Origin: an uncultured bacterium
GTDB lineage: Bacteria; Calescibacteriota; Calescibacteriia; Calescibacteriales; Calescibacteriaceae
Length of the DNA stretch: 64,000 nt
Assembly (NCBI GenBank): GCA_938036315.1
Contig: CALHPK010000002.1
Coordinates: 62,001-126,000, forward strand
Direction of reading: 5' to 3'
A model generated the notes under the pieces. That model did not search any database, was not told where the DNA came from, and saw nothing but the letters and a program-made list of their open reading frames with translations. Position numbers and translations under genes: made by a program. Below, one piece after another: positions 1 through 64,000 of this stretch; position 1 is the stretch's first letter, and every line of letters begins with the position of its first letter.

Positions 1-1
1 G

Positions 2-1957
2 GTTCTTCAACTTATGATTCCATCAGACTATCTTACATTAGAGATCAAAATATCAAGATCTCTAAAATCTGCAGAGAAATCAGTTGATGAATTTTTTAAA
101 AGTGCCAGAGCATTAAAACTTTTTAAAGTTTTGAAAAAGAAGAAAAGGCTGAATCTCAGACAGGCCAGAAAATTTTCTAGTCTGGAAAAGCTAAAAAAAC
201 TCGAAGAATTAGGGCTTATCGAGGTAAAACCTAAGAAGATGGTTCCAGATAGGCAAAAAGTCTTGGAAGAATTTTTGAAAAGGATTGAATCAGCAGAGAA
301 GGAGGAAACAAAAGAGAGTGGAATTAGTAATGAGCAGAAAGTATTGACCGATGAGCAAAAATTTGCATTAGAGAGGATCTTAAAATCTGGAAATAGAAAA
401 TTTCTTATCTTCGGGGCTACAGGGAGTGGGAAAACAGAAGTCTACATAAGGGCGATCAAAGAGGAAATCGAGACCGGAGGCGGTGCTATATTCCTTGTGC
501 CAGAAATATCACTTACAACATTTCTTTTAGGGAGGATAAGAGATACCTTTAAAGATGCGGTAGTTTTACACTCTGGAATTCCCCAAAAAGAGAGGGAACT
601 GAACTGGTGGGCACTCAGATATGGAATATCCCGCTTGGCAATCGGAGCAAGATCTGCAGTATTCTCACCAATCCAAAACCTTAAAGTAATCGTTGTTGAT
701 GAAGAGCATGATCCATCATATAAGCAATCGCCGCAGAATTCAAATTCACCGGTATTTTATGATGCCAGAGATGTAGCTGAAATGAGAGCCACTATTGAAA
801 ATGCGAAGGTCATTTTTGGATCAGCAACTCCATCAATAAACAATTTCTACAGGGCAAAAACATTAGGTAGTATAGAGCTAATAAAGATGAAAAAAAGAAT
901 ACCAGGAATGACATTTCCCAAAAATATAGTTTTGGATCTGAAGAAAGAACCAGCAGTAGATTTTGCCACTGTACCACTAACCTGTAAGCTTAAGGAAGAG
1001 ATTGAAAAGAGAATAGAAAAAGCTGAAAATATCATTCTCCTTTTCACGCGAAGAGGCTATAGCATTTCTATAATCTGCAGGAATTGCCTTTATAAATTCA
1101 AATGCGTTGCTTGTTCCTCAACATTGGTTTATCACAAAAATGAGGGATTAGTTTGCCACTGGTGTGGAAGGAAATACCCAAGACCTTTCAGTTGTCCCAA
1201 TTGCGGTTCTACAGAACTTGACACCATAGGATTCGGAACAGAAAAAATTGAAGACGAACTCAAAGCAATATTTAAAGTTCCTGTTCTGAGAATGGATTCA
1301 GATGTAGTAAACTCAGAAAGGAAGGCAAAAAAGATATTGGAAGAATTCAAGAGAAACTCTCCTGCAATACTGCTTGGAACTCAGATGGTATCAAAAGGCT
1401 TCGATTTTCCAAAGGTAAGTATGGTTGGGGTGATTCTCATCGACACAGAGTTTACTCTTCCTGCGTTTAATGCTGATGAAAGAGCTTTCCAACTTATAAG
1501 CCAAGTATCTGGTAGAGCCGGAAGGCAGAGGGCAGAACAAAATAATATAGAAAACGTAAGCATAATACAGACTTATTTTCCAGAGCACCCTGTAATAAGA
1601 TACTGCATAGATAATGACTATGAGAGTTTTTTTGAAGAAGAGATAGAAAAGAGAAAAGAATTTGGACTTCCTCCGTTTTCAACTTTAGTATTGGTTTTAT
1701 TTTCACATAAAAATGAGGAGTTGACGTGGGAGATGGCTAAAAGATTCTTTGAAAGAGTAAAATCAGCAGGGATAAGGTGCGAGATGCCCACAAAGTCTCT
1801 AAGATATATTACATCATCAAGATATAACGTGAAAATGATTATATACATTCAAGATAAATCTGAGTTTTCTACGTTAGCAAGAATTTTCCATAAATCAGTA
1901 TTCTATTTAAAAGGGGTGAAAATCACGGTCGACGTTAACCCAGAAAATATTCTCTGA
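2..1957 (+). CDS. priA: Primosomal protein N' / replication restart helicase PriA (5' end outside window)
   Basis: PriA is a superfamily 2 DNA helicase that restarts stalled replication forks by loading the primosome. The frame is open from the first bases of the window, so the N-terminal DNA-binding part begins upstream; an ATG at 14 is internal. Counting from that ATG, the Walker A motif GATGSGKTEVY lies near residue 133 and the DEEHD Walker B box near 228. The paired zinc-binding cysteines typical of PriA (CRNC, CVAC, CHWC, CPNC) fall at about 355-402. Helicase motifs V and VI follow (GTQMVSKGFDFP, QVSGRAGRQ). The gene converges on uvrA with 26 bp between the stops. The family assignment is secure; only the true start is unseen. 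Confidence 0.95.
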   Translation, partial: VLQLMIPSDYLTLEIKISRSLKSAEKSVDEFFKSARALKLFKVLKKKKRLNLRQARKFSSLEKLKKLEELGLIEVKPKKMVPDRQKVLEEFLKRIESAEKEETKESGISNEQKVLTDEQKFALERILKSGNRKFLIFGATGSGKTEVYIRAIKEEIETGGGAIFLVPEISLTTFLLGRIRDTFKDAVVLHSGIPQKERELNWWALRYGISRLAIGARSAVFSPIQNLKVIVVDEEHDPSYKQSPQNSNSPVFYDARDVAEMRATIENAKVIFGSATPSINNFYRAKTLGSIELIKMKKRIPGMTFPKNIVLDLKKEPAVDFATVPLTCKLKEEIEKRIEKAENIILLFTRRGYSISIICRNCLYKFKCVACSSTLVYHKNEGLVCHWCGRKYPRPFSCPNCGSTELDTIGFGTEKIEDELKAIFKVPVLRMDSDVVNSERKAKKILEEFKRNSPAILLGTQMVSKGFDFPKVSMVGVILIDTEFTLPAFNADERAFQLISQVSGRAGRQRAEQNNIENVSIIQTYFPEHPVIRYCIDNDYESFFEEEIEKRKEFGLPPFSTLVLVLFSHKNEELTWEMAKRFFERVKSAGIRCEMPTKSLRYITSSRYNVKMIIYIQDKSEFSTLARIFHKSVFYLKGVKITVDVNPENIL

Positions 1958-1983
1958 ATATTACCATCTCTTACACCCTAAAT

Positions 1984-4791
1984 TTAGGATTCTCTCCTCC
2001 CAATATTTTTTATATATTTCCTTAAATATTTCCCCGTGTATGAAGCTTCTGATTCTACTATTTTTTCCTGAGGACCGCAAGCTACTACGTATCCTCCTTT
2101 ATCCCCGCCCTCTGGTCCCAGATCAATAATCCAGTCCGCTACTTTGACGACATCGAGATTATGCTCGATAACTATAACTGTGTTTCCTATGTCAACGAGC
2201 TTTCGTAGAACCTGGATCAGTAGCTTTATGTCTTCAAAGTGTAGACCTGTTGTTGGTTCATCGAGTATGTACAGGGTACTACCTGTAGATTTTTTCGAAA
2301 GTTCCCTTGCGAGTCTTAGTCTCTGAGCTTCCCCACCTGATAGGGTTGTAGCTGGTTGTCCAAGCTTGATGTATCCTAGTCCAACTTCTTTTAGCAATTG
2401 GAGTTTCTCCTTTATAGAATACTGATTCGAGAAGAAATCTAAAGCCTCATCTACAGTCATATCTAAAATATCTGCTATGTTTTTACCCTTAAACCTTACC
2501 TCTAATGTTTCCCTGTTGAATCTTTTCCCACCGCAAGTTTTGCAAGTTATAAAAAGATCGGGTAGAAGATGCATTTCCACTTTTATGAAACCTTCACCTT
2601 TACAGTCTTCACAGCGTCCGCCACGAACGTTAAAAGAAAACCTTGAAATTGTATATCCCCGTGCCTTTGATTCAGGTAAAAGAGCAAATAACTCTCTTAT
2701 GTGAGTAAATACCCCTGTATATGTAGCCGGATTTGATCGTGGAGTCCTGCCTATTGGAGATTGATCCACCAGGATAACTTTATCTATGTACTGGACTCCT
2801 TCCAGAGAATCATGCTCCAGGGGTTTTTCATAGGAGATTCCCTCCAGAGCCTTTTTTACCGCTGGATACAATGTATCTACAACGAGAGTGGATTTTCCAG
2901 AACCAGAAACACCCGTGACGCAAATAAAAAGTCCCACAGGGAAACTAACATCTATGTTTTTGAGATTTCTTCCCCTTGCTCCCTTTATTACTATCCATCT
3001 TCCATCAGGTTCTTTTCTTTTTAAAGGCGGTGGTATATCCATCCTGCCAGATAAGTACTGAACCGTTAGAGAATCTGAAGTGCCGTCAAGTTTAGCCTCT
3101 TCAGGGGTCCCATAGAACACTACTCTACCCCCGTATATCCCGCCTCCTTTCCCCATATCTATTATCAGATCAGCGGATTCTATGGTTTCTCTATCATGCT
3201 CTACAACTACAACTGTATTTCCAAGATCTCTTAATTTTTTCAGCGTATCAATAAGCCTTGCTATATCTTTTGGATGTAATCCACAAGTTGGCTCGTCAAG
3301 TACATATAGAACTCCACATAGGCGAGACCCTAGCTGTGCAGCAAGCTTCAATCTCTGCGATTCACCTCCGGACAGAGTTGATGATTCCCTATCTAAGGTG
3401 AGATATCCCAATCCAACATCCTTTATGAATTCAAGACGGGGTACTATTTCTGAAATTATTCTTTTTGCTATTTCCTCTTTTTCATTTCTCAGATGCAGAT
3501 TTCTGAAAAATTCCAAAAGCTCTTCAACTGTCATCTTAACAAGGTCGAAAATGTTTTTACCATTTACATACACAGAGAGGGCTTCTCTTTTTAGCCGTGA
3601 ACCTCTGCAATCTGGACATTCAGATGATGATATGTATCTTTCAAACTCCCACCACCACCCCTCTTTATACAAATCCCATATATACTGAATTATTCCTTTG
3701 AAATCCTCTTTGTCGCCATAAAGAATTGTTCTTTTCGTTTTTTCATCTAAATTCTTCCACTTCTCTTTAAAAATGTTTTTCCTGGAAGATTGTGCTATCT
3801 TCTGTAGATTATCTTCAATGTAGTCAGGAAAACCTTTTTTGAATGGCTTTATTGCTCCCTCTTCTATTGATAGGTTTGGGTCTAAAATAAGTTCCTCATC
3901 GACTCTGAGTATTTTTCCTAATCCCTGGCAAGTTGGACAGGCACCGTATGGGGAGTTGAAAGAGAATAACCTTGGTGAGATTTCATCATAAGAAAAAGAA
4001 CACTGCGGACAGGTGAATATTGTCGAAAAAATTTTAGTCTCTGCATCTGATAAATTCGAATTCTTCCCATATTCGGTCAGTACGATGCCCCCTGAAATAC
4101 TTGCCGCCTGCTCACAAGAGGCAATTAATCTTCTCCTGAGATCGTCATCCCCTCTTTTTATTATTAATCTATCAACCAGAATTTCTATTGTGTGCTTTTT
4201 ATTTTTATCAAGAGGGGGGATTTCTTCCTCAAGGAGATCATAGGTGATCCCATCAATTCTGATCCTTGAGAAACCCCTTGACTTCCATAATTCCAGATCT
4301 TTTCTATATTCTCCCTTTTTGCCCCTTACATATGGAGAGTATATGAAGACATATGTGCCTTCATCAAGAAGGAGTATGGAATCTGCAATCTTTTGTGGTG
4401 TTAGGGCGGATATTGGGATATTACAATTTGGGCAGAAAGGCTCTCCCACCCTTGCAAAAAGGAGTCTCAGATAATCGTAAATTTCAGTTGACGTGGCGAC
4501 GGTTGATCGTGGATTCCACCTTGCACTTCGCTGATCTATGGCTATGGCTGGAGAAAGACCTTCGACTGAGTCAACATCTGGTTTTGGCATCTGCTCTATA
4601 AACTGCCTGATATACGGAGATAGGCACTCAACATATCTCCTCTGCCCTTCAGCAAAAAGTATATCAAATACCAAGGATGACTTACCAGAGCCAGAGACTC
4701 CACTTACAACTACAAACTTATTCTTGGGAATAACAACATCGATATTTTTTAAGTTGTGGTGTCTTGCTCCTTTTATGAATATGTGATCCAT
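1984..4791 (-). CDS. uvrA: Excinuclease ABC subunit A (UvrA)
   Basis: UvrA is the damage-recognition ATPase of nucleotide excision repair and works as a dimer with UvrB. At 935 residues it has the normal family length. It shows both ABC modules: Walker A GVSGSGKSS near residue 31 and GVSGSGKST in the second half, with signature motifs TLSGGESQRL and TLSGGEAQRL. The zinc modules are visible as CPQC...CPTC and CEDC...CKTC. The start is the ATG preceding DHIFIKGARHHNLKN, a typical UvrA N terminus. There is no Shine-Dalgarno sequence; a TAAAAT hexamer ends 9 nt before the ATG. It is divergent from rplK across about 200 bp. Confidence 0.98.
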   Translation of the reverse strand: MDHIFIKGARHHNLKNIDVVIPKNKFVVVSGVSGSGKSSLVFDILFAEGQRRYVECLSPYIRQFIEQMPKPDVDSVEGLSPAIAIDQRSARWNPRSTVATSTEIYDYLRLLFARVGEPFCPNCNIPISALTPQKIADSILLLDEGTYVFIYSPYVRGKKGEYRKDLELWKSRGFSRIRIDGITYDLLEEEIPPLDKNKKHTIEILVDRLIIKRGDDDLRRRLIASCEQAASISGGIVLTEYGKNSNLSDAETKIFSTIFTCPQCSFSYDEISPRLFSFNSPYGACPTCQGLGKILRVDEELILDPNLSIEEGAIKPFKKGFPDYIEDNLQKIAQSSRKNIFKEKWKNLDEKTKRTILYGDKEDFKGIIQYIWDLYKEGWWWEFERYISSSECPDCRGSRLKREALSVYVNGKNIFDLVKMTVEELLEFFRNLHLRNEKEEIAKRIISEIVPRLEFIKDVGLGYLTLDRESSTLSGGESQRLKLAAQLGSRLCGVLYVLDEPTCGLHPKDIARLIDTLKKLRDLGNTVVVVEHDRETIESADLIIDMGKGGGIYGGRVVFYGTPEEAKLDGTSDSLTVQYLSGRMDIPPPLKRKEPDGRWIVIKGARGRNLKNIDVSFPVGLFICVTGVSGSGKSTLVVDTLYPAVKKALEGISYEKPLEHDSLEGVQYIDKVILVDQSPIGRTPRSNPATYTGVFTHIRELFALLPESKARGYTISRFSFNVRGGRCEDCKGEGFIKVEMHLLPDLFITCKTCGGKRFNRETLEVRFKGKNIADILDMTVDEALDFFSNQYSIKEKLQLLKEVGLGYIKLGQPATTLSGGEAQRLRLARELSKKSTGSTLYILDEPTTGLHFEDIKLLIQVLRKLVDIGNTVIVIEHNLDVVKVADWIIDLGPEGGDKGGYVVACGPQEKIVESEASYTGKYLRKYIKNIGRRES

Positions 4792-4800
4792 AAATGGTAT

Positions 4801-4806
4801 ATTTTA
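4801..4806 (-). promoter_or_regulatory. -10-like element of uvrA
   Basis: TAAAAT on the minus strand, with 9 nt to the uvrA ATG. Initiation at the usual distance would leave a leader of about 3 nt. Inferred from position and composition only. Confidence 0.45.
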
Positions 4807-4870
4807 GATGAGGTTACCTAGTTGAGTTTGGATTTCAACTTTGTTAACCGCAATATTTATTTGTACAAAC

Positions 4871-4889
4871 TTTGGGGTTCCTCCCCAAA
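4871..4889. other. Perfect 7-bp inverted repeat between uvrA and rplK
   Basis: TTTGGGG, a 5-nt loop TTCCT, then CCCCAAA. It sits in the divergent uvrA/rplK gap and is much more GC-rich than its surroundings. It could be an operator or an RNA hairpin in the 5' region of either gene. It is not followed by a clear T-run on either strand, so a terminator is not well supported. Confidence 0.35.
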
Positions 4890-4979
4890 TATCTTTTACT
4901 TTACACTTTTGTATTAATTTTGATTGTAGTAAATAAAGAGAAAAATCCTGATGATTCCTAAAGATAAGTTAGTTTGAGC

Positions 4980-4985
4980 TAATTT
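4980..4985 (+). promoter_or_regulatory. -10-like element of rplK
   Basis: TAATTT ending 7 nt before the rplK ATG, which predicts transcription starting at or next to the start codon. No Shine-Dalgarno sequence is present. Confidence 0.4.
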
Positions 4986-4992
4986 ACAAGTT

Positions 4993-5448
4993 ATGAAGGC
5001 ACAGGAAAGAAAAGCCGGAGGACCAAAAGAAGTAGTCTCGAAGTTTAGGATAAAGATCCCTGCTCAGGAAGCGAATCCAGCTCCACCTGTTGGACCAGCC
5101 CTTGGACAGCGAGGAGTAAATATTGCAGATTTTTGCAAAAAGTTCAACGATGCATCAAAAGTATACCCCAAGGGAATTCCTGTAACCGTTCACGTAACAG
5201 TATACAGAGATCGCTCCTTTGATTTCATAATAAAAACTCCTGTAACATCTGAATTGATACTAAAATATGCAAAGATTGAACAGGGCTCAGGTGAGCCGGG
5301 AAAAAAAACAGCCGGGAAAATATCCAAAAAAGATATCCAGGAGATAGCTAAAATAAAGCTACCGGATCTGAATGTGAACTCATTTGAGTCTGCTTGTAGG
5401 ATAATCGAAGGTACAGCAAGAAGTATGGGGGTACAAGTAGTTGAGTAG
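4993..5448 (+). CDS. rplK: 50S ribosomal protein L11
   Basis: L11 binds 23S rRNA at the GTPase-associated centre. The 151-residue product has the typical N-terminal domain with the proline-rich stretch EANPAPPVGPALGQRGVNI. The C-terminal RNA-binding domain ends in the conserved IIEGTARSMG region. It carries an extra basic N-terminal stretch of about 14 residues before KFRIKIPAQEA. Normally rplK is followed by rplA; here the stop codon overlaps the mnmE GTG start by one base, so the two are translationally coupled. The absence of nusG, rplA, rplJ and rplL around it shows that the usual operon is broken up. Confidence 0.97.
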   Translation: MKAQERKAGGPKEVVSKFRIKIPAQEANPAPPVGPALGQRGVNIADFCKKFNDASKVYPKGIPVTVHVTVYRDRSFDFIIKTPVTSELILKYAKIEQGSGEPGKKTAGKISKKDIQEIAKIKLPDLNVNSFESACRIIEGTARSMGVQVVE

Positions 5449-6842
5449 TGGGTATAGAAACACTTTATGATACTATAGTAGCCCCAGCAACTCCCCTCTT
5501 ACCGTCTCCCATAGGCATAGTAAGAATCTCAGGAGAGAAAACACAATATATACTTGAGAATATAACAAAAAGTAGCAAAGTAACACAGAATCCATCCAGA
5601 GCTATTCTGTCGCGAATCTTTGATGAAGATGGCAGAGAACTTGATGAAGTAATCGTAATTTTCTACAAATCACCCTATTCATATACAGGGGAGGATATGG
5701 CAGAATTATTCCTACACGGGAATCCTCTTCTTCTTGATCGAGTGATAGAACTTTGTGTAAAATTAGGAGCGCGGGTAGCTCTTCCAGGAGAATTCACAAA
5801 AAGGGCATATCTCAATGGAAAAATCTCACTTGAAAAAGCTGAGGCTATAAACTCAATCATAAATTCTGCGACAATCGAGGGTATAAAGAGATCTGTAAAA
5901 GTTCTCAAAGGTGGGTTTGAAGAAATTATGAAAAAAATCAAAGAAGAAATTATCGAAATAACAGCAGAACTTACCGCATCAATTGATTTTCCAGAGGATG
6001 TAGATCCTGAACTACCACACCATAAGTTACTTGAAGATATATCCTCACTTTCGGAAAGGGTAGAAAAATTGGTGGGAAGTTGGACGAAAAGTAAAATTTT
6101 GCTCGAAGGCTCTACCTGTGTTATTATAGGGAAACCAAATGCTGGAAAATCAACTCTTTTTAACTCGCTCGTGGGAGAGTCAAGAGCTATAACCTCACCG
6201 ATACCTGGAACAACTCGCGATTACATCGATATGAAGATTAACATAGGCGGAGCAATAATAACTTTGATCGATACCGCTGGGATAAGGGAATCAGCAGATC
6301 CTATTGAAGAGGAAGGGATAAAAAGAGCATTAGAACTGACCGAAAGGAGCGATATTCTTGTATCAGTATTCGATTCATCTACAGAATTTGATAAAGATGA
6401 TGAAAAAATATTGAAAGTTTCTGAAAATTCAAAAGCTAATTTGAAAATTATTGCAATAAACAAGATTGATATAGGCGATGCGAAAGCATGGAGAAAGATT
6501 TTAAGTGATAGAGTAAAGATGGGAGAAAATTTTCGTGTGATTGAAATCTCAGCAAAATTTGGGGTATTTACAGAAGTTATAAAGGAGATTATAAGAGAAT
6601 TCATATTGTCTTCTGCAGATCAAGATGAAAATATAAGTATCACAAGCCTGAGGCAAAAAAACTTACTCGAGGAAATTTTAGCTAACATAAAAAAGTCAGT
6701 CTCTTTTATAAAGAACTCAGATTACCTCGGAGCTACACTATCACTGCAAGCATCCCTTTCTAAAATAGATGATATTTTAGGAATAGGAAGTTCCGAAGAA
6801 GTAATAAATTCAGTATTTGAAAGATTTTGCATAGGAAAATAA
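5448..6842 (+). CDS. mnmE: tRNA uridine-5-carboxymethylaminomethyl modification GTPase MnmE
   Basis: MnmE, with MnmG, modifies the wobble uridine of several tRNAs. The start is a GTG that overlaps the rplK stop (TAG/GTG sharing a G). The 464-residue protein begins with the expected DTIVAPATP...IGIVRISG tetrahydrofolate-binding domain. The helical middle domain follows, then the G domain from about residue 226: G1 GKPNAGKST, G3 DTAGIRE, G4 NKID. It ends with the family's essential C-terminal CIGK motif, so it is complete. No separate promoter or ribosome-binding site is seen; expression is probably tied to rplK. Confidence 0.97.
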   Translation: MGIETLYDTIVAPATPLLPSPIGIVRISGEKTQYILENITKSSKVTQNPSRAILSRIFDEDGRELDEVIVIFYKSPYSYTGEDMAELFLHGNPLLLDRVIELCVKLGARVALPGEFTKRAYLNGKISLEKAEAINSIINSATIEGIKRSVKVLKGGFEEIMKKIKEEIIEITAELTASIDFPEDVDPELPHHKLLEDISSLSERVEKLVGSWTKSKILLEGSTCVIIGKPNAGKSTLFNSLVGESRAITSPIPGTTRDYIDMKINIGGAIITLIDTAGIRESADPIEEEGIKRALELTERSDILVSVFDSSTEFDKDDEKILKVSENSKANLKIIAINKIDIGDAKAWRKILSDRVKMGENFRVIEISAKFGVFTEVIKEIIREFILSSADQDENISITSLRQKNLLEEILANIKKSVSFIKNSDYLGATLSLQASLSKIDDILGIGSSEEVINSVFERFCIGK

Positions 6843-6891
6843 TTTTTATCAGAAAACTATCTTTAGCTTCTTGATGCAATAAATTAATTTG

Positions 6892-7422
6892 ATGGCTATT
6901 CTGAAATATGCTATATCTTTATTTGTAATTTTTCTGGCGGCAGGATGTGCTGATGAACCTGGAAAAGAAATAGATAAACAAAAACAGGAAAGTTACCAGA
7001 GTACAAACCAAGGTCAAAATAGTACAAATCAAAATCCAAATCAAAATCAAAATATTCCCCAGGACCAAACGCAAAATCAGGGTCAGGACCAGAATAGCTC
7101 CCAAGATACATCACAATCTGCATCTCCAACGTATAGTAAAGATATAAAACCTATAATTGATAACAATTGTATTTCATGCCATGGTAGTGGCAGTCAATAT
7201 CCACTTGATAGTTATCAGAAAATTATGAATGGGCAGACAAGTTGCGACAGAGTTAGTGATAAAAGATATATAGTACCGTCAAATTCACAGGAAAGTTACC
7301 TTTACAAAAAGTTGATCAGAGCTCAAGATATATGCGGTTCAAGAATGCCCCCAGGTTCCCCCCTATCTCAGAATGAAATAGATACTGTAAAGAAATGGAT
7401 AGATGCCGGTGCTCCAGAATAA
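6892..7422 (+). CDS. Putative outer-membrane-tethered monohaem c-type cytochrome lipoprotein
   Basis: The sequence begins with a signal peptide ending in a good lipobox (LAAGC, Cys about residue 19). A low-complexity linker rich in Gln, Asn, Ser and Asp follows (about residues 25-80), and then a compact domain with one haem-binding CISCH. A later RMPPG probably supplies the distal Met ligand; this end region resembles the small cytochrome domains often annotated as Planctomycete-type cytochrome C. The linker looks like a flexible tether between lipid anchor and haem domain. The start could instead be the TTG three bases upstream; ATG is preferred. Electron partner unknown. It converges with hemB, only 8 bp away. 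Confidence 0.8.
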   Translation: MAILKYAISLFVIFLAAGCADEPGKEIDKQKQESYQSTNQGQNSTNQNPNQNQNIPQDQTQNQGQDQNSSQDTSQSASPTYSKDIKPIIDNNCISCHGSGSQYPLDSYQKIMNGQTSCDRVSDKRYIVPSNSQESYLYKKLIRAQDICGSRMPPGSPLSQNEIDTVKKWIDAGAPE

Positions 7423-7430
7423 AAAGGATG

Positions 7431-8402
7431 TTATTGAATTTTCACTCTAAGAAAATCTGGCACAAAGTATGATATGAGGATATCTGTCCCTGCTCTGAAA
7501 ATTGAAGTAAAAAGTTCCATTATTACCTTCTCATCAAAAACACCTTGAGATATTGCAATTTTTATCATGGAGTACTCGCCAGAAACATTGAATGCTGATA
7601 TAGGTAATTGGAATTTTTGCCGGAGTTCTTTTATTACATCAAGGTAAAATAGGGCGGGTTTAACCATTAGTATGTCTGTGCCCTCTTCAGAGTCAAGTTG
7701 AGCCTCTAAAATAGCCTCTCGCAATTGAGATGGAGCAATCTGGTAAGTTTTTCTATCGCCAAAAGCTGGAGCTGACCTTGCAGCATCGCGAAAGGGACCA
7801 TACAAATAAGAAGCATATTTTACCGAATAAGACATAATAAGAGTGTTTTCAAATCCAGCTTTATCCAGAGCACTCCTTATCGACTTTACTCTTCCATCCA
7901 TCATATCAGATGGAGAAACTATATCAGCACCAGAAGATGCATGAGATAGTGAAATCTTCGCAAGATAATCTAAGGTCTCGTCATTCAAAATTTTTCCATC
8001 TTTAGCTACCCCACAATGTCCATCCTCCCTCCAGGTACATAGACACACATCTGTAGCAACTACAAGTTCTGGAAATTCTTTTTTCACATATTTTACGAAT
8101 CTCTGAACTACCCCGTCATCTCTCCATCCCAAGCTTCCTTCCTTATCCTTCTCTGTTGCAACTCCAAAGACCAAAATCGATTCCAATCCATGCTGAATCA
8201 ATTTCTCTAAGAACTTGTAAAGATTTTTGTCGCTTATGTTCCATCTGAATTGTTCTGGTAGATTTTTTATCTCCTCAGTTGCGCCATCCCATACAAAAAT
8301 AGGGTACATAAGTTTTTTCGGCGATATATACACTTCTGAAACGAGATTTCTTATGCCTTCTGAAACTCTATATCTTCTTAATCTTCTGTTTGGGAAATGC
8401 AT
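7431..8402 (-). CDS. hemB: Delta-aminolevulinic acid dehydratase (porphobilinogen synthase)
   Basis: HemB condenses two 5-aminolevulinate molecules to porphobilinogen, the first shared tetrapyrrole step. The 323-residue length is normal. The zinc-site cysteine cluster DVCLCTWREDGHCG shows the Zn-dependent form. The two active-site lysines are in SYSVKYAS and DILMVKPALFYLD, near residues 195 and 247. The N terminus FPNRRLRRYR is typical. No Shine-Dalgarno sequence precedes the ATG. Haem synthesis fits the neighbouring c-type cytochrome, although the two genes converge and are not an operon. Confidence 0.97.
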   Translation of the reverse strand: MHFPNRRLRRYRVSEGIRNLVSEVYISPKKLMYPIFVWDGATEEIKNLPEQFRWNISDKNLYKFLEKLIQHGLESILVFGVATEKDKEGSLGWRDDGVVQRFVKYVKKEFPELVVATDVCLCTWREDGHCGVAKDGKILNDETLDYLAKISLSHASSGADIVSPSDMMDGRVKSIRSALDKAGFENTLIMSYSVKYASYLYGPFRDAARSAPAFGDRKTYQIAPSQLREAILEAQLDSEEGTDILMVKPALFYLDVIKELRQKFQLPISAFNVSGEYSMIKIAISQGVFDEKVIMELFTSIFRAGTDILISYFVPDFLRVKIQ

Positions 8403-8590
8403 ATCTTAGATTACTGCATAAATAGTAATAATTAGTTATGCGAAACTAAAGATGCCACAATTGCGGGAACTTAAACTTACCATGTTTAGGACTCACTGTA
8501 GCAATAAAGTGTAGCGACAAAGCAAAAGTCGGCTAAAGAAATAACATAAGAATCTTTACTTAAAAGTTTAAAATTATTAAGTAGAAGTAC

Positions 8591-8596
8591 TAAAAT
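8591..8596 (+). promoter_or_regulatory. -10-like element of secA
   Basis: TAAAAT 11 nt before the secA ATG; the predicted leader is about 5 nt and contains no Shine-Dalgarno sequence. Confidence 0.4.
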
Positions 8597-8607
8597 TAAA
8601 GCTTCTT

Positions 8608-11514
8608 ATGAACCCTATAATAAAGATACTCGAAAAAATAATAGGAACGAAGAATAAAAGAGAAATAGAGAGGATAAGAAGAAAGTATCTTGGAAAAATT
8701 TTGTCCGTAGAAGAAGAGCTAGATAAACTTCATAACAAAGAACTCAGAAAGTTAGCTTTTGATTATATAAAAAAGGTCAGAGAAGATAAGGTTTCGCCAG
8801 ATGATATTCTTCCTGAGTATTTTGCTCTTGTCAGGGAGGTGTCAAAAAGGGTTTTAGCGAAAAGGCATTTTGATGTCCAGGTAATAGGTGGTGTTGTTTT
8901 ATATGAAGGGAAAGTTGCTGAAATGAAAACGGGTGAGGGGAAAACTCTAGTGGCAACTTTACCACTGGCACTAACTGCAACCGAGGGGAGAGGGTGTCAT
9001 CTTGTCACGGTCAATGATTACCTTGCAAGGCGAGATGCTACATGGATGGGGCCGATCTACAAATTTTTGGGACTAGAAGTTGGGGTTATAAATCAGCTTG
9101 AAGCATCGTATAAAGTCGAGTGGCAATTCCCAGAGCTTGTGGAGAAAGCGATTGAAGACAACATAAGAGCTTGGCCACAAGGGAATATAATAAATGATCC
9201 TTTAGAGCGCGAGAAAATCAACATGGATGCAATATCTGCTTTTCAGACCACACTTATTCAGGTCTCAAGAAAAGAAGCTTACAAGTGCGACATAACGTAT
9301 GGAACCAATAACGAATTCGCTTTTGATTATCTGAAAGATAATATGAGATACTCTCTTGGTGACATCGTGCAACGTGAGCTTTACTATGCTATAGTTGATG
9401 AGGTCGATTCCATTCTAATAGATGAAGCAAGAACCCCACTTATCATATCGGGACCAGCTGAAGAAGACCCTTCTTTGTATTACAAAGTTGATAAAGTTGC
9501 TGCAATACTAAAAAAAGGAGAGGACTTTGAGCTTGAAGAAAAATCAAGGCAAGTGCTTTTGAAAGAGAGCGGAATCGCAAAAGCCGAAAAATTCTTAGGA
9601 GTCCCTAATCTGTATGATCCTGTAAATATCGAGATACTTCATCATCTGATTCAGGCCTTAAGGGCTCATCACCTCTTTCACAAGGATGTTGATTATGTAG
9701 TGAAGGATGGAAAAGTTATTATCGTTGATGAGTTCACAGGTAGGCTGATGCATGGGAGGCGCTGGTCCGACGGACTCCACCAAGCTATAGAAGCAAAGGA
9801 AAAGCTAAAAATAGAAGCTGAAACCCAAACACTCGCTTCAATCTCATTCCAGAACTACTTCAGAATGTATAAAAAGCTTGCTGGTATGACAGGAACTGCC
9901 GCTACCGAAGCCGTAGAATTCAAAGAGATCTATAACCTTGATGTCGTTGTTATCCCAACTCACAAACCAATGGTGAGAGTTGACTATGATGATGTTGTAT
10001 TCCTAACTCAGGAGGAGAAATTTGAAGCTGTCATAAAGGAAATTGAAGAAATGTGGAAACAAGGTAGACCAGTACTTGTTGGAACAGTATCAATAGAGAA
10101 GAATGAAAAGATCTCTCAGATGTTAAGGGCTAAGGGTATTCCTCATCAGGTTCTCAACGCTAAAAACCACGAAAAGGAAGCTTATATAATTGCTCAAGCT
10201 GGAAGATTCAAGGCTGTTACAGTAGCAACAAATATGGCTGGGCGTGGAGTGGATATAATTTTAGGTGGAAATCCCGAAATGCTCGCAAGGCAAGAAGTTG
10301 GTTGGGACGCTCCCCCCGAAGAATTCGAAAAAGCATTGAAAAAATATGATGAAATATGCAAGAAAGAAAGAGAAAAAGTTATTGAACTAGGGGGGTTACA
10401 CATTATAGGAACTGAAAGGCATGAATCCCGTAGGATAGACAATCAGCTGAGGGGTAGATCAGGTAGACAGGGGGATCCAGGTTCCTCACGCTTTTATCTT
10501 TCTCTTGAAGATGATCTTATGCGAATTTTCGGATCAGAAAAAATTGCTCCTATGATGAGAAGGTTGGGAATGAAAAAGGGTGAGCCGATTCAACATAAAT
10601 GGGTAACAAGAGCAATTGAAAACGCTCAGAAAAGAGTTGAAGCTTACAACTTTGAAATAAGAAAACACCTTCTTGAATATGATAACGTTATGAACAAACA
10701 TAGAGAAACTATTTATTCGATCAGGAGAAGAATCCTTTCTAAAGATAACGTCAGAGAAATAGTTTATGAATTTATATATGATATCATTGATTCTCTTTTT
10801 GAAAAATATTTCCCAAAAAAAGGGGAGCCAGATTATGAGGGTTTTAGGAGAGATTTTGAGGGTATTTTTGGTTTTATCCCGGAGATCAGCTCAGAAAATT
10901 TAGATGAGGCTAAAGAAAGCTTATTTGACATTGCAAAATCACATTATGAATCAAAGGTCAGCCAGATACCAAGTAACATAATATCGGAGATTGAGCAGTT
11001 TATTCTCTTGAATACTTTAGATACTATGTGGAGAAGACATCTTTACTCTATGGATCAGCTCAGAGAATCTGTTGGGATGAGAGGATATGGTCAGCTTGAC
11101 CCACTTATTGAGTATAAAAAAGAAGGGTTCTTTATCTTTGTTGATATGATTGATAAATTGAGAAGAAATGTAGTCTCAAAACTCTTTATGTTCAAGGTAC
11201 AGGAGGGAAGAGAAAAGGATGAGGAAGCAGAAATTGAGCGCGCACTTAGCAATATAGCAAGAAGATACAAAGTAGCGTCTCCTCAGGACGGAAGAGTAAA
11301 TAACTATGGTAAGGTAGTCACACAAGTAGTCACACAAACTTATGCCGGCATCAGATCAGAAGCTACCCCAAAATCTGTCCAGGTTCAGCCATCGTTTCAG
11401 ATATCACAGCCCACCAGAACTCAGCCCTCTGGAGCAAGCAAAATAGGAAGAAACGATCCTTGTCCATGCGGCAGTGGTAAAAAGTTCAAAAAATGTTGTG
11501 GTAAAGAAACTTAA
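8608..11514 (+). CDS. secA: Preprotein translocase ATPase SecA
   Basis: SecA drives export of unfolded proteins through SecYEG. The 968-residue protein is complete. It has Walker A MKTGEGKT near residue 110, the DEVDSILIDEARTPLIISG box, and the C-terminal zinc motif CPCGSGKKFKKCC that binds SecB or ribosomes. It is longer than E. coli SecA. An insertion of roughly 50-60 residues lies in the first nucleotide-binding domain, between GLEVGVI and CDITYGTNNEFAFDYL, at about residues 160-225. The linker before the zinc motif is rich in Pro, Gln, Ser and Thr. No Shine-Dalgarno sequence is visible. Confidence 0.98.
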   Translation: MNPIIKILEKIIGTKNKREIERIRRKYLGKILSVEEELDKLHNKELRKLAFDYIKKVREDKVSPDDILPEYFALVREVSKRVLAKRHFDVQVIGGVVLYEGKVAEMKTGEGKTLVATLPLALTATEGRGCHLVTVNDYLARRDATWMGPIYKFLGLEVGVINQLEASYKVEWQFPELVEKAIEDNIRAWPQGNIINDPLEREKINMDAISAFQTTLIQVSRKEAYKCDITYGTNNEFAFDYLKDNMRYSLGDIVQRELYYAIVDEVDSILIDEARTPLIISGPAEEDPSLYYKVDKVAAILKKGEDFELEEKSRQVLLKESGIAKAEKFLGVPNLYDPVNIEILHHLIQALRAHHLFHKDVDYVVKDGKVIIVDEFTGRLMHGRRWSDGLHQAIEAKEKLKIEAETQTLASISFQNYFRMYKKLAGMTGTAATEAVEFKEIYNLDVVVIPTHKPMVRVDYDDVVFLTQEEKFEAVIKEIEEMWKQGRPVLVGTVSIEKNEKISQMLRAKGIPHQVLNAKNHEKEAYIIAQAGRFKAVTVATNMAGRGVDIILGGNPEMLARQEVGWDAPPEEFEKALKKYDEICKKEREKVIELGGLHIIGTERHESRRIDNQLRGRSGRQGDPGSSRFYLSLEDDLMRIFGSEKIAPMMRRLGMKKGEPIQHKWVTRAIENAQKRVEAYNFEIRKHLLEYDNVMNKHRETIYSIRRRILSKDNVREIVYEFIYDIIDSLFEKYFPKKGEPDYEGFRRDFEGIFGFIPEISSENLDEAKESLFDIAKSHYESKVSQIPSNIISEIEQFILLNTLDTMWRRHLYSMDQLRESVGMRGYGQLDPLIEYKKEGFFIFVDMIDKLRRNVVSKLFMFKVQEGREKDEEAEIERALSNIARRYKVASPQDGRVNNYGKVVTQVVTQTYAGIRSEATPKSVQVQPSFQISQPTRTQPSGASKIGRNDPCPCGSGKKFKKCCGKET

Positions 11515-11577
11515 TCGCTTAGCAAAATTTGCAAATAATAAGGTTCTGTTCTGCAGATCCGATAAATAATAATTAGG

Positions 11578-12120
11578 ATGGAAATTGTAAAAGCAACACA
11601 AGATCTTATTGTGAAGATGAAGTATACGGGGATATTTAGACTCCTCGGGGAGGATGAGATAAAATTAGCCCAGGAATTTATCTCTTTTTACAAATTTATC
11701 AAAGGGGAGGTAATAATCAAAGAAGGTAGCAGATCATACGGATTGTACACTATAGTTCAGGGCAAGGTAAAAGCTCTAAAGCAGGGTATTGAGATAGCAA
11801 CATTGTATTTGGGGGATTTTTTCGGAGAAAGTGACTTACTGCAGATCGGAACAGCATCGGCTACAATTGTTGCTGATGATGATACAATAGTAGCTGTTGT
11901 AAGTAAAGATGCTATTAATAATTTAGAAACCCAAAATAGTAAAACCGCCTTGAAATTTTATAAACTTATAGCGAAAGTTATAATGACCAGACTTGTAAAT
12001 CTTGATAATGAATACGTAAAAGTTATGATAGAGCTTGATAATCAGAAGAAAAAAGAAGAGATGAGAAAGGTCAGAGAAGAAATATTCAGAATAGGGGCAA
12101 GCAAAATAGAAGCAAAATAA
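11578..12120 (+). CDS. Stand-alone cyclic-nucleotide-binding (Crp/Fnr-type sensor) domain protein
   Basis: Residues about 15-130 match the cNMP-binding beta-roll: IKGEVIIKEGSRSYGLYTIVQGKVKA, then LGDFFGESDLL, which corresponds to the phosphate-binding cassette. Where Crp has an Arg-Thr-Ala motif, this protein has GTASATIVAD, so binding of cAMP or another ligand is uncertain. After the dimer-type helix the protein ends in about 50 charged, probably coiled-coil residues. There is no helix-turn-helix, so it is not an obvious DNA-binding regulator. It may act through protein contacts. The gene lies alone between secA and rplU, with an AT-rich -10-like region directly before the ATG. Confidence 0.75.
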   Translation: MEIVKATQDLIVKMKYTGIFRLLGEDEIKLAQEFISFYKFIKGEVIIKEGSRSYGLYTIVQGKVKALKQGIEIATLYLGDFFGESDLLQIGTASATIVADDDTIVAVVSKDAINNLETQNSKTALKFYKLIAKVIMTRLVNLDNEYVKVMIELDNQKKKEEMRKVREEIFRIGASKIEAK

Positions 12121-12194
12121 GGGCAAAAAGATAAAGTAGAGACAAAGTAGCACAGCTCTAAGAATTCAGATTTTCAGATTTCTAAATCAAAAAA

Positions 12195-12200
12195 TATAAA
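12195..12200 (+). promoter_or_regulatory. -10-like element of rplU
   Basis: TATAAA ending 10 nt before the rplU ATG; no Shine-Dalgarno sequence between them. Confidence 0.4.
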
Positions 12201-12210
12201 TTATAAACCT

Positions 12211-12540
12211 ATGTACGCAATAGTACAGGTAGGAGGTAAGCAATATAAGGTTAAAGAAGGAGACCTTCTCAGAACCGAAAAGGTAAAGGGGGTAAATCCA
12301 GGGGAAATTTTGGAAATAAAGGAAGTCTTTTTTGCAAGCTACAATGGCACAGTACTGATCGGTAATCCATTTGTAGAAGGAGTCTTAGTTAAATTGAGAA
12401 AAATAAAAGATGGGAAAGGGAAGAAGGTAATAGTCTTTAAATTTAAGAGAAAAAAAAGATATAGAAGAAAGTATGGGCACAGACAAGGATTTTCACTCTT
12501 TAAAGTTGAAAAGATAGAGATCTATAATGCTAAAAGTTGA
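12211..12540 (+). CDS. rplU: 50S ribosomal protein L21
   Basis: L21 is a 23S rRNA-binding protein of the large subunit. The 109-residue product starts MYAIVQVGGKQYKV, the standard L21 N terminus, and has the basic FKFKRKKRYRRKYGHRQG region that contacts rRNA. In most bacteria rpmA (L27) follows directly. Here the next gene is an ABC ATPase whose ATG lies 14 nt inside the end of rplU, so the pair is probably co-translated. Confidence 0.96.
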   Translation: MYAIVQVGGKQYKVKEGDLLRTEKVKGVNPGEILEIKEVFFASYNGTVLIGNPFVEGVLVKLRKIKDGKGKKVIVFKFKRKKRYRRKYGHRQGFSLFKVEKIEIYNAKS

Positions 12541-13285
12541 TCGTATCACAATAACCTTTGGTGGTATAACAGCAGTAAATGATGTAAGCTTCTATCTACC
12601 TGAAGGAGAAATTTTAGGAATAATAGGACCGAATGGCTCTGGGAAGACAACTCTTTTCAACATTATAACAGGAATATATAGACCTATATCTGGTAAGATC
12701 TTTTTGACTTTAGAGGATGGGAAAGTGAGAGATATTACAGGGCTTAAACCTCATCGGATTGCAAGACTGAAGGTGGCAAGAACATTTCAGAATATAAAAC
12801 TTTTCGGATACCTGACTGTAATAGATAATATTCTCCTTGGGAGGAATCTTTACTATAGCAAAAACATTCTAAGTGTTTTAGGTTTTGAAGCAAAAGACTA
12901 TAAGAACAATAGAGAAAAATCCGAAGAAATAATAGATTTTCTTGATCTGAAAGCTTACAGGTACTCACTTGCTAAGGATATACCTCTTGGTATAAGAAAG
13001 AAAGTAGAGCTGGCACGGGCTTTAGCTCAGCAGCCACGGCTTCTCCTTCTTGATGAACCAACTTCAGGTCTTACTTACGAAGAAAAAAGTGAATTCTTAT
13101 ACTACATAAAAGAAATAAATGAAAAGTTAGGAATCACATTAATCATAATTGAACATGATGTCAAAGTCATATCATCAATAGCTAAAAAAATTATAGCTCT
13201 TAATGATGGGAAAAAAATTGCAGAGGGAACCCCAGATGAAATTCTCAAAAATCCCGAAGTTATAAAGTCCTATCTTGGAGAGTAA
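12527..13285 (+). CDS. ABC transporter ATP-binding protein, LivG-like
   Basis: This 252-residue ATPase resembles the LivG subunit of branched-chain amino-acid importers. It has Walker A GPNGSGKTT near residue 37, the A-loop and Q-loop region ARTFQNIKLFG, Walker B LLLLDEPTSGL and the switch His in IIIEHDVKVI. The signature segment reads DIPLGIRKKVELARAL rather than LSxGQ, a relaxed form like that of LivG. No permease, second ATPase or binding protein is nearby, so the substrate and partners are unknown. The ATG overlaps the end of rplU by 14 nt, and its 3' end overlaps the end of murF by 26 nt in convergent orientation. Confidence 0.85.
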   Translation: MLKVDRITITFGGITAVNDVSFYLPEGEILGIIGPNGSGKTTLFNIITGIYRPISGKIFLTLEDGKVRDITGLKPHRIARLKVARTFQNIKLFGYLTVIDNILLGRNLYYSKNILSVLGFEAKDYKNNREKSEEIIDFLDLKAYRYSLAKDIPLGIRKKVELARALAQQPRLLLLDEPTSGLTYEEKSEFLYYIKEINEKLGITLIIIEHDVKVISSIAKKIIALNDGKKIAEGTPDEILKNPEVIKSYLGE

Positions 13286-14801
13286 CTTTGCCATAAATCC
13301 GATCGACGAATTCCTCAAATATAATCTCAAATTTGCAGCCCCTTGAAGCCTTAAAAAAGACATAATCTGGCGTGCGCTTCCTAAAGTAGCTCACAAGAGT
13401 TTCAACAAGCTCCTTTTCTGACTCAAAAACCAGAGCTTCGAATGACTTCGATTCCAATCCTTTTTTCATATTTTGAGCGAAACTTCCAAGTAAAAAGAAG
13501 AGAGTTCTATCCCTTTCTAAAAATCTCGAGGCTAAATCCCCAACAGAGTAATGCTCGTTTTCCGAAAAAATACCAAGTTCTAACATATCACCTAAAACAA
13601 AAAACTTCTTTCCAGATACAAAGGAAGCTGAATAGAATAGACTTGAAAGTGAAACGGGATTTGAATTGTAGGTATCATCAACGAGTATGGTATTATTTAT
13701 CTCAAAAACAGAGAATCTATGGGGCTCATTCCTGAACTTCTCAAAGTCTATGCCTTTCAAATTGTAAATAAGATCGACCCCCCTGCTCCACCCATAAGAG
13801 ATAATTGAGCTTATGGCTCCGGCGATGTTGGATGAAAAATGTGGAGCTAAATTTGAAAAAATAGTGAAAGTTTCCTTCTTTCTTCCTTCATAAACTTCAA
13901 CTCTGAACTCAGTTTTAAAATTCCTGCTCACACTAAGAGGATATGAAACTACGAGTTTAGAAATTTTTTCGATCTCACCCACATCTACTCTTTCTCCGGC
14001 AAATGCTATTTTCTTTTCTGTATTTAACGAGAAGAAGAAATCTTTAAGTCTTAGTTCGCCGATATTAAGGATACAAACTCCGCTATGTGCTAGAACATAC
14101 TTTATCAATGATGTTTCCTCTTCAAATATTCCATTTTCTGACTCCAACCCTTCAAGATGCTCCTTTCCTACAGAAAGCAAAACCGCAGAGTCAGGATCAG
14201 CAAATTTGCAAAGATACTCAATCTCTCCTTTGCGAGATGTGCCTATTTCTAAAACCGCAATTTCTGTTTCATTTTTTAAATCTAAAAGAGAGAATGCAAG
14301 ACCTATTTCATTGTTGAAACTTTTTCTACTCTTTGTTACCTTAAAGCCAAGATCTGAAAGCATAAAGTGGATAAGTTCTTTCGTTGTGGTCTTTCCAGCA
14401 CTTCCGCCAACTGATATAACATACGGGGAGATCTTTCTTCTTATAAAAACTCCAAGTTTCAACAGAGCTTCGTGAGTATTTTCAACAAAAATTACTGGTC
14501 TTGGTATTTTGCTCAATTTTTGTAACATTTCTTTTCTTGAAGACAAGGAAGCGATTGCGCCTTTGTTAAAGGCAGTTTCAATGAAGTTGTGCCCATCAAA
14601 ATTTTTACCATATAGTGGAACAAACAAAGTACCTTCGACATCTTCCCGAGTATCTGTTGATAAAAATCTTACTGTAAAGCTCTCATCAGGATAATAGCTA
14701 TTGGAATAAAAAACTAAATCACCACCTACAATATTTGAGATATCTCTGAGAGTTAAAGCTATAGGCAGTTCAATTCTCACAATAGAAATTTTAAATATCA
14801 T
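13260..14801 (-). CDS. murF: UDP-N-acetylmuramoyl-tripeptide--D-alanyl-D-alanine ligase
   Basis: MurF adds D-Ala-D-Ala to the UDP-MurNAc-tripeptide in the cytoplasm. The protein shows the Mur ligase P-loop SVGGSAGKTTTKE, the SFNNEIGL motif and the late DDTYNSNPVS motif that places the substrate. I chose the ATG at 14801 (513 residues), because LTLRDISNIVGGD is the normal MurF opening and only a short extension precedes it. A TTG at 14828 would add nine residues and abut xerC. No other mur genes are nearby. Its last 26 bp overlap the ABC ATPase gene. Confidence 0.93.
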   Translation of the reverse strand: MIFKISIVRIELPIALTLRDISNIVGGDLVFYSNSYYPDESFTVRFLSTDTREDVEGTLFVPLYGKNFDGHNFIETAFNKGAIASLSSRKEMLQKLSKIPRPVIFVENTHEALLKLGVFIRRKISPYVISVGGSAGKTTTKELIHFMLSDLGFKVTKSRKSFNNEIGLAFSLLDLKNETEIAVLEIGTSRKGEIEYLCKFADPDSAVLLSVGKEHLEGLESENGIFEEETSLIKYVLAHSGVCILNIGELRLKDFFFSLNTEKKIAFAGERVDVGEIEKISKLVVSYPLSVSRNFKTEFRVEVYEGRKKETFTIFSNLAPHFSSNIAGAISSIISYGWSRGVDLIYNLKGIDFEKFRNEPHRFSVFEINNTILVDDTYNSNPVSLSSLFYSASFVSGKKFFVLGDMLELGIFSENEHYSVGDLASRFLERDRTLFFLLGSFAQNMKKGLESKSFEALVFESEKELVETLVSYFRKRTPDYVFFKASRGCKFEIIFEEFVDRIYGKVTLQDRTL

Positions 14802-14816
14802 AGGTGCCAGAATTTT

Positions 14817-14822
14817 TAAAAT
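14817..14822 (+). promoter_or_regulatory. -10-like element of xerC inside a 27-bp divergent gap
   Basis: TAAAAT ending 6 nt before the GTG of the Xer recombinase. The same short AT-rich stretch, read on the other strand, must also hold the start signals of murF, whose ATG is at 14801. Confidence 0.4.
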
Positions 14823-14828
14823 TTCCAA

Positions 14829-15704
14829 GTGTTGGAAGAGTTTGAGAATTATTTGTATTTCATTCTTGGAAGGAGTAAAAATACCATCTCTTCTTATATC
14901 AAAGACCTGAAGGAGATAGATGAATTCTTTAGAAGTAATGGTAAATACTTGGAAAATTTTGACGAAGAAGATGTCGAAAATTGGATAAACTTTGTCAAGG
15001 GAGAGCTTGATGAGACGAGCATAAACAGGAAACTATCTGCTTTAAGAACTTTCATAAAGTTTTTAGCGAGGCGCTCCTATAAAGATATCGATGAAAATAC
15101 CAATCTTCTAAAGCTTTTAAAGAGGATAAAGAATCTAAAAGATTCGAGAAAAATTCCAAAAGTTCCGACAAAGCAAGAAATTATCACTCTAATAGACAGC
15201 ATAACAGGGGAAGATTTCGAATCATGTAGAAATCGAGCAATTCTGGAGTTGCTCTATGGTTCAGGCTTGCGAGTTTCAGAAATAATAGAACTTAAAACAC
15301 AGCACCTTGCCAACATAAAAGAAGGCATAATAAAGGTGAAAGGCAAGGGAAATAAAGAAAGATTAGTGCCAATAAGTAATAAATCAAAAGAGGCAATCCA
15401 AAAATACATAAGGGTAAGGAGTGGCATCAGACCCAGGACAGATTTCCTATTTGTGAACTCGAGGGGTAAAAAACTCACAAGACAGGGTGTCTGGTTCATA
15501 CTCAAAAGATACGGTATATACCCCCATCTACTAAGACACAGTTTCGCAACTCATCTGATATCTGAGGGAGCAGATCTAAGGTCTGTCCAGATTATGCTTG
15601 GACACGAGAATCTATCAACCACCCAGATATACACAAAAGTTTTTCCAGAGACACTGAAAATCTCTGTGCAAAAGTATCACCCTCTCTCAAAAGAAATTAA
15701 GTAG
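14829..15704 (+). CDS. xerC: Tyrosine site-specific recombinase, XerC/XerD family
   Basis: Xer recombinases resolve chromosome dimers at dif near the terminus. The 291-residue protein has the N-terminal SAM-like DNA-binding domain and a full catalytic set. The first Arg is in GSGLRVSEI and a Lys in KGKGNKER. The HxxR box is in [13 protein letters not shown], then [15 protein letters not shown] carries the late His and the nucleophilic Tyr. The length and lack of mobile-element genes around it favour a housekeeping Xer over a phage integrase. The start is GTG at 14829, with TTG one codon later as an alternative. Whether it acts alone or with a second Xer elsewhere cannot be told. Confidence 0.88.
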
Positions 15705-15705
15705 C

Positions 15706-16125
15706 TTATATTTTCCCGAGCTTTTTGATCCTCTCCTCTGGACTAATAATGTCAATTATTCTAACGCCAAATTTATCTCCCATGATTATTACTTCTCCTC
15801 TGGCGATGTGTCTGCCATTGACGAGAATTTCAACGGGTTCATTTTCATATTTGTCTAATTCCAAGGTTGCTCCCTGAGTTATCTGAAGAAGATCTCCAAG
15901 AAGAACTTTTGTTCTCCCAACTTCAACAGAAAGTTCAAGGGGTATATCAAGGAGTATCTTTAGAGCTTCTGGAAATATCTCTTTCTCCTCCCCTTCCTTC
16001 TTTACATCTGCTTTTTCCTCTTTCTCTTTTGTTCTTCTTCTCTCTTCACTACCCACTACATCTTCTATAGCCTTTGATATAGCTTTCTCCATCTCCTCCG
16101 AAAGTTCTATCTCCTCTGTTTTCAT
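15706..16125 (-). CDS. fliN: Flagellar motor switch protein FliN
   Basis: FliN forms the bottom of the flagellar C-ring. The last 80 residues are a clear SpoA (surface presentation of antigens) domain: LELSVEVGRTKVLLGDLL...GATLELDKYENEPVEILVNG...ARGEVIIMGDKFGVRI. The first ~55 residues are acidic and rich in Lys and Glu. At 139 residues it is a normal FliN rather than a FliM. No other flagellar gene is present in the window. A perfect TATAAT lies 7 nt upstream of the ATG. The 3' end is 1 bp from that of xerC. Confidence 0.9.
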   Translation of the reverse strand: MKTEEIELSEEMEKAISKAIEDVVGSEERRRTKEKEEKADVKKEGEEKEIFPEALKILLDIPLELSVEVGRTKVLLGDLLQITQGATLELDKYENEPVEILVNGRHIARGEVIIMGDKFGVRIIDIISPEERIKKLGKI

Positions 16126-16132
16126 ACTTATA

Positions 16133-16138
16133 ATTATA
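16133..16138 (-). promoter_or_regulatory. -10 element of fliN (TATAAT)
   Basis: A consensus TATAAT on the minus strand with exactly 7 nt to the ATG. Transcription from it would start at or within a base of the start codon, which predicts a leaderless mRNA. Confidence 0.5.
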
Positions 16139-16243
16139 ATAATTTTAGTAAAACTGATATAACAATGTAAAGGAATGATAGTTCATGGTAAGTGTATTGG
16201 GGCTTTAGAATGATTCAGCAAAACTTAAGTGATTGCAAATAAT

Positions 16244-16816
16244 CTACGACTGTTGGAAGGTATTTTTGAGAATTAAGCTGAGAAAAGAAATCCTTAGAGA
16301 GTGAGCCAGTGTCAGGGTTAATGATAGTGCCTCTTTTAGGTTCTTTCCAACTGCAAAAACACCGTGTCCTTTAACAATACAGATATTGTACTTTATGCAG
16401 TATTCGGGAACTAAATCATATTCAATAATTGGAACTACAGAGATGATTATTTTTCCTTCATAGTCTTGTGGTGTAAATTTGTCTAAAAATGAGGAAAGAG
16501 CGACAGCTTCTGGAATATGACTGTGCAAAACTGCGTTGACACTTTTTTGGGCCTGATCTGCATGCACATAGATTTTCCTATGTAGGTCAAGATCTGATGA
16601 TGCAATCTTATCTTTTTTTGTAACTTTATAGATAGGAAGACGAATAATATCCTTAGTAGTAATAAAAGGCATGGAGATTCCAGTTTTCTTTATGATTATG
16701 GAATTCTTCCCACTCCTTACGCTTACATTTCCTCCCCGAAGATCTACGAGTTCTCTTTCAAAAAGGATGTTCCCAACCTTTCTAAACTCATCTGCTATCT
16801 TTTTGAGCTTATTCAT
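16244..16816 (-). CDS. Class II aldolase/adducin family protein
   Basis: A 190-residue protein of the fuculose-phosphate aldolase / adducin head family. The zinc ligands are visible as HSH in AVLHSHIPEAVALS (about residue 97) and His in VKGHGVFAVGK. The opening LVDLRGGNVSVRSG forms the substrate phosphate loop. Members cleave or epimerise sugar phosphates or dehydrate methylthioribulose phosphate; the exact substrate is not determinable here. It starts 21 bp after the gltB stop on the same strand with no Shine-Dalgarno sequence, so it is probably transcribed with gltB, though no metabolic link is obvious. Confidence 0.8.
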   Translation of the reverse strand: MNKLKKIADEFRKVGNILFERELVDLRGGNVSVRSGKNSIIIKKTGISMPFITTKDIIRLPIYKVTKKDKIASSDLDLHRKIYVHADQAQKSVNAVLHSHIPEAVALSSFLDKFTPQDYEGKIIISVVPIIEYDLVPEYCIKYNICIVKGHGVFAVGKNLKEALSLTLTLAHSLRISFLSLILKNTFQQS

Positions 16817-16837
16817 GGTAGCATAGATTTTTTGAGA

Positions 16838-19800
16838 TTATTGAATAGATTTTTCCCAAATAGATTTTTCCCAGCTATCGATTTTCTCCAGAACCTGCTG
16901 TAAAAATTTTTCTTTGTACCCTGCGAACTCTTTTGGAACTACGACCAAAAGCTTCTTTAGTCCGTCTTCAAGGACATCTTCTGCTTTCTTAGAACCTGTT
17001 TCGGTGTAGTGCATAAGCAGAAGTTTTTTTGCGACTTCATACTCAAATTCATTGTCTATCTCTTTAAGGAAAACAAAATTGTCGTTTATGTTATATTTGA
17101 GTTTTGTATCATTCAGCACGAATCCTATTCCTCCTGTCATACCTGCTCCAAGATTTCTTCCGACTTCCCCCAGTATGATGCACACACCATTTGTCATATA
17201 TTCCATGCAATGGTTTCCGCTCCCCTCGGCCACGGCGAAAACACCCGAATTTCTTATTGCGAATCTCTCTCCAACTTTTCCAGCTGCAAAAAAATAACCC
17301 CCTGTGCCTCCATACAGACAAACATTACCCGCGCAAAGCATATTACTGTGAGGTGGTATGATAATTATTTCTCCCCCTGATAGAGCTTTCCCAACATAGT
17401 CATTTGCTACTCCTTTGAGTACAAATTTTATTCCTTTTACTAAAAACGCACCAAAACTCTGCCCTGCTATTCCCTTAAATTCTATTTCGATGGTTCTTGG
17501 GGCAAGTCCCTTTTTGATCCCAAGTCCATCCCCCCACTTTTTTGCGATAAAGCCTGATAAAGTTGCACCAACAGATCTGTGAATGTTATCTATGTTGTAA
17601 CTCAGCTTTACCTTTTTCCCCAAGGTCCACACAGATAGGACATCCTCAAGAATTTTTGAATTCAGATCCTCATCGGGGGTTTCTGGTCTGTCATTTCTAT
17701 CTTTTTCATTCTTCGTTGGGGCGTTATCTATTATTTTCTTCAGTTCTACATCTTCGTTGTTATATTCTTTGGAATTTCGGTTTCCCAGAGCAATGTCTAC
17801 GAACTTTCTTTTCAGATAATTTGCATCCACTGGTCTACCTGTTTTCTTGCTGATAATACCCTTGGGGATTACCAGGTCTATTCGTCCTATAATTTCAGAA
17901 AGAGATCTTGCTCCAAGGCTAGCCAAGATTTGTCTAACTTCCTGTGCCACTGCGGTGAGGTATCTTTGAATTCTCTCGGGAGATCCTGGGAACTTTTTTC
18001 TTAGATCTTCTCTTTGGGATGCTATCCCCACAGGACAAGTGTTGAGATGGCATTGTCTTGCCATCACGCATCCTATTGCAATCATTGCTGAACTTCCAAA
18101 TCCGAATAACTCCGCTCCTAATACAGCAGCTTTTACGACATCCGTACCGTTGAGTAGTCCGCCATCTACTCTTATCTTCACTCTATCCCTTAGATTGTTT
18201 CGTATGAGTACGGCCTGGGTTTCAATTAAACCCAATTCCCATGGAATTCCTGCGTTTTTTATCGAACTTGGGGGAGAAGCTCCTGTTCCTCCTTCGTCTC
18301 CTGCAATGTGGACTATATCTGCGTATGCTTTTACGACTCCTGATGCGACCACTCCAACTCCAGATTCAGCAACGAGCTTTACCGAAACCCGAGCTTCAGT
18401 ATTTACTTTCTTAAGATCATATATAAGCTGAGATAGATCTTCAATAGAGTATATGTCGTGGTGAGGTGGTGGGGATATAAGGGTAATACCTGGGACGGAT
18501 CTTCTTGTTAGTGCTATGATCTGAGTAACTTTGCTTCCGGGTAGTTGACCTCCCTCTCCTGGCTTTGAGCCCTGAGCTATTTTTATCTCAAGTTCAATGC
18601 AGTTTACCGCATACTCTGTCGTAACGCCAAATCTTCCAGAAGCAATTTGCTTCATCTGAGAATTAGCCCAGTCTCCACTTTCGTAAGGATCATATCTGTG
18701 TGGAGATTCTCCACCTTCACCACTTCCCATAATAACACCTATTCTGTTTGCTCCTATGGCCAAGGTTTCATGAGCTTCTGGAGATAAAGCTCCAAAAGAC
18801 ATTGAGGAGATGTAAAACCGTTTAAGAATATTTTCTACTGGTTCAACTTCATCTAAGGGGACGGGCGGTCCCACTGGCTTTATATCAAAAATATCTCTGA
18901 TTTTTGAAGGAGGTCTTGAGTCAACCGCTTTAGTGAACTCCTCGTAAAATATTTGTTCACCGGTCTCTGTGAACTTATGCAGAGGCTTAAAGACATAAGG
19001 ATTCTTCAGATGATATTCTCTGTCCTTTATGAATTTGAAGAATCCAAAGTTATATGGCTTTAAAATTGAATCTCTGCTTAATTTCCAAAACTCAATGTAA
19101 TCAGATGCTATATCTTTGAACGTAACCCCTGAATCTGTAAACCAGGCAGGTGTTCCTTCAAAGCACAGATCAACTATCTCTTCACTTAGACCTATTATAT
19201 CAAAAATCTGTGCGCCTTTATAACTTGAGAGGACAGAGATTCCCATTTTACTCATGATCTTTTTTATACCTTTTTCCAGTGCGGATTTGTAATTTTTTAC
19301 GAGTTTGACTCTATCGTGAGGGATTTCTTTTGCTCTGTGCTCCTCTTTCAGATTATATGCTGTTTCGAATGCAAGGTACGGATATATAGCATCTGCTCCA
19401 TATCCTATCAGGCAGGCAAAGTGGTGCTCTTCCCTTGGTTCGCCAGATTCAACAACTATCGAAACTTTGAGCCTTAGACCATTTTTGACTAGCGCTTTGT
19501 GTACTGCTCCCACCGCAAGAAGAGAAGGCATAACCGCCCTGTTCTCAGAATAAATAACTCCTCTATCTGAGAGAATAACAAGCTTTATCTTATCATCTTT
19601 GGCAGTTTTGCAAACTTCCTCGACTAATTTTCTCAGCTCCCTCTCAAGAGAGCTTGGGTCGTGCGGATCAAATGATAGATCAAACACTTTGTAAGGAAAA
19701 ATCTCTTTTATCGCCTCAAAATTTTCACCAGTGATGATTGGACTATCAAGCTCTATAACATCTGCGTATCTTTCGTCTTCCTCAACCCCATCTCCTCTCT

Positions 19801-21388
19801 CTCCAATAATAGTGGTCAAAGATACGACAATATCTTCCCTGTACGGATCTATGGGTGGATTTGTAACCTGAGCAAATCTCTGTTTGAAGTATGAAAATAT
19901 ATTACGAGGAACTGAAGAAAGGAGAGAAATCGGGGTGTCGTCTCCCATAGAATATACAGCCTCTGATCCTTTTGTGGCCATCTCTTTTATGAATCTTTCT
20001 ATATCCTCTTCAGTATATCCAAAAAGATTCTGAATTCTTACGATTTCGTCTTCTCTTAGTACTGGTTTGAAGTTGTTGAGTTGAGTTTTCATTTTCTTTG
20101 AACGAGAAATCCAGACTGAATAATTTCTCTTCATAGCTATGGCTTTTTTTATTTGGTGATCTTCATAGAATTTCCTTTCAGAAGTATCCACATAGATCAT
20201 CTTACCAGGTTCTACTTTATTTAGAACTACGAAATCGTTAAGAGGTATCTGTGATATACCAAATTCAGATCCAGCAATGATGAGGTTATCTTTTGTTATA
20301 CCGTAGCGAGCTGGTCTTAGGCCGTTTCTATCAAGATGTAGTCCCACTCCTACTCCATCTGAGAAAACAACTGCTGCTGGTCCATCCCATGGCTCCATAA
20401 AGTAGCTGTGGTATTCAAAAAGTGCCTTTACATCTTCTGGCATATCATGAACTGACTCAAAAGGTTCAGGAATAAGCATACTAATAACAACTGGAAGTTC
20501 TTTACCACAGAAGTAATAGAATTCCACGACATTATCGAGCATAGATGAATCGCTTCCATCCTCCCATATTATTGGTTTTATAATATCTATCTCATCTGCT
20601 GACCATTTTGATGTAGGTTTCAATGAATATTCTCTTGCCTTCATCCAATTTACATTTCCAAGCAGAGAGTTTATTTCACCGTTATGAGCGATGAATCTGA
20701 ATGGTTGAGCTATAAACCAGTGAGAAGTTGTATTTGTGCTGTATCTTTCATGAAAAACACATATAGATGTTTCATATTCTGGATTCTGTAAATCTAGATA
20801 GAATTTGTCTATTTGTGATGATGTGAAAAGTCCTTTGTAGACAATTTTTTCAGAGGAAATAGAAGGAATGTACACCTCCGCTCCAAGTTGCGAGGCTCTT
20901 TTTTCAATGAGTTTTCTCAAGAGAAAAAGTTTTCTTTCGATTTCGAAAGATTTTCCTTTTGCTCCAAGGATGAGGTGCTTTATATTTGGTTTTGTTTTCA
21001 ATGCAGCTTGCCCCAGAGCTGAGTCATCAGTTGGAACATCGCGCCACATCAGAGGTCTGACCCCCATCTCCTTTGCTGAAGTTTCAGCAACTTCCATTAT
21101 AATCTTCCCTTTCTCATTATGAGGCAGGAAAAAGACCCCAACTGCTACCTTTTCCCCACTCTCAAGATGAATCCCATTCTTACTGAGCTCTTTTATAAAT
21201 ATTTTCTCAGGAATTTGAGTTAGTATTCCAGCTCCATCACCCGTTTTGCCATCATATGATACCGCTCCCCTGTGAATGAGATTCTTCACTGAGTTTATAC
21301 CTAACTCAAGAATTTTTCTGTCCTTTTTACCCCCTATATGAGCAACAAATCCTACTCCACAGGAATCCTTTTCTTTCAACCAATCCAA
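16838..21388 (-). CDS. gltB: Glutamate synthase, large subunit
   Basis: GltB makes two glutamates from glutamine and 2-oxoglutarate. The 1516-residue protein has all three regions. The N-terminal class II amidotransferase has its nucleophile Cys at residue 10 (DSCGVGFVAH). The FMN-binding synthase domain has GEGGESPHRY and the 3Fe-4S cysteines CVMARQCHLNTCPVG. The C-terminal glutamate-synthase beta-helix has GGEIIIIPP and GxxGGxGG-type repeats. The start is TTG, supported by a GGAGG 10 nt upstream, so the removable leader before the catalytic Cys is only nine residues. A 15-bp tandem duplication near the 3' end repeats WEKSI at the C terminus. The small subunit GltD is not in the window. Confidence 0.96.
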   Translation of the reverse strand: MDWLKEKDSCGVGFVAHIGGKKDRKILELGINSVKNLIHRGAVSYDGKTGDGAGILTQIPEKIFIKELSKNGIHLESGEKVAVGVFFLPHNEKGKIIMEVAETSAKEMGVRPLMWRDVPTDDSALGQAALKTKPNIKHLILGAKGKSFEIERKLFLLRKLIEKRASQLGAEVYIPSISSEKIVYKGLFTSSQIDKFYLDLQNPEYETSICVFHERYSTNTTSHWFIAQPFRFIAHNGEINSLLGNVNWMKAREYSLKPTSKWSADEIDIIKPIIWEDGSDSSMLDNVVEFYYFCGKELPVVISMLIPEPFESVHDMPEDVKALFEYHSYFMEPWDGPAAVVFSDGVGVGLHLDRNGLRPARYGITKDNLIIAGSEFGISQIPLNDFVVLNKVEPGKMIYVDTSERKFYEDHQIKKAIAMKRNYSVWISRSKKMKTQLNNFKPVLREDEIVRIQNLFGYTEEDIERFIKEMATKGSEAVYSMGDDTPISLLSSVPRNIFSYFKQRFAQVTNPPIDPYREDIVVSLTTIIGERGDGVEEDERYADVIELDSPIITGENFEAIKEIFPYKVFDLSFDPHDPSSLERELRKLVEEVCKTAKDDKIKLVILSDRGVIYSENRAVMPSLLAVGAVHKALVKNGLRLKVSIVVESGEPREEHHFACLIGYGADAIYPYLAFETAYNLKEEHRAKEIPHDRVKLVKNYKSALEKGIKKIMSKMGISVLSSYKGAQIFDIIGLSEEIVDLCFEGTPAWFTDSGVTFKDIASDYIEFWKLSRDSILKPYNFGFFKFIKDREYHLKNPYVFKPLHKFTETGEQIFYEEFTKAVDSRPPSKIRDIFDIKPVGPPVPLDEVEPVENILKRFYISSMSFGALSPEAHETLAIGANRIGVIMGSGEGGESPHRYDPYESGDWANSQMKQIASGRFGVTTEYAVNCIELEIKIAQGSKPGEGGQLPGSKVTQIIALTRRSVPGITLISPPPHHDIYSIEDLSQLIYDLKKVNTEARVSVKLVAESGVGVVASGVVKAYADIVHIAGDEGGTGASPPSSIKNAGIPWELGLIETQAVLIRNNLRDRVKIRVDGGLLNGTDVVKAAVLGAELFGFGSSAMIAIGCVMARQCHLNTCPVGIASQREDLRKKFPGSPERIQRYLTAVAQEVRQILASLGARSLSEIIGRIDLVIPKGIISKKTGRPVDANYLKRKFVDIALGNRNSKEYNNEDVELKKIIDNAPTKNEKDRNDRPETPDEDLNSKILEDVLSVWTLGKKVKLSYNIDNIHRSVGATLSGFIAKKWGDGLGIKKGLAPRTIEIEFKGIAGQSFGAFLVKGIKFVLKGVANDYVGKALSGGEIIIIPPHSNMLCAGNVCLYGGTGGYFFAAGKVGERFAIRNSGVFAVAEGSGNHCMEYMTNGVCIILGEVGRNLGAGMTGGIGFVLNDTKLKYNINDNFVFLKEIDNEFEYEVAKKLLLMHYTETGSKKAEDVLEDGLKKLLVVVPKEFAGYKEKFLQQVLEKIDSWEKSIWEKSIQ
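16844..16873. repeat. In-frame 15-bp tandem duplication at the 3' end of gltB
   Basis: AATAGATTTTTCCCA occurs twice exactly; the coding strand reads WEKSI twice just before the stop. Confidence 0.8.
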
Positions 21389-21398
21389 CTTTCTATTT

Positions 21399-21403
21399 CC
21401 TCC
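21399..21403 (-). promoter_or_regulatory. Shine-Dalgarno site that fixes the gltB TTG start
   Basis: GGAGG on the minus strand, 10 nt before TTG at 21388. It supports this TTG over any internal start and contrasts with the many nearby genes that lack such a site. Confidence 0.6.
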
Positions 21404-21525
21404 TTATTGGAAAATTTAGAATGGTATAAAACTATTAATCAATTTGGACAATAAAGTAAAATAAATAAAAAATTATACCGCAATCTCCGCAATCTTGATG
21501 TCATCCCCTTGAGAGGAAATCTTTG

Positions 21526-21531
21526 TAAAAT
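21526..21531 (+). promoter_or_regulatory. -10-like element of the ftsI-type gene
   Basis: TAAAAT ending 9 nt before ATG 21541 (6 nt before the alternative TTG 21538); no Shine-Dalgarno sequence. Confidence 0.4.
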
Positions 21532-21540
21532 TTAATATTG

Positions 21541-23469
21541 ATGAGTAGAGGGAGGAAATCCAAAGAATACAGCTCTAGAAGCTCTCAGAGCAAGAAAAAA
21601 GTCGGAGATCCAGCGACAAAAAGGATATTAGTTTCACTTTTTCTTGTCTTAGCTGGATTCGGAATATATATTGTTCGGGCTGGCTACATCTCAATGTTTT
21701 CTGAGGAGCTTAAAGAAAAAGCTAAAGCTCAGAGCAAAACTACGATTGTGATAAAAGGTAAACGAGGGAAGATATATGACAGAAATGGGAAATTGATTGC
21801 CAAAGATATTCCTTCCTACTCACTGTGGATGAACCCACAAACATTAAGAACAGATGAAGCTAAAAGAAAAAACATATATGAGATAGCAAAAATATTGAAG
21901 ATAGATCAAAAAGAAATTTCAGATAAGCTCCAGAAAAAAGTACATTTTGTATGGATAAAAAGACAACTTACTGAAGATGAATTTAGGTCAGTAAAAAGAA
22001 TAATTGAGAGATTTAGCAGGAATGAAGTTGGAGTCATAAAGGAATGGAAAAGGTTTTATCCTTACGGCGATGTAGTAGCACACATTACTGGGTTTGTAAA
22101 TATTGATTCTGAAGGACTAGCAGGTCTGGAACTTTACTATGATAGAAAACTCAAGGGAAAGGAGATAAAACTAGCAGTACTGAGGGATGCTCTTGGAAGA
22201 ATAATTATGAACTTCCCCCCAGATGAACCACCTCCAGGATATGACATCTACACCACTGTAGATATTGATCTACAACTTCTGCTCTTTGAGGAACTAAAGA
22301 ATCAGATGCAGAATATGAAAGCTAAAGGTGCTTTTGCCATAGCTATTGATCCTAATACGGGAGAAGTTCTTGCCGGAGTTTCTTTACCGTCTTTCGATCC
22401 GAATTATCCCTCAAAATATCCAGAAAAATCAAGACAAGCGAAATTTTATCAATATGTATTTGAACCTGGTTCTGTGTTCAAAATATTTGTTGTAGCTAGT
22501 GCTCTTGAGAGTGATATAATATCACCAACCGATTCGTTCTTCTGTCATGAAGGCAAATGGGATTTCAAAAGCATAACAATCCGAGATGTTAAGAAGATAG
22601 GTTATGCTACTCCGCGAGAAATCGTTGCTCTCTCATCGAATATATGTGCGTCTCAGATCTCATTACTTTTGGGGAAAGAGAGGCTGTACAATTATCTCAA
22701 AAGGTTAGGATTCGGTTCGAAAACTGGAGTCGATCTGCCTGGGGAGGAATCGGGTTTACTTAGCCATTTTTCCCGCTGGTACGATGTTGACTTAGCAGTA
22801 ATTGGGTTCGGCTACTTTATTGGGGTAACGCCTTTACAGATCGCAACTGCCTTCAGCTCAATTGTGAATGACGGGTATATCCTTCGACCATATATTGTCA
22901 GTAAAATAGTATCTCCCCACAGAGAAATAATCTACCAAGCAAAACCAGAATTCAGGGACAAAATCTTTTCAAAACAAACCTGTGAATTAATGAAATCATT
23001 TATGCGCGAAACAGTAATATCTGGAACTGGCAAAAGAGCAGAAATTCCTTTTTTCCTTTCAGCTGGAAAGACAGGAACTTCAAGAAAGCTAAAGAATGGA
23101 AAATATGTTAAAGAGTACATATCAAGCTTCATTGGGTTTTCTCCATATGAAGATCCTAAAATTGTTCTGTTTGTAGTTTTCGATGAACCTGAAGAAGCAT
23201 ATTATGGTGGAGAAGTTGCTTCTCCAGTGTTTGCATCAGTTGTCGAAAAATATCTATCTTCGCACTTACAATTTTCAATAAATTCAGAGAATAGTTATGA
23301 TAAATCTTACAGTGGAACAAGCTCTCAAAAAGTTCTCCTCTCCAAGTTTTTAGATAGTCTACCTCAGGATAAATTGAAGGAAAAAAAAGTAACTATTAAA
23401 GGATATGGTTTTGTAAACCATGTAGAAGAAACCGAAGATGAAATAGTAATTCAACTTTCTCCTAATTGA
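21541..23469 (+). CDS. ftsI: Penicillin-binding protein 2/3, FtsI-type septal transpeptidase
   Basis: A monofunctional class B penicillin-binding protein that cross-links peptidoglycan, most like the division enzyme FtsI. A basic cytoplasmic tail (about 30 residues) is followed by one membrane segment ILVSLFLVLAGFGIYIV. The PBP dimerisation domain begins GKRGKIYDRNGKLIAKD. The transpeptidase motifs are all present: SxxK in EPGSVFKIF, SxN in SSNICAS and KTG in SAGKTGTSRK. The last ~35 residues (VTIKGYGFVNH) look like a degenerate PASTA end. The start is ATG 21541; a TTG one codon upstream is possible. No other division gene is adjacent. Confidence 0.93.
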   Translation: MSRGRKSKEYSSRSSQSKKKVGDPATKRILVSLFLVLAGFGIYIVRAGYISMFSEELKEKAKAQSKTTIVIKGKRGKIYDRNGKLIAKDIPSYSLWMNPQTLRTDEAKRKNIYEIAKILKIDQKEISDKLQKKVHFVWIKRQLTEDEFRSVKRIIERFSRNEVGVIKEWKRFYPYGDVVAHITGFVNIDSEGLAGLELYYDRKLKGKEIKLAVLRDALGRIIMNFPPDEPPPGYDIYTTVDIDLQLLLFEELKNQMQNMKAKGAFAIAIDPNTGEVLAGVSLPSFDPNYPSKYPEKSRQAKFYQYVFEPGSVFKIFVVASALESDIISPTDSFFCHEGKWDFKSITIRDVKKIGYATPREIVALSSNICASQISLLLGKERLYNYLKRLGFGSKTGVDLPGEESGLLSHFSRWYDVDLAVIGFGYFIGVTPLQIATAFSSIVNDGYILRPYIVSKIVSPHREIIYQAKPEFRDKIFSKQTCELMKSFMRETVISGTGKRAEIPFFLSAGKTGTSRKLKNGKYVKEYISSFIGFSPYEDPKIVLFVVFDEPEEAYYGGEVASPVFASVVEKYLSSHLQFSINSENSYDKSYSGTSSQKVLLSKFLDSLPQDKLKEKKVTIKGYGFVNHVEETEDEIVIQLSPN

Positions 23470-23522
23470 ACGTATGGTCAAGATTTTAGAAAATAAAAAT
23501 TAAGAGTTAATGGATTTATAAT

Positions 23523-23528
23523 TATAAT
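23523..23528 (+). promoter_or_regulatory. -10 element of the acyl-CoA dehydrogenase gene (TATAAT)
   Basis: A consensus TATAAT ending 7 nt before the ATG, the geometry expected of a leaderless transcript; no Shine-Dalgarno sequence. Confidence 0.5.
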
Positions 23529-23535
23529 TAAAGCT

Positions 23536-24738
23536 ATGGAGTTTTTGTGGAGTGACGAAGAGAAATCTTTATTTTCTGAATTTGAAAGGCTCTGCAGAGA
23601 AAAAATAGAACCTAAAGCAGAAAAGCTAGATAGAGAACCTTCTCTTTCACTTATCCGTGAGAATTTGAATATTCTTGCTGATTTTGGGTATCTTGGAGCT
23701 CCGCTCCCCCCGGAGTATGGAGGATTGGGACTGAAGTGGGTTACATACTTTACTATGTCTGAGTATCTTGCTAAAGCCTGTGCTTCAACTTACCTTAGTG
23801 CTATGGCTCATACCCTCTTGTGTGCTAACTTCATAACTATGTTCGGAACAGAAAAGCAAAAGAGGAAATATCTTCCTGAACTTTCACAGGGTAAACTCAT
23901 AGGAGTCCTGTGTGCCACAGAACCAGGTTGTGGGTCAGATCTTGCGGCTCTCAAAACAAAGGCAGTCAGAGATGGGAATTACTATATAATAAACGGTACA
24001 AAAGCCTATGCAACAAATGGTCCAATCGGTGACTTATTTATAATCTTAGCAAGATGTTCTGAAAACAGTCAAAATTCAGAGTCAGATAATAAAAATCCAA
24101 AATCCAAATATAGCGGAATTACCGCCTTCATAGTCGAGAGAGAAACTCCCGGGCTGATTGTTGGAACTCCCTATGACAAACTCGGATGCAGAGGCTCACC
24201 AACTTCTGACATCTTTTTGGATAGTGCTAAAGTCCCGGTTGAAAACGTACTTGGAGGGGTAGAAGGTTATGGGTTTAAACAGGTTATGAAAGTCTTTGAT
24301 ATTGGAAGAGTTGGGATGGCGGTTTATTCCTTGGGAATAGTTTCTGCCTGTCTTGAGGAAAGCATAAGATATTCAAAGGAGCGTTATACATTTGGCAAGC
24401 CTATAGCGGCATACGAAGATATAAACTTTAAGATTGTTGATATGCAGATTACTGTTGATATGGGGAGATCTATTGTTCTTCGCAGTGCATGGGCACACGA
24501 TTCTGGATCAGAAGATGCCGGGGTTTTAGCTTCCTGTGCGAAGCTATTTATCGCCGAAAGAGCGACAAAAAATGCTTCAGATGCACTGCAAATCTTCGGT
24601 GGACTCGGCTACATAAAAGGAACCAAAGTAGAAAGATTATACAGAGATGTAAAACTTGGTGAGATTGGCGAGGGAACAAATGAAATACAAAGAAGAATCA
24701 TTTTCAAAAGATTGACAAAGGAGTTCGGATACTCATAA
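23536..24738 (+). CDS. Acyl-CoA dehydrogenase
   Basis: An FAD flavoenzyme that introduces the alpha-beta double bond in acyl-CoA thioesters. The 400-residue protein has the N-terminal helical domain, the FAD-binding segment CATEPGCGSDLAALKT (about residue 130) and GTKAYATNG. The C-terminal helix bundle carries IFGGLGYIKGTKVERLYRDVK and GEGTNEIQRR, where the catalytic Glu is expected. Chain-length specificity cannot be read. No electron-transfer flavoprotein, thiolase or acyl-CoA synthetase gene is nearby. Its last 35 bp overlap the end of the convergent exported-protein gene. Confidence 0.93.
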   Translation: MEFLWSDEEKSLFSEFERLCREKIEPKAEKLDREPSLSLIRENLNILADFGYLGAPLPPEYGGLGLKWVTYFTMSEYLAKACASTYLSAMAHTLLCANFITMFGTEKQKRKYLPELSQGKLIGVLCATEPGCGSDLAALKTKAVRDGNYYIINGTKAYATNGPIGDLFIILARCSENSQNSESDNKNPKSKYSGITAFIVERETPGLIVGTPYDKLGCRGSPTSDIFLDSAKVPVENVLGGVEGYGFKQVMKVFDIGRVGMAVYSLGIVSACLEESIRYSKERYTFGKPIAAYEDINFKIVDMQITVDMGRSIVLRSAWAHDSGSEDAGVLASCAKLFIAERATKNASDALQIFGGLGYIKGTKVERLYRDVKLGEIGEGTNEIQRRIIFKRLTKEFGYS

Positions 24739-27244
24739 ACACAATAATAAACTGAAGCTTCAGATATTTCTGAACAACTGCTGCTACATCATTTAACATC
24801 TGGTTTGTTGGGAATCTAAATTGATAAGTATCCTCTCCCCTACACCATCTTTCGGTTATTTCCTGAGACGCTATCGCAGTTAAAGAGCAGGGATAAAGTT
24901 TCAATGATTTCCCAAATGTCGGGTCATCAAAATAAAAATATACAATAAATTCTTGGCTTTTATAATCCTGAAAGTAATCAGTTGTTGCTGAAGGAAATAT
25001 TCCATCTTTGTAAAGCAAAGGTTCTAATCCATACTGGAAGTGTGGAGAATCACCTATACTAAATATGGGCTCAATAAACTTATCCTGATCCTTTATTCCC
25101 ATAAATCCAGTTGGTACTTCAACTTCAACCGCCAAAAATGGCACTCCATCTCTGAATATCACAGATGGGAACAGAGATCTTAAATCATTGTTCTTCAAAA
25201 AATTATATAGATTTATCCTCAGAAAATCAGGGAGATCTATATTAGAATTCTGCAAAGGTAGTATAGATATGATATCAGAAATACCCAGATCATAAGTCCC
25301 ATTCAGAGAATCTATAACTTTTTGAAACTCAAATTTTGAATTCATAAGAGGGGTGTAATCAGACCCACTCTTTATACTTACAAGATCTCCGTGCACACAT
25401 ATTAACTCATCCACACTTTTGCAACTTTCAAGATTCCTGAAACTGTCAGCTAGATCTTTTAATCCCTTGATCAAAAGAGAAATAGAAGTAGAGGGGTCAA
25501 AATACTTTTCTCTTCTGAACACCTCAGCTGAAGACGCCAAATTCATTCCTAATTTCCCGATATATTCTGGTTCTGGAAACAGTATTTTACCAATATCGAC
25601 ATCTTCATCAATCAATTTATGTCCATAAAAATAAAGGTTTATTGCTTTAATGATTCTCAGAATTGAGATCATAAATTTAACAGAGTCAATCCCGGTACAC
25701 CCGCCAACAGAGGCTTGCGAAAAAATACCAAAGATATGAATTCTATCGCTGCAGAATTTGTGTTGTGTCTCTTTTGACGTAAGTTCATCTGCAACCTCTA
25801 CTGTTTCATCATAAATTTTTATCCATTCGTTATAGAACTTTAACTTTCCTTTTTCAGATAAAGGGAAATATAGTTCTGACATTAGTAATCCGAAATCAGC
25901 AAGAAATAATCCAATTTTACCGATATCAGAGCGAGCTAATTTGAACACTTCTCGGGCTTTCTGATATATGCCAAATTTCAAAAATGCCTTACCTTCTTCA
26001 ATTATGCAATTTTCATCTTCGGCACTACATAAAAATATCGTTCCGAGGTCTATAAAGTGTCCACCTGTATATAAATCAATAAGCTTTGGGATAAGACTGG
26101 GGGAGGTTACCGATATTGCCATATTCTTACCGTAAGGTAAAACAATTGAAAAATTTGTTGAGTGAAACACATATGACAATAGCAAATTTTCATCTTTGGG
26201 ATTTTCTACATTTACATAGTACGTTTGACTTGCTGGGTAGATATATCCGCTGGCATATGATATATCATTTAGTTCAATATTTACATTACCAGAAAAGTTA
26301 TCATCAATTTTTACCACTTCGGGAAATCTGAAAGCTTTGGAAAAGAAGATCCTTTTTGAATAATATGGAATTTTTATAGAAAATGATGGGTCGGACTTCC
26401 AGATCAGCCCAGAACCTTCAGCCCAAATTAATACATCCTTTTCGTTGAATAAAGTAGTAGCTTTTCCCTTTACTTCTGTAAAAATCTCCTGTCGTGGATA
26501 TAACTCAAATTTTTGTATAGCAATATCTTTAAGTATCACAAGATTATCAATTATCTTAGAATCATTTATAACATTATATATTCCAGTAGTTACAAAGGTG
26601 GAACTACCAGGGTAGATCTCAATTTTTAATTTATGCAAGATATCTTCTAAAATGATCTTATCTCCTGTTATATTTGAAACTGTTACCTTCTCAGGAAGAT
26701 TTGTAAAGCTTAGATCTCGAAGATCTATAACTTCATACTCTTGGATGTCTCCAAGGTTTAAATTTGCATATGAAGTTGCAGTTATTACAAAAGCTTGAGA
26801 AATCTCCTCAGGGAAATAGAAGATAATCATACCATTAGAAAGCATTGGAGATAGATATCTTGTTTCTGGAATGACGACAAAGATATCTCCATGAAAAAGG
26901 AACGGCTCATAATTTCTGAAATAGAAGGTTTTTCTCTGCAATTTTTTGAGCACGACTTTAGCTTTTGTGTTTATCTCCTCTACCACAACAGCTGTGCTAT
27001 ACTCATCTTTTTCAAATAGAATTAGATCTCCTCTTTCTGCCTTTATTGAGAATATTCCTTTTCTGTCCGACACCGTGCTGATACGTTTATTTGTATTTTT
27101 TATATAAACATCTGGCTGAGGGTTTTCATCAAGAAGGATCACACCACCAAATTGATTTTCTCCCCCATCCTTTTTACAGTGAACTAAGGCGCTGGAAATG
27201 CTGATCAAAAGCCATAGCAAGAGCAAAAGTTTTAAAATTCTCAT
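24704..27244 (-). CDS. Large exported protein of unknown function with N-terminal carboxypeptidase-regulatory-like domain
   Basis: I do not recognise this 846-residue protein as a whole. It opens with a strong hydrophobic signal (KLLLLLWLLISISSA) and a Cys at residue 27 in LVHCKK. That resembles a lipobox, but His at -1 is unusual, so lipidation is uncertain. Residues about 35-85 (GVILLDENPQPDVYIKNTN, then RISTVSDRKGIFSI) look like a CarboxypepD_reg/Ig-like module. The middle is beta-rich, then a helical TPR-like part begins near AEDENCIIEEGKAFLKFGIY. The C-terminal third contains LPDFLRINLYNF, comparable to IPNFLRIN in the lipoprotein at 32296-34851, so the two may be distant relatives. No partner gene is adjacent. 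Confidence 0.6.
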   Translation of the reverse strand: MRILKLLLLLWLLISISSALVHCKKDGGENQFGGVILLDENPQPDVYIKNTNKRISTVSDRKGIFSIKAERGDLILFEKDEYSTAVVVEEINTKAKVVLKKLQRKTFYFRNYEPFLFHGDIFVVIPETRYLSPMLSNGMIIFYFPEEISQAFVITATSYANLNLGDIQEYEVIDLRDLSFTNLPEKVTVSNITGDKIILEDILHKLKIEIYPGSSTFVTTGIYNVINDSKIIDNLVILKDIAIQKFELYPRQEIFTEVKGKATTLFNEKDVLIWAEGSGLIWKSDPSFSIKIPYYSKRIFFSKAFRFPEVVKIDDNFSGNVNIELNDISYASGYIYPASQTYYVNVENPKDENLLLSYVFHSTNFSIVLPYGKNMAISVTSPSLIPKLIDLYTGGHFIDLGTIFLCSAEDENCIIEEGKAFLKFGIYQKAREVFKLARSDIGKIGLFLADFGLLMSELYFPLSEKGKLKFYNEWIKIYDETVEVADELTSKETQHKFCSDRIHIFGIFSQASVGGCTGIDSVKFMISILRIIKAINLYFYGHKLIDEDVDIGKILFPEPEYIGKLGMNLASSAEVFRREKYFDPSTSISLLIKGLKDLADSFRNLESCKSVDELICVHGDLVSIKSGSDYTPLMNSKFEFQKVIDSLNGTYDLGISDIISILPLQNSNIDLPDFLRINLYNFLKNNDLRSLFPSVIFRDGVPFLAVEVEVPTGFMGIKDQDKFIEPIFSIGDSPHFQYGLEPLLYKDGIFPSATTDYFQDYKSQEFIVYFYFDDPTFGKSLKLYPCSLTAIASQEITERWCRGEDTYQFRFPTNQMLNDVAAVVQKYLKLQFIIVFMSIRTPLSIF

Positions 27245-27253
27245 TGATTAAAT

Positions 27254-27259
27254 ATTTTA
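27254..27259 (-). promoter_or_regulatory. -10-like element of the large exported-protein gene
   Basis: TAAAAT on the minus strand ending 9 nt before the ATG at 27244; no Shine-Dalgarno sequence. Confidence 0.4.
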
Positions 27260-27494
27260 ATACAATCAAGATATTTTGACCTAACTTTATTTCTGAATTT
27301 ACTTTAGGGTATTGTCCATCCTGATCTGAGCTACTTGCTTACTCATTCTACACTCTAAGGTGGAATTTTCAAAGGAAAATATTGCAATTTCAATTTTTGC
27401 GAACGCCGACTTACAATTTAATTCGGGTAACTAAATATTCGGATAGCTAAAGTTTACAATTTCAGTAGTTTATTATATTTTTGAATTTTAAGCT

Positions 27495-28133
27495 ATGAGG
27501 AAGGGTTTATTAACATCTTTACTTGGACTGATATTATGCAAGATATTAATCCACTTTTTTATGCTATATTCTATTTTGCATTCAGATAGCTCTGAGCTCC
27601 GCCAAATTACGAAATCGTTGGTAAAGATGAAAAGTTGGATAATTGATTTTGAGGAAGAGATTTTCGGAAGTACTGGTATAATCAGCAGGAAGGTAGGTAA
27701 AATTTACTTTGCAAGACCCCTGAATTTCAAAATAGAGTATTCTGATTCGGCTATTTTATCGGATGGGAAATATATATATTTCATCTTTGATAAAAAGAAA
27801 AAGGCTTATGTGAAAAATTTGGAAGAGAAGGTGTCTCAAGCATTGATCATTGAAATTTTAGCAGGTTCCGACTCTATCTTAAATTTCTTCACAATAAATA
27901 ATCTAAAACAAAACATCTTCGAGCTGAAGCCAAAGGAGAACTCAATAAAAGATGTGGATAAATTGATAATATATTCACAAAGTATAGGTTTCCCAATTTC
28001 TCAGGTAGAAATACTATCTGCTAATGATCTTGGCGTCAGATTTAAAGTAACCAAAGTTCAATTTAAGGATGTGAGAATAAATTTTTCACTACCTGAAGGA
28101 TTCGAAATAATAGACGAAAGAAAAAGGCAGTAA
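27495..28133 (+). CDS. lolA: LolA-like outer-membrane lipoprotein carrier protein
   Basis: LolA is the periplasmic chaperone that carries lipoproteins to the outer membrane. The 212-residue protein starts with a signal sequence (GLLTSLLGLILCKILIHF). The LolA-type half-barrel follows: ITKSLVKMKSWIIDFEEEIF, GKIYFARPLNFKIEYS, SDGKYIYFIFDKKKKAYVKN, and a C-terminal strand set ending NFSLPEGFEIID. Sequence divergence is large, so the call rests on fold pattern, signal peptide and length. The radA start lies 2 bp after its stop. No Shine-Dalgarno sequence precedes the ATG. The presence of LolA implies an outer membrane. Confidence 0.75.
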   Translation: MRKGLLTSLLGLILCKILIHFFMLYSILHSDSSELRQITKSLVKMKSWIIDFEEEIFGSTGIISRKVGKIYFARPLNFKIEYSDSAILSDGKYIYFIFDKKKKAYVKNLEEKVSQALIIEILAGSDSILNFFTINNLKQNIFELKPKENSIKDVDKLIIYSQSIGFPISQVEILSANDLGVRFKVTKVQFKDVRINFSLPEGFEIIDERKRQ

Positions 28134-28135
28134 TT

Positions 28136-29479
28136 ATGTATGTCTGTCAGAAATGTGGCTTTTTAAGCCCAAGATGGTTCGGGCGCTGTCCATCTTGTGA
28201 AGAGTGGGATTCTCTAACCTATGAAGAAATAAAGAAAAAGAAAAGAGCCTATAAAAAGTCTGATGAGGATAAAAAACCTATGCACGTTCAGCAGATCCTA
28301 TCTTTAGAAGATGAGGAAAGATTAAAATCTGGAATTTCGGAATTTGACAGGGTTTTGGGGGGAGGATTTATTCCAGGTTCAGTAGTACTCCTTGCAGGTG
28401 AACCTGGCGTTGGAAAATCTACCTTACTAATACAGGCATCGTTTTCTGTCTCACAGAACATTCCAGTAATGTACGTATCATCTGAAGAATCAACAACACA
28501 AATAGCTACAAGATTGAAGAGAATTGCCAGTTCAGGTTTTGAAAAATCAAAATTATATATCCTGTTTGAGGACGATATTGAAAAGGTTTTATCTTATGCA
28601 GAAAAAACATTGAAGGAGCGGGGTCTACTCATATTAGATGCTATACAGAGTTTCTATACTGCTGAGATAGAATCCGCCCCAGGGACGGTATCACAGGTCA
28701 GAGAGACTGCATCGAAAGTAATTAGGTTTGCAAGATATACAAAAATCCCAGTCATAATTGTCGGACATATAACAAAAGAGGGAATAATAGCTGGACCAAA
28801 GACACTGGAACATATGGTAGATGTGGTACTATATCTTGAATCTGAGGGGATGTGGAGAGTTATAAGGGCAACAAAAAATAGATTCGGTTCTACTGGTGAG
28901 ATGGGAATCTTCACAATGACAGGAGCTGGGCTAAAAGAAGTACAAGATCCAACCTTGGTGTTCTTTCACAAAGATTCTTTATCAGTTCCTGGGTCAGCTT
29001 TATCTGCAATCATTGAAGGAACGAGGGTTTACATAGTTGAGATACAATCTTTAGTTTCAAAGACGCATTACTCATTACCCAGACGCTTTTCTCAAGGATA
29101 TGATATATCACGCCTGAATACACTTATTGCAGTGCTTGAAAAAATAGTTGGTCTTTCTTTGTGGGATAAGGATGTGTTTTTAAATGTAGTAGGGGGAATT
29201 CAGATTTCTGATGTGGCTTCAGATTTAGCAGTTGCATCAGCTGTACTAAGTTCATATTATGGGATTCCTCTTGAAGGTAAGGTTGCTATAGGAGAAATAG
29301 GACTTTTAGGTGAGGTAAGACCTCCGTCTGTACCTGATGTTAGATTTGCAGAAATTTCTCGGCTGAAGCGAGCTGAAGTTATAACTGGGGAAATAAATCA
29401 AAAGATTGTTAGCCCTCTGAAGGTTGTTCAAATTTCATCCATCAAAGATTTAGCAGACTATATTCTGAAAAAACAATGA
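28136..29479 (+). CDS. radA: DNA repair protein RadA (Sms)
   Basis: RadA is a RecA-like, DnaB-type helicase that promotes branch migration in recombination. All family marks are seen. There is an N-terminal zinc finger CxxC...CxxC (CQKCGF and CPSC). Walker A GEPGVGKSTLL is near residue 88, and the RadA-specific KNRFGS motif near residue 250. A Lon-protease-like C-terminal domain has DVFLNVVGGIQISDVASDLAVA. At 447 residues it is complete. It begins 2 bp after lolA with no ribosome-binding site, so the pair is probably one transcript. Confidence 0.96.
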   Translation: MYVCQKCGFLSPRWFGRCPSCEEWDSLTYEEIKKKKRAYKKSDEDKKPMHVQQILSLEDEERLKSGISEFDRVLGGGFIPGSVVLLAGEPGVGKSTLLIQASFSVSQNIPVMYVSSEESTTQIATRLKRIASSGFEKSKLYILFEDDIEKVLSYAEKTLKERGLLILDAIQSFYTAEIESAPGTVSQVRETASKVIRFARYTKIPVIIVGHITKEGIIAGPKTLEHMVDVVLYLESEGMWRVIRATKNRFGSTGEMGIFTMTGAGLKEVQDPTLVFFHKDSLSVPGSALSAIIEGTRVYIVEIQSLVSKTHYSLPRRFSQGYDISRLNTLIAVLEKIVGLSLWDKDVFLNVVGGIQISDVASDLAVASAVLSSYYGIPLEGKVAIGEIGLLGEVRPPSVPDVRFAEISRLKRAEVITGEINQKIVSPLKVVQISSIKDLADYILKKQ

Positions 29480-29507
29480 ATCTGAACTTTGAGTCTATAT
29501 ATAGAAT

Positions 29508-30041
29508 ATGAAAATGGATATAAACCACCGTTTTATGTGGCGGGTAAGAGCTTTTTCTTTGATTGAAATTCTCATAGCAATTGCTATTTTGGCTGTTCTA
29601 GCATCTTTGGCAATTCCACAGTACAGAAAATTTGTGTACAAATCAAGGCAGACAGAAGTTAGGGTAATCCTCCCAGCAATAGCTCAAGCTCAAGATCTGA
29701 GGGAAAATGAGAAGGGGACATATATAACGTGTGGTTTTTACCCTTCTGCTGGTGATGTAAGTAATACAAAACAGATATGGCCAGAACCCAACTGTTTTTC
29801 GGAAAATCTCCATTTTTCTCCCAAAGGGGGAACATACTGTGTTTATGCAGTGGCAGCTGGCGATTTTTCTACACGTCCGCTGGGAGTTTTTCCTACTGAC
29901 GGACAAGAGATAACCCCAACTCCAGGAATTGACATAACAGTGATAGCAAAATGTGATATAGATGGAGACGGAAAGTATGCATACTTCACAATAACAGATG
30001 AATCGACCGAAATAAAAGGTCCATTCGGCGATGATTTTTGA
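29508..30041 (+). CDS. Type IV pilin-like prepilin (N-methylation domain)
   Basis: The class III signal is clear: a basic leader ending RA, then FSLIEILIAIAILAVLASLAIP with Glu at +5 of the mature protein. Ala instead of Gly at -1 is tolerated by some prepilin peptidases. The C-terminal half has four Cys that could form two disulfides, and a DIDGDGKYAYF loop resembling calcium-binding DxDxDG loops in pseudopilins. Possible starts are ATG 29508, 29514 and 29535; the last gives the most typical short leader. No assembly ATPase, platform or peptidase gene is adjacent, so its role (pilus, secretion or competence) is open. Confidence 0.8.
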   Translation: MKMDINHRFMWRVRAFSLIEILIAIAILAVLASLAIPQYRKFVYKSRQTEVRVILPAIAQAQDLRENEKGTYITCGFYPSAGDVSNTKQIWPEPNCFSENLHFSPKGGTYCVYAVAAGDFSTRPLGVFPTDGQEITPTPGIDITVIAKCDIDGDGKYAYFTITDESTEIKGPFGDDF

Positions 30042-30126
30042 AAAATTATAAAAGTCTGGAATTTAAAGTATAACCTATTTACTTGATCTGAGATTAGTTA
30101 TAAAATTGTTCTAGCACAGCTTATCT

Positions 30127-31563
30127 ATGAAGTTGAAGAAGATATCTGAAGTGAAATATTTGATTGAAAAATCTGGAGATATGAATACTGATGCGGTAGT
30201 CTTTGCAAGTGAGAAAATACTTCCTAAAATACTTGAAGATAAATCTTTGGAACAACTTATAAATGTTGCATCTTTACCGGGAATAGTTGGGAATGCGGTG
30301 GCGATGCCAGATATACACTGGGGGTATGGTTTTCCGGTGGGTGGGGTGGCTGCATTTGACGTTAATGAAGGTATAGTAAGCCCCGGAGGGGTCGGCTTTG
30401 ACATAAACTGCGGAGTCAGACTTCACCTTACAAATCTACAATACGAAGACATAAAAGAGAAAATAGAAGATATTGTAAACTGGGTATTCAAGCTGGTTCC
30501 TGCTGGTGTTGGTCTATCTGGACATATCAAGCTTGGCAAAACTGAAATGAAAAAAGTTGCTGAGCAAGGGGTCAGATTTGTCATCCAAGAACTCGGATAT
30601 GGCTCTCCAGAAGAAACAGAAAGCATAGAATCCTTTGGCTGTATCGAAGGGGCTGATTTTTCCACAGTCTCAGAAAAGGCATATGAAAGAGGAAGGGATC
30701 AACTTGGTACAGTTGGTTCTGGGAATCATTTTATTGAAATTGGAGTAGTTGATAAGATATTCAGAAGTGATATAGCCAAAAAATGGGGTTTGAGGGAAAA
30801 CCAGGTAACAGTTCTAATTCATTCTGGTTCAAGGGGATTTGGACATCAGATATGTGATGACTACATCAGGGTGGCTCTACGCTGGTGCGAGAAAAATAGG
30901 ATTTCACTAAAGGATAGGCAACTTGCTTTTATGTCAATAAAGTCACAGGAAGCTAAGGGCTATATATCTTCGATGAAGTGTGCAATAAACTACGCTTTTT
31001 CAAATAGGCTCATAATTGCTCACTTTACTCGTGAAGCTATAAAAAAAGCTCTGAATATATCCGATCGAGACCTTGACTTTAAGCTTCTTTATGATGTGGC
31101 TCACAATACGGCAAAAATAGAAAAGCATAAAGTTAACGGTAAGGAAGTTCAGGTTATCGTTCATAGAAAAGGGGCAACTCGTGCATTCCCGCCATGGCAC
31201 CCAGAAGTACCAGAAAGATACAAGGAAACGGGACAACCTGTTATTATTCCGGGTGATATGGGGAGGTACTCCTTTTTACTCGTTGGGACGGAGAAATCTA
31301 TGGTTGAGAGTTTTGGTTCGACGTGTCATGGAGCGGGCAGGATGATGTCAAGAAATCAGGCGGTAAAAATAGCAAGGGGCAGAAACATAACAAAAGAATT
31401 AAAAGACAGAGGTATAATTGTTAAAGCTCGGGAGGTTCACCTTCTTGCTGAAGAGATGCCGGAAGCATACAAAGATGTATCTGATGTTGTTTCTGTTTGT
31501 GAAGATGCAGAACTTTCTCTTGTAGTTGCTAGATTAAAACCTCTGGGTGTAATAAAAGGATAA
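30127..31563 (+). CDS. rtcB: RNA-splicing ligase RtcB
   Basis: RtcB joins RNA 2',3'-cyclic phosphate or 3'-phosphate ends to 5'-OH ends, using GTP and Mn2+. The 478-residue protein has the metal Cys in GVGFDINCGVRL, metal ligands in GTVGSGNHFIE and SGSRGFGHQ, and the guanylylated His in STCHGAGRMMSR. The opening MPDIHWGYGFPVGGVAAFD segment is diagnostic. No archease or RtcA gene is adjacent, and no Shine-Dalgarno sequence precedes the ATG. The role may be tRNA or general RNA repair. Confidence 0.97.
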   Translation: MKLKKISEVKYLIEKSGDMNTDAVVFASEKILPKILEDKSLEQLINVASLPGIVGNAVAMPDIHWGYGFPVGGVAAFDVNEGIVSPGGVGFDINCGVRLHLTNLQYEDIKEKIEDIVNWVFKLVPAGVGLSGHIKLGKTEMKKVAEQGVRFVIQELGYGSPEETESIESFGCIEGADFSTVSEKAYERGRDQLGTVGSGNHFIEIGVVDKIFRSDIAKKWGLRENQVTVLIHSGSRGFGHQICDDYIRVALRWCEKNRISLKDRQLAFMSIKSQEAKGYISSMKCAINYAFSNRLIIAHFTREAIKKALNISDRDLDFKLLYDVAHNTAKIEKHKVNGKEVQVIVHRKGATRAFPPWHPEVPERYKETGQPVIIPGDMGRYSFLLVGTEKSMVESFGSTCHGAGRMMSRNQAVKIARGRNITKELKDRGIIVKAREVHLLAEEMPEAYKDVSDVVSVCEDAELSLVVARLKPLGVIKG

Positions 31564-31636
31564 GCAACAGTAGTAAAGTAAAAGGGAAAGGATAAGTAGC
31601 AGCTTGTAAATATGAGCAGACAGAAAGGTGAATAGA

Positions 31637-32107
31637 TCAGTCGTTTATTTGAGAAGCAAGAAAATTCTGGATCCCAATTTTTTCTATCTGATCAAGTTGT
31701 GATTCTACAAGGTCAAGATGGGATTCTTCATCTTTCAGGATTGACTCTAATATTACTTTTGTTCCGTTATCATTAAGATCTTGGCAGACTTTTATTGCTC
31801 TGTTATATAAGTTGACTGCATACTTTTCTGCTTCAAGGGATATTTTGAGTATAGATAATGGGTCTTTTCCTATTTCCATCTCTTTCAATTTTATTCCGTA
31901 AACTTCTCCTCCAAGGAACAGAATTCTTTCTATGTGTTTTTCGGCGTGGTGCATTTCTGTTTTTGCTCTTTCCATAAAGATGTTATGGAGCTTTTTATAA
32001 CCCCAGTTAGCGAAGAGTTCAGCTTGTACAACATATTGTATTATTGCGGTAAGTTCATCAGAAAGAAGTTCATTCAATATTTTTACTATTTCTTGATTTC
32101 CTTTCAT
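31637..32107 (-). CDS. bfr: Bacterioferritin
   Basis: A haem-containing ferritin that stores iron as a 24-mer. The 156-residue protein keeps the diiron ligands: Glu in LLSDELTAIIQY, ExxH in ERAKTEMHHAEKHIER, and Glu and ExxH in LKDEESHLD. It also has the haem-ligating Met (in AKTEMHHAE) that marks bacterioferritin. The ATG lies only 9 nt after the CCA end of tRNA-Glu, on the same strand and without a Shine-Dalgarno sequence. It is probably made from a shared tRNA-mRNA transcript, unless the intervening TAATAA acts as a -10 box. Confidence 0.94.
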   Translation of the reverse strand: MKGNQEIVKILNELLSDELTAIIQYVVQAELFANWGYKKLHNIFMERAKTEMHHAEKHIERILFLGGEVYGIKLKEMEIGKDPLSILKISLEAEKYAVNLYNRAIKVCQDLNDNGTKVILESILKDEESHLDLVESQLDQIEKIGIQNFLASQIND

Positions 32108-32116
32108 TTTTTATTA

Positions 32117-32194
32117 TGGCGCCCCCGAGGGGATTTGAACCCATGTTTCCGGATTGAGAGCCCGGCGTCCTCGTCCTGGCTAGACGACGGGGGC
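32117..32194 (-). tRNA. tRNA-Glu (anticodon CTC), CCA encoded
   Basis: The minus strand folds into a full cloverleaf. Acceptor GCCCCCG pairs with CGGGGGC. The anticodon stem CCGGG pairs with TCCGG around the loop CTCTCAA, and the T arm contains GGTTCAAATCC. Discriminator G is followed by an encoded CCA. The bfr start codon follows after 9 nt. A TAAGAT hexamer ends 5 nt before the 5' end. Confidence 0.95.
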
Positions 32195-32198
32195 AACC

Positions 32199-32228
32199 AA
32201 TCTTAAAAACCAGAATCTTAAAAACCAA
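32199..32228. repeat. 15-bp tandem duplication upstream of tRNA-Glu
   Basis: Two adjacent copies of AATCTTAAAAACCA plus one variable base. The duplication copies the -10-like hexamer. Confidence 0.7.
32200..32205 (-). promoter_or_regulatory. -10-like element abutting tRNA-Glu
   Basis: TAAGAT on the minus strand, 5 nt before the mature tRNA 5' end. A second copy at 32215-32220 results from a 15-bp tandem duplication. Initiation from the nearer copy would produce a tRNA with almost no 5' leader. Confidence 0.4.
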
Positions 32229-32295
32229 AACCTAACTAAACTAACTAAAGATTAAGCGTTTAGATTACATATATTAGATAATCAGAAAACTTGTT

Positions 32296-34851
32296 TCACT
32301 TTAATACAGAGCGAGCTCGCAAACCAAATACCAAAAGCGCAATCAAATCATTCGCAATCTGATTCGTAGCTTCCTTCCACTGCGGCGCATCATGTCTGAG
32401 CTGAGTCAGATCAAAATCTTGTTGAAAGATCTTTTCTCCAGTAAGCTCACACCCATCCAGATATTTCGTATTAGATGGCTGTAGCTCGACTTCTTCTTCA
32501 AGCCTATATTTTTTAATGTACGTCTCGTAGGTGTATCCGTTAACCCTTTCTATAACAAACGGTGCGAGAACAAAGCTCATATACATATCATACTTAACCT
32601 TATCTATCTCCCCAGATTTTACAGCACCTGATAAAGTCTTTGCATACTCAACTATAATTGAGCAATTATCAATATCAATTGCACCGTTGAGAACCATACC
32701 GTTTTTATCTCTGAACAGGATATATGGAATATTCTTGAGGCCGATTCCTAAAAGTTCTCCGATGCTTGCTGGCATAACATCATCTGGATACTTTGAGAAC
32801 CAATGAGTAGTAATTCCCATAAGATAGGTTGTCAGAGGTTCAAGCCAATCCCTTGCTATTGAAAGAGATTTACCATCCCTGTAAACGTCCTTGAACCTAT
32901 CCCCATCACCACGAGAGACATACCACTTTTTCACCCAATCCTTATAAACAATAAGAGCAAGAGTTTTGTCAGGAACCCCTACAGAATTAGGGATAAGCGG
33001 AGAAATCTTGCCAATAAGAACTTCTTTAATTAATTCTTTAATTAATTCTTTACTAAGCTGAGGAATCTCTCGCCAATTAAGAACTTTTTCAATTAATTTT
33101 TCTACACTTTCAGATGCAAATAAACCGAAATCAAACCTTTTCCATTTTATACCTTGAGCAACATATAGTTTCCAGATCGGGATATTCCCAAGCTGTGTTA
33201 TTACTTCTGCGTAAAACTCGGTGGCTGAACCTGCGTAAGTTATGCTTCTGACAAATGGGAAAGAAGAATCAATATTATCTTCATAAAATTTATTTGTGAT
33301 AACTAAGAAATTAGATGGATCTTCTGTTACTCCTTTATCGTAGAGCTTGTTGTTTTCTGTGTTTCCTGCTGTTATGGCTCTATAGTAGAAATTTCTTGGA
33401 GCTTCAATTTCTATTGCGAACTGAGTTCCAGCTTGTTCTTCGTAAACCCACTTGCCATTATCATATTTCAATTCAGCAGGTAAAATTAAATCCCGTAGTG
33501 GAACAGGATTTGCGTCCTTGACTCCCATAATTTTGCATACATTAATTCTTAAAAAGTTCGGAATGCCTGACACTTCTGTAATTGCTCCTCCCGAAATACT
33601 TAAGATAGCATTCACAATCTTGATAATATCGAATTCACCGTCAGCACCCACTATATTTACCCAATTATTTTGCTCCTGACAGTTAAATTTCTTTCCTCCA
33701 TCTTTTAGAACTGAAACAATCTGATCCGCGGTTTTATCAGAAAATCCTGCAGGTAATTTCAATTCTCCAGTAGCATCTTCACCCATAAACTTATTTTGGT
33801 ATTGAGAATCTAAATTAAATCTTAATGCCATTTTATCTTTATTCCAGCATACCAAATTTGGGTCGTTCTGAGCACACGGATTCTTGAAAAAGTAGTCCAA
33901 CCCATCACTAGCCCATGTCAAAGCCCTTGAGATATTCGAAGGGATAGCTTTCCAGTAGGTTTCACCGCCCTGCACAAATCTTAAGAAATTAGGAGCTTCG
34001 TTAATTCCTAATGTTCCTGGAAGCCTTCTTAAAAATCCTGGAATATCACCTTGAAGATCTTCGAGAAGCCGACTCGCATTTGTTATTATAGCCTGTATGT
34101 CAAGCATCCAGTCATGAGCATTTATGACATTGAACAAAGCAGAGACAAGTTGAGATACAGAGCCGAGAATAGTAATTAGATCCCACCTCAGCTCTGTTCC
34201 AGCATTAAATCTGACGTTAATAAGATTCCCAATCTTTGCTACAAATGGGACAGTAATTTTCATAACAAAGTTTTTGTCACCTTTTTCAATATAGTTTGAT
34301 GTTGCAACTGAAACTTCTTGCATAAGCGTGGTGATTTCCTCTCTTTTAAGTCCTACAAGTCCTAGCAGTGTATCGATGACATTAGTTTGCTTGGTATCAA
34401 TTCTTACTACAGGTGAAGATCCAATTGCTGGTGCTCCACAGATTCCACCAAGCTGTTCCCTTAGTAGACCACAAGCAGTTGAAAGTGCCCCATCTAACTT
34501 CTTGAAGAGTATCAATGTATTTGTTAGGGTAACAAGAGCGTTTAAAGTAAGTTCATTTTTGTATGTTTGAAGTTCATCTGAACATCCATCTTTTCCACAA
34601 ACCATAGTTCTTATCTTTTCAAAATCTCCCTTCTGAATTAGAAGAGCCAGCTCATCTCCATAGGTAGCAGTGGTTTTCCCATCTTGTTGAGTAACCTTGA
34701 TCAATGGTTGAGAAGTAACATGGTCATGTTTATCTTTACCACATGAGAAAAGGATAATAAGAGATAAGCTAAGAAGAGCTGCCGTAGATGAAAAAAGATA
34801 CTCTCTCCCTAATTTCCATATCTTATTCATTATTATTATTATTTTATCCAT
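32296..34851 (-). CDS. Large lipoprotein of unknown function
   Basis: An 851-residue protein with a signal peptide ending in a lipobox-like LFSC (Cys about residue 37), followed by polar KDKHDH. I do not recognise a known domain in the body. It contains several helical stretches and two FLR-centred motifs (EAPNFLRFV and IPNFLRINVCKIM). The second resembles LPDFLRIN in the exported protein at 24704-27244, and both proteins end in a helical segment starting TNQ. An in-frame 12-bp repeat gives KELIKELIKEVL. The first ATG is chosen because AGGAGG lies 8 nt before it. Location is probably the periplasmic face of a membrane. No adjacent gene hints at function. Confidence 0.6.
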   Translation of the reverse strand: MDKIIIIMNKIWKLGREYLFSSTAALLSLSLIILFSCGKDKHDHVTSQPLIKVTQQDGKTTATYGDELALLIQKGDFEKIRTMVCGKDGCSDELQTYKNELTLNALVTLTNTLILFKKLDGALSTACGLLREQLGGICGAPAIGSSPVVRIDTKQTNVIDTLLGLVGLKREEITTLMQEVSVATSNYIEKGDKNFVMKITVPFVAKIGNLINVRFNAGTELRWDLITILGSVSQLVSALFNVINAHDWMLDIQAIITNASRLLEDLQGDIPGFLRRLPGTLGINEAPNFLRFVQGGETYWKAIPSNISRALTWASDGLDYFFKNPCAQNDPNLVCWNKDKMALRFNLDSQYQNKFMGEDATGELKLPAGFSDKTADQIVSVLKDGGKKFNCQEQNNWVNIVGADGEFDIIKIVNAILSISGGAITEVSGIPNFLRINVCKIMGVKDANPVPLRDLILPAELKYDNGKWVYEEQAGTQFAIEIEAPRNFYYRAITAGNTENNKLYDKGVTEDPSNFLVITNKFYEDNIDSSFPFVRSITYAGSATEFYAEVITQLGNIPIWKLYVAQGIKWKRFDFGLFASESVEKLIEKVLNWREIPQLSKELIKELIKEVLIGKISPLIPNSVGVPDKTLALIVYKDWVKKWYVSRGDGDRFKDVYRDGKSLSIARDWLEPLTTYLMGITTHWFSKYPDDVMPASIGELLGIGLKNIPYILFRDKNGMVLNGAIDIDNCSIIVEYAKTLSGAVKSGEIDKVKYDMYMSFVLAPFVIERVNGYTYETYIKKYRLEEEVELQPSNTKYLDGCELTGEKIFQQDFDLTQLRHDAPQWKEATNQIANDLIALLVFGLRARSVLK
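33022..33052. repeat. In-frame 12-bp tandem repeat within the lipoprotein gene
   Basis: TTCTTTAATTAA occurs 2.6 times in tandem; on the coding strand it yields the KELI repeat. Confidence 0.7.
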
Positions 34852-34859
34852 TGGTTATA

Positions 34860-34865
34860 CCTCCT
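34860..34865 (-). promoter_or_regulatory. Shine-Dalgarno site of the large lipoprotein gene
   Basis: AGGAGG 8 nt before ATG 34851. It settles the start in favour of the first of two in-frame ATGs. Confidence 0.65.
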
Positions 34866-34866
34866 G

Positions 34867-34912
34867 CTATTTATTTATTAATTATCAAGCTATCTATTTA
34901 TTAATTATCAAG
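34867..34912. repeat. 23-bp tandem duplication
   Basis: Two adjacent copies, one mismatch, of an AT-rich unit ending ATTAATTATCAAG, just upstream of the lipoprotein gene. Function unknown; possibly replication slippage. Confidence 0.75.
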
Positions 34913-35012
34913 TTTACTAACTACAAATTTAATAAAAATTTTACAAATTTCCACTATAAGAAAATCTTTCAAACTTGTTTTCCATAATTTTATAACTTAA
35001 AACAGCTTTGAA

Positions 35013-35050
35013 GGGGTTTCCAATTTACACCGGGGTTTCCAATTTACACC
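35013..35050. repeat. 19-bp perfect tandem duplication
   Basis: GGGGTTTCCAATTTACACC occurs twice in direct tandem in the gap between the dxr stop and the lipoprotein start. The gap (about 250 bp) otherwise shows no gene. Confidence 0.75.
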
Positions 35051-35101
35051 GATGTAGTAAAGAAGTGTAAGAGGTATTTAAACGGGGATTTTTTAGATCT
35101 A

Positions 35102-36283
35102 TTATTTCTTATTTTGTGCTATGGTTTGAGCAATTTGATTAGCTATTTTTTGGACTTTTTGAAAAATCTTTTCTATATCTTCATAGCATGCAATTGAATT
35201 TGCTTGAACAAATTCTGGGTCATTCTCAAGTAGAGAAATTGAGGCTTCGTTTATTTTGTATATGTCAGTAAGTTTTATTTTTCCTTCAATGAACATCTTA
35301 ACTGCTACATCATTTGAGGATACGAAAATACAAGGGAATGGATCGCCTAGCTTAGCACATCTCCAGCCAAGCAGAAGCGACGGAAACTTATCGAAATCTG
35401 GATCAAAGAAACTCAAGGTCTTACTCCACACAGTAGGTATTTCAAATGGAGCATCCTCAACTTCTGGATAAAGCATTGCGTACATAATCGGTATCCTCAT
35501 ATCTGGGTAATAGCAATTCATAATTGTTGCTCCATCCTTTAATTCTACCGCTGCGTGGACTATTGCTTCAGGATGGATTTTTACAAAAATGTTATCTGGA
35601 TCTAGAGAAAAAAGATAATGTGCTTCTATCACTTCAAAAGCTTTGTTAGTAAGAAGCGCGCTGTCGATTGTTATTTTCGCACCCATTTTCCAGACTGGAT
35701 GTTTGAGAGCATCTTCCAAGGTTGCTTTCTCCATAGCCTCCTTTGATGAGCTGAAAAAGGGACCACCAGACGCAGTTATATAGACCCTCCTTACCAGATT
35801 CCTATATGGCTCAAGAATCCTCCAAAGAGAGGAATGTTCGCTGTCAACAGGAATTATTCTTGCCTTAGTTCTTTCTGCAGTTGAAAATAGAAGTTTCCCA
35901 CCGCACAAGATTGCTTCTTTTGAAGCGACAGCTACTATCTTCCCATTCTCCACAGCTTTGAAAACTGGCTTTGTTGATTCAAAACCTGGAATCCCGACAA
36001 CTATAAAGTCAACATCCTCAAGCTCAGCCATCTGATCTGGAGGCACATATTCAAAATTAAATGAGTCAAGTTTTGATTCTAATTCTGTTCTTTTATCTTG
36101 AGATATCCACACATACTTTGGTTTATATTTTTTTATCTGCTGAGCAAGCTCCTCTGCATTTTTCTGGAGTGCTAAGGCAGTAACTTCAAATCTATCTCTG
36201 AACAAGTCAATGACCTGAAGGGACTGTTTCCCGATTGAACCTGACGATCCTAAAATAGCGACTCGCTTTTTAGATATTCGCAT
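35102..36283 (-). CDS. dxr: 1-deoxy-D-xylulose 5-phosphate reductoisomerase
   Basis: Dxr catalyses the committed step of the MEP isoprenoid pathway with NADPH and a divalent metal. The 393-residue protein shows the nucleotide-binding GSSGSIGKQSLQVI, KEAILCGGKL, the active-site region TASGGPFFSSS, KMGAKITIDSALLTNKAFEV and HPEAIVHAAVELKDG. The N-terminal start is the ATG before RISKKRVAILGS. CATAAT ends 8 nt before the ATG and no Shine-Dalgarno sequence is present. A MEP-pathway bacterium fits the prenyltransferase seen at 48676-49512. Confidence 0.96.
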   Translation of the reverse strand: MRISKKRVAILGSSGSIGKQSLQVIDLFRDRFEVTALALQKNAEELAQQIKKYKPKYVWISQDKRTELESKLDSFNFEYVPPDQMAELEDVDFIVVGIPGFESTKPVFKAVENGKIVAVASKEAILCGGKLLFSTAERTKARIIPVDSEHSSLWRILEPYRNLVRRVYITASGGPFFSSSKEAMEKATLEDALKHPVWKMGAKITIDSALLTNKAFEVIEAHYLFSLDPDNIFVKIHPEAIVHAAVELKDGATIMNCYYPDMRIPIMYAMLYPEVEDAPFEIPTVWSKTLSFFDPDFDKFPSLLLGWRCAKLGDPFPCIFVSSNDVAVKMFIEGKIKLTDIYKINEASISLLENDPEFVQANSIACYEDIEKIFQKVQKIANQIAQTIAQNKK

Positions 36284-36291
36284 ATGTAAAA

Positions 36292-36297
36292 ATTATG
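36292..36297 (-). promoter_or_regulatory. -10-like element of dxr
   Basis: CATAAT on the minus strand ending 8 nt before the dxr ATG; no Shine-Dalgarno sequence. Confidence 0.4.
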
Positions 36298-36484
36298 AAT
36301 TTACTTGATCCAAAGTAGGATGACAGAAATGCAAACAGAATGTACTAATTTGGAATATGATAGAGCCTAACAAAATTTAGCTGATCTTTTTTAATTTTTG
36401 CAAAAAGAATAAAGGCCAAAGATGGGATTATTGGATATATCATTGGGGGGATATCTATTTTTATATTCTTCTTGAGGATATTTT

Positions 36485-36490
36485 TATATT
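36485..36490 (+). promoter_or_regulatory. -10-like element of the permease operon
   Basis: TATATT ending 7 nt before the ATG at 36498. The stretch TTTTTATATTCT around it also occurs about 24 nt upstream, so a second start site is possible. Confidence 0.4.
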
Positions 36491-36497
36491 CTGTATT

Positions 36498-37805
36498 ATG
36501 TTTCGTAAGCCAACACAAAAAGAGCTGATTTATCTTGGGATCATAATAATTTTTTACATAAGTGCTCTGATATATACTATTGTTAACGATCTTTCTATAA
36601 GCTCGCTATACAAATATGGTCTTTTACAACCCAAAGGTATAGCTGGAGAAGATGCAAGATTAATAGAAATAGACACTCCACTTTCATGGAACATTCCTCA
36701 GGTAATATGGTTTATTTTTCTAAAGGGATCAGCAGTTTTAGTTGAACTTTTCCAGTATTGGGTGATTGGGATACTTATTGCTGCAGGGCTTGTTGTCTTT
36801 GTACCGTGGGAGAGAGTGAGGGAGAAGATGGGCTACGGGGGATTATGGAGTATTTTTCTATCAAGTATTGCTGGTGCGGTTATTCCAATATGCTCTTGCG
36901 GAATAGTTCCTGTTCTTGTAGGTATGATACAAGCGGGTATACCCTTGGGGCCAACGATGGCGTTTCTTATTGCAGCGCCCATGCTCAATATCCCTGCAGT
37001 TTTTATGACAGCTGGGGTCTTAGGATGGAAATTAGCTATCGGAAGAATTGTTGGGACATTTTTCATTGCACTGGGAGTTGGAATTGTTTGCTCGTACTGG
37101 CAGAAAAAGGAAAGGATATTAAGAAGATTCGTAAAATTTTCGTTTACTCCTAATCTTTCGCCCGAGCTTCGGGAATTCGCTATCAAAGTAGCAATTGCCC
37201 TTTCTAAAGCTGATAAACTTCCAGCAGATAAGCTTGCTCCAGGGGAAGAGGACAAACTCTATCTTTTAGCTGAAGCAGGAGTACTCGACCGCAGTGATGA
37301 TGGATTATGGTTCTTACCCCAAACCTCGTCTGTAGAAGCAAATGTTGCAGAAGCATGCTTTATTCTTCCTACAGGTGAAATCTCATTAAATTTGAAGGGA
37401 AGGTTCACAAGACTATTTCAGATTGCATGGGATCTTTTTCTTCAGTTGAACTACTATCTGATTCTTGCGGTTATTATTGCTGGGGCTATCAAAGTAATCG
37501 TGCCAACTACTGTTGTTGTAAAGCTTGTTGGGGGAGAGAGTTTAAGCTCTGTATTGGTTAGCTCTTTAGTTGCGGTTCTGGCCTATGTCTGCACTTATGT
37601 TGAAGTACCAACTGCTCTAGCACTAATTCACAAAGGTATGGGAGGCGGTGCAACGCTAGCATACTTACTCGGTGGCCCCGGACTTTCTCTTCCATCTATA
37701 GCAATGCTTTCAGGAGTGTTTAAACCAAAAGTATTAATGCTTTACATCAGCATAAGTTTCATCGGTTGTGTGCTTTCAGGATATATTTACAATTTGCTCT
37801 TGTAA
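36498..37805 (+). CDS. Permease of the YraQ/ArsP (DUF318) family
   Basis: A 435-residue membrane protein with about eight to nine predicted spans. The two conserved half-sites of this family are visible: GAVIPICSCGIVPVLVGM near residue 135 with the paired CSC cysteines, and AYVCTYVEVPTALALIHKGM near residue 360. Between the two membrane halves lies a soluble insert of about 100 residues (roughly 220-315) with an Asp/Glu-rich segment. Characterised relatives export organoarsenicals or metals; the substrate here is not known. It is followed by two small cysteine-rich genes on the same strand, the first after a 100-bp gap, which suggests a metal, metalloid or sulfur role. Confidence 0.85.
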   Translation: MFRKPTQKELIYLGIIIIFYISALIYTIVNDLSISSLYKYGLLQPKGIAGEDARLIEIDTPLSWNIPQVIWFIFLKGSAVLVELFQYWVIGILIAAGLVVFVPWERVREKMGYGGLWSIFLSSIAGAVIPICSCGIVPVLVGMIQAGIPLGPTMAFLIAAPMLNIPAVFMTAGVLGWKLAIGRIVGTFFIALGVGIVCSYWQKKERILRRFVKFSFTPNLSPELREFAIKVAIALSKADKLPADKLAPGEEDKLYLLAEAGVLDRSDDGLWFLPQTSSVEANVAEACFILPTGEISLNLKGRFTRLFQIAWDLFLQLNYYLILAVIIAGAIKVIVPTTVVVKLVGGESLSSVLVSSLVAVLAYVCTYVEVPTALALIHKGMGGGATLAYLLGGPGLSLPSIAMLSGVFKPKVLMLYISISFIGCVLSGYIYNLLL

Positions 37806-37890
37806 TTGTAAATATCTGTATTTTTGCTCTCCAATTCTGATATTTATAAAAAATAAAAATATGTAAATGTAAAAAGTCCGTATAAATAAA

Positions 37891-37895
37891 GGAGG
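37891..37895 (+). promoter_or_regulatory. Shine-Dalgarno site of the thioredoxin-like gene
   Basis: GGAGG within AAAGGAGGGG, 10 nt before ATG 37906; one of the strong sites in a window where most genes lack one. Confidence 0.6.
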
Positions 37896-37905
37896 GGTAT
37901 AAATT

Positions 37906-38253
37906 ATGGGGATAGATAACAGAACTATAAGGATTTTTATGCTTCCTCAACGATTCCCCTGCGGACCGCAGTCCTCTTGTTGTGGTCCCATAGGACAAAC
38001 AGAAGAAGAAATACAAAGCCTCAAAGATGTTATTGAAAAGGAGCTGGATGCAAAAGTTGAAGTAATAGATGTAACAAAAGGTCAAGATATGAAGAATTAT
38101 CTCCAAATTGTAAGGCTTGTTCGCTCAATGGGTTTCCAGATCTTACCGATTATCACTCTTAACGATGAAATTGTTTCTGTTGGGATGCCAGAACAACTAC
38201 ACCAAGCAATTTTAGCAATCAAGGAAAAAATGAGGAAAAAGGAGGTAATGTAA
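37906..38253 (+). CDS. Small cysteine-rich, thioredoxin-fold-like protein
   Basis: A 115-residue protein I know only by pattern. Near the N terminus, after a beta strand (RIFMLPQRF), it has a cysteine cluster CGPQSSCCGP. A helix and strand (LKDVIEKELDAKVEVIDVTK) and a cis-Pro-like QILPIITLNDEIVSVG segment follow. That order resembles thioredoxin-like redox or metal-binding proteins such as ArsD relatives. It lies between the DUF318 permease and a zinc-ribbon protein and abuts the latter with no gap, so the two small proteins are translated together. A redox or metallochaperone role for the permease is inference. Confidence 0.6.
   Translation: MGIDNRTIRIFMLPQRFPCGPQSSCCGPIGQTEEEIQSLKDVIEKELDAKVEVIDVTKGQDMKNYLQIVRLVRSMGFQILPIITLNDEIVSVGMPEQLHQAILAIKEKMRKKEVM
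38241..38245 (+). promoter_or_regulatory. Shine-Dalgarno site of the zinc-ribbon gene
   Basis: GGAGG 8 nt before ATG 38254, located inside the end of the preceding gene. Confidence 0.6.
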
Positions 38254-38490
38254 ATGCCAATATATGAATATATTTGTGTGGAATGCGGTGAAAAAACAGA
38301 AATATGGGCAACTATATCTGAGAAAGAAAAGGGACTAAACATTGTTTGTCAGAAGTGTGGTAGCAAGAATATGGCACAGGTATTCAAGTTTGGGGGTATC
38401 TCCTGCGGTAGCAGTTCTAGAAGGGAAGGAAACGGCAATTCTTCACCGACTTGTTGTGGCTCGCAAGCTGGCCCTGGCTGTTGCGGATAA
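38254..38490 (+). CDS. FmdB-type zinc-ribbon protein with cysteine-rich tail
   Basis: Seventy-eight residues. The first ~45 match the FmdB/CxxC_CxxC regulatory zinc ribbon: MPIYEYICVECGEKTEIWA, then CQKCGSKNMAQVFKF. The tail, rich in Gly and Ser, carries further cysteines: ISCGSSS, PTCCGSQ and the terminal GPGCCG. Such CCG tails could bind soft metals or metalloids. The gene follows the thioredoxin-like gene without a gap. Its place beside the permease suggests a shared function, not proven. Confidence 0.75.
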   Translation: MPIYEYICVECGEKTEIWATISEKEKGLNIVCQKCGSKNMAQVFKFGGISCGSSSRREGNGNSSPTCCGSQAGPGCCG

Positions 38491-38504
38491 AAAGATAAAA
38501 TCAA

Positions 38505-39209
38505 TCATTTTCTCAACTTCAATTTTAGCAAAATAGGAGGAGTTACAAGCGAGAGCCAGTCTCTAACCCTAATTTTTGTATAACCTAATTTATGATCCGG
38601 GTATATCTTTGATACTCCGACTTCGCACACCTTATACCTTTCCAATGCTCTATACAAAAGATAGATTTCAAGACCATATTTATCTAACCATTTCTGGTTT
38701 AAGCTGTCCCAAAGTTCTTTTATAATCGAGGTTCTAATTGCGCGAAAACCATTAGCGGTATCTGTTAACTTTTTACCAGTTGTCACCCAAAATACAAAGG
38801 GATGTATCCATTTTGTTCCTATTATTCTTAAAAAGGGAGTGTTTCCAAATCTCCCCAAAAACCTTGACCCCTGAACAAAATCACAACCTGAAAATATGGG
38901 CTCCAACAGAAGAGGAATCTCTGAAGGATCATCTTTATCATTTCCAGCCATAATAACTATGATATCAACTTTATCAATAAGATAGGAGAAACCATCTCTT
39001 ATACTTGCTCCAACTCCCATCCTCCTTTCATGCCTTATCGTTTTAAAATTCTTCGATAGAAATTCATACGTACCATCATCTGAGCAATCATCTACAAACA
39101 CTATCTCATCAAGGAAATCAACCTTCCTTATTTTCTCCGCCACGTTGAAAATCTTAGGGACCTCATTGAATGCCGGAATAACTATCCCAACTCTTTTCCC
39201 TTTATACAT
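38505..39209 (-). CDS. Glycosyltransferase family 2, dolichol-phosphate-mannose-synthase-like
   Basis: A 234-residue GT-A fold enzyme: VGIVIPAFNE at the N terminus, the nucleotide-sugar DD motif VFVDDCSDDGTYEFL and the metal-binding region AGNDKDDPSEIP. The DPM1-like segment DTANGFRAIRTSII follows. No C-terminal membrane helices are present, unlike some bacterial polyprenyl-phosphate glucosyltransferases. It probably transfers a sugar to a lipid phosphate or envelope glycan. It stands alone, convergent with the cysteine-rich operon 14 bp away. Confidence 0.85.
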   Translation of the reverse strand: MYKGKRVGIVIPAFNEVPKIFNVAEKIRKVDFLDEIVFVDDCSDDGTYEFLSKNFKTIRHERRMGVGASIRDGFSYLIDKVDIIVIMAGNDKDDPSEIPLLLEPIFSGCDFVQGSRFLGRFGNTPFLRIIGTKWIHPFVFWVTTGKKLTDTANGFRAIRTSIIKELWDSLNQKWLDKYGLEIYLLYRALERYKVCEVGVSKIYPDHKLGYTKIRVRDWLSLVTPPILLKLKLRK

Positions 39210-39533
39210 CCTTAATTTCTTTATATTAATTTCTCTGTATATTTTATTTATACTATAATTTTAATCTATATTGCGTTCTATCTTCATTTTACTATATCGT
39301 CACGTATATTTCATTTTATTTTATTCTTTTACCTTTTCTTTTTCATTTTCATTTTCATTATGTTCTTGCAATAGGATGCCAAGGTAACACCAACAATCAC
39401 TTGTTAAGCCTTAATGTAAAAGATTTCTCCCAAGTGAAAGATTTCTCCCAAGTGAAAGTTTTCTCCCAAAACGCATAAGACAAAAGAAGTAGTAAAATAA
39501 GAAGGTAAAATATTTTCTCTTTAAATTTTTTCA
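39210..39533. other. Non-coding gap of 324 bp before guaB
   Basis: I find no gene here. The left half is a pyrimidine-rich tract (about 39290-39360) with short CATTTT repeats. The right half holds the 18-bp triple repeat at 39421-39470 and -10-like hexamers (TAAAAT 39506-39511, TTAAAT 39521-39526) before guaB. No recognisable purine riboswitch core is present. Confidence 0.6.
39421..39470. repeat. 18-bp tandem repeat, 2.7 copies, upstream of guaB
   Basis: AGATTTCTCCCAAGTGAA occurs twice exactly, followed by a partial third copy with one change (AGTTTTCTCCCAA). No spacers, so it is not a CRISPR array. Confidence 0.8.
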
Positions 39534-40997
39534 ATGGAGAGCTTATTCCCTTTATACTTAACATTTGATGATATCCTGATAATGCCGAACTACTCCGAGG
39601 TGCTCCCGCATGAGGTAGATATTCAAACCAAACTCACCCGCAGAATAAGTATGAAAATCCCTATAATCTCAGCTGCAATGGATACCGTCACCGAAGCAGA
39701 TATGGCTATAGAACTCGCTAAAATGGGGGGAATAGGTATTATTCACAGAAACCTAACCATCCAGGAACAAGTGAGAGAAGTCGAAAAGGTCAAAAAATAT
39801 AGTTCATGGATAATAACCTCTCCTGTATTTGTCGATGAAGAAACAACAGTTGGAGAAGCAATAGAGAAGATGAGAGAAAAGAATATATCAGGTCTTCCAG
39901 TCGTTAAAAATGGATACCTTGTCGGAATAGTCACAAGTAGAGATCTTAGATTTGAGTCTACCAAATCAAAAAAGATCAAAGAAGTAATGAAGCCAAAGGA
40001 AAAGCTTATAGTAGTAAAGGAGGAAGATAAGATATCTCCCGAGAAAGCAAAAGAGATAATGCATGAACACAAAATAGAAAAGCTCCCCATAGTAGATTCT
40101 GAGTTCAGATTAAAGGGGCTGATAACTTTAAAAGATATAAGCAAATCCGAAGAAAATCCTAACGCCCTCAAAGATTCGTCAGGACACCTTGTAGTAGGGG
40201 CCGCAATCGGAACCGGTGAAAAAGAACTTGAAAGAGCAGAACAACTTATAAAAGCAGGTGTAGATGTGTTAGTCATTGATTCAGCACACGGACACTCCAG
40301 ATGGGTGATAGAAACATTAAAAAAGATCAAAGAAAAATTTGATATTGATGTTATAGCAGGAAATGTAGCAACACAAGATGGAACAAAAGCTCTCCTGGAA
40401 GCAGGTGCCGATGCAATCAAAGTCGGAGTAGGACCAGGTTCAATATGCACAACAAGAATCGTCTCTGGAGTAGGTGTACCACAGATCTCGGCAATATTGG
40501 AATGTAGCAAATTAACCCAAAAATATGGAGTCCCATTAGTTGCAGATGGAGGGATAAGGTATCCTGGAGACATAGTGAAAGCATTGGTAGTTGGAGCAGA
40601 TTCAGTTATGCTTGGAAATATGCTTGCCGGAACAGATGAAGCTCCCGGAGAAAAAGTCCTAAAAGATGGGCGCCCATACAAAGTATACAGAGGAATGGGC
40701 TCAGAAGATGCTATAAAAGATGGTATGCAAAAGGGGGTAAGATCAAGATACCTCTCGCAAGATGATATACTCCCAGAAGGCGTTGTGGGACTTGTTCCAT
40801 ATAAAGGAACCGTCAGATTCATTATTTCAAATCTAATGAAGTCACTACAGGTTGCTTTTGGTTACATAGGTGCCAAAAACATCAAAGAGGCAAGACAAAA
40901 AGCAAGAGTAATTAGGATTACAGAAGCAGGATACAAAGAATCACATGTTCACAGCGTACAAGTTCTCAAGGAAACCTTTCCATTCGTTGAAAAATAA
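39534..40997 (+). CDS. guaB: Inosine-5'-monophosphate dehydrogenase
   Basis: GuaB oxidises IMP to XMP, the rate-limiting step of guanine nucleotide synthesis. The 487-residue barrel opens LYLTFDDILIMPNYSEVLP. It contains a tandem CBS pair (about residues 95-205, including ISGLPVVKNGYLVGIVTSRDL). The catalytic loop is GPGSICTTRIVSG with the active Cys, followed by ADGGIRYPGDIVKAL and the mobile flap GMGSEDA. No Shine-Dalgarno sequence precedes the ATG. It converges with mutL, 15 bp apart. Confidence 0.98.
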   Translation: MESLFPLYLTFDDILIMPNYSEVLPHEVDIQTKLTRRISMKIPIISAAMDTVTEADMAIELAKMGGIGIIHRNLTIQEQVREVEKVKKYSSWIITSPVFVDEETTVGEAIEKMREKNISGLPVVKNGYLVGIVTSRDLRFESTKSKKIKEVMKPKEKLIVVKEEDKISPEKAKEIMHEHKIEKLPIVDSEFRLKGLITLKDISKSEENPNALKDSSGHLVVGAAIGTGEKELERAEQLIKAGVDVLVIDSAHGHSRWVIETLKKIKEKFDIDVIAGNVATQDGTKALLEAGADAIKVGVGPGSICTTRIVSGVGVPQISAILECSKLTQKYGVPLVADGGIRYPGDIVKALVVGADSVMLGNMLAGTDEAPGEKVLKDGRPYKVYRGMGSEDAIKDGMQKGVRSRYLSQDDILPEGVVGLVPYKGTVRFIISNLMKSLQVAFGYIGAKNIKEARQKARVIRITEAGYKESHVHSVQVLKETFPFVEK

Positions 40998-41012
40998 CTC
41001 CCTTTTGTAAGG

Positions 41013-42716
41013 TTAGCACCTTCCGAATTTTTTTTGAATCTCATCAAAGTCAATCTTTATAACTGCTGGTCTACCGTGGGGACATCTTTGGTTTGGATCA
41101 AAATCTTCTAAGATTTTAGCAACATCCCAAACGCTCAGATTATCTCCTTTGCGAATAACAGTTCTGCAAGCCAAACTTGCCAGAAAAGAATTGACTTTAC
41201 TCTCAGTAAAACCGTCAGAAAATTCCTCAAAAAACTCTGCAAGTTCAACCCCTGCTAAGTAATAAGGTATAGAAAAGATCTTCAATTTTTCTCCATCAAC
41301 ATCAAATTCTATTCCATAAGACTTAAATTCATCCTTCTTTTCTATAATCTTCAGAAGAACTGTCTTAGGAACAGATAGCTCGTATGGGATAACAAACTTT
41401 AATTTCTGAACTTGAGATGAATCCTGTTTATTATTTTCAAATTTACTTTTGAGCTGACTGAAAAATTTCCCTTCATAATAAGCATGCAGATCAACTATAT
41501 ATATTTCTTCTTCCCACTCAACTATTGCGAATATTCCTTTTACTACCTTAAGAACATTGGGTGAAGACCTAAGTAGTGTATTCATCACTCCCGGTGGATA
41601 TTCCTGCTTTTTTTGCCGCTGAACATAATCTTGATCTTGAGATATCTCACCTGACTCAGTACTTTTGCTTTTGTACATCTCTGAGACTTTATTGTCTGAG
41701 TAATTTGAAAATTCACCCTGCCCTACTTCTGTTTTTTCTCTTCTAAATCTATGTCTTATGGCCTCCTCTATAGCTGTCATTACAATTTCTCTTACTTGTG
41801 AAGGAGACCGCCATCTTATCTCTGTCTTTGTGGGATTGACATTTACATCGTAAAACTGGGGGGGACAATTTATAAAGATGATGAAATCGGAATTTCTAAG
41901 AAAGCCGAATTTCCCTATTGCCGAAAAAACTGTTTTATCTTTTATATATCTTCTATTTACGAACAGCCACTTACCAATTCCCACTTTTTCCCTCCAAATA
42001 ATTCCTTCCAAGGTTATATTACCAACATCAAACATAATTTCGAATCTATCTTTATCAACTGCGGTAGTGCCGAAGATTGACAGAAGTGTTTCAGATAGAG
42101 TTCTCCCAGCCTTGAGATTAAAGAGCACATCTCCTCCTTTTATGAATTTGAGATTTATCTCTGGAATTGCTAAAGCATATCTTGAGACGACATCGAGCAC
42201 ATAAGATAGTTCAACGTTATCGGATGACAAAAATTTTTTCCTTGCCGGGGTATTGAAGAACAGATCCTTGACAAGGATAGAAGTTCCGGGTTCTATATAT
42301 ATTTCCTTTATTTCTTTTACCTTACCTCCTTCTACGGAGACTTCTGTTCCGAGCTCATCTTCTTTTCTTTTAGTCCTGAGTATGACTCTTGAAACCGCTG
42401 CAATAGAGTGGAGGGCTTCACCTCTGAAACCAAAAGTCTTTACAGAATAAATATCTTGTTCTGTTGATATTTTACTTGTTGCGTATCTTTTAAATGAGTT
42501 CAAAGCATCAATTTTGCTCATCCCCTCACCGTCATCAACAACCAATATATTTTCCTTCCCATTATATATAATCTCTATTTTTTGCGCTCCGGCATCGAGC
42601 GAATTTTCCACAAGTTCTTTAATAACTGATGCCGGTCTCTCAACGACCTCGCCAGCAGCAATAAGATTCGCCACCCTCTCAGGTAAGACTCTTATCTTTC
42701 CTTGGGAAGACATCAT
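41013..42716 (-). CDS. mutL: DNA mismatch repair protein MutL
   Basis: The N-terminal GHKL ATPase is intact: LVENSLDAGAQKI, DDGEGMSKID, KRYATSKIS and GFRGEALHSIA. The C-terminal dimerisation domain ends ACRTVIRKGDNLS...CPHGRPAVIKI, as in nicking MutL proteins. The main endonuclease motif, DQHAxxExxxxE, reads DLHAYYEGKFFS, so the second Glu is missing and nicking activity is doubtful. The length, 567 residues, is somewhat short. No mutS lies nearby. The start is one of two adjacent ATG codons (42716 or 42713). Confidence 0.94.
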   Translation of the reverse strand: MMSSQGKIRVLPERVANLIAAGEVVERPASVIKELVENSLDAGAQKIEIIYNGKENILVVDDGEGMSKIDALNSFKRYATSKISTEQDIYSVKTFGFRGEALHSIAAVSRVILRTKRKEDELGTEVSVEGGKVKEIKEIYIEPGTSILVKDLFFNTPARKKFLSSDNVELSYVLDVVSRYALAIPEINLKFIKGGDVLFNLKAGRTLSETLLSIFGTTAVDKDRFEIMFDVGNITLEGIIWREKVGIGKWLFVNRRYIKDKTVFSAIGKFGFLRNSDFIIFINCPPQFYDVNVNPTKTEIRWRSPSQVREIVMTAIEEAIRHRFRREKTEVGQGEFSNYSDNKVSEMYKSKSTESGEISQDQDYVQRQKKQEYPPGVMNTLLRSSPNVLKVVKGIFAIVEWEEEIYIVDLHAYYEGKFFSQLKSKFENNKQDSSQVQKLKFVIPYELSVPKTVLLKIIEKKDEFKSYGIEFDVDGEKLKIFSIPYYLAGVELAEFFEEFSDGFTESKVNSFLASLACRTVIRKGDNLSVWDVAKILEDFDPNQRCPHGRPAVIKIDFDEIQKKFGRC

Positions 42717-42857
42717 TATTATAAAAATAATTAATCTCTAATAACCCACTCCATCAATATTACATCAGCTTACTTTATTAATATTACACTGATTCATTGG
42801 TAATACTAAAATTATACAAATTGTCAGGCTTGTATTGCTAGGCAATGTAAAATCAAA

Positions 42858-45800
42858 CTATGTAAAAAGTTCATTAAAAAGATTCCTAAATATCTGGATG
42901 TAGTCCTCTTGTCCGGCTTCAACTCTGTCCATCTTCTCTTCAAGTTCATTTGTGTACTGTTCGGAAGTGTATATAGAAAATTTTCGGTGATTTTTGAGAT
43001 AATTGTATACCTCTTTACCGAGTTTTGTTACTATCAAATATCCATTCCTTTCTATGCAGTATCCTCTATCAAGAAGAGTTTTGATTATATATGCCCAGGT
43101 GGAAGGTCTTCCTATACCTTTTCTTTTCATCTCATCTATCAGGCTTCCCTGAGTATAAGGCGGGACCGGGGAATCGAAACTGAACTTAAAATCATAAGTT
43201 TCAACGACTATCTTTTTCTTCTCAAGTAATTCTTTTGTGAAGTTAGCTATCGGGAAAAACAAAACTTTATTCCATCCATCCTCTATAATTTTAAGATTGA
43301 TCTCAGATTCTTTCTCTACAGACATTTCTTCTCCATTTGCTTTCCAACTTGCAGAGACCAAAATTTTTCCTCTCAATACTTTCAGTGGTATCATTTGCGA
43401 AGCCATAAACCTTGTGAATATAAGTTCATAAAGCTTTATAGCTTTTTCAGAAATAGATATGTTCCCTACCTTTGCTGAGATCAAAACTTCATCTGGCGTC
43501 AGATTTGACGAAGGTCTTATACATTCGTGAGCACCCTCACCCTCCCAAGCTCTCGGGACAAAAAATCTACTTCCAAAATTCTCAGAAATGAAGTCCCTGG
43601 CTAGTGAAATTCCGACGTCTGACACATGATGAGAATCTGTTCTATGATATGTTATAAGACCTGCCTCAAACAAACTCTGCGCTAAATTCATAGTTTCTGG
43701 AGCTGAGAACTTCAGTTTCTGCGATGCTTCCTTTAGCATCTCAGCAGTGTTAAAGGGAGCTGGGGGGTTAATCACTACCTCTTCTGTATCTTTGAGCTCA
43801 ACTTTAATCAGAATCTTTGAGTTTTCTAATCTAATTTTTTCATCTTCTTCTTTTTTTCTTTTTCTTCCCTTCAATTTTTGTAAAGATTTACTTACTTTTC
43901 TGGCAAACTCTCTATCTTCAATTTTTATGATATCTGAGATACCATTAGCGGTTTTAAATTTTAACACACCTATTTTTTCTTTCATTTGATTTTCTCTCTC
44001 TATGAGCCATTTCAGAACTGGTGTCTGAACCCTACCTGCTGACAACCATATCTTGTCATAACTTTTCTGAAGATTTTCACTCATCACAAAACCAACCCAT
44101 CTATCAGTTACTCTTCTTACAATCTGTGCCTTCACGAGTCCATAATTTATATCTCTTGGTTTCTCAAGAGCATTCAGGATAGCTTTTTTTGTGACCTCAT
44201 GATATTCAACTCTTCTTATCTCTTTTTTGTATTTCGGGAGCATCAGATATATATCCCAAGCTATCTTTTCCCCCTCGCTGTCCGGGTCTGTAGCTATGAA
44301 AATGGAGTCAGCTTCCAGACAAATTTTTTGTATTGCCTTTACAACTTTTGTCTTGTCATCATATTCTTCGGATTGGCAGTATGGGCATCTTTTTTCCTCA
44401 AAAAAATGCTCCCCGCATCTTCTACACCTTTTTATAGGTGAGTAATAAGGGATGAAAAGCTCTTTCAGATCCTCATTAATAACTTCCACACCGTAGAAAT
44501 TTTGTTTTTCATATCCTCTTTTTTGTGGAGAGAATGGCAGATCATATATATGTCCTCCTGATGCTATCAAAGTTATGTTCAGATCTCCTTTTGATACCTC
44601 CCAAGCTTCGGCAAAATTGCCATTTTCTCCGATGGGTACTTTCCTTTTCATCGGCTTACCTATTAGCTTGGCAATGGTTCCGGCTTTGTTTGGAGACTCA
44701 ACAATAAACACTGCAGTTTTGGGCGGTTTTACAGCTTTCAGATCCGCACCAAGTGGATTTTCATGCAATTTCATAATGAGTCTTATCTTCTCCCTATCTC
44801 TATCCACCTCTTTTAGAATTTTCTCAAGCTCTACTTCTTCGAAATTCTTGAAATTAACATCAACGAGATCGATTTTAAGGCGCTTTTTAAGCTGTACGAA
44901 GGCTTTCTTATCATCCACTATGAGTATAGATAAACCTTTTGATAACCCTTCTATATACAATCTCGAGGTTCTTCCAGTTGCTTGAATGTAAGCCGATGAA
45001 TCAGCAACTATTAACCTAAACTTGCCATCACCTCCAACCCTTAGGGGGACATCTTCTGACATTCTTATTTTCTGAAGGATCTGTGGGTTCGAGATGCTCT
45101 CTTCAATAAATTTCTTTATACTTTCAAATCTTTCTTTTATGGCGGGATATCTATCTATATCATCTTTACGCATACCGACGTATCTTCTCAATGATTCTAT
45201 GAATGAATAGATTTTTCTTCCATTGCCTAAAACGGAACGAATCGAAAATAAAACCCCGAGCATTTTCGAGGGTTCGTCTATCTCTTGAATTGAAAAAATA
45301 AATCTTGGAACTCCAGCAAAGATGGCATATCTTACGGTATCAGGCATATCTATCCCTCTGCAAAGTGGATTCCTCAGCGATGAGATTCCTATAACTACCT
45401 GAATTTCTTCATCTCTAAATTTGCGCTGATTCTCATCCTTGAATTCTTCATACGTAACCGCGTTTATGTGTCTCCTCATTAGGAAAGATTTTAGTTCATC
45501 AACCGACTCCTTCCCATATTCAGAATTGACAAAGACAAACCCGCCATTCCCACACATTGATACAACTTCAGCAACTTTCTTAAAAACTTTCTTTTTGACT
45601 CTTTTCAGATCCTCATCTTTAATTATTTCTCCATCAATAATGGTATAAGTATCTTCTATATTTCTTATTGTTGATGTGAATGGAGAAATTTCAAAGCCAA
45701 AAAGTTCTCTGAAATATCTCACGGTATTTGCACGCGGTTTGGCTGTAGCAGATGATATTACAAGAACTCCCTTAATCTTCTTCCTTATCTCCGCAACTGA

Positions 45801-46652
45801 TTTATTTACCTCTGAAAAAGCTTCAAATTTTTGAATCTGAGATTGTTCCCTGTTTCTCATTATCTCATACTTCCTCAGTATTGTAGATTTCAATTTTTCA
45901 ACATCATCTTTTGAAAGCCCCATAAGCTTGAGAACTCTTTCGACATTCTTTGGCTGTTTGAGATAAGTATCAACATCATCAACAAATATAAAATCAAAAT
46001 CTTTACCAATTATGATGTTTTCATTCCTTGCAAGAAACATACTCGTCGTGATAAGTATGTCATAATCTCCACTCTGAACTTTATCCCTGATTTTTTTATC
46101 AGATTTTGAAACGAAAAGAACTTTTTTCTGCATTCCGAGCCTATCTATAATTTCTTCAATTCTTTTTACAAATAGCCCGGAAAGAAGCTTGGTAGGCATT
46201 ATTATATAAGATTTCCCTTGTGTAAACAGAGACATAACTATTCCGAATGTCGTTTTTCCTATACCTGTTGGAGCTAGAGCAACAAACGACTGATTAGCAA
46301 AGGTTCTCTTTGCCCAATTCAATTGCAAAGACCAGGGTTCTGATCCGACAACATTTTTGAAGAAAGAGGAAAATTCTTCTGCTCTCCTCTCTATTTCGTA
46401 AATTTGCGAAAGATACTTTAATTTTCCATTACTCCGCAATACTTCTATGATATGAGGCAAAGATACATCCTGGGGAATCTCAGGTAAACACTCTGAGCAA
46501 GGAATACCCTTATCAAGCCTATCAGATGATATATCCCCTCCACAGTTTATACAACTTTTAAGGAAAATGGCAGGTATATTACTGCTTATCTCGGTAGCTT
46601 TTTGCATTCCTTCTTCTATTATATTCATTTTATAGCGAACTGCCCTTATCAT
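42858..46652 (-). CDS. rgy: Reverse gyrase
   Basis: Reverse gyrase introduces positive supercoils and is the hallmark protein of hyperthermophiles. The 1264-residue fusion is complete. An N-terminal zinc finger (CINCGG and CSEC) is followed by the helicase-like module with Walker A ALAPTGIGKTTFG near residue 130 and the FVDDVD box. The topoisomerase IA module begins with the Toprim segment VFIVESPNKAGTIAKLIG. It then has a second zinc finger (CRRCGEHF and CPYCQ), the metal site IATDPDSEGEKIAWD, and the active Tyr in LITYHRTDS. The first ATG is favoured because TAAAAT lies 8 nt upstream; an ATG eight codons later is possible. Confidence 0.98.
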   Translation of the reverse strand: MIRAVRYKMNIIEEGMQKATEISSNIPAIFLKSCINCGGDISSDRLDKGIPCSECLPEIPQDVSLPHIIEVLRSNGKLKYLSQIYEIERRAEEFSSFFKNVVGSEPWSLQLNWAKRTFANQSFVALAPTGIGKTTFGIVMSLFTQGKSYIIMPTKLLSGLFVKRIEEIIDRLGMQKKVLFVSKSDKKIRDKVQSGDYDILITTSMFLARNENIIIGKDFDFIFVDDVDTYLKQPKNVERVLKLMGLSKDDVEKLKSTILRKYEIMRNREQSQIQKFEAFSEVNKSVAEIRKKIKGVLVISSATAKPRANTVRYFRELFGFEISPFTSTIRNIEDTYTIIDGEIIKDEDLKRVKKKVFKKVAEVVSMCGNGGFVFVNSEYGKESVDELKSFLMRRHINAVTYEEFKDENQRKFRDEEIQVVIGISSLRNPLCRGIDMPDTVRYAIFAGVPRFIFSIQEIDEPSKMLGVLFSIRSVLGNGRKIYSFIESLRRYVGMRKDDIDRYPAIKERFESIKKFIEESISNPQILQKIRMSEDVPLRVGGDGKFRLIVADSSAYIQATGRTSRLYIEGLSKGLSILIVDDKKAFVQLKKRLKIDLVDVNFKNFEEVELEKILKEVDRDREKIRLIMKLHENPLGADLKAVKPPKTAVFIVESPNKAGTIAKLIGKPMKRKVPIGENGNFAEAWEVSKGDLNITLIASGGHIYDLPFSPQKRGYEKQNFYGVEVINEDLKELFIPYYSPIKRCRRCGEHFFEEKRCPYCQSEEYDDKTKVVKAIQKICLEADSIFIATDPDSEGEKIAWDIYLMLPKYKKEIRRVEYHEVTKKAILNALEKPRDINYGLVKAQIVRRVTDRWVGFVMSENLQKSYDKIWLSAGRVQTPVLKWLIERENQMKEKIGVLKFKTANGISDIIKIEDREFARKVSKSLQKLKGRKRKKEEDEKIRLENSKILIKVELKDTEEVVINPPAPFNTAEMLKEASQKLKFSAPETMNLAQSLFEAGLITYHRTDSHHVSDVGISLARDFISENFGSRFFVPRAWEGEGAHECIRPSSNLTPDEVLISAKVGNISISEKAIKLYELIFTRFMASQMIPLKVLRGKILVSASWKANGEEMSVEKESEINLKIIEDGWNKVLFFPIANFTKELLEKKKIVVETYDFKFSFDSPVPPYTQGSLIDEMKRKGIGRPSTWAYIIKTLLDRGYCIERNGYLIVTKLGKEVYNYLKNHRKFSIYTSEQYTNELEEKMDRVEAGQEDYIQIFRNLFNELFT

Positions 46653-46660
46653 TTACTATT

Positions 46661-46666
46661 ATTTTA
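46661..46666 (-). promoter_or_regulatory. -10-like element of reverse gyrase gene
   Basis: TAAAAT on the minus strand ending 8 nt before ATG 46652; no Shine-Dalgarno sequence. Confidence 0.4.
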
Positions 46667-46854
46667 AAAAATTTCCCAGACTCTACATCTTTAGATTTTC
46701 CTTGCATATCCATATCTTTTTTTGATGAGTGATAAAATATTTTATTTCACCTTGGAAATACCTATTTGTGTGATTACAAAAATTGTAGAAAGGGCGTCTT
46801 TGAATACGCACTTAACGACTTTTAGTTAGTAGACTATAACTGCAATTATCAAAT

Positions 46855-47736
46855 TTAATATCTTTTCTGAATTTCAAGGACAAGAAATGGGCTGAAGAAT
46901 ATTGTGGTTTTATCTTCAAAGAAGATCTTCAAAGTTAAAGCCCATAACCGCCCTAAATAATATGCTAAATTTCCGTATCTTCCCTTTGCGACCATAAACT
47001 GCAAGTGCCCCAAAGGTGATAGACTCCTTACTTTTACTTTGAAATCCCTTAAGTACTCTTTTACCTCAAAAAAATTTGGAAGCCAATCATAATACGGGAG
47101 ATGTAATCTCATCTTTATTCTCGGCCAAAATATATTATCTCCATGCCAAAAATCTATGGGGAATATACCGTTGGGGAAGGAAAGGTAGATAATTCCTCCT
47201 TTTTTGAGGACTCTCAAGCTCTCTTCGATGTACATTTTCCTTATCTTCTTCCTTTCATCAATTTTATCATTCTCTCCTATGTGCTCAAGGACTCCGAAAG
47301 ATATGATGACATCAAATGTCCGATCTCCAAAAGGTAAAAAGCAACCATCTGCAAAGAAAAAGCGATTTTCATCATCAAAATATGAAGCTCTCTCAGGGTC
47401 TATGTCTATTCCGAAGGCATCATATCCCAGTTTTAAAAATTCTTTCACAACCCTCCCTGTCCCACATCCTGAATCCAAGATTTTCAAAGGTTTTTCCCCA
47501 AAGTACTTTCTTATACGTGGTAAATAAAAATTTTGTAATCTAAGAACCATTCCCCTTTCTTCCTGGGCAAAAAGCTCAGTTTGATTTGGAATCTTCAGCT
47601 CGATAACTTTTTTTGTAAAATTCCAAAATCTCCCGCTTTTAGGATAAGTTGATTTGCATGTTTTGCAATATGCTTTGCTTTCTGAAAAAATGAGTTCTCC
47701 TTTACACAGTGGGCAACGCAGTATCGCTAAAGACAT
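46855..47736 (-). CDS. Class I SAM-dependent methyltransferase with N-terminal Trm112-like zinc ribbon
   Basis: A 293-residue protein. Residues 1-45 carry a zinc-ribbon-like CPLCKGELIF...CKTC segment of the Trm112p type. The methyltransferase core follows: motif I ILDSGCGTGRVVKEF near residue 87, acidic loop FGIDIDPERA, and the later VIISFGVLEHIG. The C-terminal ~80 residues are hydrophobic and aromatic-rich and could lie on the membrane. This layout is seen in methyltransferases that modify quinones or polysaccharide components. The substrate is unknown, and no adjacent gene clarifies it. Confidence 0.75.
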   Translation of the reverse strand: MSLAILRCPLCKGELIFSESKAYCKTCKSTYPKSGRFWNFTKKVIELKIPNQTELFAQEERGMVLRLQNFYLPRIRKYFGEKPLKILDSGCGTGRVVKEFLKLGYDAFGIDIDPERASYFDDENRFFFADGCFLPFGDRTFDVIISFGVLEHIGENDKIDERKKIRKMYIEESLRVLKKGGIIYLSFPNGIFPIDFWHGDNIFWPRIKMRLHLPYYDWLPNFFEVKEYLRDFKVKVRSLSPLGHLQFMVAKGRYGNLAYYLGRLWALTLKIFFEDKTTIFFSPFLVLEIQKRY

Positions 47737-47915
47737 CTTATCTTTTGAATTTTATTACCATTTTAGCAAATTTCCATAATTTGATGAATTTAGTATATCA
47801 TGATTTGCCTGTGGCAATTGAGACTCTCTTAATACTTTCTTATGGGGTATATATAATTTCCTCCCTCAACCAGATATGCTAAGATATTTTGGTAGCTGGT
47901 AGTAAGATAATTAGG

Positions 47916-47939
47916 TATGATTCAAGATATGATTCAAAA
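47916..47939. repeat. 12-bp tandem duplication upstream of adk
   Basis: TATGATTCAAGA followed by TATGATTCAAAA, one mismatch, in the methyltransferase/adk gap. Confidence 0.6.
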
Positions 47940-48066
47940 GATATCAAGATTATATGATAATCCACATCATACATTCTAAATTGTTGCGAAATTCAGAAAA
48001 GATAATAACAGTATTACCGTAATAGAAAGATCTTAAAGGTATAAAAATATAAAAGTATAGAATATA

Positions 48067-48073
48067 AAGGAGG
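48067..48073 (+). promoter_or_regulatory. Shine-Dalgarno site of adk
   Basis: AAGGAGG 8 nt before ATG 48082, one of the best matches in the window. Confidence 0.65.
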
Positions 48074-48081
48074 AATAAAAA

Positions 48082-48717
48082 ATGAAGGTAATAATACTCT
48101 TTGGACCCCCGGGCAGTGGGAAAGGTACTCAAGGTAAAATAGTGGCAGAAAAGCTCTCAATACCACACATTGCTACAGGCGATATTATGAGAGAAGCGAT
48201 AACAAAAGGAACTGAACTCGGGAAGAAAGTAAAGGAATTCTTAGATAAGGGGGAACTTGTTCCGGACGACATAGTGATAGAAATTATAAGAGAAAGATTG
48301 AGTAGGAATGACACTAAAGCTGGATTCATATTAGATGGATTCCCAAGAACTTATAACCAAGCCCAAGCTTTAGATAATCTATTCGAAAAATTGGGGATAA
48401 AGGACTACATAGTGGTGCATATTGATGTGAGCGATGAAGAGATAATAAAGAGGATCTCAGGGAGACGTACCTGCGGAAGATGTGGTAGGGTCTATAACAT
48501 ATACTTCGAAAAGCCAAAATCGTGTGAATGTGGGGGGGAGCTGTATATGCGTGAAGATGATTCTCCAGAGAAAGTAAAAAGAAGATTGGAGGTGTACAAG
48601 GAAAGTACATATCCTGTTCTTGAATACTATAAAGCTAAAAATAAGATAAAAAGCATAAATGGTGAAGCTGAGATATCAGAAGTTACCAAAAAAATCCTTG
48701 ATCTTATACTTAGATAG
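48082..48717 (+). CDS. adk: Adenylate kinase, zinc-lid type
   Basis: Adk interconverts ATP, AMP and ADP. The 211-residue long form has the P-loop FGPPGSGKGTQG at residue 7 and the AMP-binding ATGDIMREAI. FILDGFPRTYNQAQAL follows, and a LID domain with four cysteines (CGRCGRVYN and CECGG) probably binds zinc, as is common in thermophiles and Gram-positives. It usually sits in the spc operon after secY; here it is alone. Its last 42 bp overlap the convergent prenyltransferase gene. Confidence 0.97.
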   Translation: MKVIILFGPPGSGKGTQGKIVAEKLSIPHIATGDIMREAITKGTELGKKVKEFLDKGELVPDDIVIEIIRERLSRNDTKAGFILDGFPRTYNQAQALDNLFEKLGIKDYIVVHIDVSDEEIIKRISGRRTCGRCGRVYNIYFEKPKSCECGGELYMREDDSPEKVKRRLEVYKESTYPVLEYYKAKNKIKSINGEAEISEVTKKILDLILR

Positions 48718-49512
48718 AACAAGTTCTACAGCGAAAATCCCAAGAAAAGCTAATACTGATACGACTATTTGTCTATCAAGAAGAAGTTTTGATGGATCAT
48801 GGTGCTCTTTTTCTTCTGATATAATGTAATATCGCACTATCCCGAACATCACAGGGAATATCGATAATAAAAGCAATATGCTGTTTTTTTCGATTACTAC
48901 ATACATACTGTAGGAGATTATTGATAGCGTTGCAGAAATAATGGAAGTGTGTTCGTATATTTTTGTGAATTTTACTTCAGCTTTTCTTTTTATAGATGAT
49001 ATAAACATAGCTATAAAGAAAGTTGAGATCAAAAGCCATGAGGAAGGTGAAATTCCCCCAGCGTGTCCACCGGCAAGAACCCTTATAACAAAACCAGCAG
49101 ATACAATAAATAAGTCAAGCGGCTTCTGCTCCTTAAGAAAAACAGAATATATAAGGTTAAGGACAAAATAGAGTATAACAAAGGATATGACGCCTACCGA
49201 TTTGGAAATAATGGATGACAGAAGAAGTAAGATAACCGAAAACAGTATAGCAGATCTTTTTGAAATCCTTCCTGATGCCACTGGCCTTGTCCTTTTTACA
49301 GGATGCATAGCATCTCTCTGAGAATCTATAACATCATTCAGAGAGTACACTGATGATGAGATAAGCAAAAATGCCAGAAAAGAAATAGATACTTTAACTA
49401 TTTTCTCTGATGGATAATCCCCAGAAAAAAATAGTGGAGCAAAAACAAAAATGTTCTTATGCCACTGATATGGTCTCAAAAGTGATATAAAATCTCTTAT
49501 TTTCTCGATCAT
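48676..49512 (-). CDS. UbiA-family prenyltransferase, decaprenyl-phosphate phosphoribosyltransferase-like
   Basis: A 278-residue integral membrane protein with about eight hydrophobic segments. The opening LLRPYQWHKNIFVFAPLFFS and the aspartate motif NDVIDSQRDAMHPVKRTRP match the branch of UbiA that transfers phosphoribose to polyprenyl phosphate, the precursor of decaprenyl-phosphoarabinose in actinobacteria and of related lipid-linked sugars elsewhere. A second DxxxD-like site is weaker. The partner epimerase genes are not adjacent, so the role in envelope glycan synthesis is inferred from family. The 3' end overlaps adk by 42 bp. Confidence 0.82.
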   Translation of the reverse strand: MIEKIRDFISLLRPYQWHKNIFVFAPLFFSGDYPSEKIVKVSISFLAFLLISSSVYSLNDVIDSQRDAMHPVKRTRPVASGRISKRSAILFSVILLLLSSIISKSVGVISFVILYFVLNLIYSVFLKEQKPLDLFIVSAGFVIRVLAGGHAGGISPSSWLLISTFFIAMFISSIKRKAEVKFTKIYEHTSIISATLSIISYSMYVVIEKNSILLLLSIFPVMFGIVRYYIISEEKEHHDPSKLLLDRQIVVSVLAFLGIFAVELVLSKYKIKDFFGNF

Positions 49513-49613
49513 AATTTTTTACCTTTACTTTAATTTGTCTCTTCTTCATCTTTTAGTCACTTTGTTTTTTACTTCATCTTTTAGAAAAATTCATTTAATT
49601 GGTTGAGTTTTTT

Positions 49614-49619
49614 TAATTT
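49614..49619 (+). promoter_or_regulatory. -10-like element of the tRNA-Pro / trxA / suf transcript
   Basis: TAATTT ending 8 nt before the mature 5' end of tRNA-Pro. Initiation at normal spacing falls within about 0-2 nt of the tRNA end. Confidence 0.35.
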
Positions 49620-49627
49620 ATTGTGAT

Positions 49628-49702
49628 CGGGGCGTGGCGCAGGGGTAGCGCATTGGCATGGGGGGCCAAAGGTCGCCGGTTCAAATCCGGTCGCCCCGAC
49701 CA
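49628..49702 (+). tRNA. tRNA-Pro (anticodon GGG), CCA encoded
   Basis: Acceptor CGGGGCG pairs with CGCCCCG and the discriminator is A, followed by an encoded CCA. The anticodon arm is TTGGC-ATGGGGG-GCCAA with GGG at the centre, and the T arm contains GGTTCAAATCC. The trxA start codon follows after six A residues. Confidence 0.96.
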
Positions 49703-49708
49703 AAAAAA

Positions 49709-50032
49709 ATGCCTACTTACCTTGATGAAAAAAACTTCAACAACGAAATAAACAGCGATAAACCAATCCTTGTTGATTTTTGGGCGGAATGGTGTGCACC
49801 ATGCAGAGCTATAGCTCCAATTCTTGAAGAAATAGAAAAACAAAGAACTGACATAAAAATCGCAAAACTTAATGTCGATGAATACCCAGAACTTGCATCA
49901 AAATACAAAGTCTTCTCAATCCCAACTTTACTTATATTCAAAAAAGGGAAAGAAATCGGTAGATTCGTCGGTGCCGCCCCAGGACACAAAATAAATCAGT
50001 TCATCGATGATACCCTAAAAAATAACCAATAA
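49709..50032 (+). CDS. trxA: Thioredoxin
   Basis: A 107-residue thioredoxin that reduces protein disulfides. It has the motif FWAEWCAPCRAIAPIL and the cis-Pro segment SIPTLLIFKKGKEIG. The true start is the ATG at 49709. The reading frame is open further upstream, but that would run through the tRNA gene. Only six adenines separate the ATG from the CCA of tRNA-Pro, and there is neither a Shine-Dalgarno sequence nor room for a promoter. The mRNA must therefore come from a tRNA-mRNA transcript cut at the tRNA 3' end. The SufB/D gene follows 9 bp later. Confidence 0.96.
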   Translation: MPTYLDEKNFNNEINSDKPILVDFWAEWCAPCRAIAPILEEIEKQRTDIKIAKLNVDEYPELASKYKVFSIPTLLIFKKGKEIGRFVGAAPGHKINQFIDDTLKNNQ

Positions 50033-50041
50033 GTAAAACTA

Positions 50042-51178
50042 GTGGAACTTATAAAAACAAGATACTCAAAAATAAAAATTGAAGATCAAACTAAAATATT
50101 GCTCGATAACCTATGGAATAGCAGATCTATACAAGAACAAGAAAAAATAAAAATCCAAGAAGTAATAGATAAAACCGGACTAAATGCTGAATGTGATAGA
50201 ATAGATGTAATATTGCTCCCAACAAAGAAAACCGTACTAATAAAAGAACCAGAAAAAGGCTACGTGGAATTCAAAGCAATAGAAGATAACAAAGCAAAAA
50301 ATCACAATCTTAATACCGAAAGCCCACTAGATCTGATACTTTTCAAACTGACAACCTCACTTAGATTAAATATAAAAAAAAACAATTCTTTGATCCTTGT
50401 AATATTAGATGATAGCAGATCTGATCAAATTGTAACAAGCAGTGTAGAAGTGAACATAAAAAGCGGAGTCAATGTAAGAGTTTTTGAAGTGTGGACAGGA
50501 TCTACTCAAAACTATCTGCTAAATTATCTAGGGTTTACTATATCTGAGGGAAGTTCTCTCAATTTCACTTTCGTAGACGATACCGAAAAAGCAAAGATAA
50601 TCCAAAAGAAAAGATTCACATTACTGAAAAATGCTAAATTTCACGGAGGAAATATCTGGCATGGGAGGTCAAAAAATCTTGTATTTGAAAATGTAGTTTT
50701 AGAAGGTGATGAAGCAGACGCTCAAGATTTTCACATCTGTGTTGGCAGGGATAAATCTCAACTCGAAGTAAATTATGAGATCTATCACATAGGAGAAAAA
50801 ACGCGTGGACTTGTTATCACTAAAGGAATACTTTATAACTCCGCAGAGATAAATTTCTTAGCATACGCAAAAGTAGATAACAGAGCAAAAAATTCAGACT
50901 CGTATGTAGAAGGTAAGAGCCTGATTATGTCTGAAGGTGCAAAAAGCTACATAGTCCCATCAATGGAAATCGCTACAAATATAGTTAAAGCAAAACATTC
51001 AGCATCAGTTAGCAGAATAGGAGATAACGAACTATTTTATATAATGACCAGAGGCATTGAAGAAGGGGAAGCTAAAAAAATGATACTTGAAGGATTTATC
51101 TTAGACATTGCCTCCAAGTTCCCATCTCCCATAGAAAGGATCATTCCCAAACTCCTCTACCCCCACCCATCTCCTTAG
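50042..51178 (+). CDS. SufB/SufD family Fe-S cluster assembly protein
   Basis: The SufBCD complex scaffolds Fe-S cluster assembly. This 378-residue protein has the beta-helix core ending in the family signature VKAKHSASVSRIGDNELFYI, then TRGIEEGEAKKMIL. The N-terminal ~110 residues are divergent. The start is GTG, 9 bp after trxA, which implies co-transcription with thioredoxin and tRNA-Pro. No sufC or sufS is adjacent. Length and the His-Ser around the signature do not clearly separate SufB from SufD; the modest length favours SufD. It overlaps the end of the convergent diguanylate cyclase gene by 38 bp. Confidence 0.85.
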   Translation: MELIKTRYSKIKIEDQTKILLDNLWNSRSIQEQEKIKIQEVIDKTGLNAECDRIDVILLPTKKTVLIKEPEKGYVEFKAIEDNKAKNHNLNTESPLDLILFKLTTSLRLNIKKNNSLILVILDDSRSDQIVTSSVEVNIKSGVNVRVFEVWTGSTQNYLLNYLGFTISEGSSLNFTFVDDTEKAKIIQKKRFTLLKNAKFHGGNIWHGRSKNLVFENVVLEGDEADAQDFHICVGRDKSQLEVNYEIYHIGEKTRGLVITKGILYNSAEINFLAYAKVDNRAKNSDSYVEGKSLIMSEGAKSYIVPSMEIATNIVKAKHSASVSRIGDNELFYIMTRGIEEGEAKKMILEGFILDIASKFPSPIERIIPKLLYPHPSP

Positions 51179-52484
51179 CCTTGAGTAATCTCTTATCTGC
51201 AAGCTTTACAACATCTTCAAATGAGTCCGAAGCTTCATCGACCGAAGCAAGTCCCCAGCTTACTGATACCTTCCCTCCAACTATATCCTTGACAGGAGAA
51301 AACTGCTCAAACTTATTTGCGATTCTCTTTGCAACATTAATAGCATCATCCTTCTTTATATTATCAAGAAGTAGAACAAATTCATCTCCACCGAACCTTG
51401 CAGCTATATCATACTTTCTTACCCACTCTTTGATTAAATACCCTAAAGCTTTCAAAATTTCATCTCCCACAAAATGACCGTACATATCATTTATCTTTTT
51501 GAATTTATCTATATCAAATATTACGATAGCATAGGTTTCACCAAGGCGCCTATATTTTGAAAAAGCTTGGTGCAATCTTTCAATAAAGTATCTTCTATTG
51601 TAGGTACTGGTAAGTGGGTCGGTGACCGCAGCTACTTGTATCTCTTGCTCCCTATCTATGCGCGATAAAACAGCTTCCATAAACTTTGAAACAAGATAAG
51701 ATAAAAGCTTGTATTCCGGCTGAATATTATCTCCCTCAATAACAAGATATGCAGTTCTGGTACTATCAAAAACAAGAGGATATGACACATAACCTAAAAC
51801 ATTATCTTCAAATTTACCCTGAACCACTATATTCCTCAAATAGACAGCGGAAATATCTCCACCTATTACAAAGTATTCTCTACCATCAATAGTGAAAGAT
51901 TTACCCTCGGCTATCTCTTCATCAGCTGAGCTCTTTGGTATTATAGAATAAACCCTCGCATTCGGAATTACATAACATATAAAATTTCTCACCTCTGAAA
52001 TAACCTTGAATTTGTCACTTTCTGCAGTAAGGTATCTTATGAAATCGGTAAAATCTATTAGCATCTTTTTTATAGACTCAACTTTCTCTTTCTCAGTCTT
52101 AAGAAAAGATGCCAGATCTCGCATAATAGTAAAAACTTTCTTCAGATCAGGATCTTTATCGATAATTTCTGGCTGAGACTTAGCAATTTCTTTCAAAATT
52201 TCTGACTGCGGCACCGAAGCAATACCGCTCACGATCTTTTTAAACTTTTCAAACGGAGAAGCTATAACCCTCCAGAAGATATACCCATAAAACAATAACA
52301 TAGTAGTGATAACAACAAAAGAGAAAAGGTCAACTCCCCCGGTCAGGTGAAAAATTAAAAGCACAATAATGATGTTCAGTGTCGATATCGTGATAAGGAG
52401 GCGTTTTTCTATACCTAATCTTGAGGCGAAAAAAGAAATTGTTGAAAGAAAAACAGCAAGGGCTCCCTTTAAAAAAATCTCCAT
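51141..52484 (-). CDS. Membrane-anchored diguanylate cyclase (GGDEF)
   Basis: The enzyme makes cyclic di-GMP from GTP. The 447-residue protein has hydrophobic segments in its first ~75 residues (LAVFLSTISFFASRL, LFSFVVITTMLLFYGYIFW). A region of about 220 residues follows that may be a GAF-like sensor, although I cannot name it firmly. The C-terminal GGDEF domain begins ATDPLTSTYNRRYF. The active site RFGGDEFVLLL is intact, and RKYD lies five residues before GGDEF, the RxxD inhibitory site, so product inhibition is expected. AGGAGG 7 nt upstream supports the start. Confidence 0.92.
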   Translation of the reverse strand: MEIFLKGALAVFLSTISFFASRLGIEKRLLITISTLNIIIVLLIFHLTGGVDLFSFVVITTMLLFYGYIFWRVIASPFEKFKKIVSGIASVPQSEILKEIAKSQPEIIDKDPDLKKVFTIMRDLASFLKTEKEKVESIKKMLIDFTDFIRYLTAESDKFKVISEVRNFICYVIPNARVYSIIPKSSADEEIAEGKSFTIDGREYFVIGGDISAVYLRNIVVQGKFEDNVLGYVSYPLVFDSTRTAYLVIEGDNIQPEYKLLSYLVSKFMEAVLSRIDREQEIQVAAVTDPLTSTYNRRYFIERLHQAFSKYRRLGETYAIVIFDIDKFKKINDMYGHFVGDEILKALGYLIKEWVRKYDIAARFGGDEFVLLLDNIKKDDAINVAKRIANKFEQFSPVKDIVGGKVSVSWGLASVDEASDSFEDVVKLADKRLLKAKEMGGGRGVWE

Positions 52485-52491
52485 CTTCTCT

Positions 52492-52497
52492 CCTCCT
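52492..52497 (-). promoter_or_regulatory. Shine-Dalgarno site of the diguanylate cyclase gene
   Basis: AGGAGG on the minus strand, 7 nt before ATG 52484. Confidence 0.6.
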
Positions 52498-52733
52498 TCA
52501 ATTAGCCTTTTTATTATTTATTATTTTATACCAATGTTTTATGCGAGATTTTTATAGCTCCAAAGTCCTTTATCTTTTTATTATCCTGATTATATATTTA
52601 AATTCACTATAAATAAAAATCACTGTAAGTAAACATTTCTTAGGTCAGGATAGTAGGAAATTTGCAGCGGTAAGAAATTTGCAAAAGTTGTCCAGTGAAA
52701 TCGAAATAATTTTAAGGTAGGCATAAGAAATCA

Positions 52734-53552
52734 TCAAAAAGGAATTCTCGGTGGTTCTGTCCCTGGGACACAGGCATACTGTGAGAAATCGGTTATGCCC
52801 TCTTCCCTTAGCACATCTTCATCAATCAACGCTTTACCAGTTCTATACGTGGGTGGTTTAGAGATTATGGCAATTAAAGCATCAGAGAGTATATCTGGTT
52901 TCCTCCACATAGTTGGATCTCCTAATTTAAAGTTTATTGTTGCCTGACTTTCTATTGCAGTAGCTGGCCATAGAGAGTTTACAGCTATGTTATAATTCTC
53001 TACCTCTTTGGCAAGCCCCATTGTTAGCATGGTCATACCAAACTTTGATATAAGGTAGGCCACCTTCCCCGGAAGAACTTCTAAGTTTATTTGCGGAGAC
53101 ATATTTACAATATGTCCCCATCTTTGATTGATCATGTATGGAAGAACGTAATATGAAGCTATAAAAGAAGCTCTGACATTAACCTGCATAACTAGATCAA
53201 ATTTCTTTGGTGGAGTATCGACAACCGGTTGCCACCATAAAGCTCCAGCATTGTTTACCAAGATATGAACAGTCCCAAAAGCTTTAACAGTTTCATCAAC
53301 CATATTTTTTATCTGATCTTCATAGCGGACATCAACTTTAACCGGTATTGCCTCCCCTCCAAACCTCTTTATTTCTTCGACTGTCTCATATATGGAACCG
53401 GGTAGCTTTTCTGAGCTAGATTCACTCTTTGCAGCAACGCACACTTTCACTCCTCTTCTGGCAAGATCGATTGCTATTTTTTTACCTATTCCCCGTGAAG
53501 CTCCCGTAATAATTGCGACTTTCCCTTCAAGCTTATCAATTTCCTTTATCAT
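52734..53552 (-). CDS. Short-chain dehydrogenase/reductase
   Basis: A classical SDR of 272 residues with the cofactor motif TGASRGIGKKIA near residue 16, LVNNAG and the catalytic YxxxK in VAYLISKFG. The catalytic Ser is in VNMSPQI. The C-terminal segment FSQYACVPGTEPPRIPF resembles SDRs related to mammalian HSDL2 and bacterial short-chain alcohol dehydrogenases. Absence of an acidic residue after the second strand together with nearby Lys and Ser favours NADP(H). The substrate is unknown and there is no adjacent pathway gene. Confidence 0.87.
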   Translation of the reverse strand: MIKEIDKLEGKVAIITGASRGIGKKIAIDLARRGVKVCVAAKSESSSEKLPGSIYETVEEIKRFGGEAIPVKVDVRYEDQIKNMVDETVKAFGTVHILVNNAGALWWQPVVDTPPKKFDLVMQVNVRASFIASYYVLPYMINQRWGHIVNMSPQINLEVLPGKVAYLISKFGMTMLTMGLAKEVENYNIAVNSLWPATAIESQATINFKLGDPTMWRKPDILSDALIAIISKPPTYRTGKALIDEDVLREEGITDFSQYACVPGTEPPRIPF

Positions 53553-53638
53553 AGCAGTAATAAGATAGATATCTTAAGAAATTGAAATATTCTTTCAAGA
53601 TAATACATAGTAGTTCCAAATTTTCTAGCTGACTCAAG

Positions 53639-55129
53639 CTAGATCAAACTGTCGCAAAGCTGTATTTCATATGGGATTCTCTCACACGCCGGGTTAATCT
53701 TTTTAGGATTCCCCTCAAATGTGTAATGTCCAGACTTTTCATATGGCAAAGTCGCTGGAATAAAAACCCCCACAAAATCATCTCTTTCAAGTCTAAGATC
53801 TATAATAACAATGAAGTCACCTCGCAAATCCTTTTGAGAAATAGAACCCTTATTAGCTCCCATACCATAGTATATTAAAGCTGAATATTGACCACTTTTT
53901 ATTTTAGATATGACTTCGTCTTTTACTCCGCCAAGAATATTGCATCCGCCGATATAGTTTGGAGCCTTTCTCCTTTTGATAAGGATATCATCCTCCTCCC
54001 CTTCTAATGGCGGTAAAAGGGTTATATCTGCATCCACTTTTTCGGCAAGTTCCTTGAATTTTGTCATTTCCTCGTTTGTCGCATATGGGGTTACAAGAAT
54101 TGCTTTTTTATCATAGCTGAGGAAAGTTCTGGCGACTTTCTTTGTATCTTCCCAGCTTATCTCCTCCTTAATACCACCGCGAACCGAAAGAGGGTTAGTG
54201 TCTTTTGGAAAGAAAAAGTTTCTCCACTCCCATCTTCCAATATCACACATAATAAGATCTTGTGTGTAAAGTTTATCATATGAATGTGCTCCTATATCTT
54301 CTATACCGATGATCTCGGAATATGCAGGCTGGATCAGATTTTTATTTTGTGAATAAAGTGATTCCTCCGCCTTATCAAGCATATTGTCAAATGTCTTAAC
54401 TCTGACAATTTTATTCTCCCATGCTTCAACTACAACTCTGCATCCCCTCTCACACATCGGGCAATGAGTAAGTGTCCTCTGAACACGCCAAGCACGCGGG
54501 AGATACGAACTTGCTTCATCTACCAAAGCGCCGACAGGACAGAGGTCTATTATATTCCCAGAATACTTGGAACCATCTGCAAATTTTTCAGGAAATATTG
54601 TAAGGTCTGACAAGAATCCGCGCTGCGTAACACTTAGTCCACCTGTCTTAGTAAAATCTCGAAGGAATCTTACGCATCTTGTACACAAAACGCATCTTTC
54701 TTTGAAAAGAATTATCTTTTCTGAGACCCTAATCCATCCCTTTAATCTTCTTTTCCCATCGTATCTTTTCCGCTCAGGTCCCCATATGTAGGTGAAATTC
54801 TGTAGATCACACTCTCCAGATCTCGGACACACAGGGCAATCCACAGGGTGATGCTGGAGCAAGAACTCCAAAGCCAAATTTCTGAGCTTTTTAACCTTTT
54901 CGTCTTTAGTGTCAACAACCATATCTTTATCTACTGTGACTGTGCAAGCAGTGGTTGGGCGTGGAACTCCCTCGATTTTTACAAAACACATCCTGCACTG
55001 TGCTACGACTTTCAAAAGAGGATGATAGCAGTAGTGCGGGATGTAAACCCCAGCTTTCAAAGCCGCAATTATGAGATTTGTCCCTTTCTCAACTTCAACT
55101 TCTTTGCCATCTATTCTGAGAACCGGCAT
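53639..55129 (-). CDS. nuoG: NADH-quinone oxidoreductase subunit G-like iron-sulfur protein
   Basis: The N-terminal 2Fe-2S ferredoxin domain (HYCYHPLLKVVAQCRMC) is followed by the His/Cys 4Fe-4S site HHPVDCPVCPRSGECDLQ. The 4Fe-4S pair CVLCTRCVRF with LCPVGAL comes next. The fourth site, CPMCERGC, is completed by IMCDIGRW, typical of the molybdopterin oxidoreductase superfamily. The remaining ~200 residues form a shortened catalytic-like domain. The full protein is 496 residues, shorter than E. coli NuoG. The start MPVLRIDGKEV at 55129 gives the standard NuoG opening; a longer frame to 55174 is less likely. No other nuo gene is nearby. Confidence 0.88.
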   Translation of the reverse strand: MPVLRIDGKEVEVEKGTNLIIAALKAGVYIPHYCYHPLLKVVAQCRMCFVKIEGVPRPTTACTVTVDKDMVVDTKDEKVKKLRNLALEFLLQHHPVDCPVCPRSGECDLQNFTYIWGPERKRYDGKRRLKGWIRVSEKIILFKERCVLCTRCVRFLRDFTKTGGLSVTQRGFLSDLTIFPEKFADGSKYSGNIIDLCPVGALVDEASSYLPRAWRVQRTLTHCPMCERGCRVVVEAWENKIVRVKTFDNMLDKAEESLYSQNKNLIQPAYSEIIGIEDIGAHSYDKLYTQDLIMCDIGRWEWRNFFFPKDTNPLSVRGGIKEEISWEDTKKVARTFLSYDKKAILVTPYATNEEMTKFKELAEKVDADITLLPPLEGEEDDILIKRRKAPNYIGGCNILGGVKDEVISKIKSGQYSALIYYGMGANKGSISQKDLRGDFIVIIDLRLERDDFVGVFIPATLPYEKSGHYTFEGNPKKINPACERIPYEIQLCDSLI

Positions 55130-55231
55130 ACATAAAATTTTGAAATCAACAGAACTCTTTTCCAAATTCCCCAAATTCTTTCAAATCTCAATTGCAATGT
55201 AAGGAAATTTTTCTGATTTGCAAACTAAATT

Positions 55232-56692
55232 CTACGAAAAAACTTTCTCAGCTTTGCGTGGAAAATATCTTGACATTCTGAATATATTTCTCACCCCAAC
55301 AGCTGACAAAGTAACAACAATAGGATCAACTGTAAAAAACCTCCTTGGTTGAGCTGATTCAAAAGTAGTTACCAAAAATGTACCGTACACTATTGTAAAT
55401 ATTGCAAAGAAGGTTTCTGCAATCTTCTCTTTCCTGAAAATGGAGAGTATAGCAAAAACCAGCGAAAATATCCTTATCAACCAAGCTGTTCCATAGAACA
55501 ACCACCATCCGAAGCTGAGGAGTTTAAGCCTTTTTTCTTTAACCTCTTCAAATACTTCTTTCACCTTCCCCTGAAGAAGCTTCGGGACAATTGATAATGT
55601 TAATTCTTCGCTTGAAGGACTTATATTCCCCGTGATTGTGAAATACAGGTGAGCTATTCCAAAAGGAGGAGAAGATCTGAAAACCCCGGCTATATGAATT
55701 TCAAAAGGATACTTCCAAAAATTCTTTATTATCTCCCTTCTACATATTTTGCCAACCTGAAGTTCCTTTGTTAAATTCATAGGATAATTATTAACTTCCT
55801 CTTGCGACGAGAATTTTACCCCCCATTTGAACTCCTCTGACGCCATATTATAGAGTTCTAAATCTTTATAACTACCTAACCACATTCCCTTCTTCATCTT
55901 TTGATACACTTCGCACAAAAACACAAAGTCCCCGGGTCTGAAAATAAAAAGATTCCATATCATATAGTTTCTTATAAACCATGGTAAAATGCTTAGTGAG
56001 AAAGCGAGTCCAGTATAAATAGCAAGTTTTAGATTTTGTGATGTTGACTTTGAAATTCTCCATAAAACTGCAAAATACAAAATTGGGAAAACCATTCCAA
56101 ATAAATACCAAATTGGATGAAGCAGAGCGAGAATTCCCACCACAAGACCAGAAAGAAATGCATTTTTAAACTTTGGAGCTGACAAAGCCAACACGAAAAG
56201 AATAAGAAGTAGGAAACCCTGAAGAGGTTCTGTCATCATAGCTTGTGCATGCAGAATAGGTATAGGAGAAATCGCATAAATCAGAGAAGGTACAAGAGAA
56301 AAGTTTCCAGTAAGCCCCAAAAGCTTAGATAGCTTATACATAACAAAAATCTTCGAAGCATCAATTATATTCTGACTGAAAATCACAAGCTCGGGTCTTT
56401 CTCCAAAGATAGCGTAGTGGACAGCAATAAACAAAGGATACACGGGAGGTCGATAAATTTCCGGATCTGCAGAGGGAACACACTTTTGAGGGAAATTCTT
56501 TGGAAACTCCCTTGGACAGTCATTAATATATTTCCCTTTCTGGATAAGGTTTATTGCTGGAAATTCATAAGTATATGAATCTATAGTATAAAAAGCTCGG
56601 GAGGGATCGGGTTTTATAAACTTGTACCAGAAACCAAGCCTTAAAACCAGTGCGCTACAGAATATTAAAAACAATTTTATCACATCTTTCAT
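55232..56692 (-). CDS. Membrane glycosyltransferase, GT39/ArnT-like (PMT-2 superfamily)
   Basis: A 486-residue protein with about ten membrane segments. The first large periplasmic loop holds ...DSYTYEFPAINLIQKGKY and RPPVYPLFIAVHYAIFGE, the pattern of GT-C enzymes that use polyprenyl-phosphate sugars. The acceptor is unknown; a surface glycan, lipid A or protein is possible. It lies 7 bp downstream of the hexapeptide acetyltransferase on the same strand, so it belongs to a sugar-modification operon with the Gfo/Idh dehydrogenase. Confidence 0.78.
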   Translation of the reverse strand: MKDVIKLFLIFCSALVLRLGFWYKFIKPDPSRAFYTIDSYTYEFPAINLIQKGKYINDCPREFPKNFPQKCVPSADPEIYRPPVYPLFIAVHYAIFGERPELVIFSQNIIDASKIFVMYKLSKLLGLTGNFSLVPSLIYAISPIPILHAQAMMTEPLQGFLLLILFVLALSAPKFKNAFLSGLVVGILALLHPIWYLFGMVFPILYFAVLWRISKSTSQNLKLAIYTGLAFSLSILPWFIRNYMIWNLFIFRPGDFVFLCEVYQKMKKGMWLGSYKDLELYNMASEEFKWGVKFSSQEEVNNYPMNLTKELQVGKICRREIIKNFWKYPFEIHIAGVFRSSPPFGIAHLYFTITGNISPSSEELTLSIVPKLLQGKVKEVFEEVKEKRLKLLSFGWWLFYGTAWLIRIFSLVFAILSIFRKEKIAETFFAIFTIVYGTFLVTTFESAQPRRFFTVDPIVVTLSAVGVRNIFRMSRYFPRKAEKVFS

Positions 56693-56699
56693 ATGTTGC

Positions 56700-57272
56700 T
56701 CACGTGAGAGGAGGTCCTCCTACGAACTCTACCCTCTTTGTTTTTCTATTTATGTTATATTTTCTTCCACATCTTCTGCATTCGGATTTTTTAAGTGGGA
56801 GTCCGCAGGCGCATACATATCCTACGATTTTCCCTGGGTTTCCAGCCACAATAGAAAAATCCGGCACTGACTTTGTAACTACTGCCCCTGCAGCTACCAT
56901 GGCATATCTGCCTATTTCAACTCCGCAAAGTATAATGGCTCCAGCTCCCACCGTAGCATATCTCCTCACTACAGTTTGCTTAAGCTCCCAATTCTCATTT
57001 CTGCTCCTTGGATATTTATCATTTGTGAAAACAGCATTCGGTCCCACGAAAACAAAATCTTCAAGGTATATTCCATCCCACAAAGCTACCTGATTTTTTA
57101 TCGTACAAAAATCCCCAATCACTACTTTACTTTCTATATAGCAGTGTTCCCCTATGTTACAATACTTTCCTATTCTTGCCCCTTTCATAACATGAGTCCA
57201 AGCCCAGATTCTTGTTCCCTCCCCTATATCTTCACTTTCGACTATTGCAAGTGGATGCTTAAAAAATCTCAT
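56700..57272 (-). CDS. Hexapeptide-repeat N-acetyltransferase, WbpD-like, with zinc-ribbon-like tail
   Basis: A left-handed beta-helix acyltransferase of 190 residues. Hexapeptide turns are visible from IGEGTRIWAWTHVMKGARIG to VAAGAVVTKSVPDFSIVAG. The family converts UDP-2-acetamido-3-amino-uronic acid to the diacetamido form. The C terminus adds CACGLPLKKSECRRCGRKY, a probable zinc-binding ribbon common in this subfamily. I chose ATG 57272; an upstream ATG at 57326 would overlap the small frame described separately. A TATAAA ends 7 nt before the ATG. With the dehydrogenase upstream it fits two steps of the WbpB-WbpE-WbpD pathway, the aminotransferase being elsewhere. Confidence 0.85.
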   Translation of the reverse strand: MRFFKHPLAIVESEDIGEGTRIWAWTHVMKGARIGKYCNIGEHCYIESKVVIGDFCTIKNQVALWDGIYLEDFVFVGPNAVFTNDKYPRSRNENWELKQTVVRRYATVGAGAIILCGVEIGRYAMVAAGAVVTKSVPDFSIVAGNPGKIVGYVCACGLPLKKSECRRCGRKYNINRKTKRVEFVGGPPLT

Positions 57273-57279
57273 AATTAAT

Positions 57280-57393
57280 TTATAATTCCAGAGCTTCTGA
57301 TGAATTGGTTGAACTATCATTCTCAATTACTATCTTATCAACTATATATTTCGGGAACTTCTCTAATATTTCCTCTGCAATATGTCCTTCCAT
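57280..57393 (-). CDS. Possible 37-residue small protein between the dehydrogenase and acetyltransferase genes
   Basis: A short frame MEGHIAEEILEKFPKYIV...SSEALEL with protein-like, amphipathic composition ends 7 nt before the acetyltransferase ATG. The same frame stays open upstream to the stop of the Gfo/Idh gene, about 62 codons in all, but contains no other start codon. This could be a small gene, a decayed end of the dehydrogenase, or chance. A 14-bp tandem duplication (57390-57417) overlaps its start. No match is recognised. Confidence 0.3.
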   Translation of the reverse strand: MEGHIAEEILEKFPKYIVDKIVIENDSSTNSSEALEL

Positions 57394-57417
57394 TATATAC
57401 AGGCCATTATGTACAGG
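57390..57417. repeat. 14-bp tandem duplication
   Basis: CCATTATATACAGG followed directly by CCATTATGTACAGG, one mismatch, in the gap of the sugar operon. Confidence 0.65.
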
Positions 57418-57468
57418 TACTACACAACTAATATTTTTGTTCTTATACTTACTTTTATTTACTTTGCA

Positions 57469-58461
57469 TTACATCTTATTCAGCAAAATTTTGTCACATT
57501 CTTCTAAAATTTTTATTATCTCAAGTGCGAAAAATTCATCTGATTCGAATTTAGTTCCTTGACTCAAGGCTTTTACGACTTCGTCCACCTCAATAGATAA
57601 ACTCTCGACATTTTCAACTTTCAAGATTCTTATGTCTCCGGAAACATATGTTGGGAAAAATGGATTTTCATCTTTTTTATATTTCTCTTTCTCTTCATAG
57701 TATATAATCCTTAGCTTTTCAACTGGGTTAACATCGTCCCATATAATCATCTTATCCTCTCCACCTATTACCATTTTTCTTATTTTCAATGGGGAAAACC
57801 AATTCACGTATATATGTCCTATTATTGAATCATCCGCCAGAAAAGAGATATGAGCCATATCATTTTTTGTTTTCCCGTAAAGTTTTGTAGCTAAAACATC
57901 CAAAATTTTTATTCTGTATCCGAAGTAAAGTAAAATTGAAAAATCATGAACTGCTAAATCCCATATGACGTCCACGCCTTCGCGGTAAGGAGCTCTAACC
58001 CTTTCGCTATCAAAATATATCAATTTGCCAAAATCGTTGCTACTTATTATCTCTTTTATCTTTCTTGTGACTGGATTGAATACAAATGTGTGATCCACAA
58101 ATATTTTAAGGTTTTTCTTTTTTGAGATTTCTATAAGTTCTTCACATTCTTTTGATGAAGTAGTTAGAGGCTTTGCAGCAAGCACATTTTTTGAATTCAA
58201 AATGGCCTTCTTGATTATCTCATAATGAGTTTCTGGAGGCGTTGCTACCACAACGATATCTAGATCCTCTCTGAATAGTTCCTCGTAGTTCTTTGTAGCC
58301 CTTCTAATATAAGGGTACTTCCTCATATATATTCCAAGTTTTGTTTCATCTAAATCACATATATAGTCAACAGATACTTGCGGATGATTGTAAAAATTCC
58401 TGAGAAGATTAGGTCCCCAGTAGCCGAGCCCAATTATACCTACCTTGATTTTCTTCTCCAT
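57469..58461 (-). CDS. Gfo/Idh/MocA-family sugar-nucleotide dehydrogenase (WbpB/WlbA-like)
   Basis: A 330-residue NAD(P)-dependent oxidoreductase. The Rossmann motif GIIGLGYWGPNLLRNF is at residue 9. The catalytic Lys lies in AAKPLTTSS, where EKP is more usual. The DxxxH-type site is in WDLAVHDFSILLYFG. The closest functional theme is oxidation at C3 of UDP-N-acetylglucosaminuronic acid, consistent with the WbpD-like acetyltransferase downstream. A GGAGG 11 nt upstream supports the ATG. It is the first gene of the operon 58461 to 55232. Confidence 0.85.
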   Translation of the reverse strand: MEKKIKVGIIGLGYWGPNLLRNFYNHPQVSVDYICDLDETKLGIYMRKYPYIRRATKNYEELFREDLDIVVVATPPETHYEIIKKAILNSKNVLAAKPLTTSSKECEELIEISKKKNLKIFVDHTFVFNPVTRKIKEIISSNDFGKLIYFDSERVRAPYREGVDVIWDLAVHDFSILLYFGYRIKILDVLATKLYGKTKNDMAHISFLADDSIIGHIYVNWFSPLKIRKMVIGGEDKMIIWDDVNPVEKLRIIYYEEKEKYKKDENPFFPTYVSGDIRILKVENVESLSIEVDEVVKALSQGTKFESDEFFALEIIKILEECDKILLNKM

Positions 58462-58472
58462 AAATTATCTGT

Positions 58473-58477
58473 CCTCC
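58473..58477 (-). promoter_or_regulatory. Shine-Dalgarno site of the Gfo/Idh gene
   Basis: GGAGG 11 nt before ATG 58461 on the minus strand. Confidence 0.5.
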
Positions 58478-58566
58478 ACCATAATTTACGGTTATGTATA
58501 TATATAATATAGCAAATTTGGGTCAAAATCTTTTCCTGATACATACAACATCTCAGTTAAATATAT

Positions 58567-58607
58567 GTTTTCTTATAACTGTTTTCTTATAACTATTTTT
58601 TATAACT
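58567..58607. repeat. 14-bp tandem repeat, about three copies
   Basis: GTTTTCTTATAACT twice exactly, then ATTTTTTATAACT, in the divergent gap between the Gfo/Idh and HerA-like genes. Confidence 0.75.
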
Positions 58608-58670
58608 ATAGCTATAAGGCTCTTGTGAAAATGCTCAAGAATTTCAACTCAAATCAAGGTTTGGCGTTAT

Positions 58671-58676
58671 TATAAT
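58671..58676 (+). promoter_or_regulatory. -10 element of the HerA-like gene (TATAAT)
   Basis: Consensus TATAAT ending 6 nt before ATG 58683; predicts a leaderless transcript. I see no clear TTGACA at -35. Confidence 0.5.
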
Positions 58677-58682
58677 TTTAGT

Positions 58683-60521
58683 ATGGAAGGGCTGGATGAA
58701 AGAATAGGAGTGGTTCTCGGAACAAAAGCTGCAAGCCCAGTGGAATTTTTCGTAGCAGTGGACAGAAATGCAATCCTTCAACTTGATGACGCAGTTTATG
58801 TCAGGTCTAAACTTCCTGATGGTAACAATCTATATTTTTACGGCATAGTTTCACAAGTTGAAAAAGCGTATGACGGTTTAACTTTTGACTCTGATATGTA
58901 CTATCTTGAACACATACCTGTTGAGACAAAATATATAGCAAAAGTCAGAACAACAACAATAGAACCCGAAAAATGGATCCCACCAACACCTGGCGACCCG
59001 GTTTATATTGCAAAAGGAGAAAAATTTGAAAAAGCAATAGGAGCTGAGAAGATGGAAAGAAAGATTTTTGCAGGATTCTCACTCACAGGAAACGAAAAAA
59101 TTTACATAGACCTTGATTTTATAGATGGGACCAAAGGAGCCCACGTAAATATATCTGGAGTTTCCGGTGTTGCGACAAAAACAACTTATGGAGTATTTCT
59201 GATCCAGCAAATAATGTCTCAATATTGGCAAATGAGGGATGAACATTATGCAGTGGTGGTTTTTAATGTCAAAGGAGAAGATCTGCTGTTTTTGGATAAA
59301 GCTAACAAAAGAGTATCTGAGGAAACACTCAATATCTGGGAAAGTATCCTCCCTGGAGTTAAGGAAAATCATAGTCGAGGAAAAGGTTTAATTTACTCAG
59401 ATCCCAAAATATGTGTTCCCCCCACAGCAGATCTGAAACCAAATACATCCCAAAGGGCGCTTGAAGAAACTTTCATCTTCGGCATAAACATTTATGAATT
59501 TGCAAAATATGGAATCTTAAGATTCATAGTATCTGAAAGCGATTCTGACCAGATCAAAGATTTAGCCGAGGAATTAGCAGGAATTCTCTACAAACTTGCT
59601 GATAAAACCAAAAAGGATGAAGGAAAGAACAAAAAAGAAGAAGAAATAAACTACATCAGTATAGTAAGGGGAAATGAAAAGAAAAAGATAGAAAGATTGA
59701 AATCTGAAAATGAAGATTATACTCTTGAAAAATTCATCGAAGAAATTTTAGACGGAGAGTTCAAAACTGGAGATAACCAGATAAATCAACTAGTAGTAAC
59801 AAATAAAATAATAAAAGAATCGGCTCCAGGTACGAAGAAAGCATTCTTGAGGAGGTTCAGGTCTGCTATGCGCGAACTTAATCATATTGTAAGGACAGAG
59901 TTCACTAAAAGCACAAGTTCCTTAAAAAGTATCACCTTTAATGATATAGCTAATATCAAAAAGGGCGAAGTTATGGTTGTAGATATTGGAAAAATGAGCG
60001 ATGAAGCTCAAAGAATAATTGTAGGTTCGCTTTTAAGTAGAATCTTTGAAATACACGCCGAAGGCGGAGTGAAGAGAAAATTATTAATTATGCTTGATGA
60101 GCTGTCAAAATATGCCCCCCGAGAAGGTTCCTCTCCTATAAAATCAGTCCTTGAGGATATAGCCGAAAGAGGAAGGAGTTTAGGTATAATTCTTATCGGA
60201 GCTGAGCAGAGCGCAAAAACTGTTTCAAGAAAAATAATTCTCAACTCATCAGTAAAAGTTGTAGGAAGAATGTCACCAGAAGAGCTTGAGAGTTCTGAGT
60301 ACGGATTCTTATCTAATGAGATGAAGTTGAGACTTCTTTCTGCTCAGCCAGGAAAACTCATAATATATCAGCCCGGGGTCTTTACCCCACTACCTATCAC
60401 ATTTCCTTACCCCTTCTGGGCAACAAGAAAAGACGAAGTGTTAATACCCCAGGGAGCAAATGGAGGCAAAAGATCATTAAGTGAGATAGATGAAAACCTC
60501 ATAGCGGAGGGAACAATATAA
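58683..60521 (+). CDS. HerA-like (FtsK/HerA superfamily) ATPase
   Basis: A 612-residue ATPase. A beta-barrel-like N terminus (HAS-barrel type, residues about 5-90) precedes a P-loop that reads ISGVSGVATKTTYG near residue 165. Its final Gly is replaced by Thr, a variant I associate with bacterial HerA-like proteins. Walker B is LLIMLDELSKYAP, and the arginine and sensor regions are GRSLGIILIGAEQSAKTVSRKII. A long charged insert (about residues 310-370) is rich in Lys and Glu. HerA pumps DNA with the nuclease NurA, but no nurA is adjacent. Instead a glycosyltransferase overlaps its stop codon. Confidence 0.8.
   Translation: MEGLDERIGVVLGTKAASPVEFFVAVDRNAILQLDDAVYVRSKLPDGNNLYFYGIVSQVEKAYDGLTFDSDMYYLEHIPVETKYIAKVRTTTIEPEKWIPPTPGDPVYIAKGEKFEKAIGAEKMERKIFAGFSLTGNEKIYIDLDFIDGTKGAHVNISGVSGVATKTTYGVFLIQQIMSQYWQMRDEHYAVVVFNVKGEDLLFLDKANKRVSEETLNIWESILPGVKENHSRGKGLIYSDPKICVPPTADLKPNTSQRALEETFIFGINIYEFAKYGILRFIVSESDSDQIKDLAEELAGILYKLADKTKKDEGKNKKEEEINYISIVRGNEKKKIERLKSENEDYTLEKFIEEILDGEFKTGDNQINQLVVTNKIIKESAPGTKKAFLRRFRSAMRELNHIVRTEFTKSTSSLKSITFNDIANIKKGEVMVVDIGKMSDEAQRIIVGSLLSRIFEIHAEGGVKRKLLIMLDELSKYAPREGSSPIKSVLEDIAERGRSLGIILIGAEQSAKTVSRKIILNSSVKVVGRMSPEELESSEYGFLSNEMKLRLLSAQPGKLIIYQPGVFTPLPITFPYPFWATRKDEVLIPQGANGGKRSLSEIDENLIAEGTI
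60506..60510 (+). promoter_or_regulatory. Shine-Dalgarno site of the glycosyltransferase after the HerA-like gene
   Basis: GGAGG inside the end of the HerA-like gene, 10 nt before ATG 60521. Confidence 0.5.
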
Positions 60522-61300
60522 TGCTATCGGTAGCAATAATATCACATAACAGCGAAAGATTAATATCAAAATGTATAAAAAGTGTCATAGATATCTCAGA
60601 TGATATAGTGGTTGTGGATTCATTCTCAGAAGATAGAACTCCACAAATTGCTGAATCGCTCGGTGCAAGAGTTATAAAAAGAGAATTCAGAGATTTTTAT
60701 GAACAGAAAAACTTCGCAGTATCACTATGCAAAAACGAATGGGTTCTATCTCTTGATTCTGACGAGATAGTATCAGAAGAACTAAGAAACGAAATAGCAA
60801 AAAAAATCGATTTCAAAAATATAAAGTATAGTGGATTCCTAATCAGAAGAAGAAATATATATCTTGGAAAGACGGTTCATGTCTGGTCAAACTATGTTCC
60901 GAGATTGTTCAGAAAATCAAGAGCAATGTGGAAAGGCGAAATTGTGCATGAGAGCGTTGAAATCCAGGGAAAAATCGGTAAACTAAAAGGTGATATAATC
61001 CACTATACTTATTCATCATGTAAGGAGCATTTTGCAAAAACATTAAACTTCGGAGAAAAAAGCGCAATCAAAAAGTATCTTCAAGGAGAAAGAGGATACA
61101 GAATCAAGCTTCTGATAACTCCATTTTGGGAATTTTTCAAACACTTCATACTAAAAATGGGGTTTACTGATGGAACAAGAGGACTCATAATATCTTATTC
61201 AGCAATGATCGATAGAATCATAAGATACTCACTTCTTTGGGAAAAAAATGAAATCAGAAACTACGAATACGAAGAAGATCCACAGATACAGCTAAAATAA
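60521..61300 (+). CDS. Glycosyltransferase family 2, WaaE/KdtX-like
   Basis: A 259-residue GT-A enzyme: SVAIISHNSERLISKCIKSV, DDIVVVDSFSEDRT and the metal-binding LSLDSDEIVSEEL. The typical WaaE-type ARGE-like region WKGEIVHESVEIQGKIG follows, then IIHYTYSS. Relatives add glucose or heptose to the lipopolysaccharide core. Its start overlaps the HerA-like stop (TAATG), so the two are translationally coupled, although a functional link is not obvious. It is complete. Confidence 0.87.
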   Translation: MLSVAIISHNSERLISKCIKSVIDISDDIVVVDSFSEDRTPQIAESLGARVIKREFRDFYEQKNFAVSLCKNEWVLSLDSDEIVSEELRNEIAKKIDFKNIKYSGFLIRRRNIYLGKTVHVWSNYVPRLFRKSRAMWKGEIVHESVEIQGKIGKLKGDIIHYTYSSCKEHFAKTLNFGEKSAIKKYLQGERGYRIKLLITPFWEFFKHFILKMGFTDGTRGLIISYSAMIDRIIRYSLLWEKNEIRNYEYEEDPQIQLK

Positions 61301-61414
61301 CTCTATATTACCAAAATAAATGATAACTCATAAAATAAAAATGAATACACATCAATCAATCAGTAAAGAACACTACCGTCATATGATCTGAAATGTTAAT
61401 AATCATTAATTAAT

Positions 61415-61429
61415 AGCAATATTATTGCT
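61415..61429. other. Inverted repeat upstream of the ACT-domain gene
   Basis: AGCAAT-ATT-ATTGCT, a perfect 6-bp palindromic pair with a 3-nt centre, about 145 bp before the ACT gene. Possible operator. Confidence 0.3.
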
Positions 61430-61479
61430 TAACACAATACCATTACTTAATAAAAATACCATTTCCAATATATCATTAC

Positions 61480-61498
61480 TATAACTATAAAAGTTATA
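61480..61498. other. Second inverted repeat upstream of the ACT-domain gene
   Basis: TATAACT-ATAAA-AGTTATA, a perfect 7-bp pair with a 5-nt loop, about 75 bp before the ATG. Composition is AT-rich, so chance is possible. Confidence 0.3.
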
Positions 61499-61571
61499 AA
61501 CAGACAGAGAATAAAAAAATTGATAAATATGATCACAGAATAGAAAAGTTAAGAATTGATTTATAGTAATT

Positions 61572-62117
61572 ATGAAAAAGAAGACCAACAGCAAGAAAAG
61601 GAAAGATGAAAAGAATGGCAAGGAAAGAATAGTAGAAATAGAGACAAAAAAACCAGTTACTGCAGTATCTTATGATAGAAATCAGGCAAAAATAACAATA
61701 ATAGGAGTTCCAGATAGACCGGGAATTGCTAAAGCAATATTCAAGCCTCTGGGGGATGCGGGGATAAGTGTTGATATGATAGTTCAGAATGTCTCTCAAG
61801 ATGGACTTACAGATATAACATTCACGGTAAAAAGAGCAGAGTTGAAAAAATCCTTAGAAGTTGTATCACAAGTTGCTAAAAGTATGGGATTCAAATCAGT
61901 TACATTCGATGACAAAATAGCAAAAGTCTCAATAGTGGGTACAGGAATGAGAGATAGACCAGGAATAGCGGCACGCATGTTTGAGATACTCGCTGATGCC
62001 GGAATAAACATAGAGATGATATCTACCTCAGAGATAAAAATCTCATGCGTCATAAAGGAAAAATTTGTCGAACTTGCGGTAAGAGAACTACACGAAGGCT
62101 TTGGACTCGATAAATAG
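61572..62117 (+). CDS. Free-standing aspartokinase regulatory (tandem ACT) subunit
   Basis: At 181 residues this matches only the C-terminal regulatory half of aspartate kinase. The first ACT domain has [18 protein letters not shown]...[22 protein letters not shown]. The second has [21 protein letters not shown]...[17 protein letters not shown]. The catalytic kinase domain is missing, and the sequence upstream of the ATG is a 271-bp non-coding gap. Instead there is a Lys-rich 25-residue N terminus. In Bacillus and Thermus a similar beta subunit is made from an internal start within lysC; here it has its own gene. It probably binds lysine or threonine and regulates a kinase encoded elsewhere. 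TATAGT lies 4 nt before the ATG. Confidence 0.85.
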
Positions 62118-62180
62118 TAATTAAATAGTCGAAACAAATTCAATCTCTGATCAACACTAAATAAATATTAAAACAAAAAT

Positions 62181-62186
62181 TAAAAT
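62181..62186 (+). promoter_or_regulatory. -10-like element of the glycosyltransferase-methyltransferase gene
   Basis: TAAAAT ending 7 nt before ATG 62194. An earlier out-of-frame ATG lies within those 7 nt and is followed at once by a stop codon. Confidence 0.45.
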
Positions 62187-62193
62187 TTATGTA

Positions 62194-63567
62194 ATGATTT
62201 CAATTGTATGTGTCTATAATAATAAAGACATACTTGAAAGATATTTATTGAAAAGTCTCAGAACTCAAACAGTTCAATATGAATTCATAGGGCTAAACAA
62301 TGAAAAAGGTGTATACAGATCTGCTGCAGAAGCCTTGAATGAAGGGGGCTCCAGGGCAAAAGGTAAATACATAATGTTTGTTCATCAAGATGTTGAACTA
62401 AGCTCGGAAAACTGGCTAGCGGAAGCAGAAAATATTTTAGATAAGCTCGAAAACTTAGGCATAGCAGGAGTGGCAGGAAAAGCAGATAGCAGAGGTGTAG
62501 TAACAAATATAACACATGGTATACCACCCAGACCAGCCGGCACTATAATGATCAATTCTCCGTATGAAGTTCAAACTGTCGATGAATGCTTAGCTATTAT
62601 CCCTAAAGCTGTTTTTAGTACTCTGAAATTTGATGAAAACACCTGCGACGGGTGGCACCTTTATACTGTTGACTATTCCCTAAGTGTCAGGAAATTGGGA
62701 CTAAAAGCTTACTGCCTACCACTACCATGCTACCATGTAGGAGGCCAAACTACTATTGGAAAAATTCCTCAAGATTATTATTTAACCTTGAAGAAAATTT
62801 GTGAAAAACACAAAGATTACCCTGTAATCCACACTACAAACGGTGACTGGACCCCGAATCCTCTGAACAAAAAAAGCAACTTTTACTATGAGTCAGCAAG
62901 GAAAGACGTTATTGATTTTATCTTTCGTCATAATCTTCCGCACGAAAGAATTTTAGAAATCGGATGTGCCAAAGGACTTACCGGCAGAATTATCAGAAAA
63001 CTCGGTAAAACCTCAGAATACATCGGAATAGAAATATCGGAGGAAGCAACATCAGAGGCTAAAAAACACATTGATAAAGTAATCGTAGGAGATATAGAAA
63101 AAATCAATTTAGAAGATTACGGAATAAAGAAGGATTCGATTGATCTGATTCTCTGCCTTGATGTACTTGAACATCTTTATAATCCCTGGAAGGTGCTTTC
63201 TGATTTGCAGGAGTACCTAAGATATGGTGGATATCTTGTTGCCTCAATTCCAAACGTACAAAACATCAGTATTATAAACAGTCTGGTAAACGGAAGATGG
63301 AGCTATGAAGAAGCAGGTTTGCTTGACTCAACTCACATCAGATTCTTCACCCTACACGAAATAATCAATATGTTCTCAATCTCTGGTCTCTCTCCAGAAA
63401 TAGTTGAGTATATCCTAAATCCACCACTTGATTTAAACACTCTGAAAGATACAGATAACATTATTAGTCTTGAAAAGGTCATCTTACGAGGACTCTCTAA
63501 AGCGGAGGTTATCAAATTATTTGCATATCAATATCTTGTGGCAGGCAAAAAGCCTTCAAGAAAGTAA
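62194..63567 (+). CDS. Fusion of a GT-A glycosyltransferase domain and a SAM methyltransferase domain
   Basis: A 457-residue two-domain protein. Residues 1-210 look like a short GT2-type transferase: MISIVCVYNNKDILERYL, IMFVHQDVELSSENWL with HQD in place of DxD, and DGWHLYTVDYSLSVRKLG. Residues about 235-400 are a class I methyltransferase with motif I ILEIGCAKGLTGRII, IGIEISEEAT and LILCLDVLEHLYNPWKVL. The combination is used in surface polysaccharide synthesis, where a sugar is added and then methylated, or a terminal group is capped. Donor and acceptor are unknown. No Shine-Dalgarno sequence is present. Confidence 0.82.
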   Translation: MISIVCVYNNKDILERYLLKSLRTQTVQYEFIGLNNEKGVYRSAAEALNEGGSRAKGKYIMFVHQDVELSSENWLAEAENILDKLENLGIAGVAGKADSRGVVTNITHGIPPRPAGTIMINSPYEVQTVDECLAIIPKAVFSTLKFDENTCDGWHLYTVDYSLSVRKLGLKAYCLPLPCYHVGGQTTIGKIPQDYYLTLKKICEKHKDYPVIHTTNGDWTPNPLNKKSNFYYESARKDVIDFIFRHNLPHERILEIGCAKGLTGRIIRKLGKTSEYIGIEISEEATSEAKKHIDKVIVGDIEKINLEDYGIKKDSIDLILCLDVLEHLYNPWKVLSDLQEYLRYGGYLVASIPNVQNISIINSLVNGRWSYEEAGLLDSTHIRFFTLHEIINMFSISGLSPEIVEYILNPPLDLNTLKDTDNIISLEKVILRGLSKAEVIKLFAYQYLVAGKKPSRK

Positions 63568-63673
63568 CACCAACTGACATTTCCAAAAAAATTTGCTTTT
63601 TCTTACATTAAATGAATCTACATTACCATAAGAAAAGTATTTCGATAAAAATATCAATTTGATAAAAGATATC

Positions 63674-63680
63674 AGGAGGT
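63674..63680 (+). promoter_or_regulatory. Shine-Dalgarno site of hppA
   Basis: AGGAGGT 10 nt before ATG 63691. Confidence 0.65.
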
Positions 63681-63690
63681 TATACAAGAT

Positions 63691-64000
63691 ATGCAACTAG
63701 AAAGCGTTCTTTTAACTTTGGTAATAGGCATATCCATAATAGGAGTCATCTCAGCTTACTATTTTGCGAGATGGGTTCTAAAATACGATACAGGTACCCC
63801 TGAAATGAGAGCTATATCAGATGCCATAAAAGAAGGTGCAGAAGCATTCTTGAATAGGCAATACAGAACCATAATATCAATATCCCTTCCCCTGGCAGTT
63901 GCTATATTTCTTGGCTATGGACTTATAAGAGAACATAAACCATTTGATCCGGTATCGTCCTCCCTTGAGCTTGCCATATGGATCACGCTATCTTTTATCC
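63691..64000 (+). CDS. hppA: Membrane-bound ion-translocating pyrophosphatase (5' part only)
   Basis: The enzyme couples pyrophosphate hydrolysis to H+ or Na+ pumping. Only the first 103 codons lie in the window. The first membrane helix (LLTLVIGISIIGVISAYYFARWVL) is followed by the family's conserved segment GTPEMRAISDAIKEGAEAFLNRQYRTI, split here as GTPEMRAISDAIKEGAE and AFLNRQYRTI. A second hydrophobic stretch (ISISLPLAVAIFLGYGL) comes next. A strong Shine-Dalgarno sequence fixes the start. The ion specificity depends on residues beyond the window. Confidence 0.88.
   Translation, partial: MQLESVLLTLVIGISIIGVISAYYFARWVLKYDTGTPEMRAISDAIKEGAEAFLNRQYRTIISISLPLAVAIFLGYGLIREHKPFDPVSSSLELAIWITLSFI

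Follow-up and report, generated by a model that had tools for sequence, protein, structure and literature searches.

In the bacterial family to which the window belongs (the window being the whole 64,000-nucleotide stretch analysed here), more than half of the tRNA genes that are not followed by a further tRNA stand immediately ahead of a protein gene on the same strand, with a start codon most often about 9 nt past the discriminator base. Judging from this layout, we consider it probable that the tRNA is the first cistron of the transcript and that its 3′ maturation frees a near-leaderless mRNA which is translated without a Shine–Dalgarno (SD) sequence, a bacterial counterpart of 'tRNA punctuation'. 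The source assembly is 1.87 Mb in size and 85% complete, and the window has 37% G+C. It carries a reverse gyrase gene on the minus strand (42858-46652; domain matches to zf_Rg, DEAD, Toprim and Topoisom_bac), which marks the host as a thermophile. Reverse gyrase, the G+C content and the flagellar genes would be in keeping with Calescamantes (PMC4791363).

The arrangement is seen at the tRNA-Pro/trxA junction of the window. The tRNA-Pro gene (anticodon GGG; 49628..49702, plus strand; ARAGORN, with an Rfam tRNA match of 61.5 bits), our proposed first cistron and processing signal, encodes its CCA at 49700-49702 and has A49699 as discriminator. It is followed by a spacer of six A (49703..49708, plus strand), which brings the leader, CCA included, to 9 nt past the discriminator, and then by the ATG of trxA (49709..50032, plus strand), so that tRNA end, six A and trxA start read ...GTCGCCCCGACCA-AAAAAA-ATGCCTACT. 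ARAGORN and the sequence agree to the base with an earlier, sequence-only reading of this DNA, which had placed the tRNA end at 49702 and the trxA ATG at 49709 with six adenines between them. The 107-aa product is a thioredoxin, as it matches PF00085 and scores 123.1 bits against the TIGR01068 equivalog model (cut-off 96.8), and it has the active site WCAPC (WCxPC). With a gap of 6 nt after the CCA, there is no SD ahead of the ATG and no space for an SD, a promoter or a terminator between tRNA-Pro and the start codon; that reading was thus also right in that SD is absent and that nothing but the tRNA can serve as leader. A consensus scan of the plus strand from 49480 to 50500 found neither a sigma-70 promoter, including upstream of tRNA-Pro, nor a terminator. 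In the predicted folds the 5′ region of trxA is almost unstructured, and the tRNA-Pro cloverleaf is predicted both alone and within a 133-nt junction transcript. The longest ORF would begin at ATG 49658, inside tRNA-Pro. This start was rejected on a five-sequence alignment, because the relatives align from 49709 and their ORFs begin 9, 14 or 15 nt past the discriminator in differing frames with respect to the tRNA. Such starts are misplaced by gene-calling programs that look for an SD or permit a start inside a tRNA, as with 49658 in the ORF list. A sufD-like gene (50042..51178, plus strand), with a GTG start 9 nt past trxA, is probably the second protein cistron. It is assigned to the SufBD core domain only (PF01458, 146 bits), its TIGR01981 score of 163 bits being below the 222-bit cut-off for SufD. 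It is the single suf-like gene downstream of trxA in the window genome, and a homologue follows trxA in G001, G003 and G004.

We compared the window genome (G000) with four genomes of the same family (G001-G004), three genera in all, the family genomes being incomplete metagenome-type assemblies (82-86%). Orthologues of trxA were found in all four relatives (71-77% identity). The sequence-only reading had staked its claim on the tRNA-Pro/trxA adjacency in close relatives, and it is kept in 4/4, so that tRNA-Pro(GGG) directly precedes trxA in 5/5 family genomes; at 25 thioredoxin loci from other phyla no such tRNA was found. Among named genome contigs and viral contigs only distant thioredoxins were matched. 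The trxA start lies 9 nt past the discriminator in the window, G004 and G002 (in G002 counted from the second ATG, the one aligning with the other relatives) and 14-15 nt past it in G003/G001. G004 and G002 do not encode the CCA of tRNA-Pro, and the 9-nt spacing is nonetheless unchanged. A divergent prenyltransferase gene upstream is also retained at this locus. A second tRNA leader in the window is tRNA-Glu (CTC), with encoded CCA (32117..32194, minus strand; ARAGORN; junction GGCGCCATAATAAAAAATGAAAGG), ahead of a gene for a ferritin-like protein of 156 aa (31637..32107, minus strand; PF00210, 113 bits). Its ATG is 12 nt past the discriminator and 9 nt past the CCA, and the orthologue in G002 (74% identity) starts 9 nt after tRNA-Glu.

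A census was made of all tRNA genes and their flanks in one genome of each genus, G000 (44 tRNA genes), G003 (45) and G002 (46). Behind terminal tRNAs, those with no tRNA next, we took ORFs of 80 aa or more and measured how far their first start codon lies from the discriminator. A tRNA was called coupled when a same-strand start lay 5-15 nt past its discriminator; GTG and TTG starts were counted, the ORF starts were computed, with orthology supporting most of them, and random anchors in the same DNA served as null. Coupled were 24/41 terminal tRNAs in G000, 25/42 in G003 and 24/43 in G002, with starts at 8-10 nt behind 16, 14 and 16 of them, respectively. Random anchors gave 4.4-5.3% for the 5-15 nt interval and 1.1-1.5% for 8-10 nt (G000, 24/41 against 4.8%: binomial p ~1e-21; across the three genera p ~1e-15 to 1e-21). 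Of 73 terminal tRNAs from other bacteria and from viral contigs, four had a start no more than 15 nt away, two of these with an SD-like AGGAGA or GGGAGA, and in compact, AT-rich controls (genomes of 1.2-1.5 Mb) the count was 3/64. The modal spacing is about 9 nt whether CCA is encoded or not; the median distances in the three genera are 9, 12 and 10 nt with encoded CCA and 10, 10 and 9 nt without it, which implies that the tRNA body determines the spacing. RNase P RNA is another stable RNA, and its nearest downstream ORF is 67-296 nt away, so that a general tight packing behind stable RNAs was rejected. About 40% of the tRNAs are not adjoined by an ORF that begins at a standard start codon. 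The ORF after tRNA-Trp (distance 10-11 nt; kept in G000 and G002) falls below the length limit, and such short genes raise the count. Behind the uncoupled tRNAs of L051 (Val-CAC), L071 (Leu-CAG), L082 (Leu-GAG) and L042 (Arg-TCG) long open frames run without ATG, GTG or TTG, and AUC, AUA or CUG near +4 to +13 behind a few uncoupled tRNAs may be non-standard starts, possibly specific to tRNA-led genes. Of the tRNA-led starts, about half are GTG or TTG (11/24 in G000, 13/25 in G003, 12/24 in G002), a share that is apparently higher than in other genes.

The pairs of tRNA and gene are conserved. The same coupled gene was found in at least two genera for 25 anticodon classes and in all three for 15, and the kept pairs include tRNA-Asp/HslV, tRNA-Gln/PRPP synthetase, tRNA-Cys/release factor 1 (RF1), tRNA-Ser(CGA)/DnaX and tRNA-Thr(GGT)/MreB. 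Protein alignments of the coupled genes between genera mostly begin at or near residue 1, which argues that the start codons are real. The 1 kb downstream of coupled tRNAs is conserved in 20/24, 21/25 and 19/23 cases in the three genera, and the 1 kb upstream of all tRNAs in only 6/41, 6/44 and 6/42. Thus the tRNA and its downstream gene move as one unit, with the marks of an operon: the same strand, a short gap and a linkage kept while the flanks change. The sequence-only reading had further supposed that tRNA processing would set the expression of a redox/Fe-S operon. As a special control of that operon this part found no specific support, because the tRNA-led layout is general to housekeeping genes: about 25 tRNAs of the window genome lead unrelated genes of this kind, and trxA is one case.

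The leaders, CCA excluded, contain 5-7% G in the window family and 2% in G093, a genome of another family described below. SD motifs are rare genome-wide in the window family (8/86 genes against 5/86 at a control position; in control bacteria 13/34 against 0), and the 3′ end of 16S rRNA retains the anti-SD in four relatives, those where 16S was found. The Bacteroidetes are given in PMC6847099 as SD-poor bacteria with an intact anti-SD. No clear shared promoter was noticed upstream of the tRNAs. TATAAT was enriched at 7-9 nt in one gene sample and not in a larger one; as the signal was not reproduced, we did not use the leaderless -10 signature as independent proof, and leaderless-type promoters elsewhere in the genome are only weakly indicated. 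With regard to base composition, the 50 nt upstream of tRNAs (G000, G003, G002 and G093) contain little C (5-10%, down to 2%) and are rich in T or purines, and the DNA downstream of tRNAs and in the first ~100 nt of the led genes is G-poor. Pairing of 5′ leader with 3′ trailer as cause of this C-poor/G-poor switch was rejected, there being no excess over shuffled pairings.

As to mechanism, RNA polymerase would start upstream of the tRNA and continue into the protein gene, a read-through that we infer from the gap between tRNA and ORF, which is too small to accommodate a promoter or terminator. The tRNA would fold and then be excised: RNase P would generate the 5′ end, and an endonuclease, of RNase Z type or another, would cut on the 3′ side, at the discriminator or CCA or just behind it. 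Such a cut would leave a 5′-monophosphate mRNA with a leader of ~6-9 nt, nearly G-free and without SD, on which ribosomes would initiate by an SD-independent, leaderless-type route; the trxA leader would read (CCA)AAAAAA-AUG. Release of a near-leaderless mRNA by tRNA 3′ cleavage, the central proposal of the sequence-only reading, is the most economical account because the relatives show a genome-wide rule, although the product would not be strictly leaderless, with 9 nt left after a cut at the discriminator or 6 nt after a cut at the CCA. With 6-9 nt of leader such mRNAs would count as leaderless in the sense of PMC4681348, which sets the limit at <10 nt.

RNase P RNA is present in 5/5 family genomes, and its loss as the reason for the odd tRNA ends was therefore rejected. 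A CCA-adding-type nucleotidyltransferase, likewise in 5/5, is consistent with tRNAs without encoded CCA. No protein of the family genomes scored above the RNase Z cut-off, the best being a 275-aa MBL-fold protein with 55 bits against 293. This MBL-fold protein (256-275 aa; L368, 1345-2172, and its homologues L369-L372) occurs in 5/5 family genomes and is distantly RNase Z-like; it is a weak candidate for the enzyme that cuts tRNA 3′ ends, as a member of an unclassified subtype. An encoded CCA is missing in about half of the tRNAs of G000, and the same isoacceptor differs between genera in this respect.

We weighed three other explanations. It is unlikely, though less so than the other two, that the unprocessed tRNA is kept on the mRNA as a structured 5′ leader serving stability or standby, in which case excision would destroy the mRNA rather than create it. 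The 30S subunit covers the mRNA upstream of the start codon, and at a spacing of ~9 nt a folded acceptor stem would sit just there; moreover, tRNAs must mature, so that excision would have to compete with such a role. A structural constraint would likewise give the spacing that we observed, anchored on the tRNA body rather than on the CCA, and there is a precedent in Nanoarchaeum equitans, whose ValRS mRNA has a tRNA-His half as its 5′ UTR (PMC3491384).

Mere packing is harder still to reconcile with the data, in either of two forms. If tRNAs simply tended to precede genes in small genomes, an SD-poor organism might tolerate it, and the low SD use in the family does remove the usual barrier to tight packing. 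We nevertheless hold such neutral compaction to be improbable: the same-strand protein genes of the window are more loosely set, with gaps mostly from -1 to >100 nt, the pairs persist while the upstream order changes, and the compact AT-rich controls rarely show the layout. The other form, in which the genes have promoters of their own inside or upstream of the tRNA and the adjacency has no further meaning, appears the least probable of all. Leaderless mRNAs in bacteria do as a rule arise by transcription that begins at the start codon, and tRNA genes can carry overlapping signals. But the -10 element for a trxA start at +1 would fall in the GC-rich T-arm and acceptor, where tRNA function dictates the sequence; such an element would be required in each of about 25 different tRNAs; the consensus scan found none at the trxA locus; and RNase P RNA lacks the adjacency. 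Release of the mRNA by tRNA processing thus stays the reading we prefer.

The same layout was found in a second lineage. A T-arm pattern followed by an ATG at the right distance was run over 386 genomes and gave 11, 8, 16, 8 and 5 matches in the five family members, with at least 10 matches in only 5/381 other genomes, three of which have 3.1-6.1 Mb. What stood out was another family, f90, with two small genomes, G093 (13 matches) and G361 (10). In G093 a start lies 5-15 nt past the discriminator at 23/41 terminal tRNAs (p ~2e-21), 20/23 being ATG, and the genes behind these tRNAs include DnaA, LspA, UPRTase, HemE, TopA and transketolase. None of its coupled genes is shared with the window family except for one topoisomerase-type match behind a different tRNA. 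In G361, 3 were coupled among 11 tRNAs sampled. The kinship of G093 to the window family is resolved to 'same domain' only. G026 was rejected as a third lineage, its pattern matches coming from tandem tRNA arrays.

In mitochondria tRNA punctuation is textbook knowledge, and its origin is usually attributed to reduction of the organelle genome. The alikeness lies in tRNA genes directly before protein genes across the genome, here too at many loci, and, by analogy, in excision that would define the 5′ ends of leaderless or nearly leaderless mRNAs without SD (Ojala et al. 1981, as cited in PMC4633059). Unlike in mitochondria, only the 5′ side of the mRNA is marked in the family, where the tRNAs are dispersed over a bacterial genome of full size and each heads an operon of its own; the leader would be ~6-9 nt instead of ~0 nt. 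In relation to other bacteria, leaderless mRNAs are known from mycobacteria, Streptomyces and P. acnes (PMC4633059, PMC4681348, PMC3848588). These resemble the tRNA-led mRNAs proposed here in leaders of <10 nt, lack of SD and common GTG/TTG starts, but their 5′ end is the transcription start, whereas in the family it would come from tRNA processing. Precursors of tRNA and sRNA in N. equitans, where the RNase Z cut of the tRNA makes the 5′ end of the downstream RNA (PMC3491384), would be alike in this cut and in the tRNA half used as 5′ UTR; they differ in being archaeal, few and mostly C/D sRNAs, with no rule for mRNAs. The family also differs from tRNA–mRNA operons of the E. coli type, in that the gap is too short for an SD and the arrangement extends to more than half of the tRNAs. 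The E. coli thrU-tyrU-glyT-thrT-tufB operon likewise has tRNAs first and a protein gene in one transcription unit, but its spacers carry an SD and such operons are isolated cases. In the open-access literature we found no matching description of tRNA-released mRNAs in bacteria, and as far as we found a genome-wide tRNA-led mRNA layout in a bacterium has not previously been described.

Taken together, the chances seem even that in at least two deep bacterial lineages, by independent evolution or shared ancestry, tRNA maturation is the obligatory 5′-end maker for dozens of housekeeping mRNAs (RF1, DnaX, PRPP synthetase and HslV in one; DnaA, TopA and LspA in the other), coupling the supply of individual tRNAs to protein expression. 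If tRNA-led release holds true, a free-living bacterial lineage would have over half of its tRNA genes serve as punctuation, so that this mode can arise in bacteria, and leaderless mRNAs would have a new source, processing instead of a transcription start. In these organisms tRNA biogenesis would then be tied directly to the expression of essential genes.
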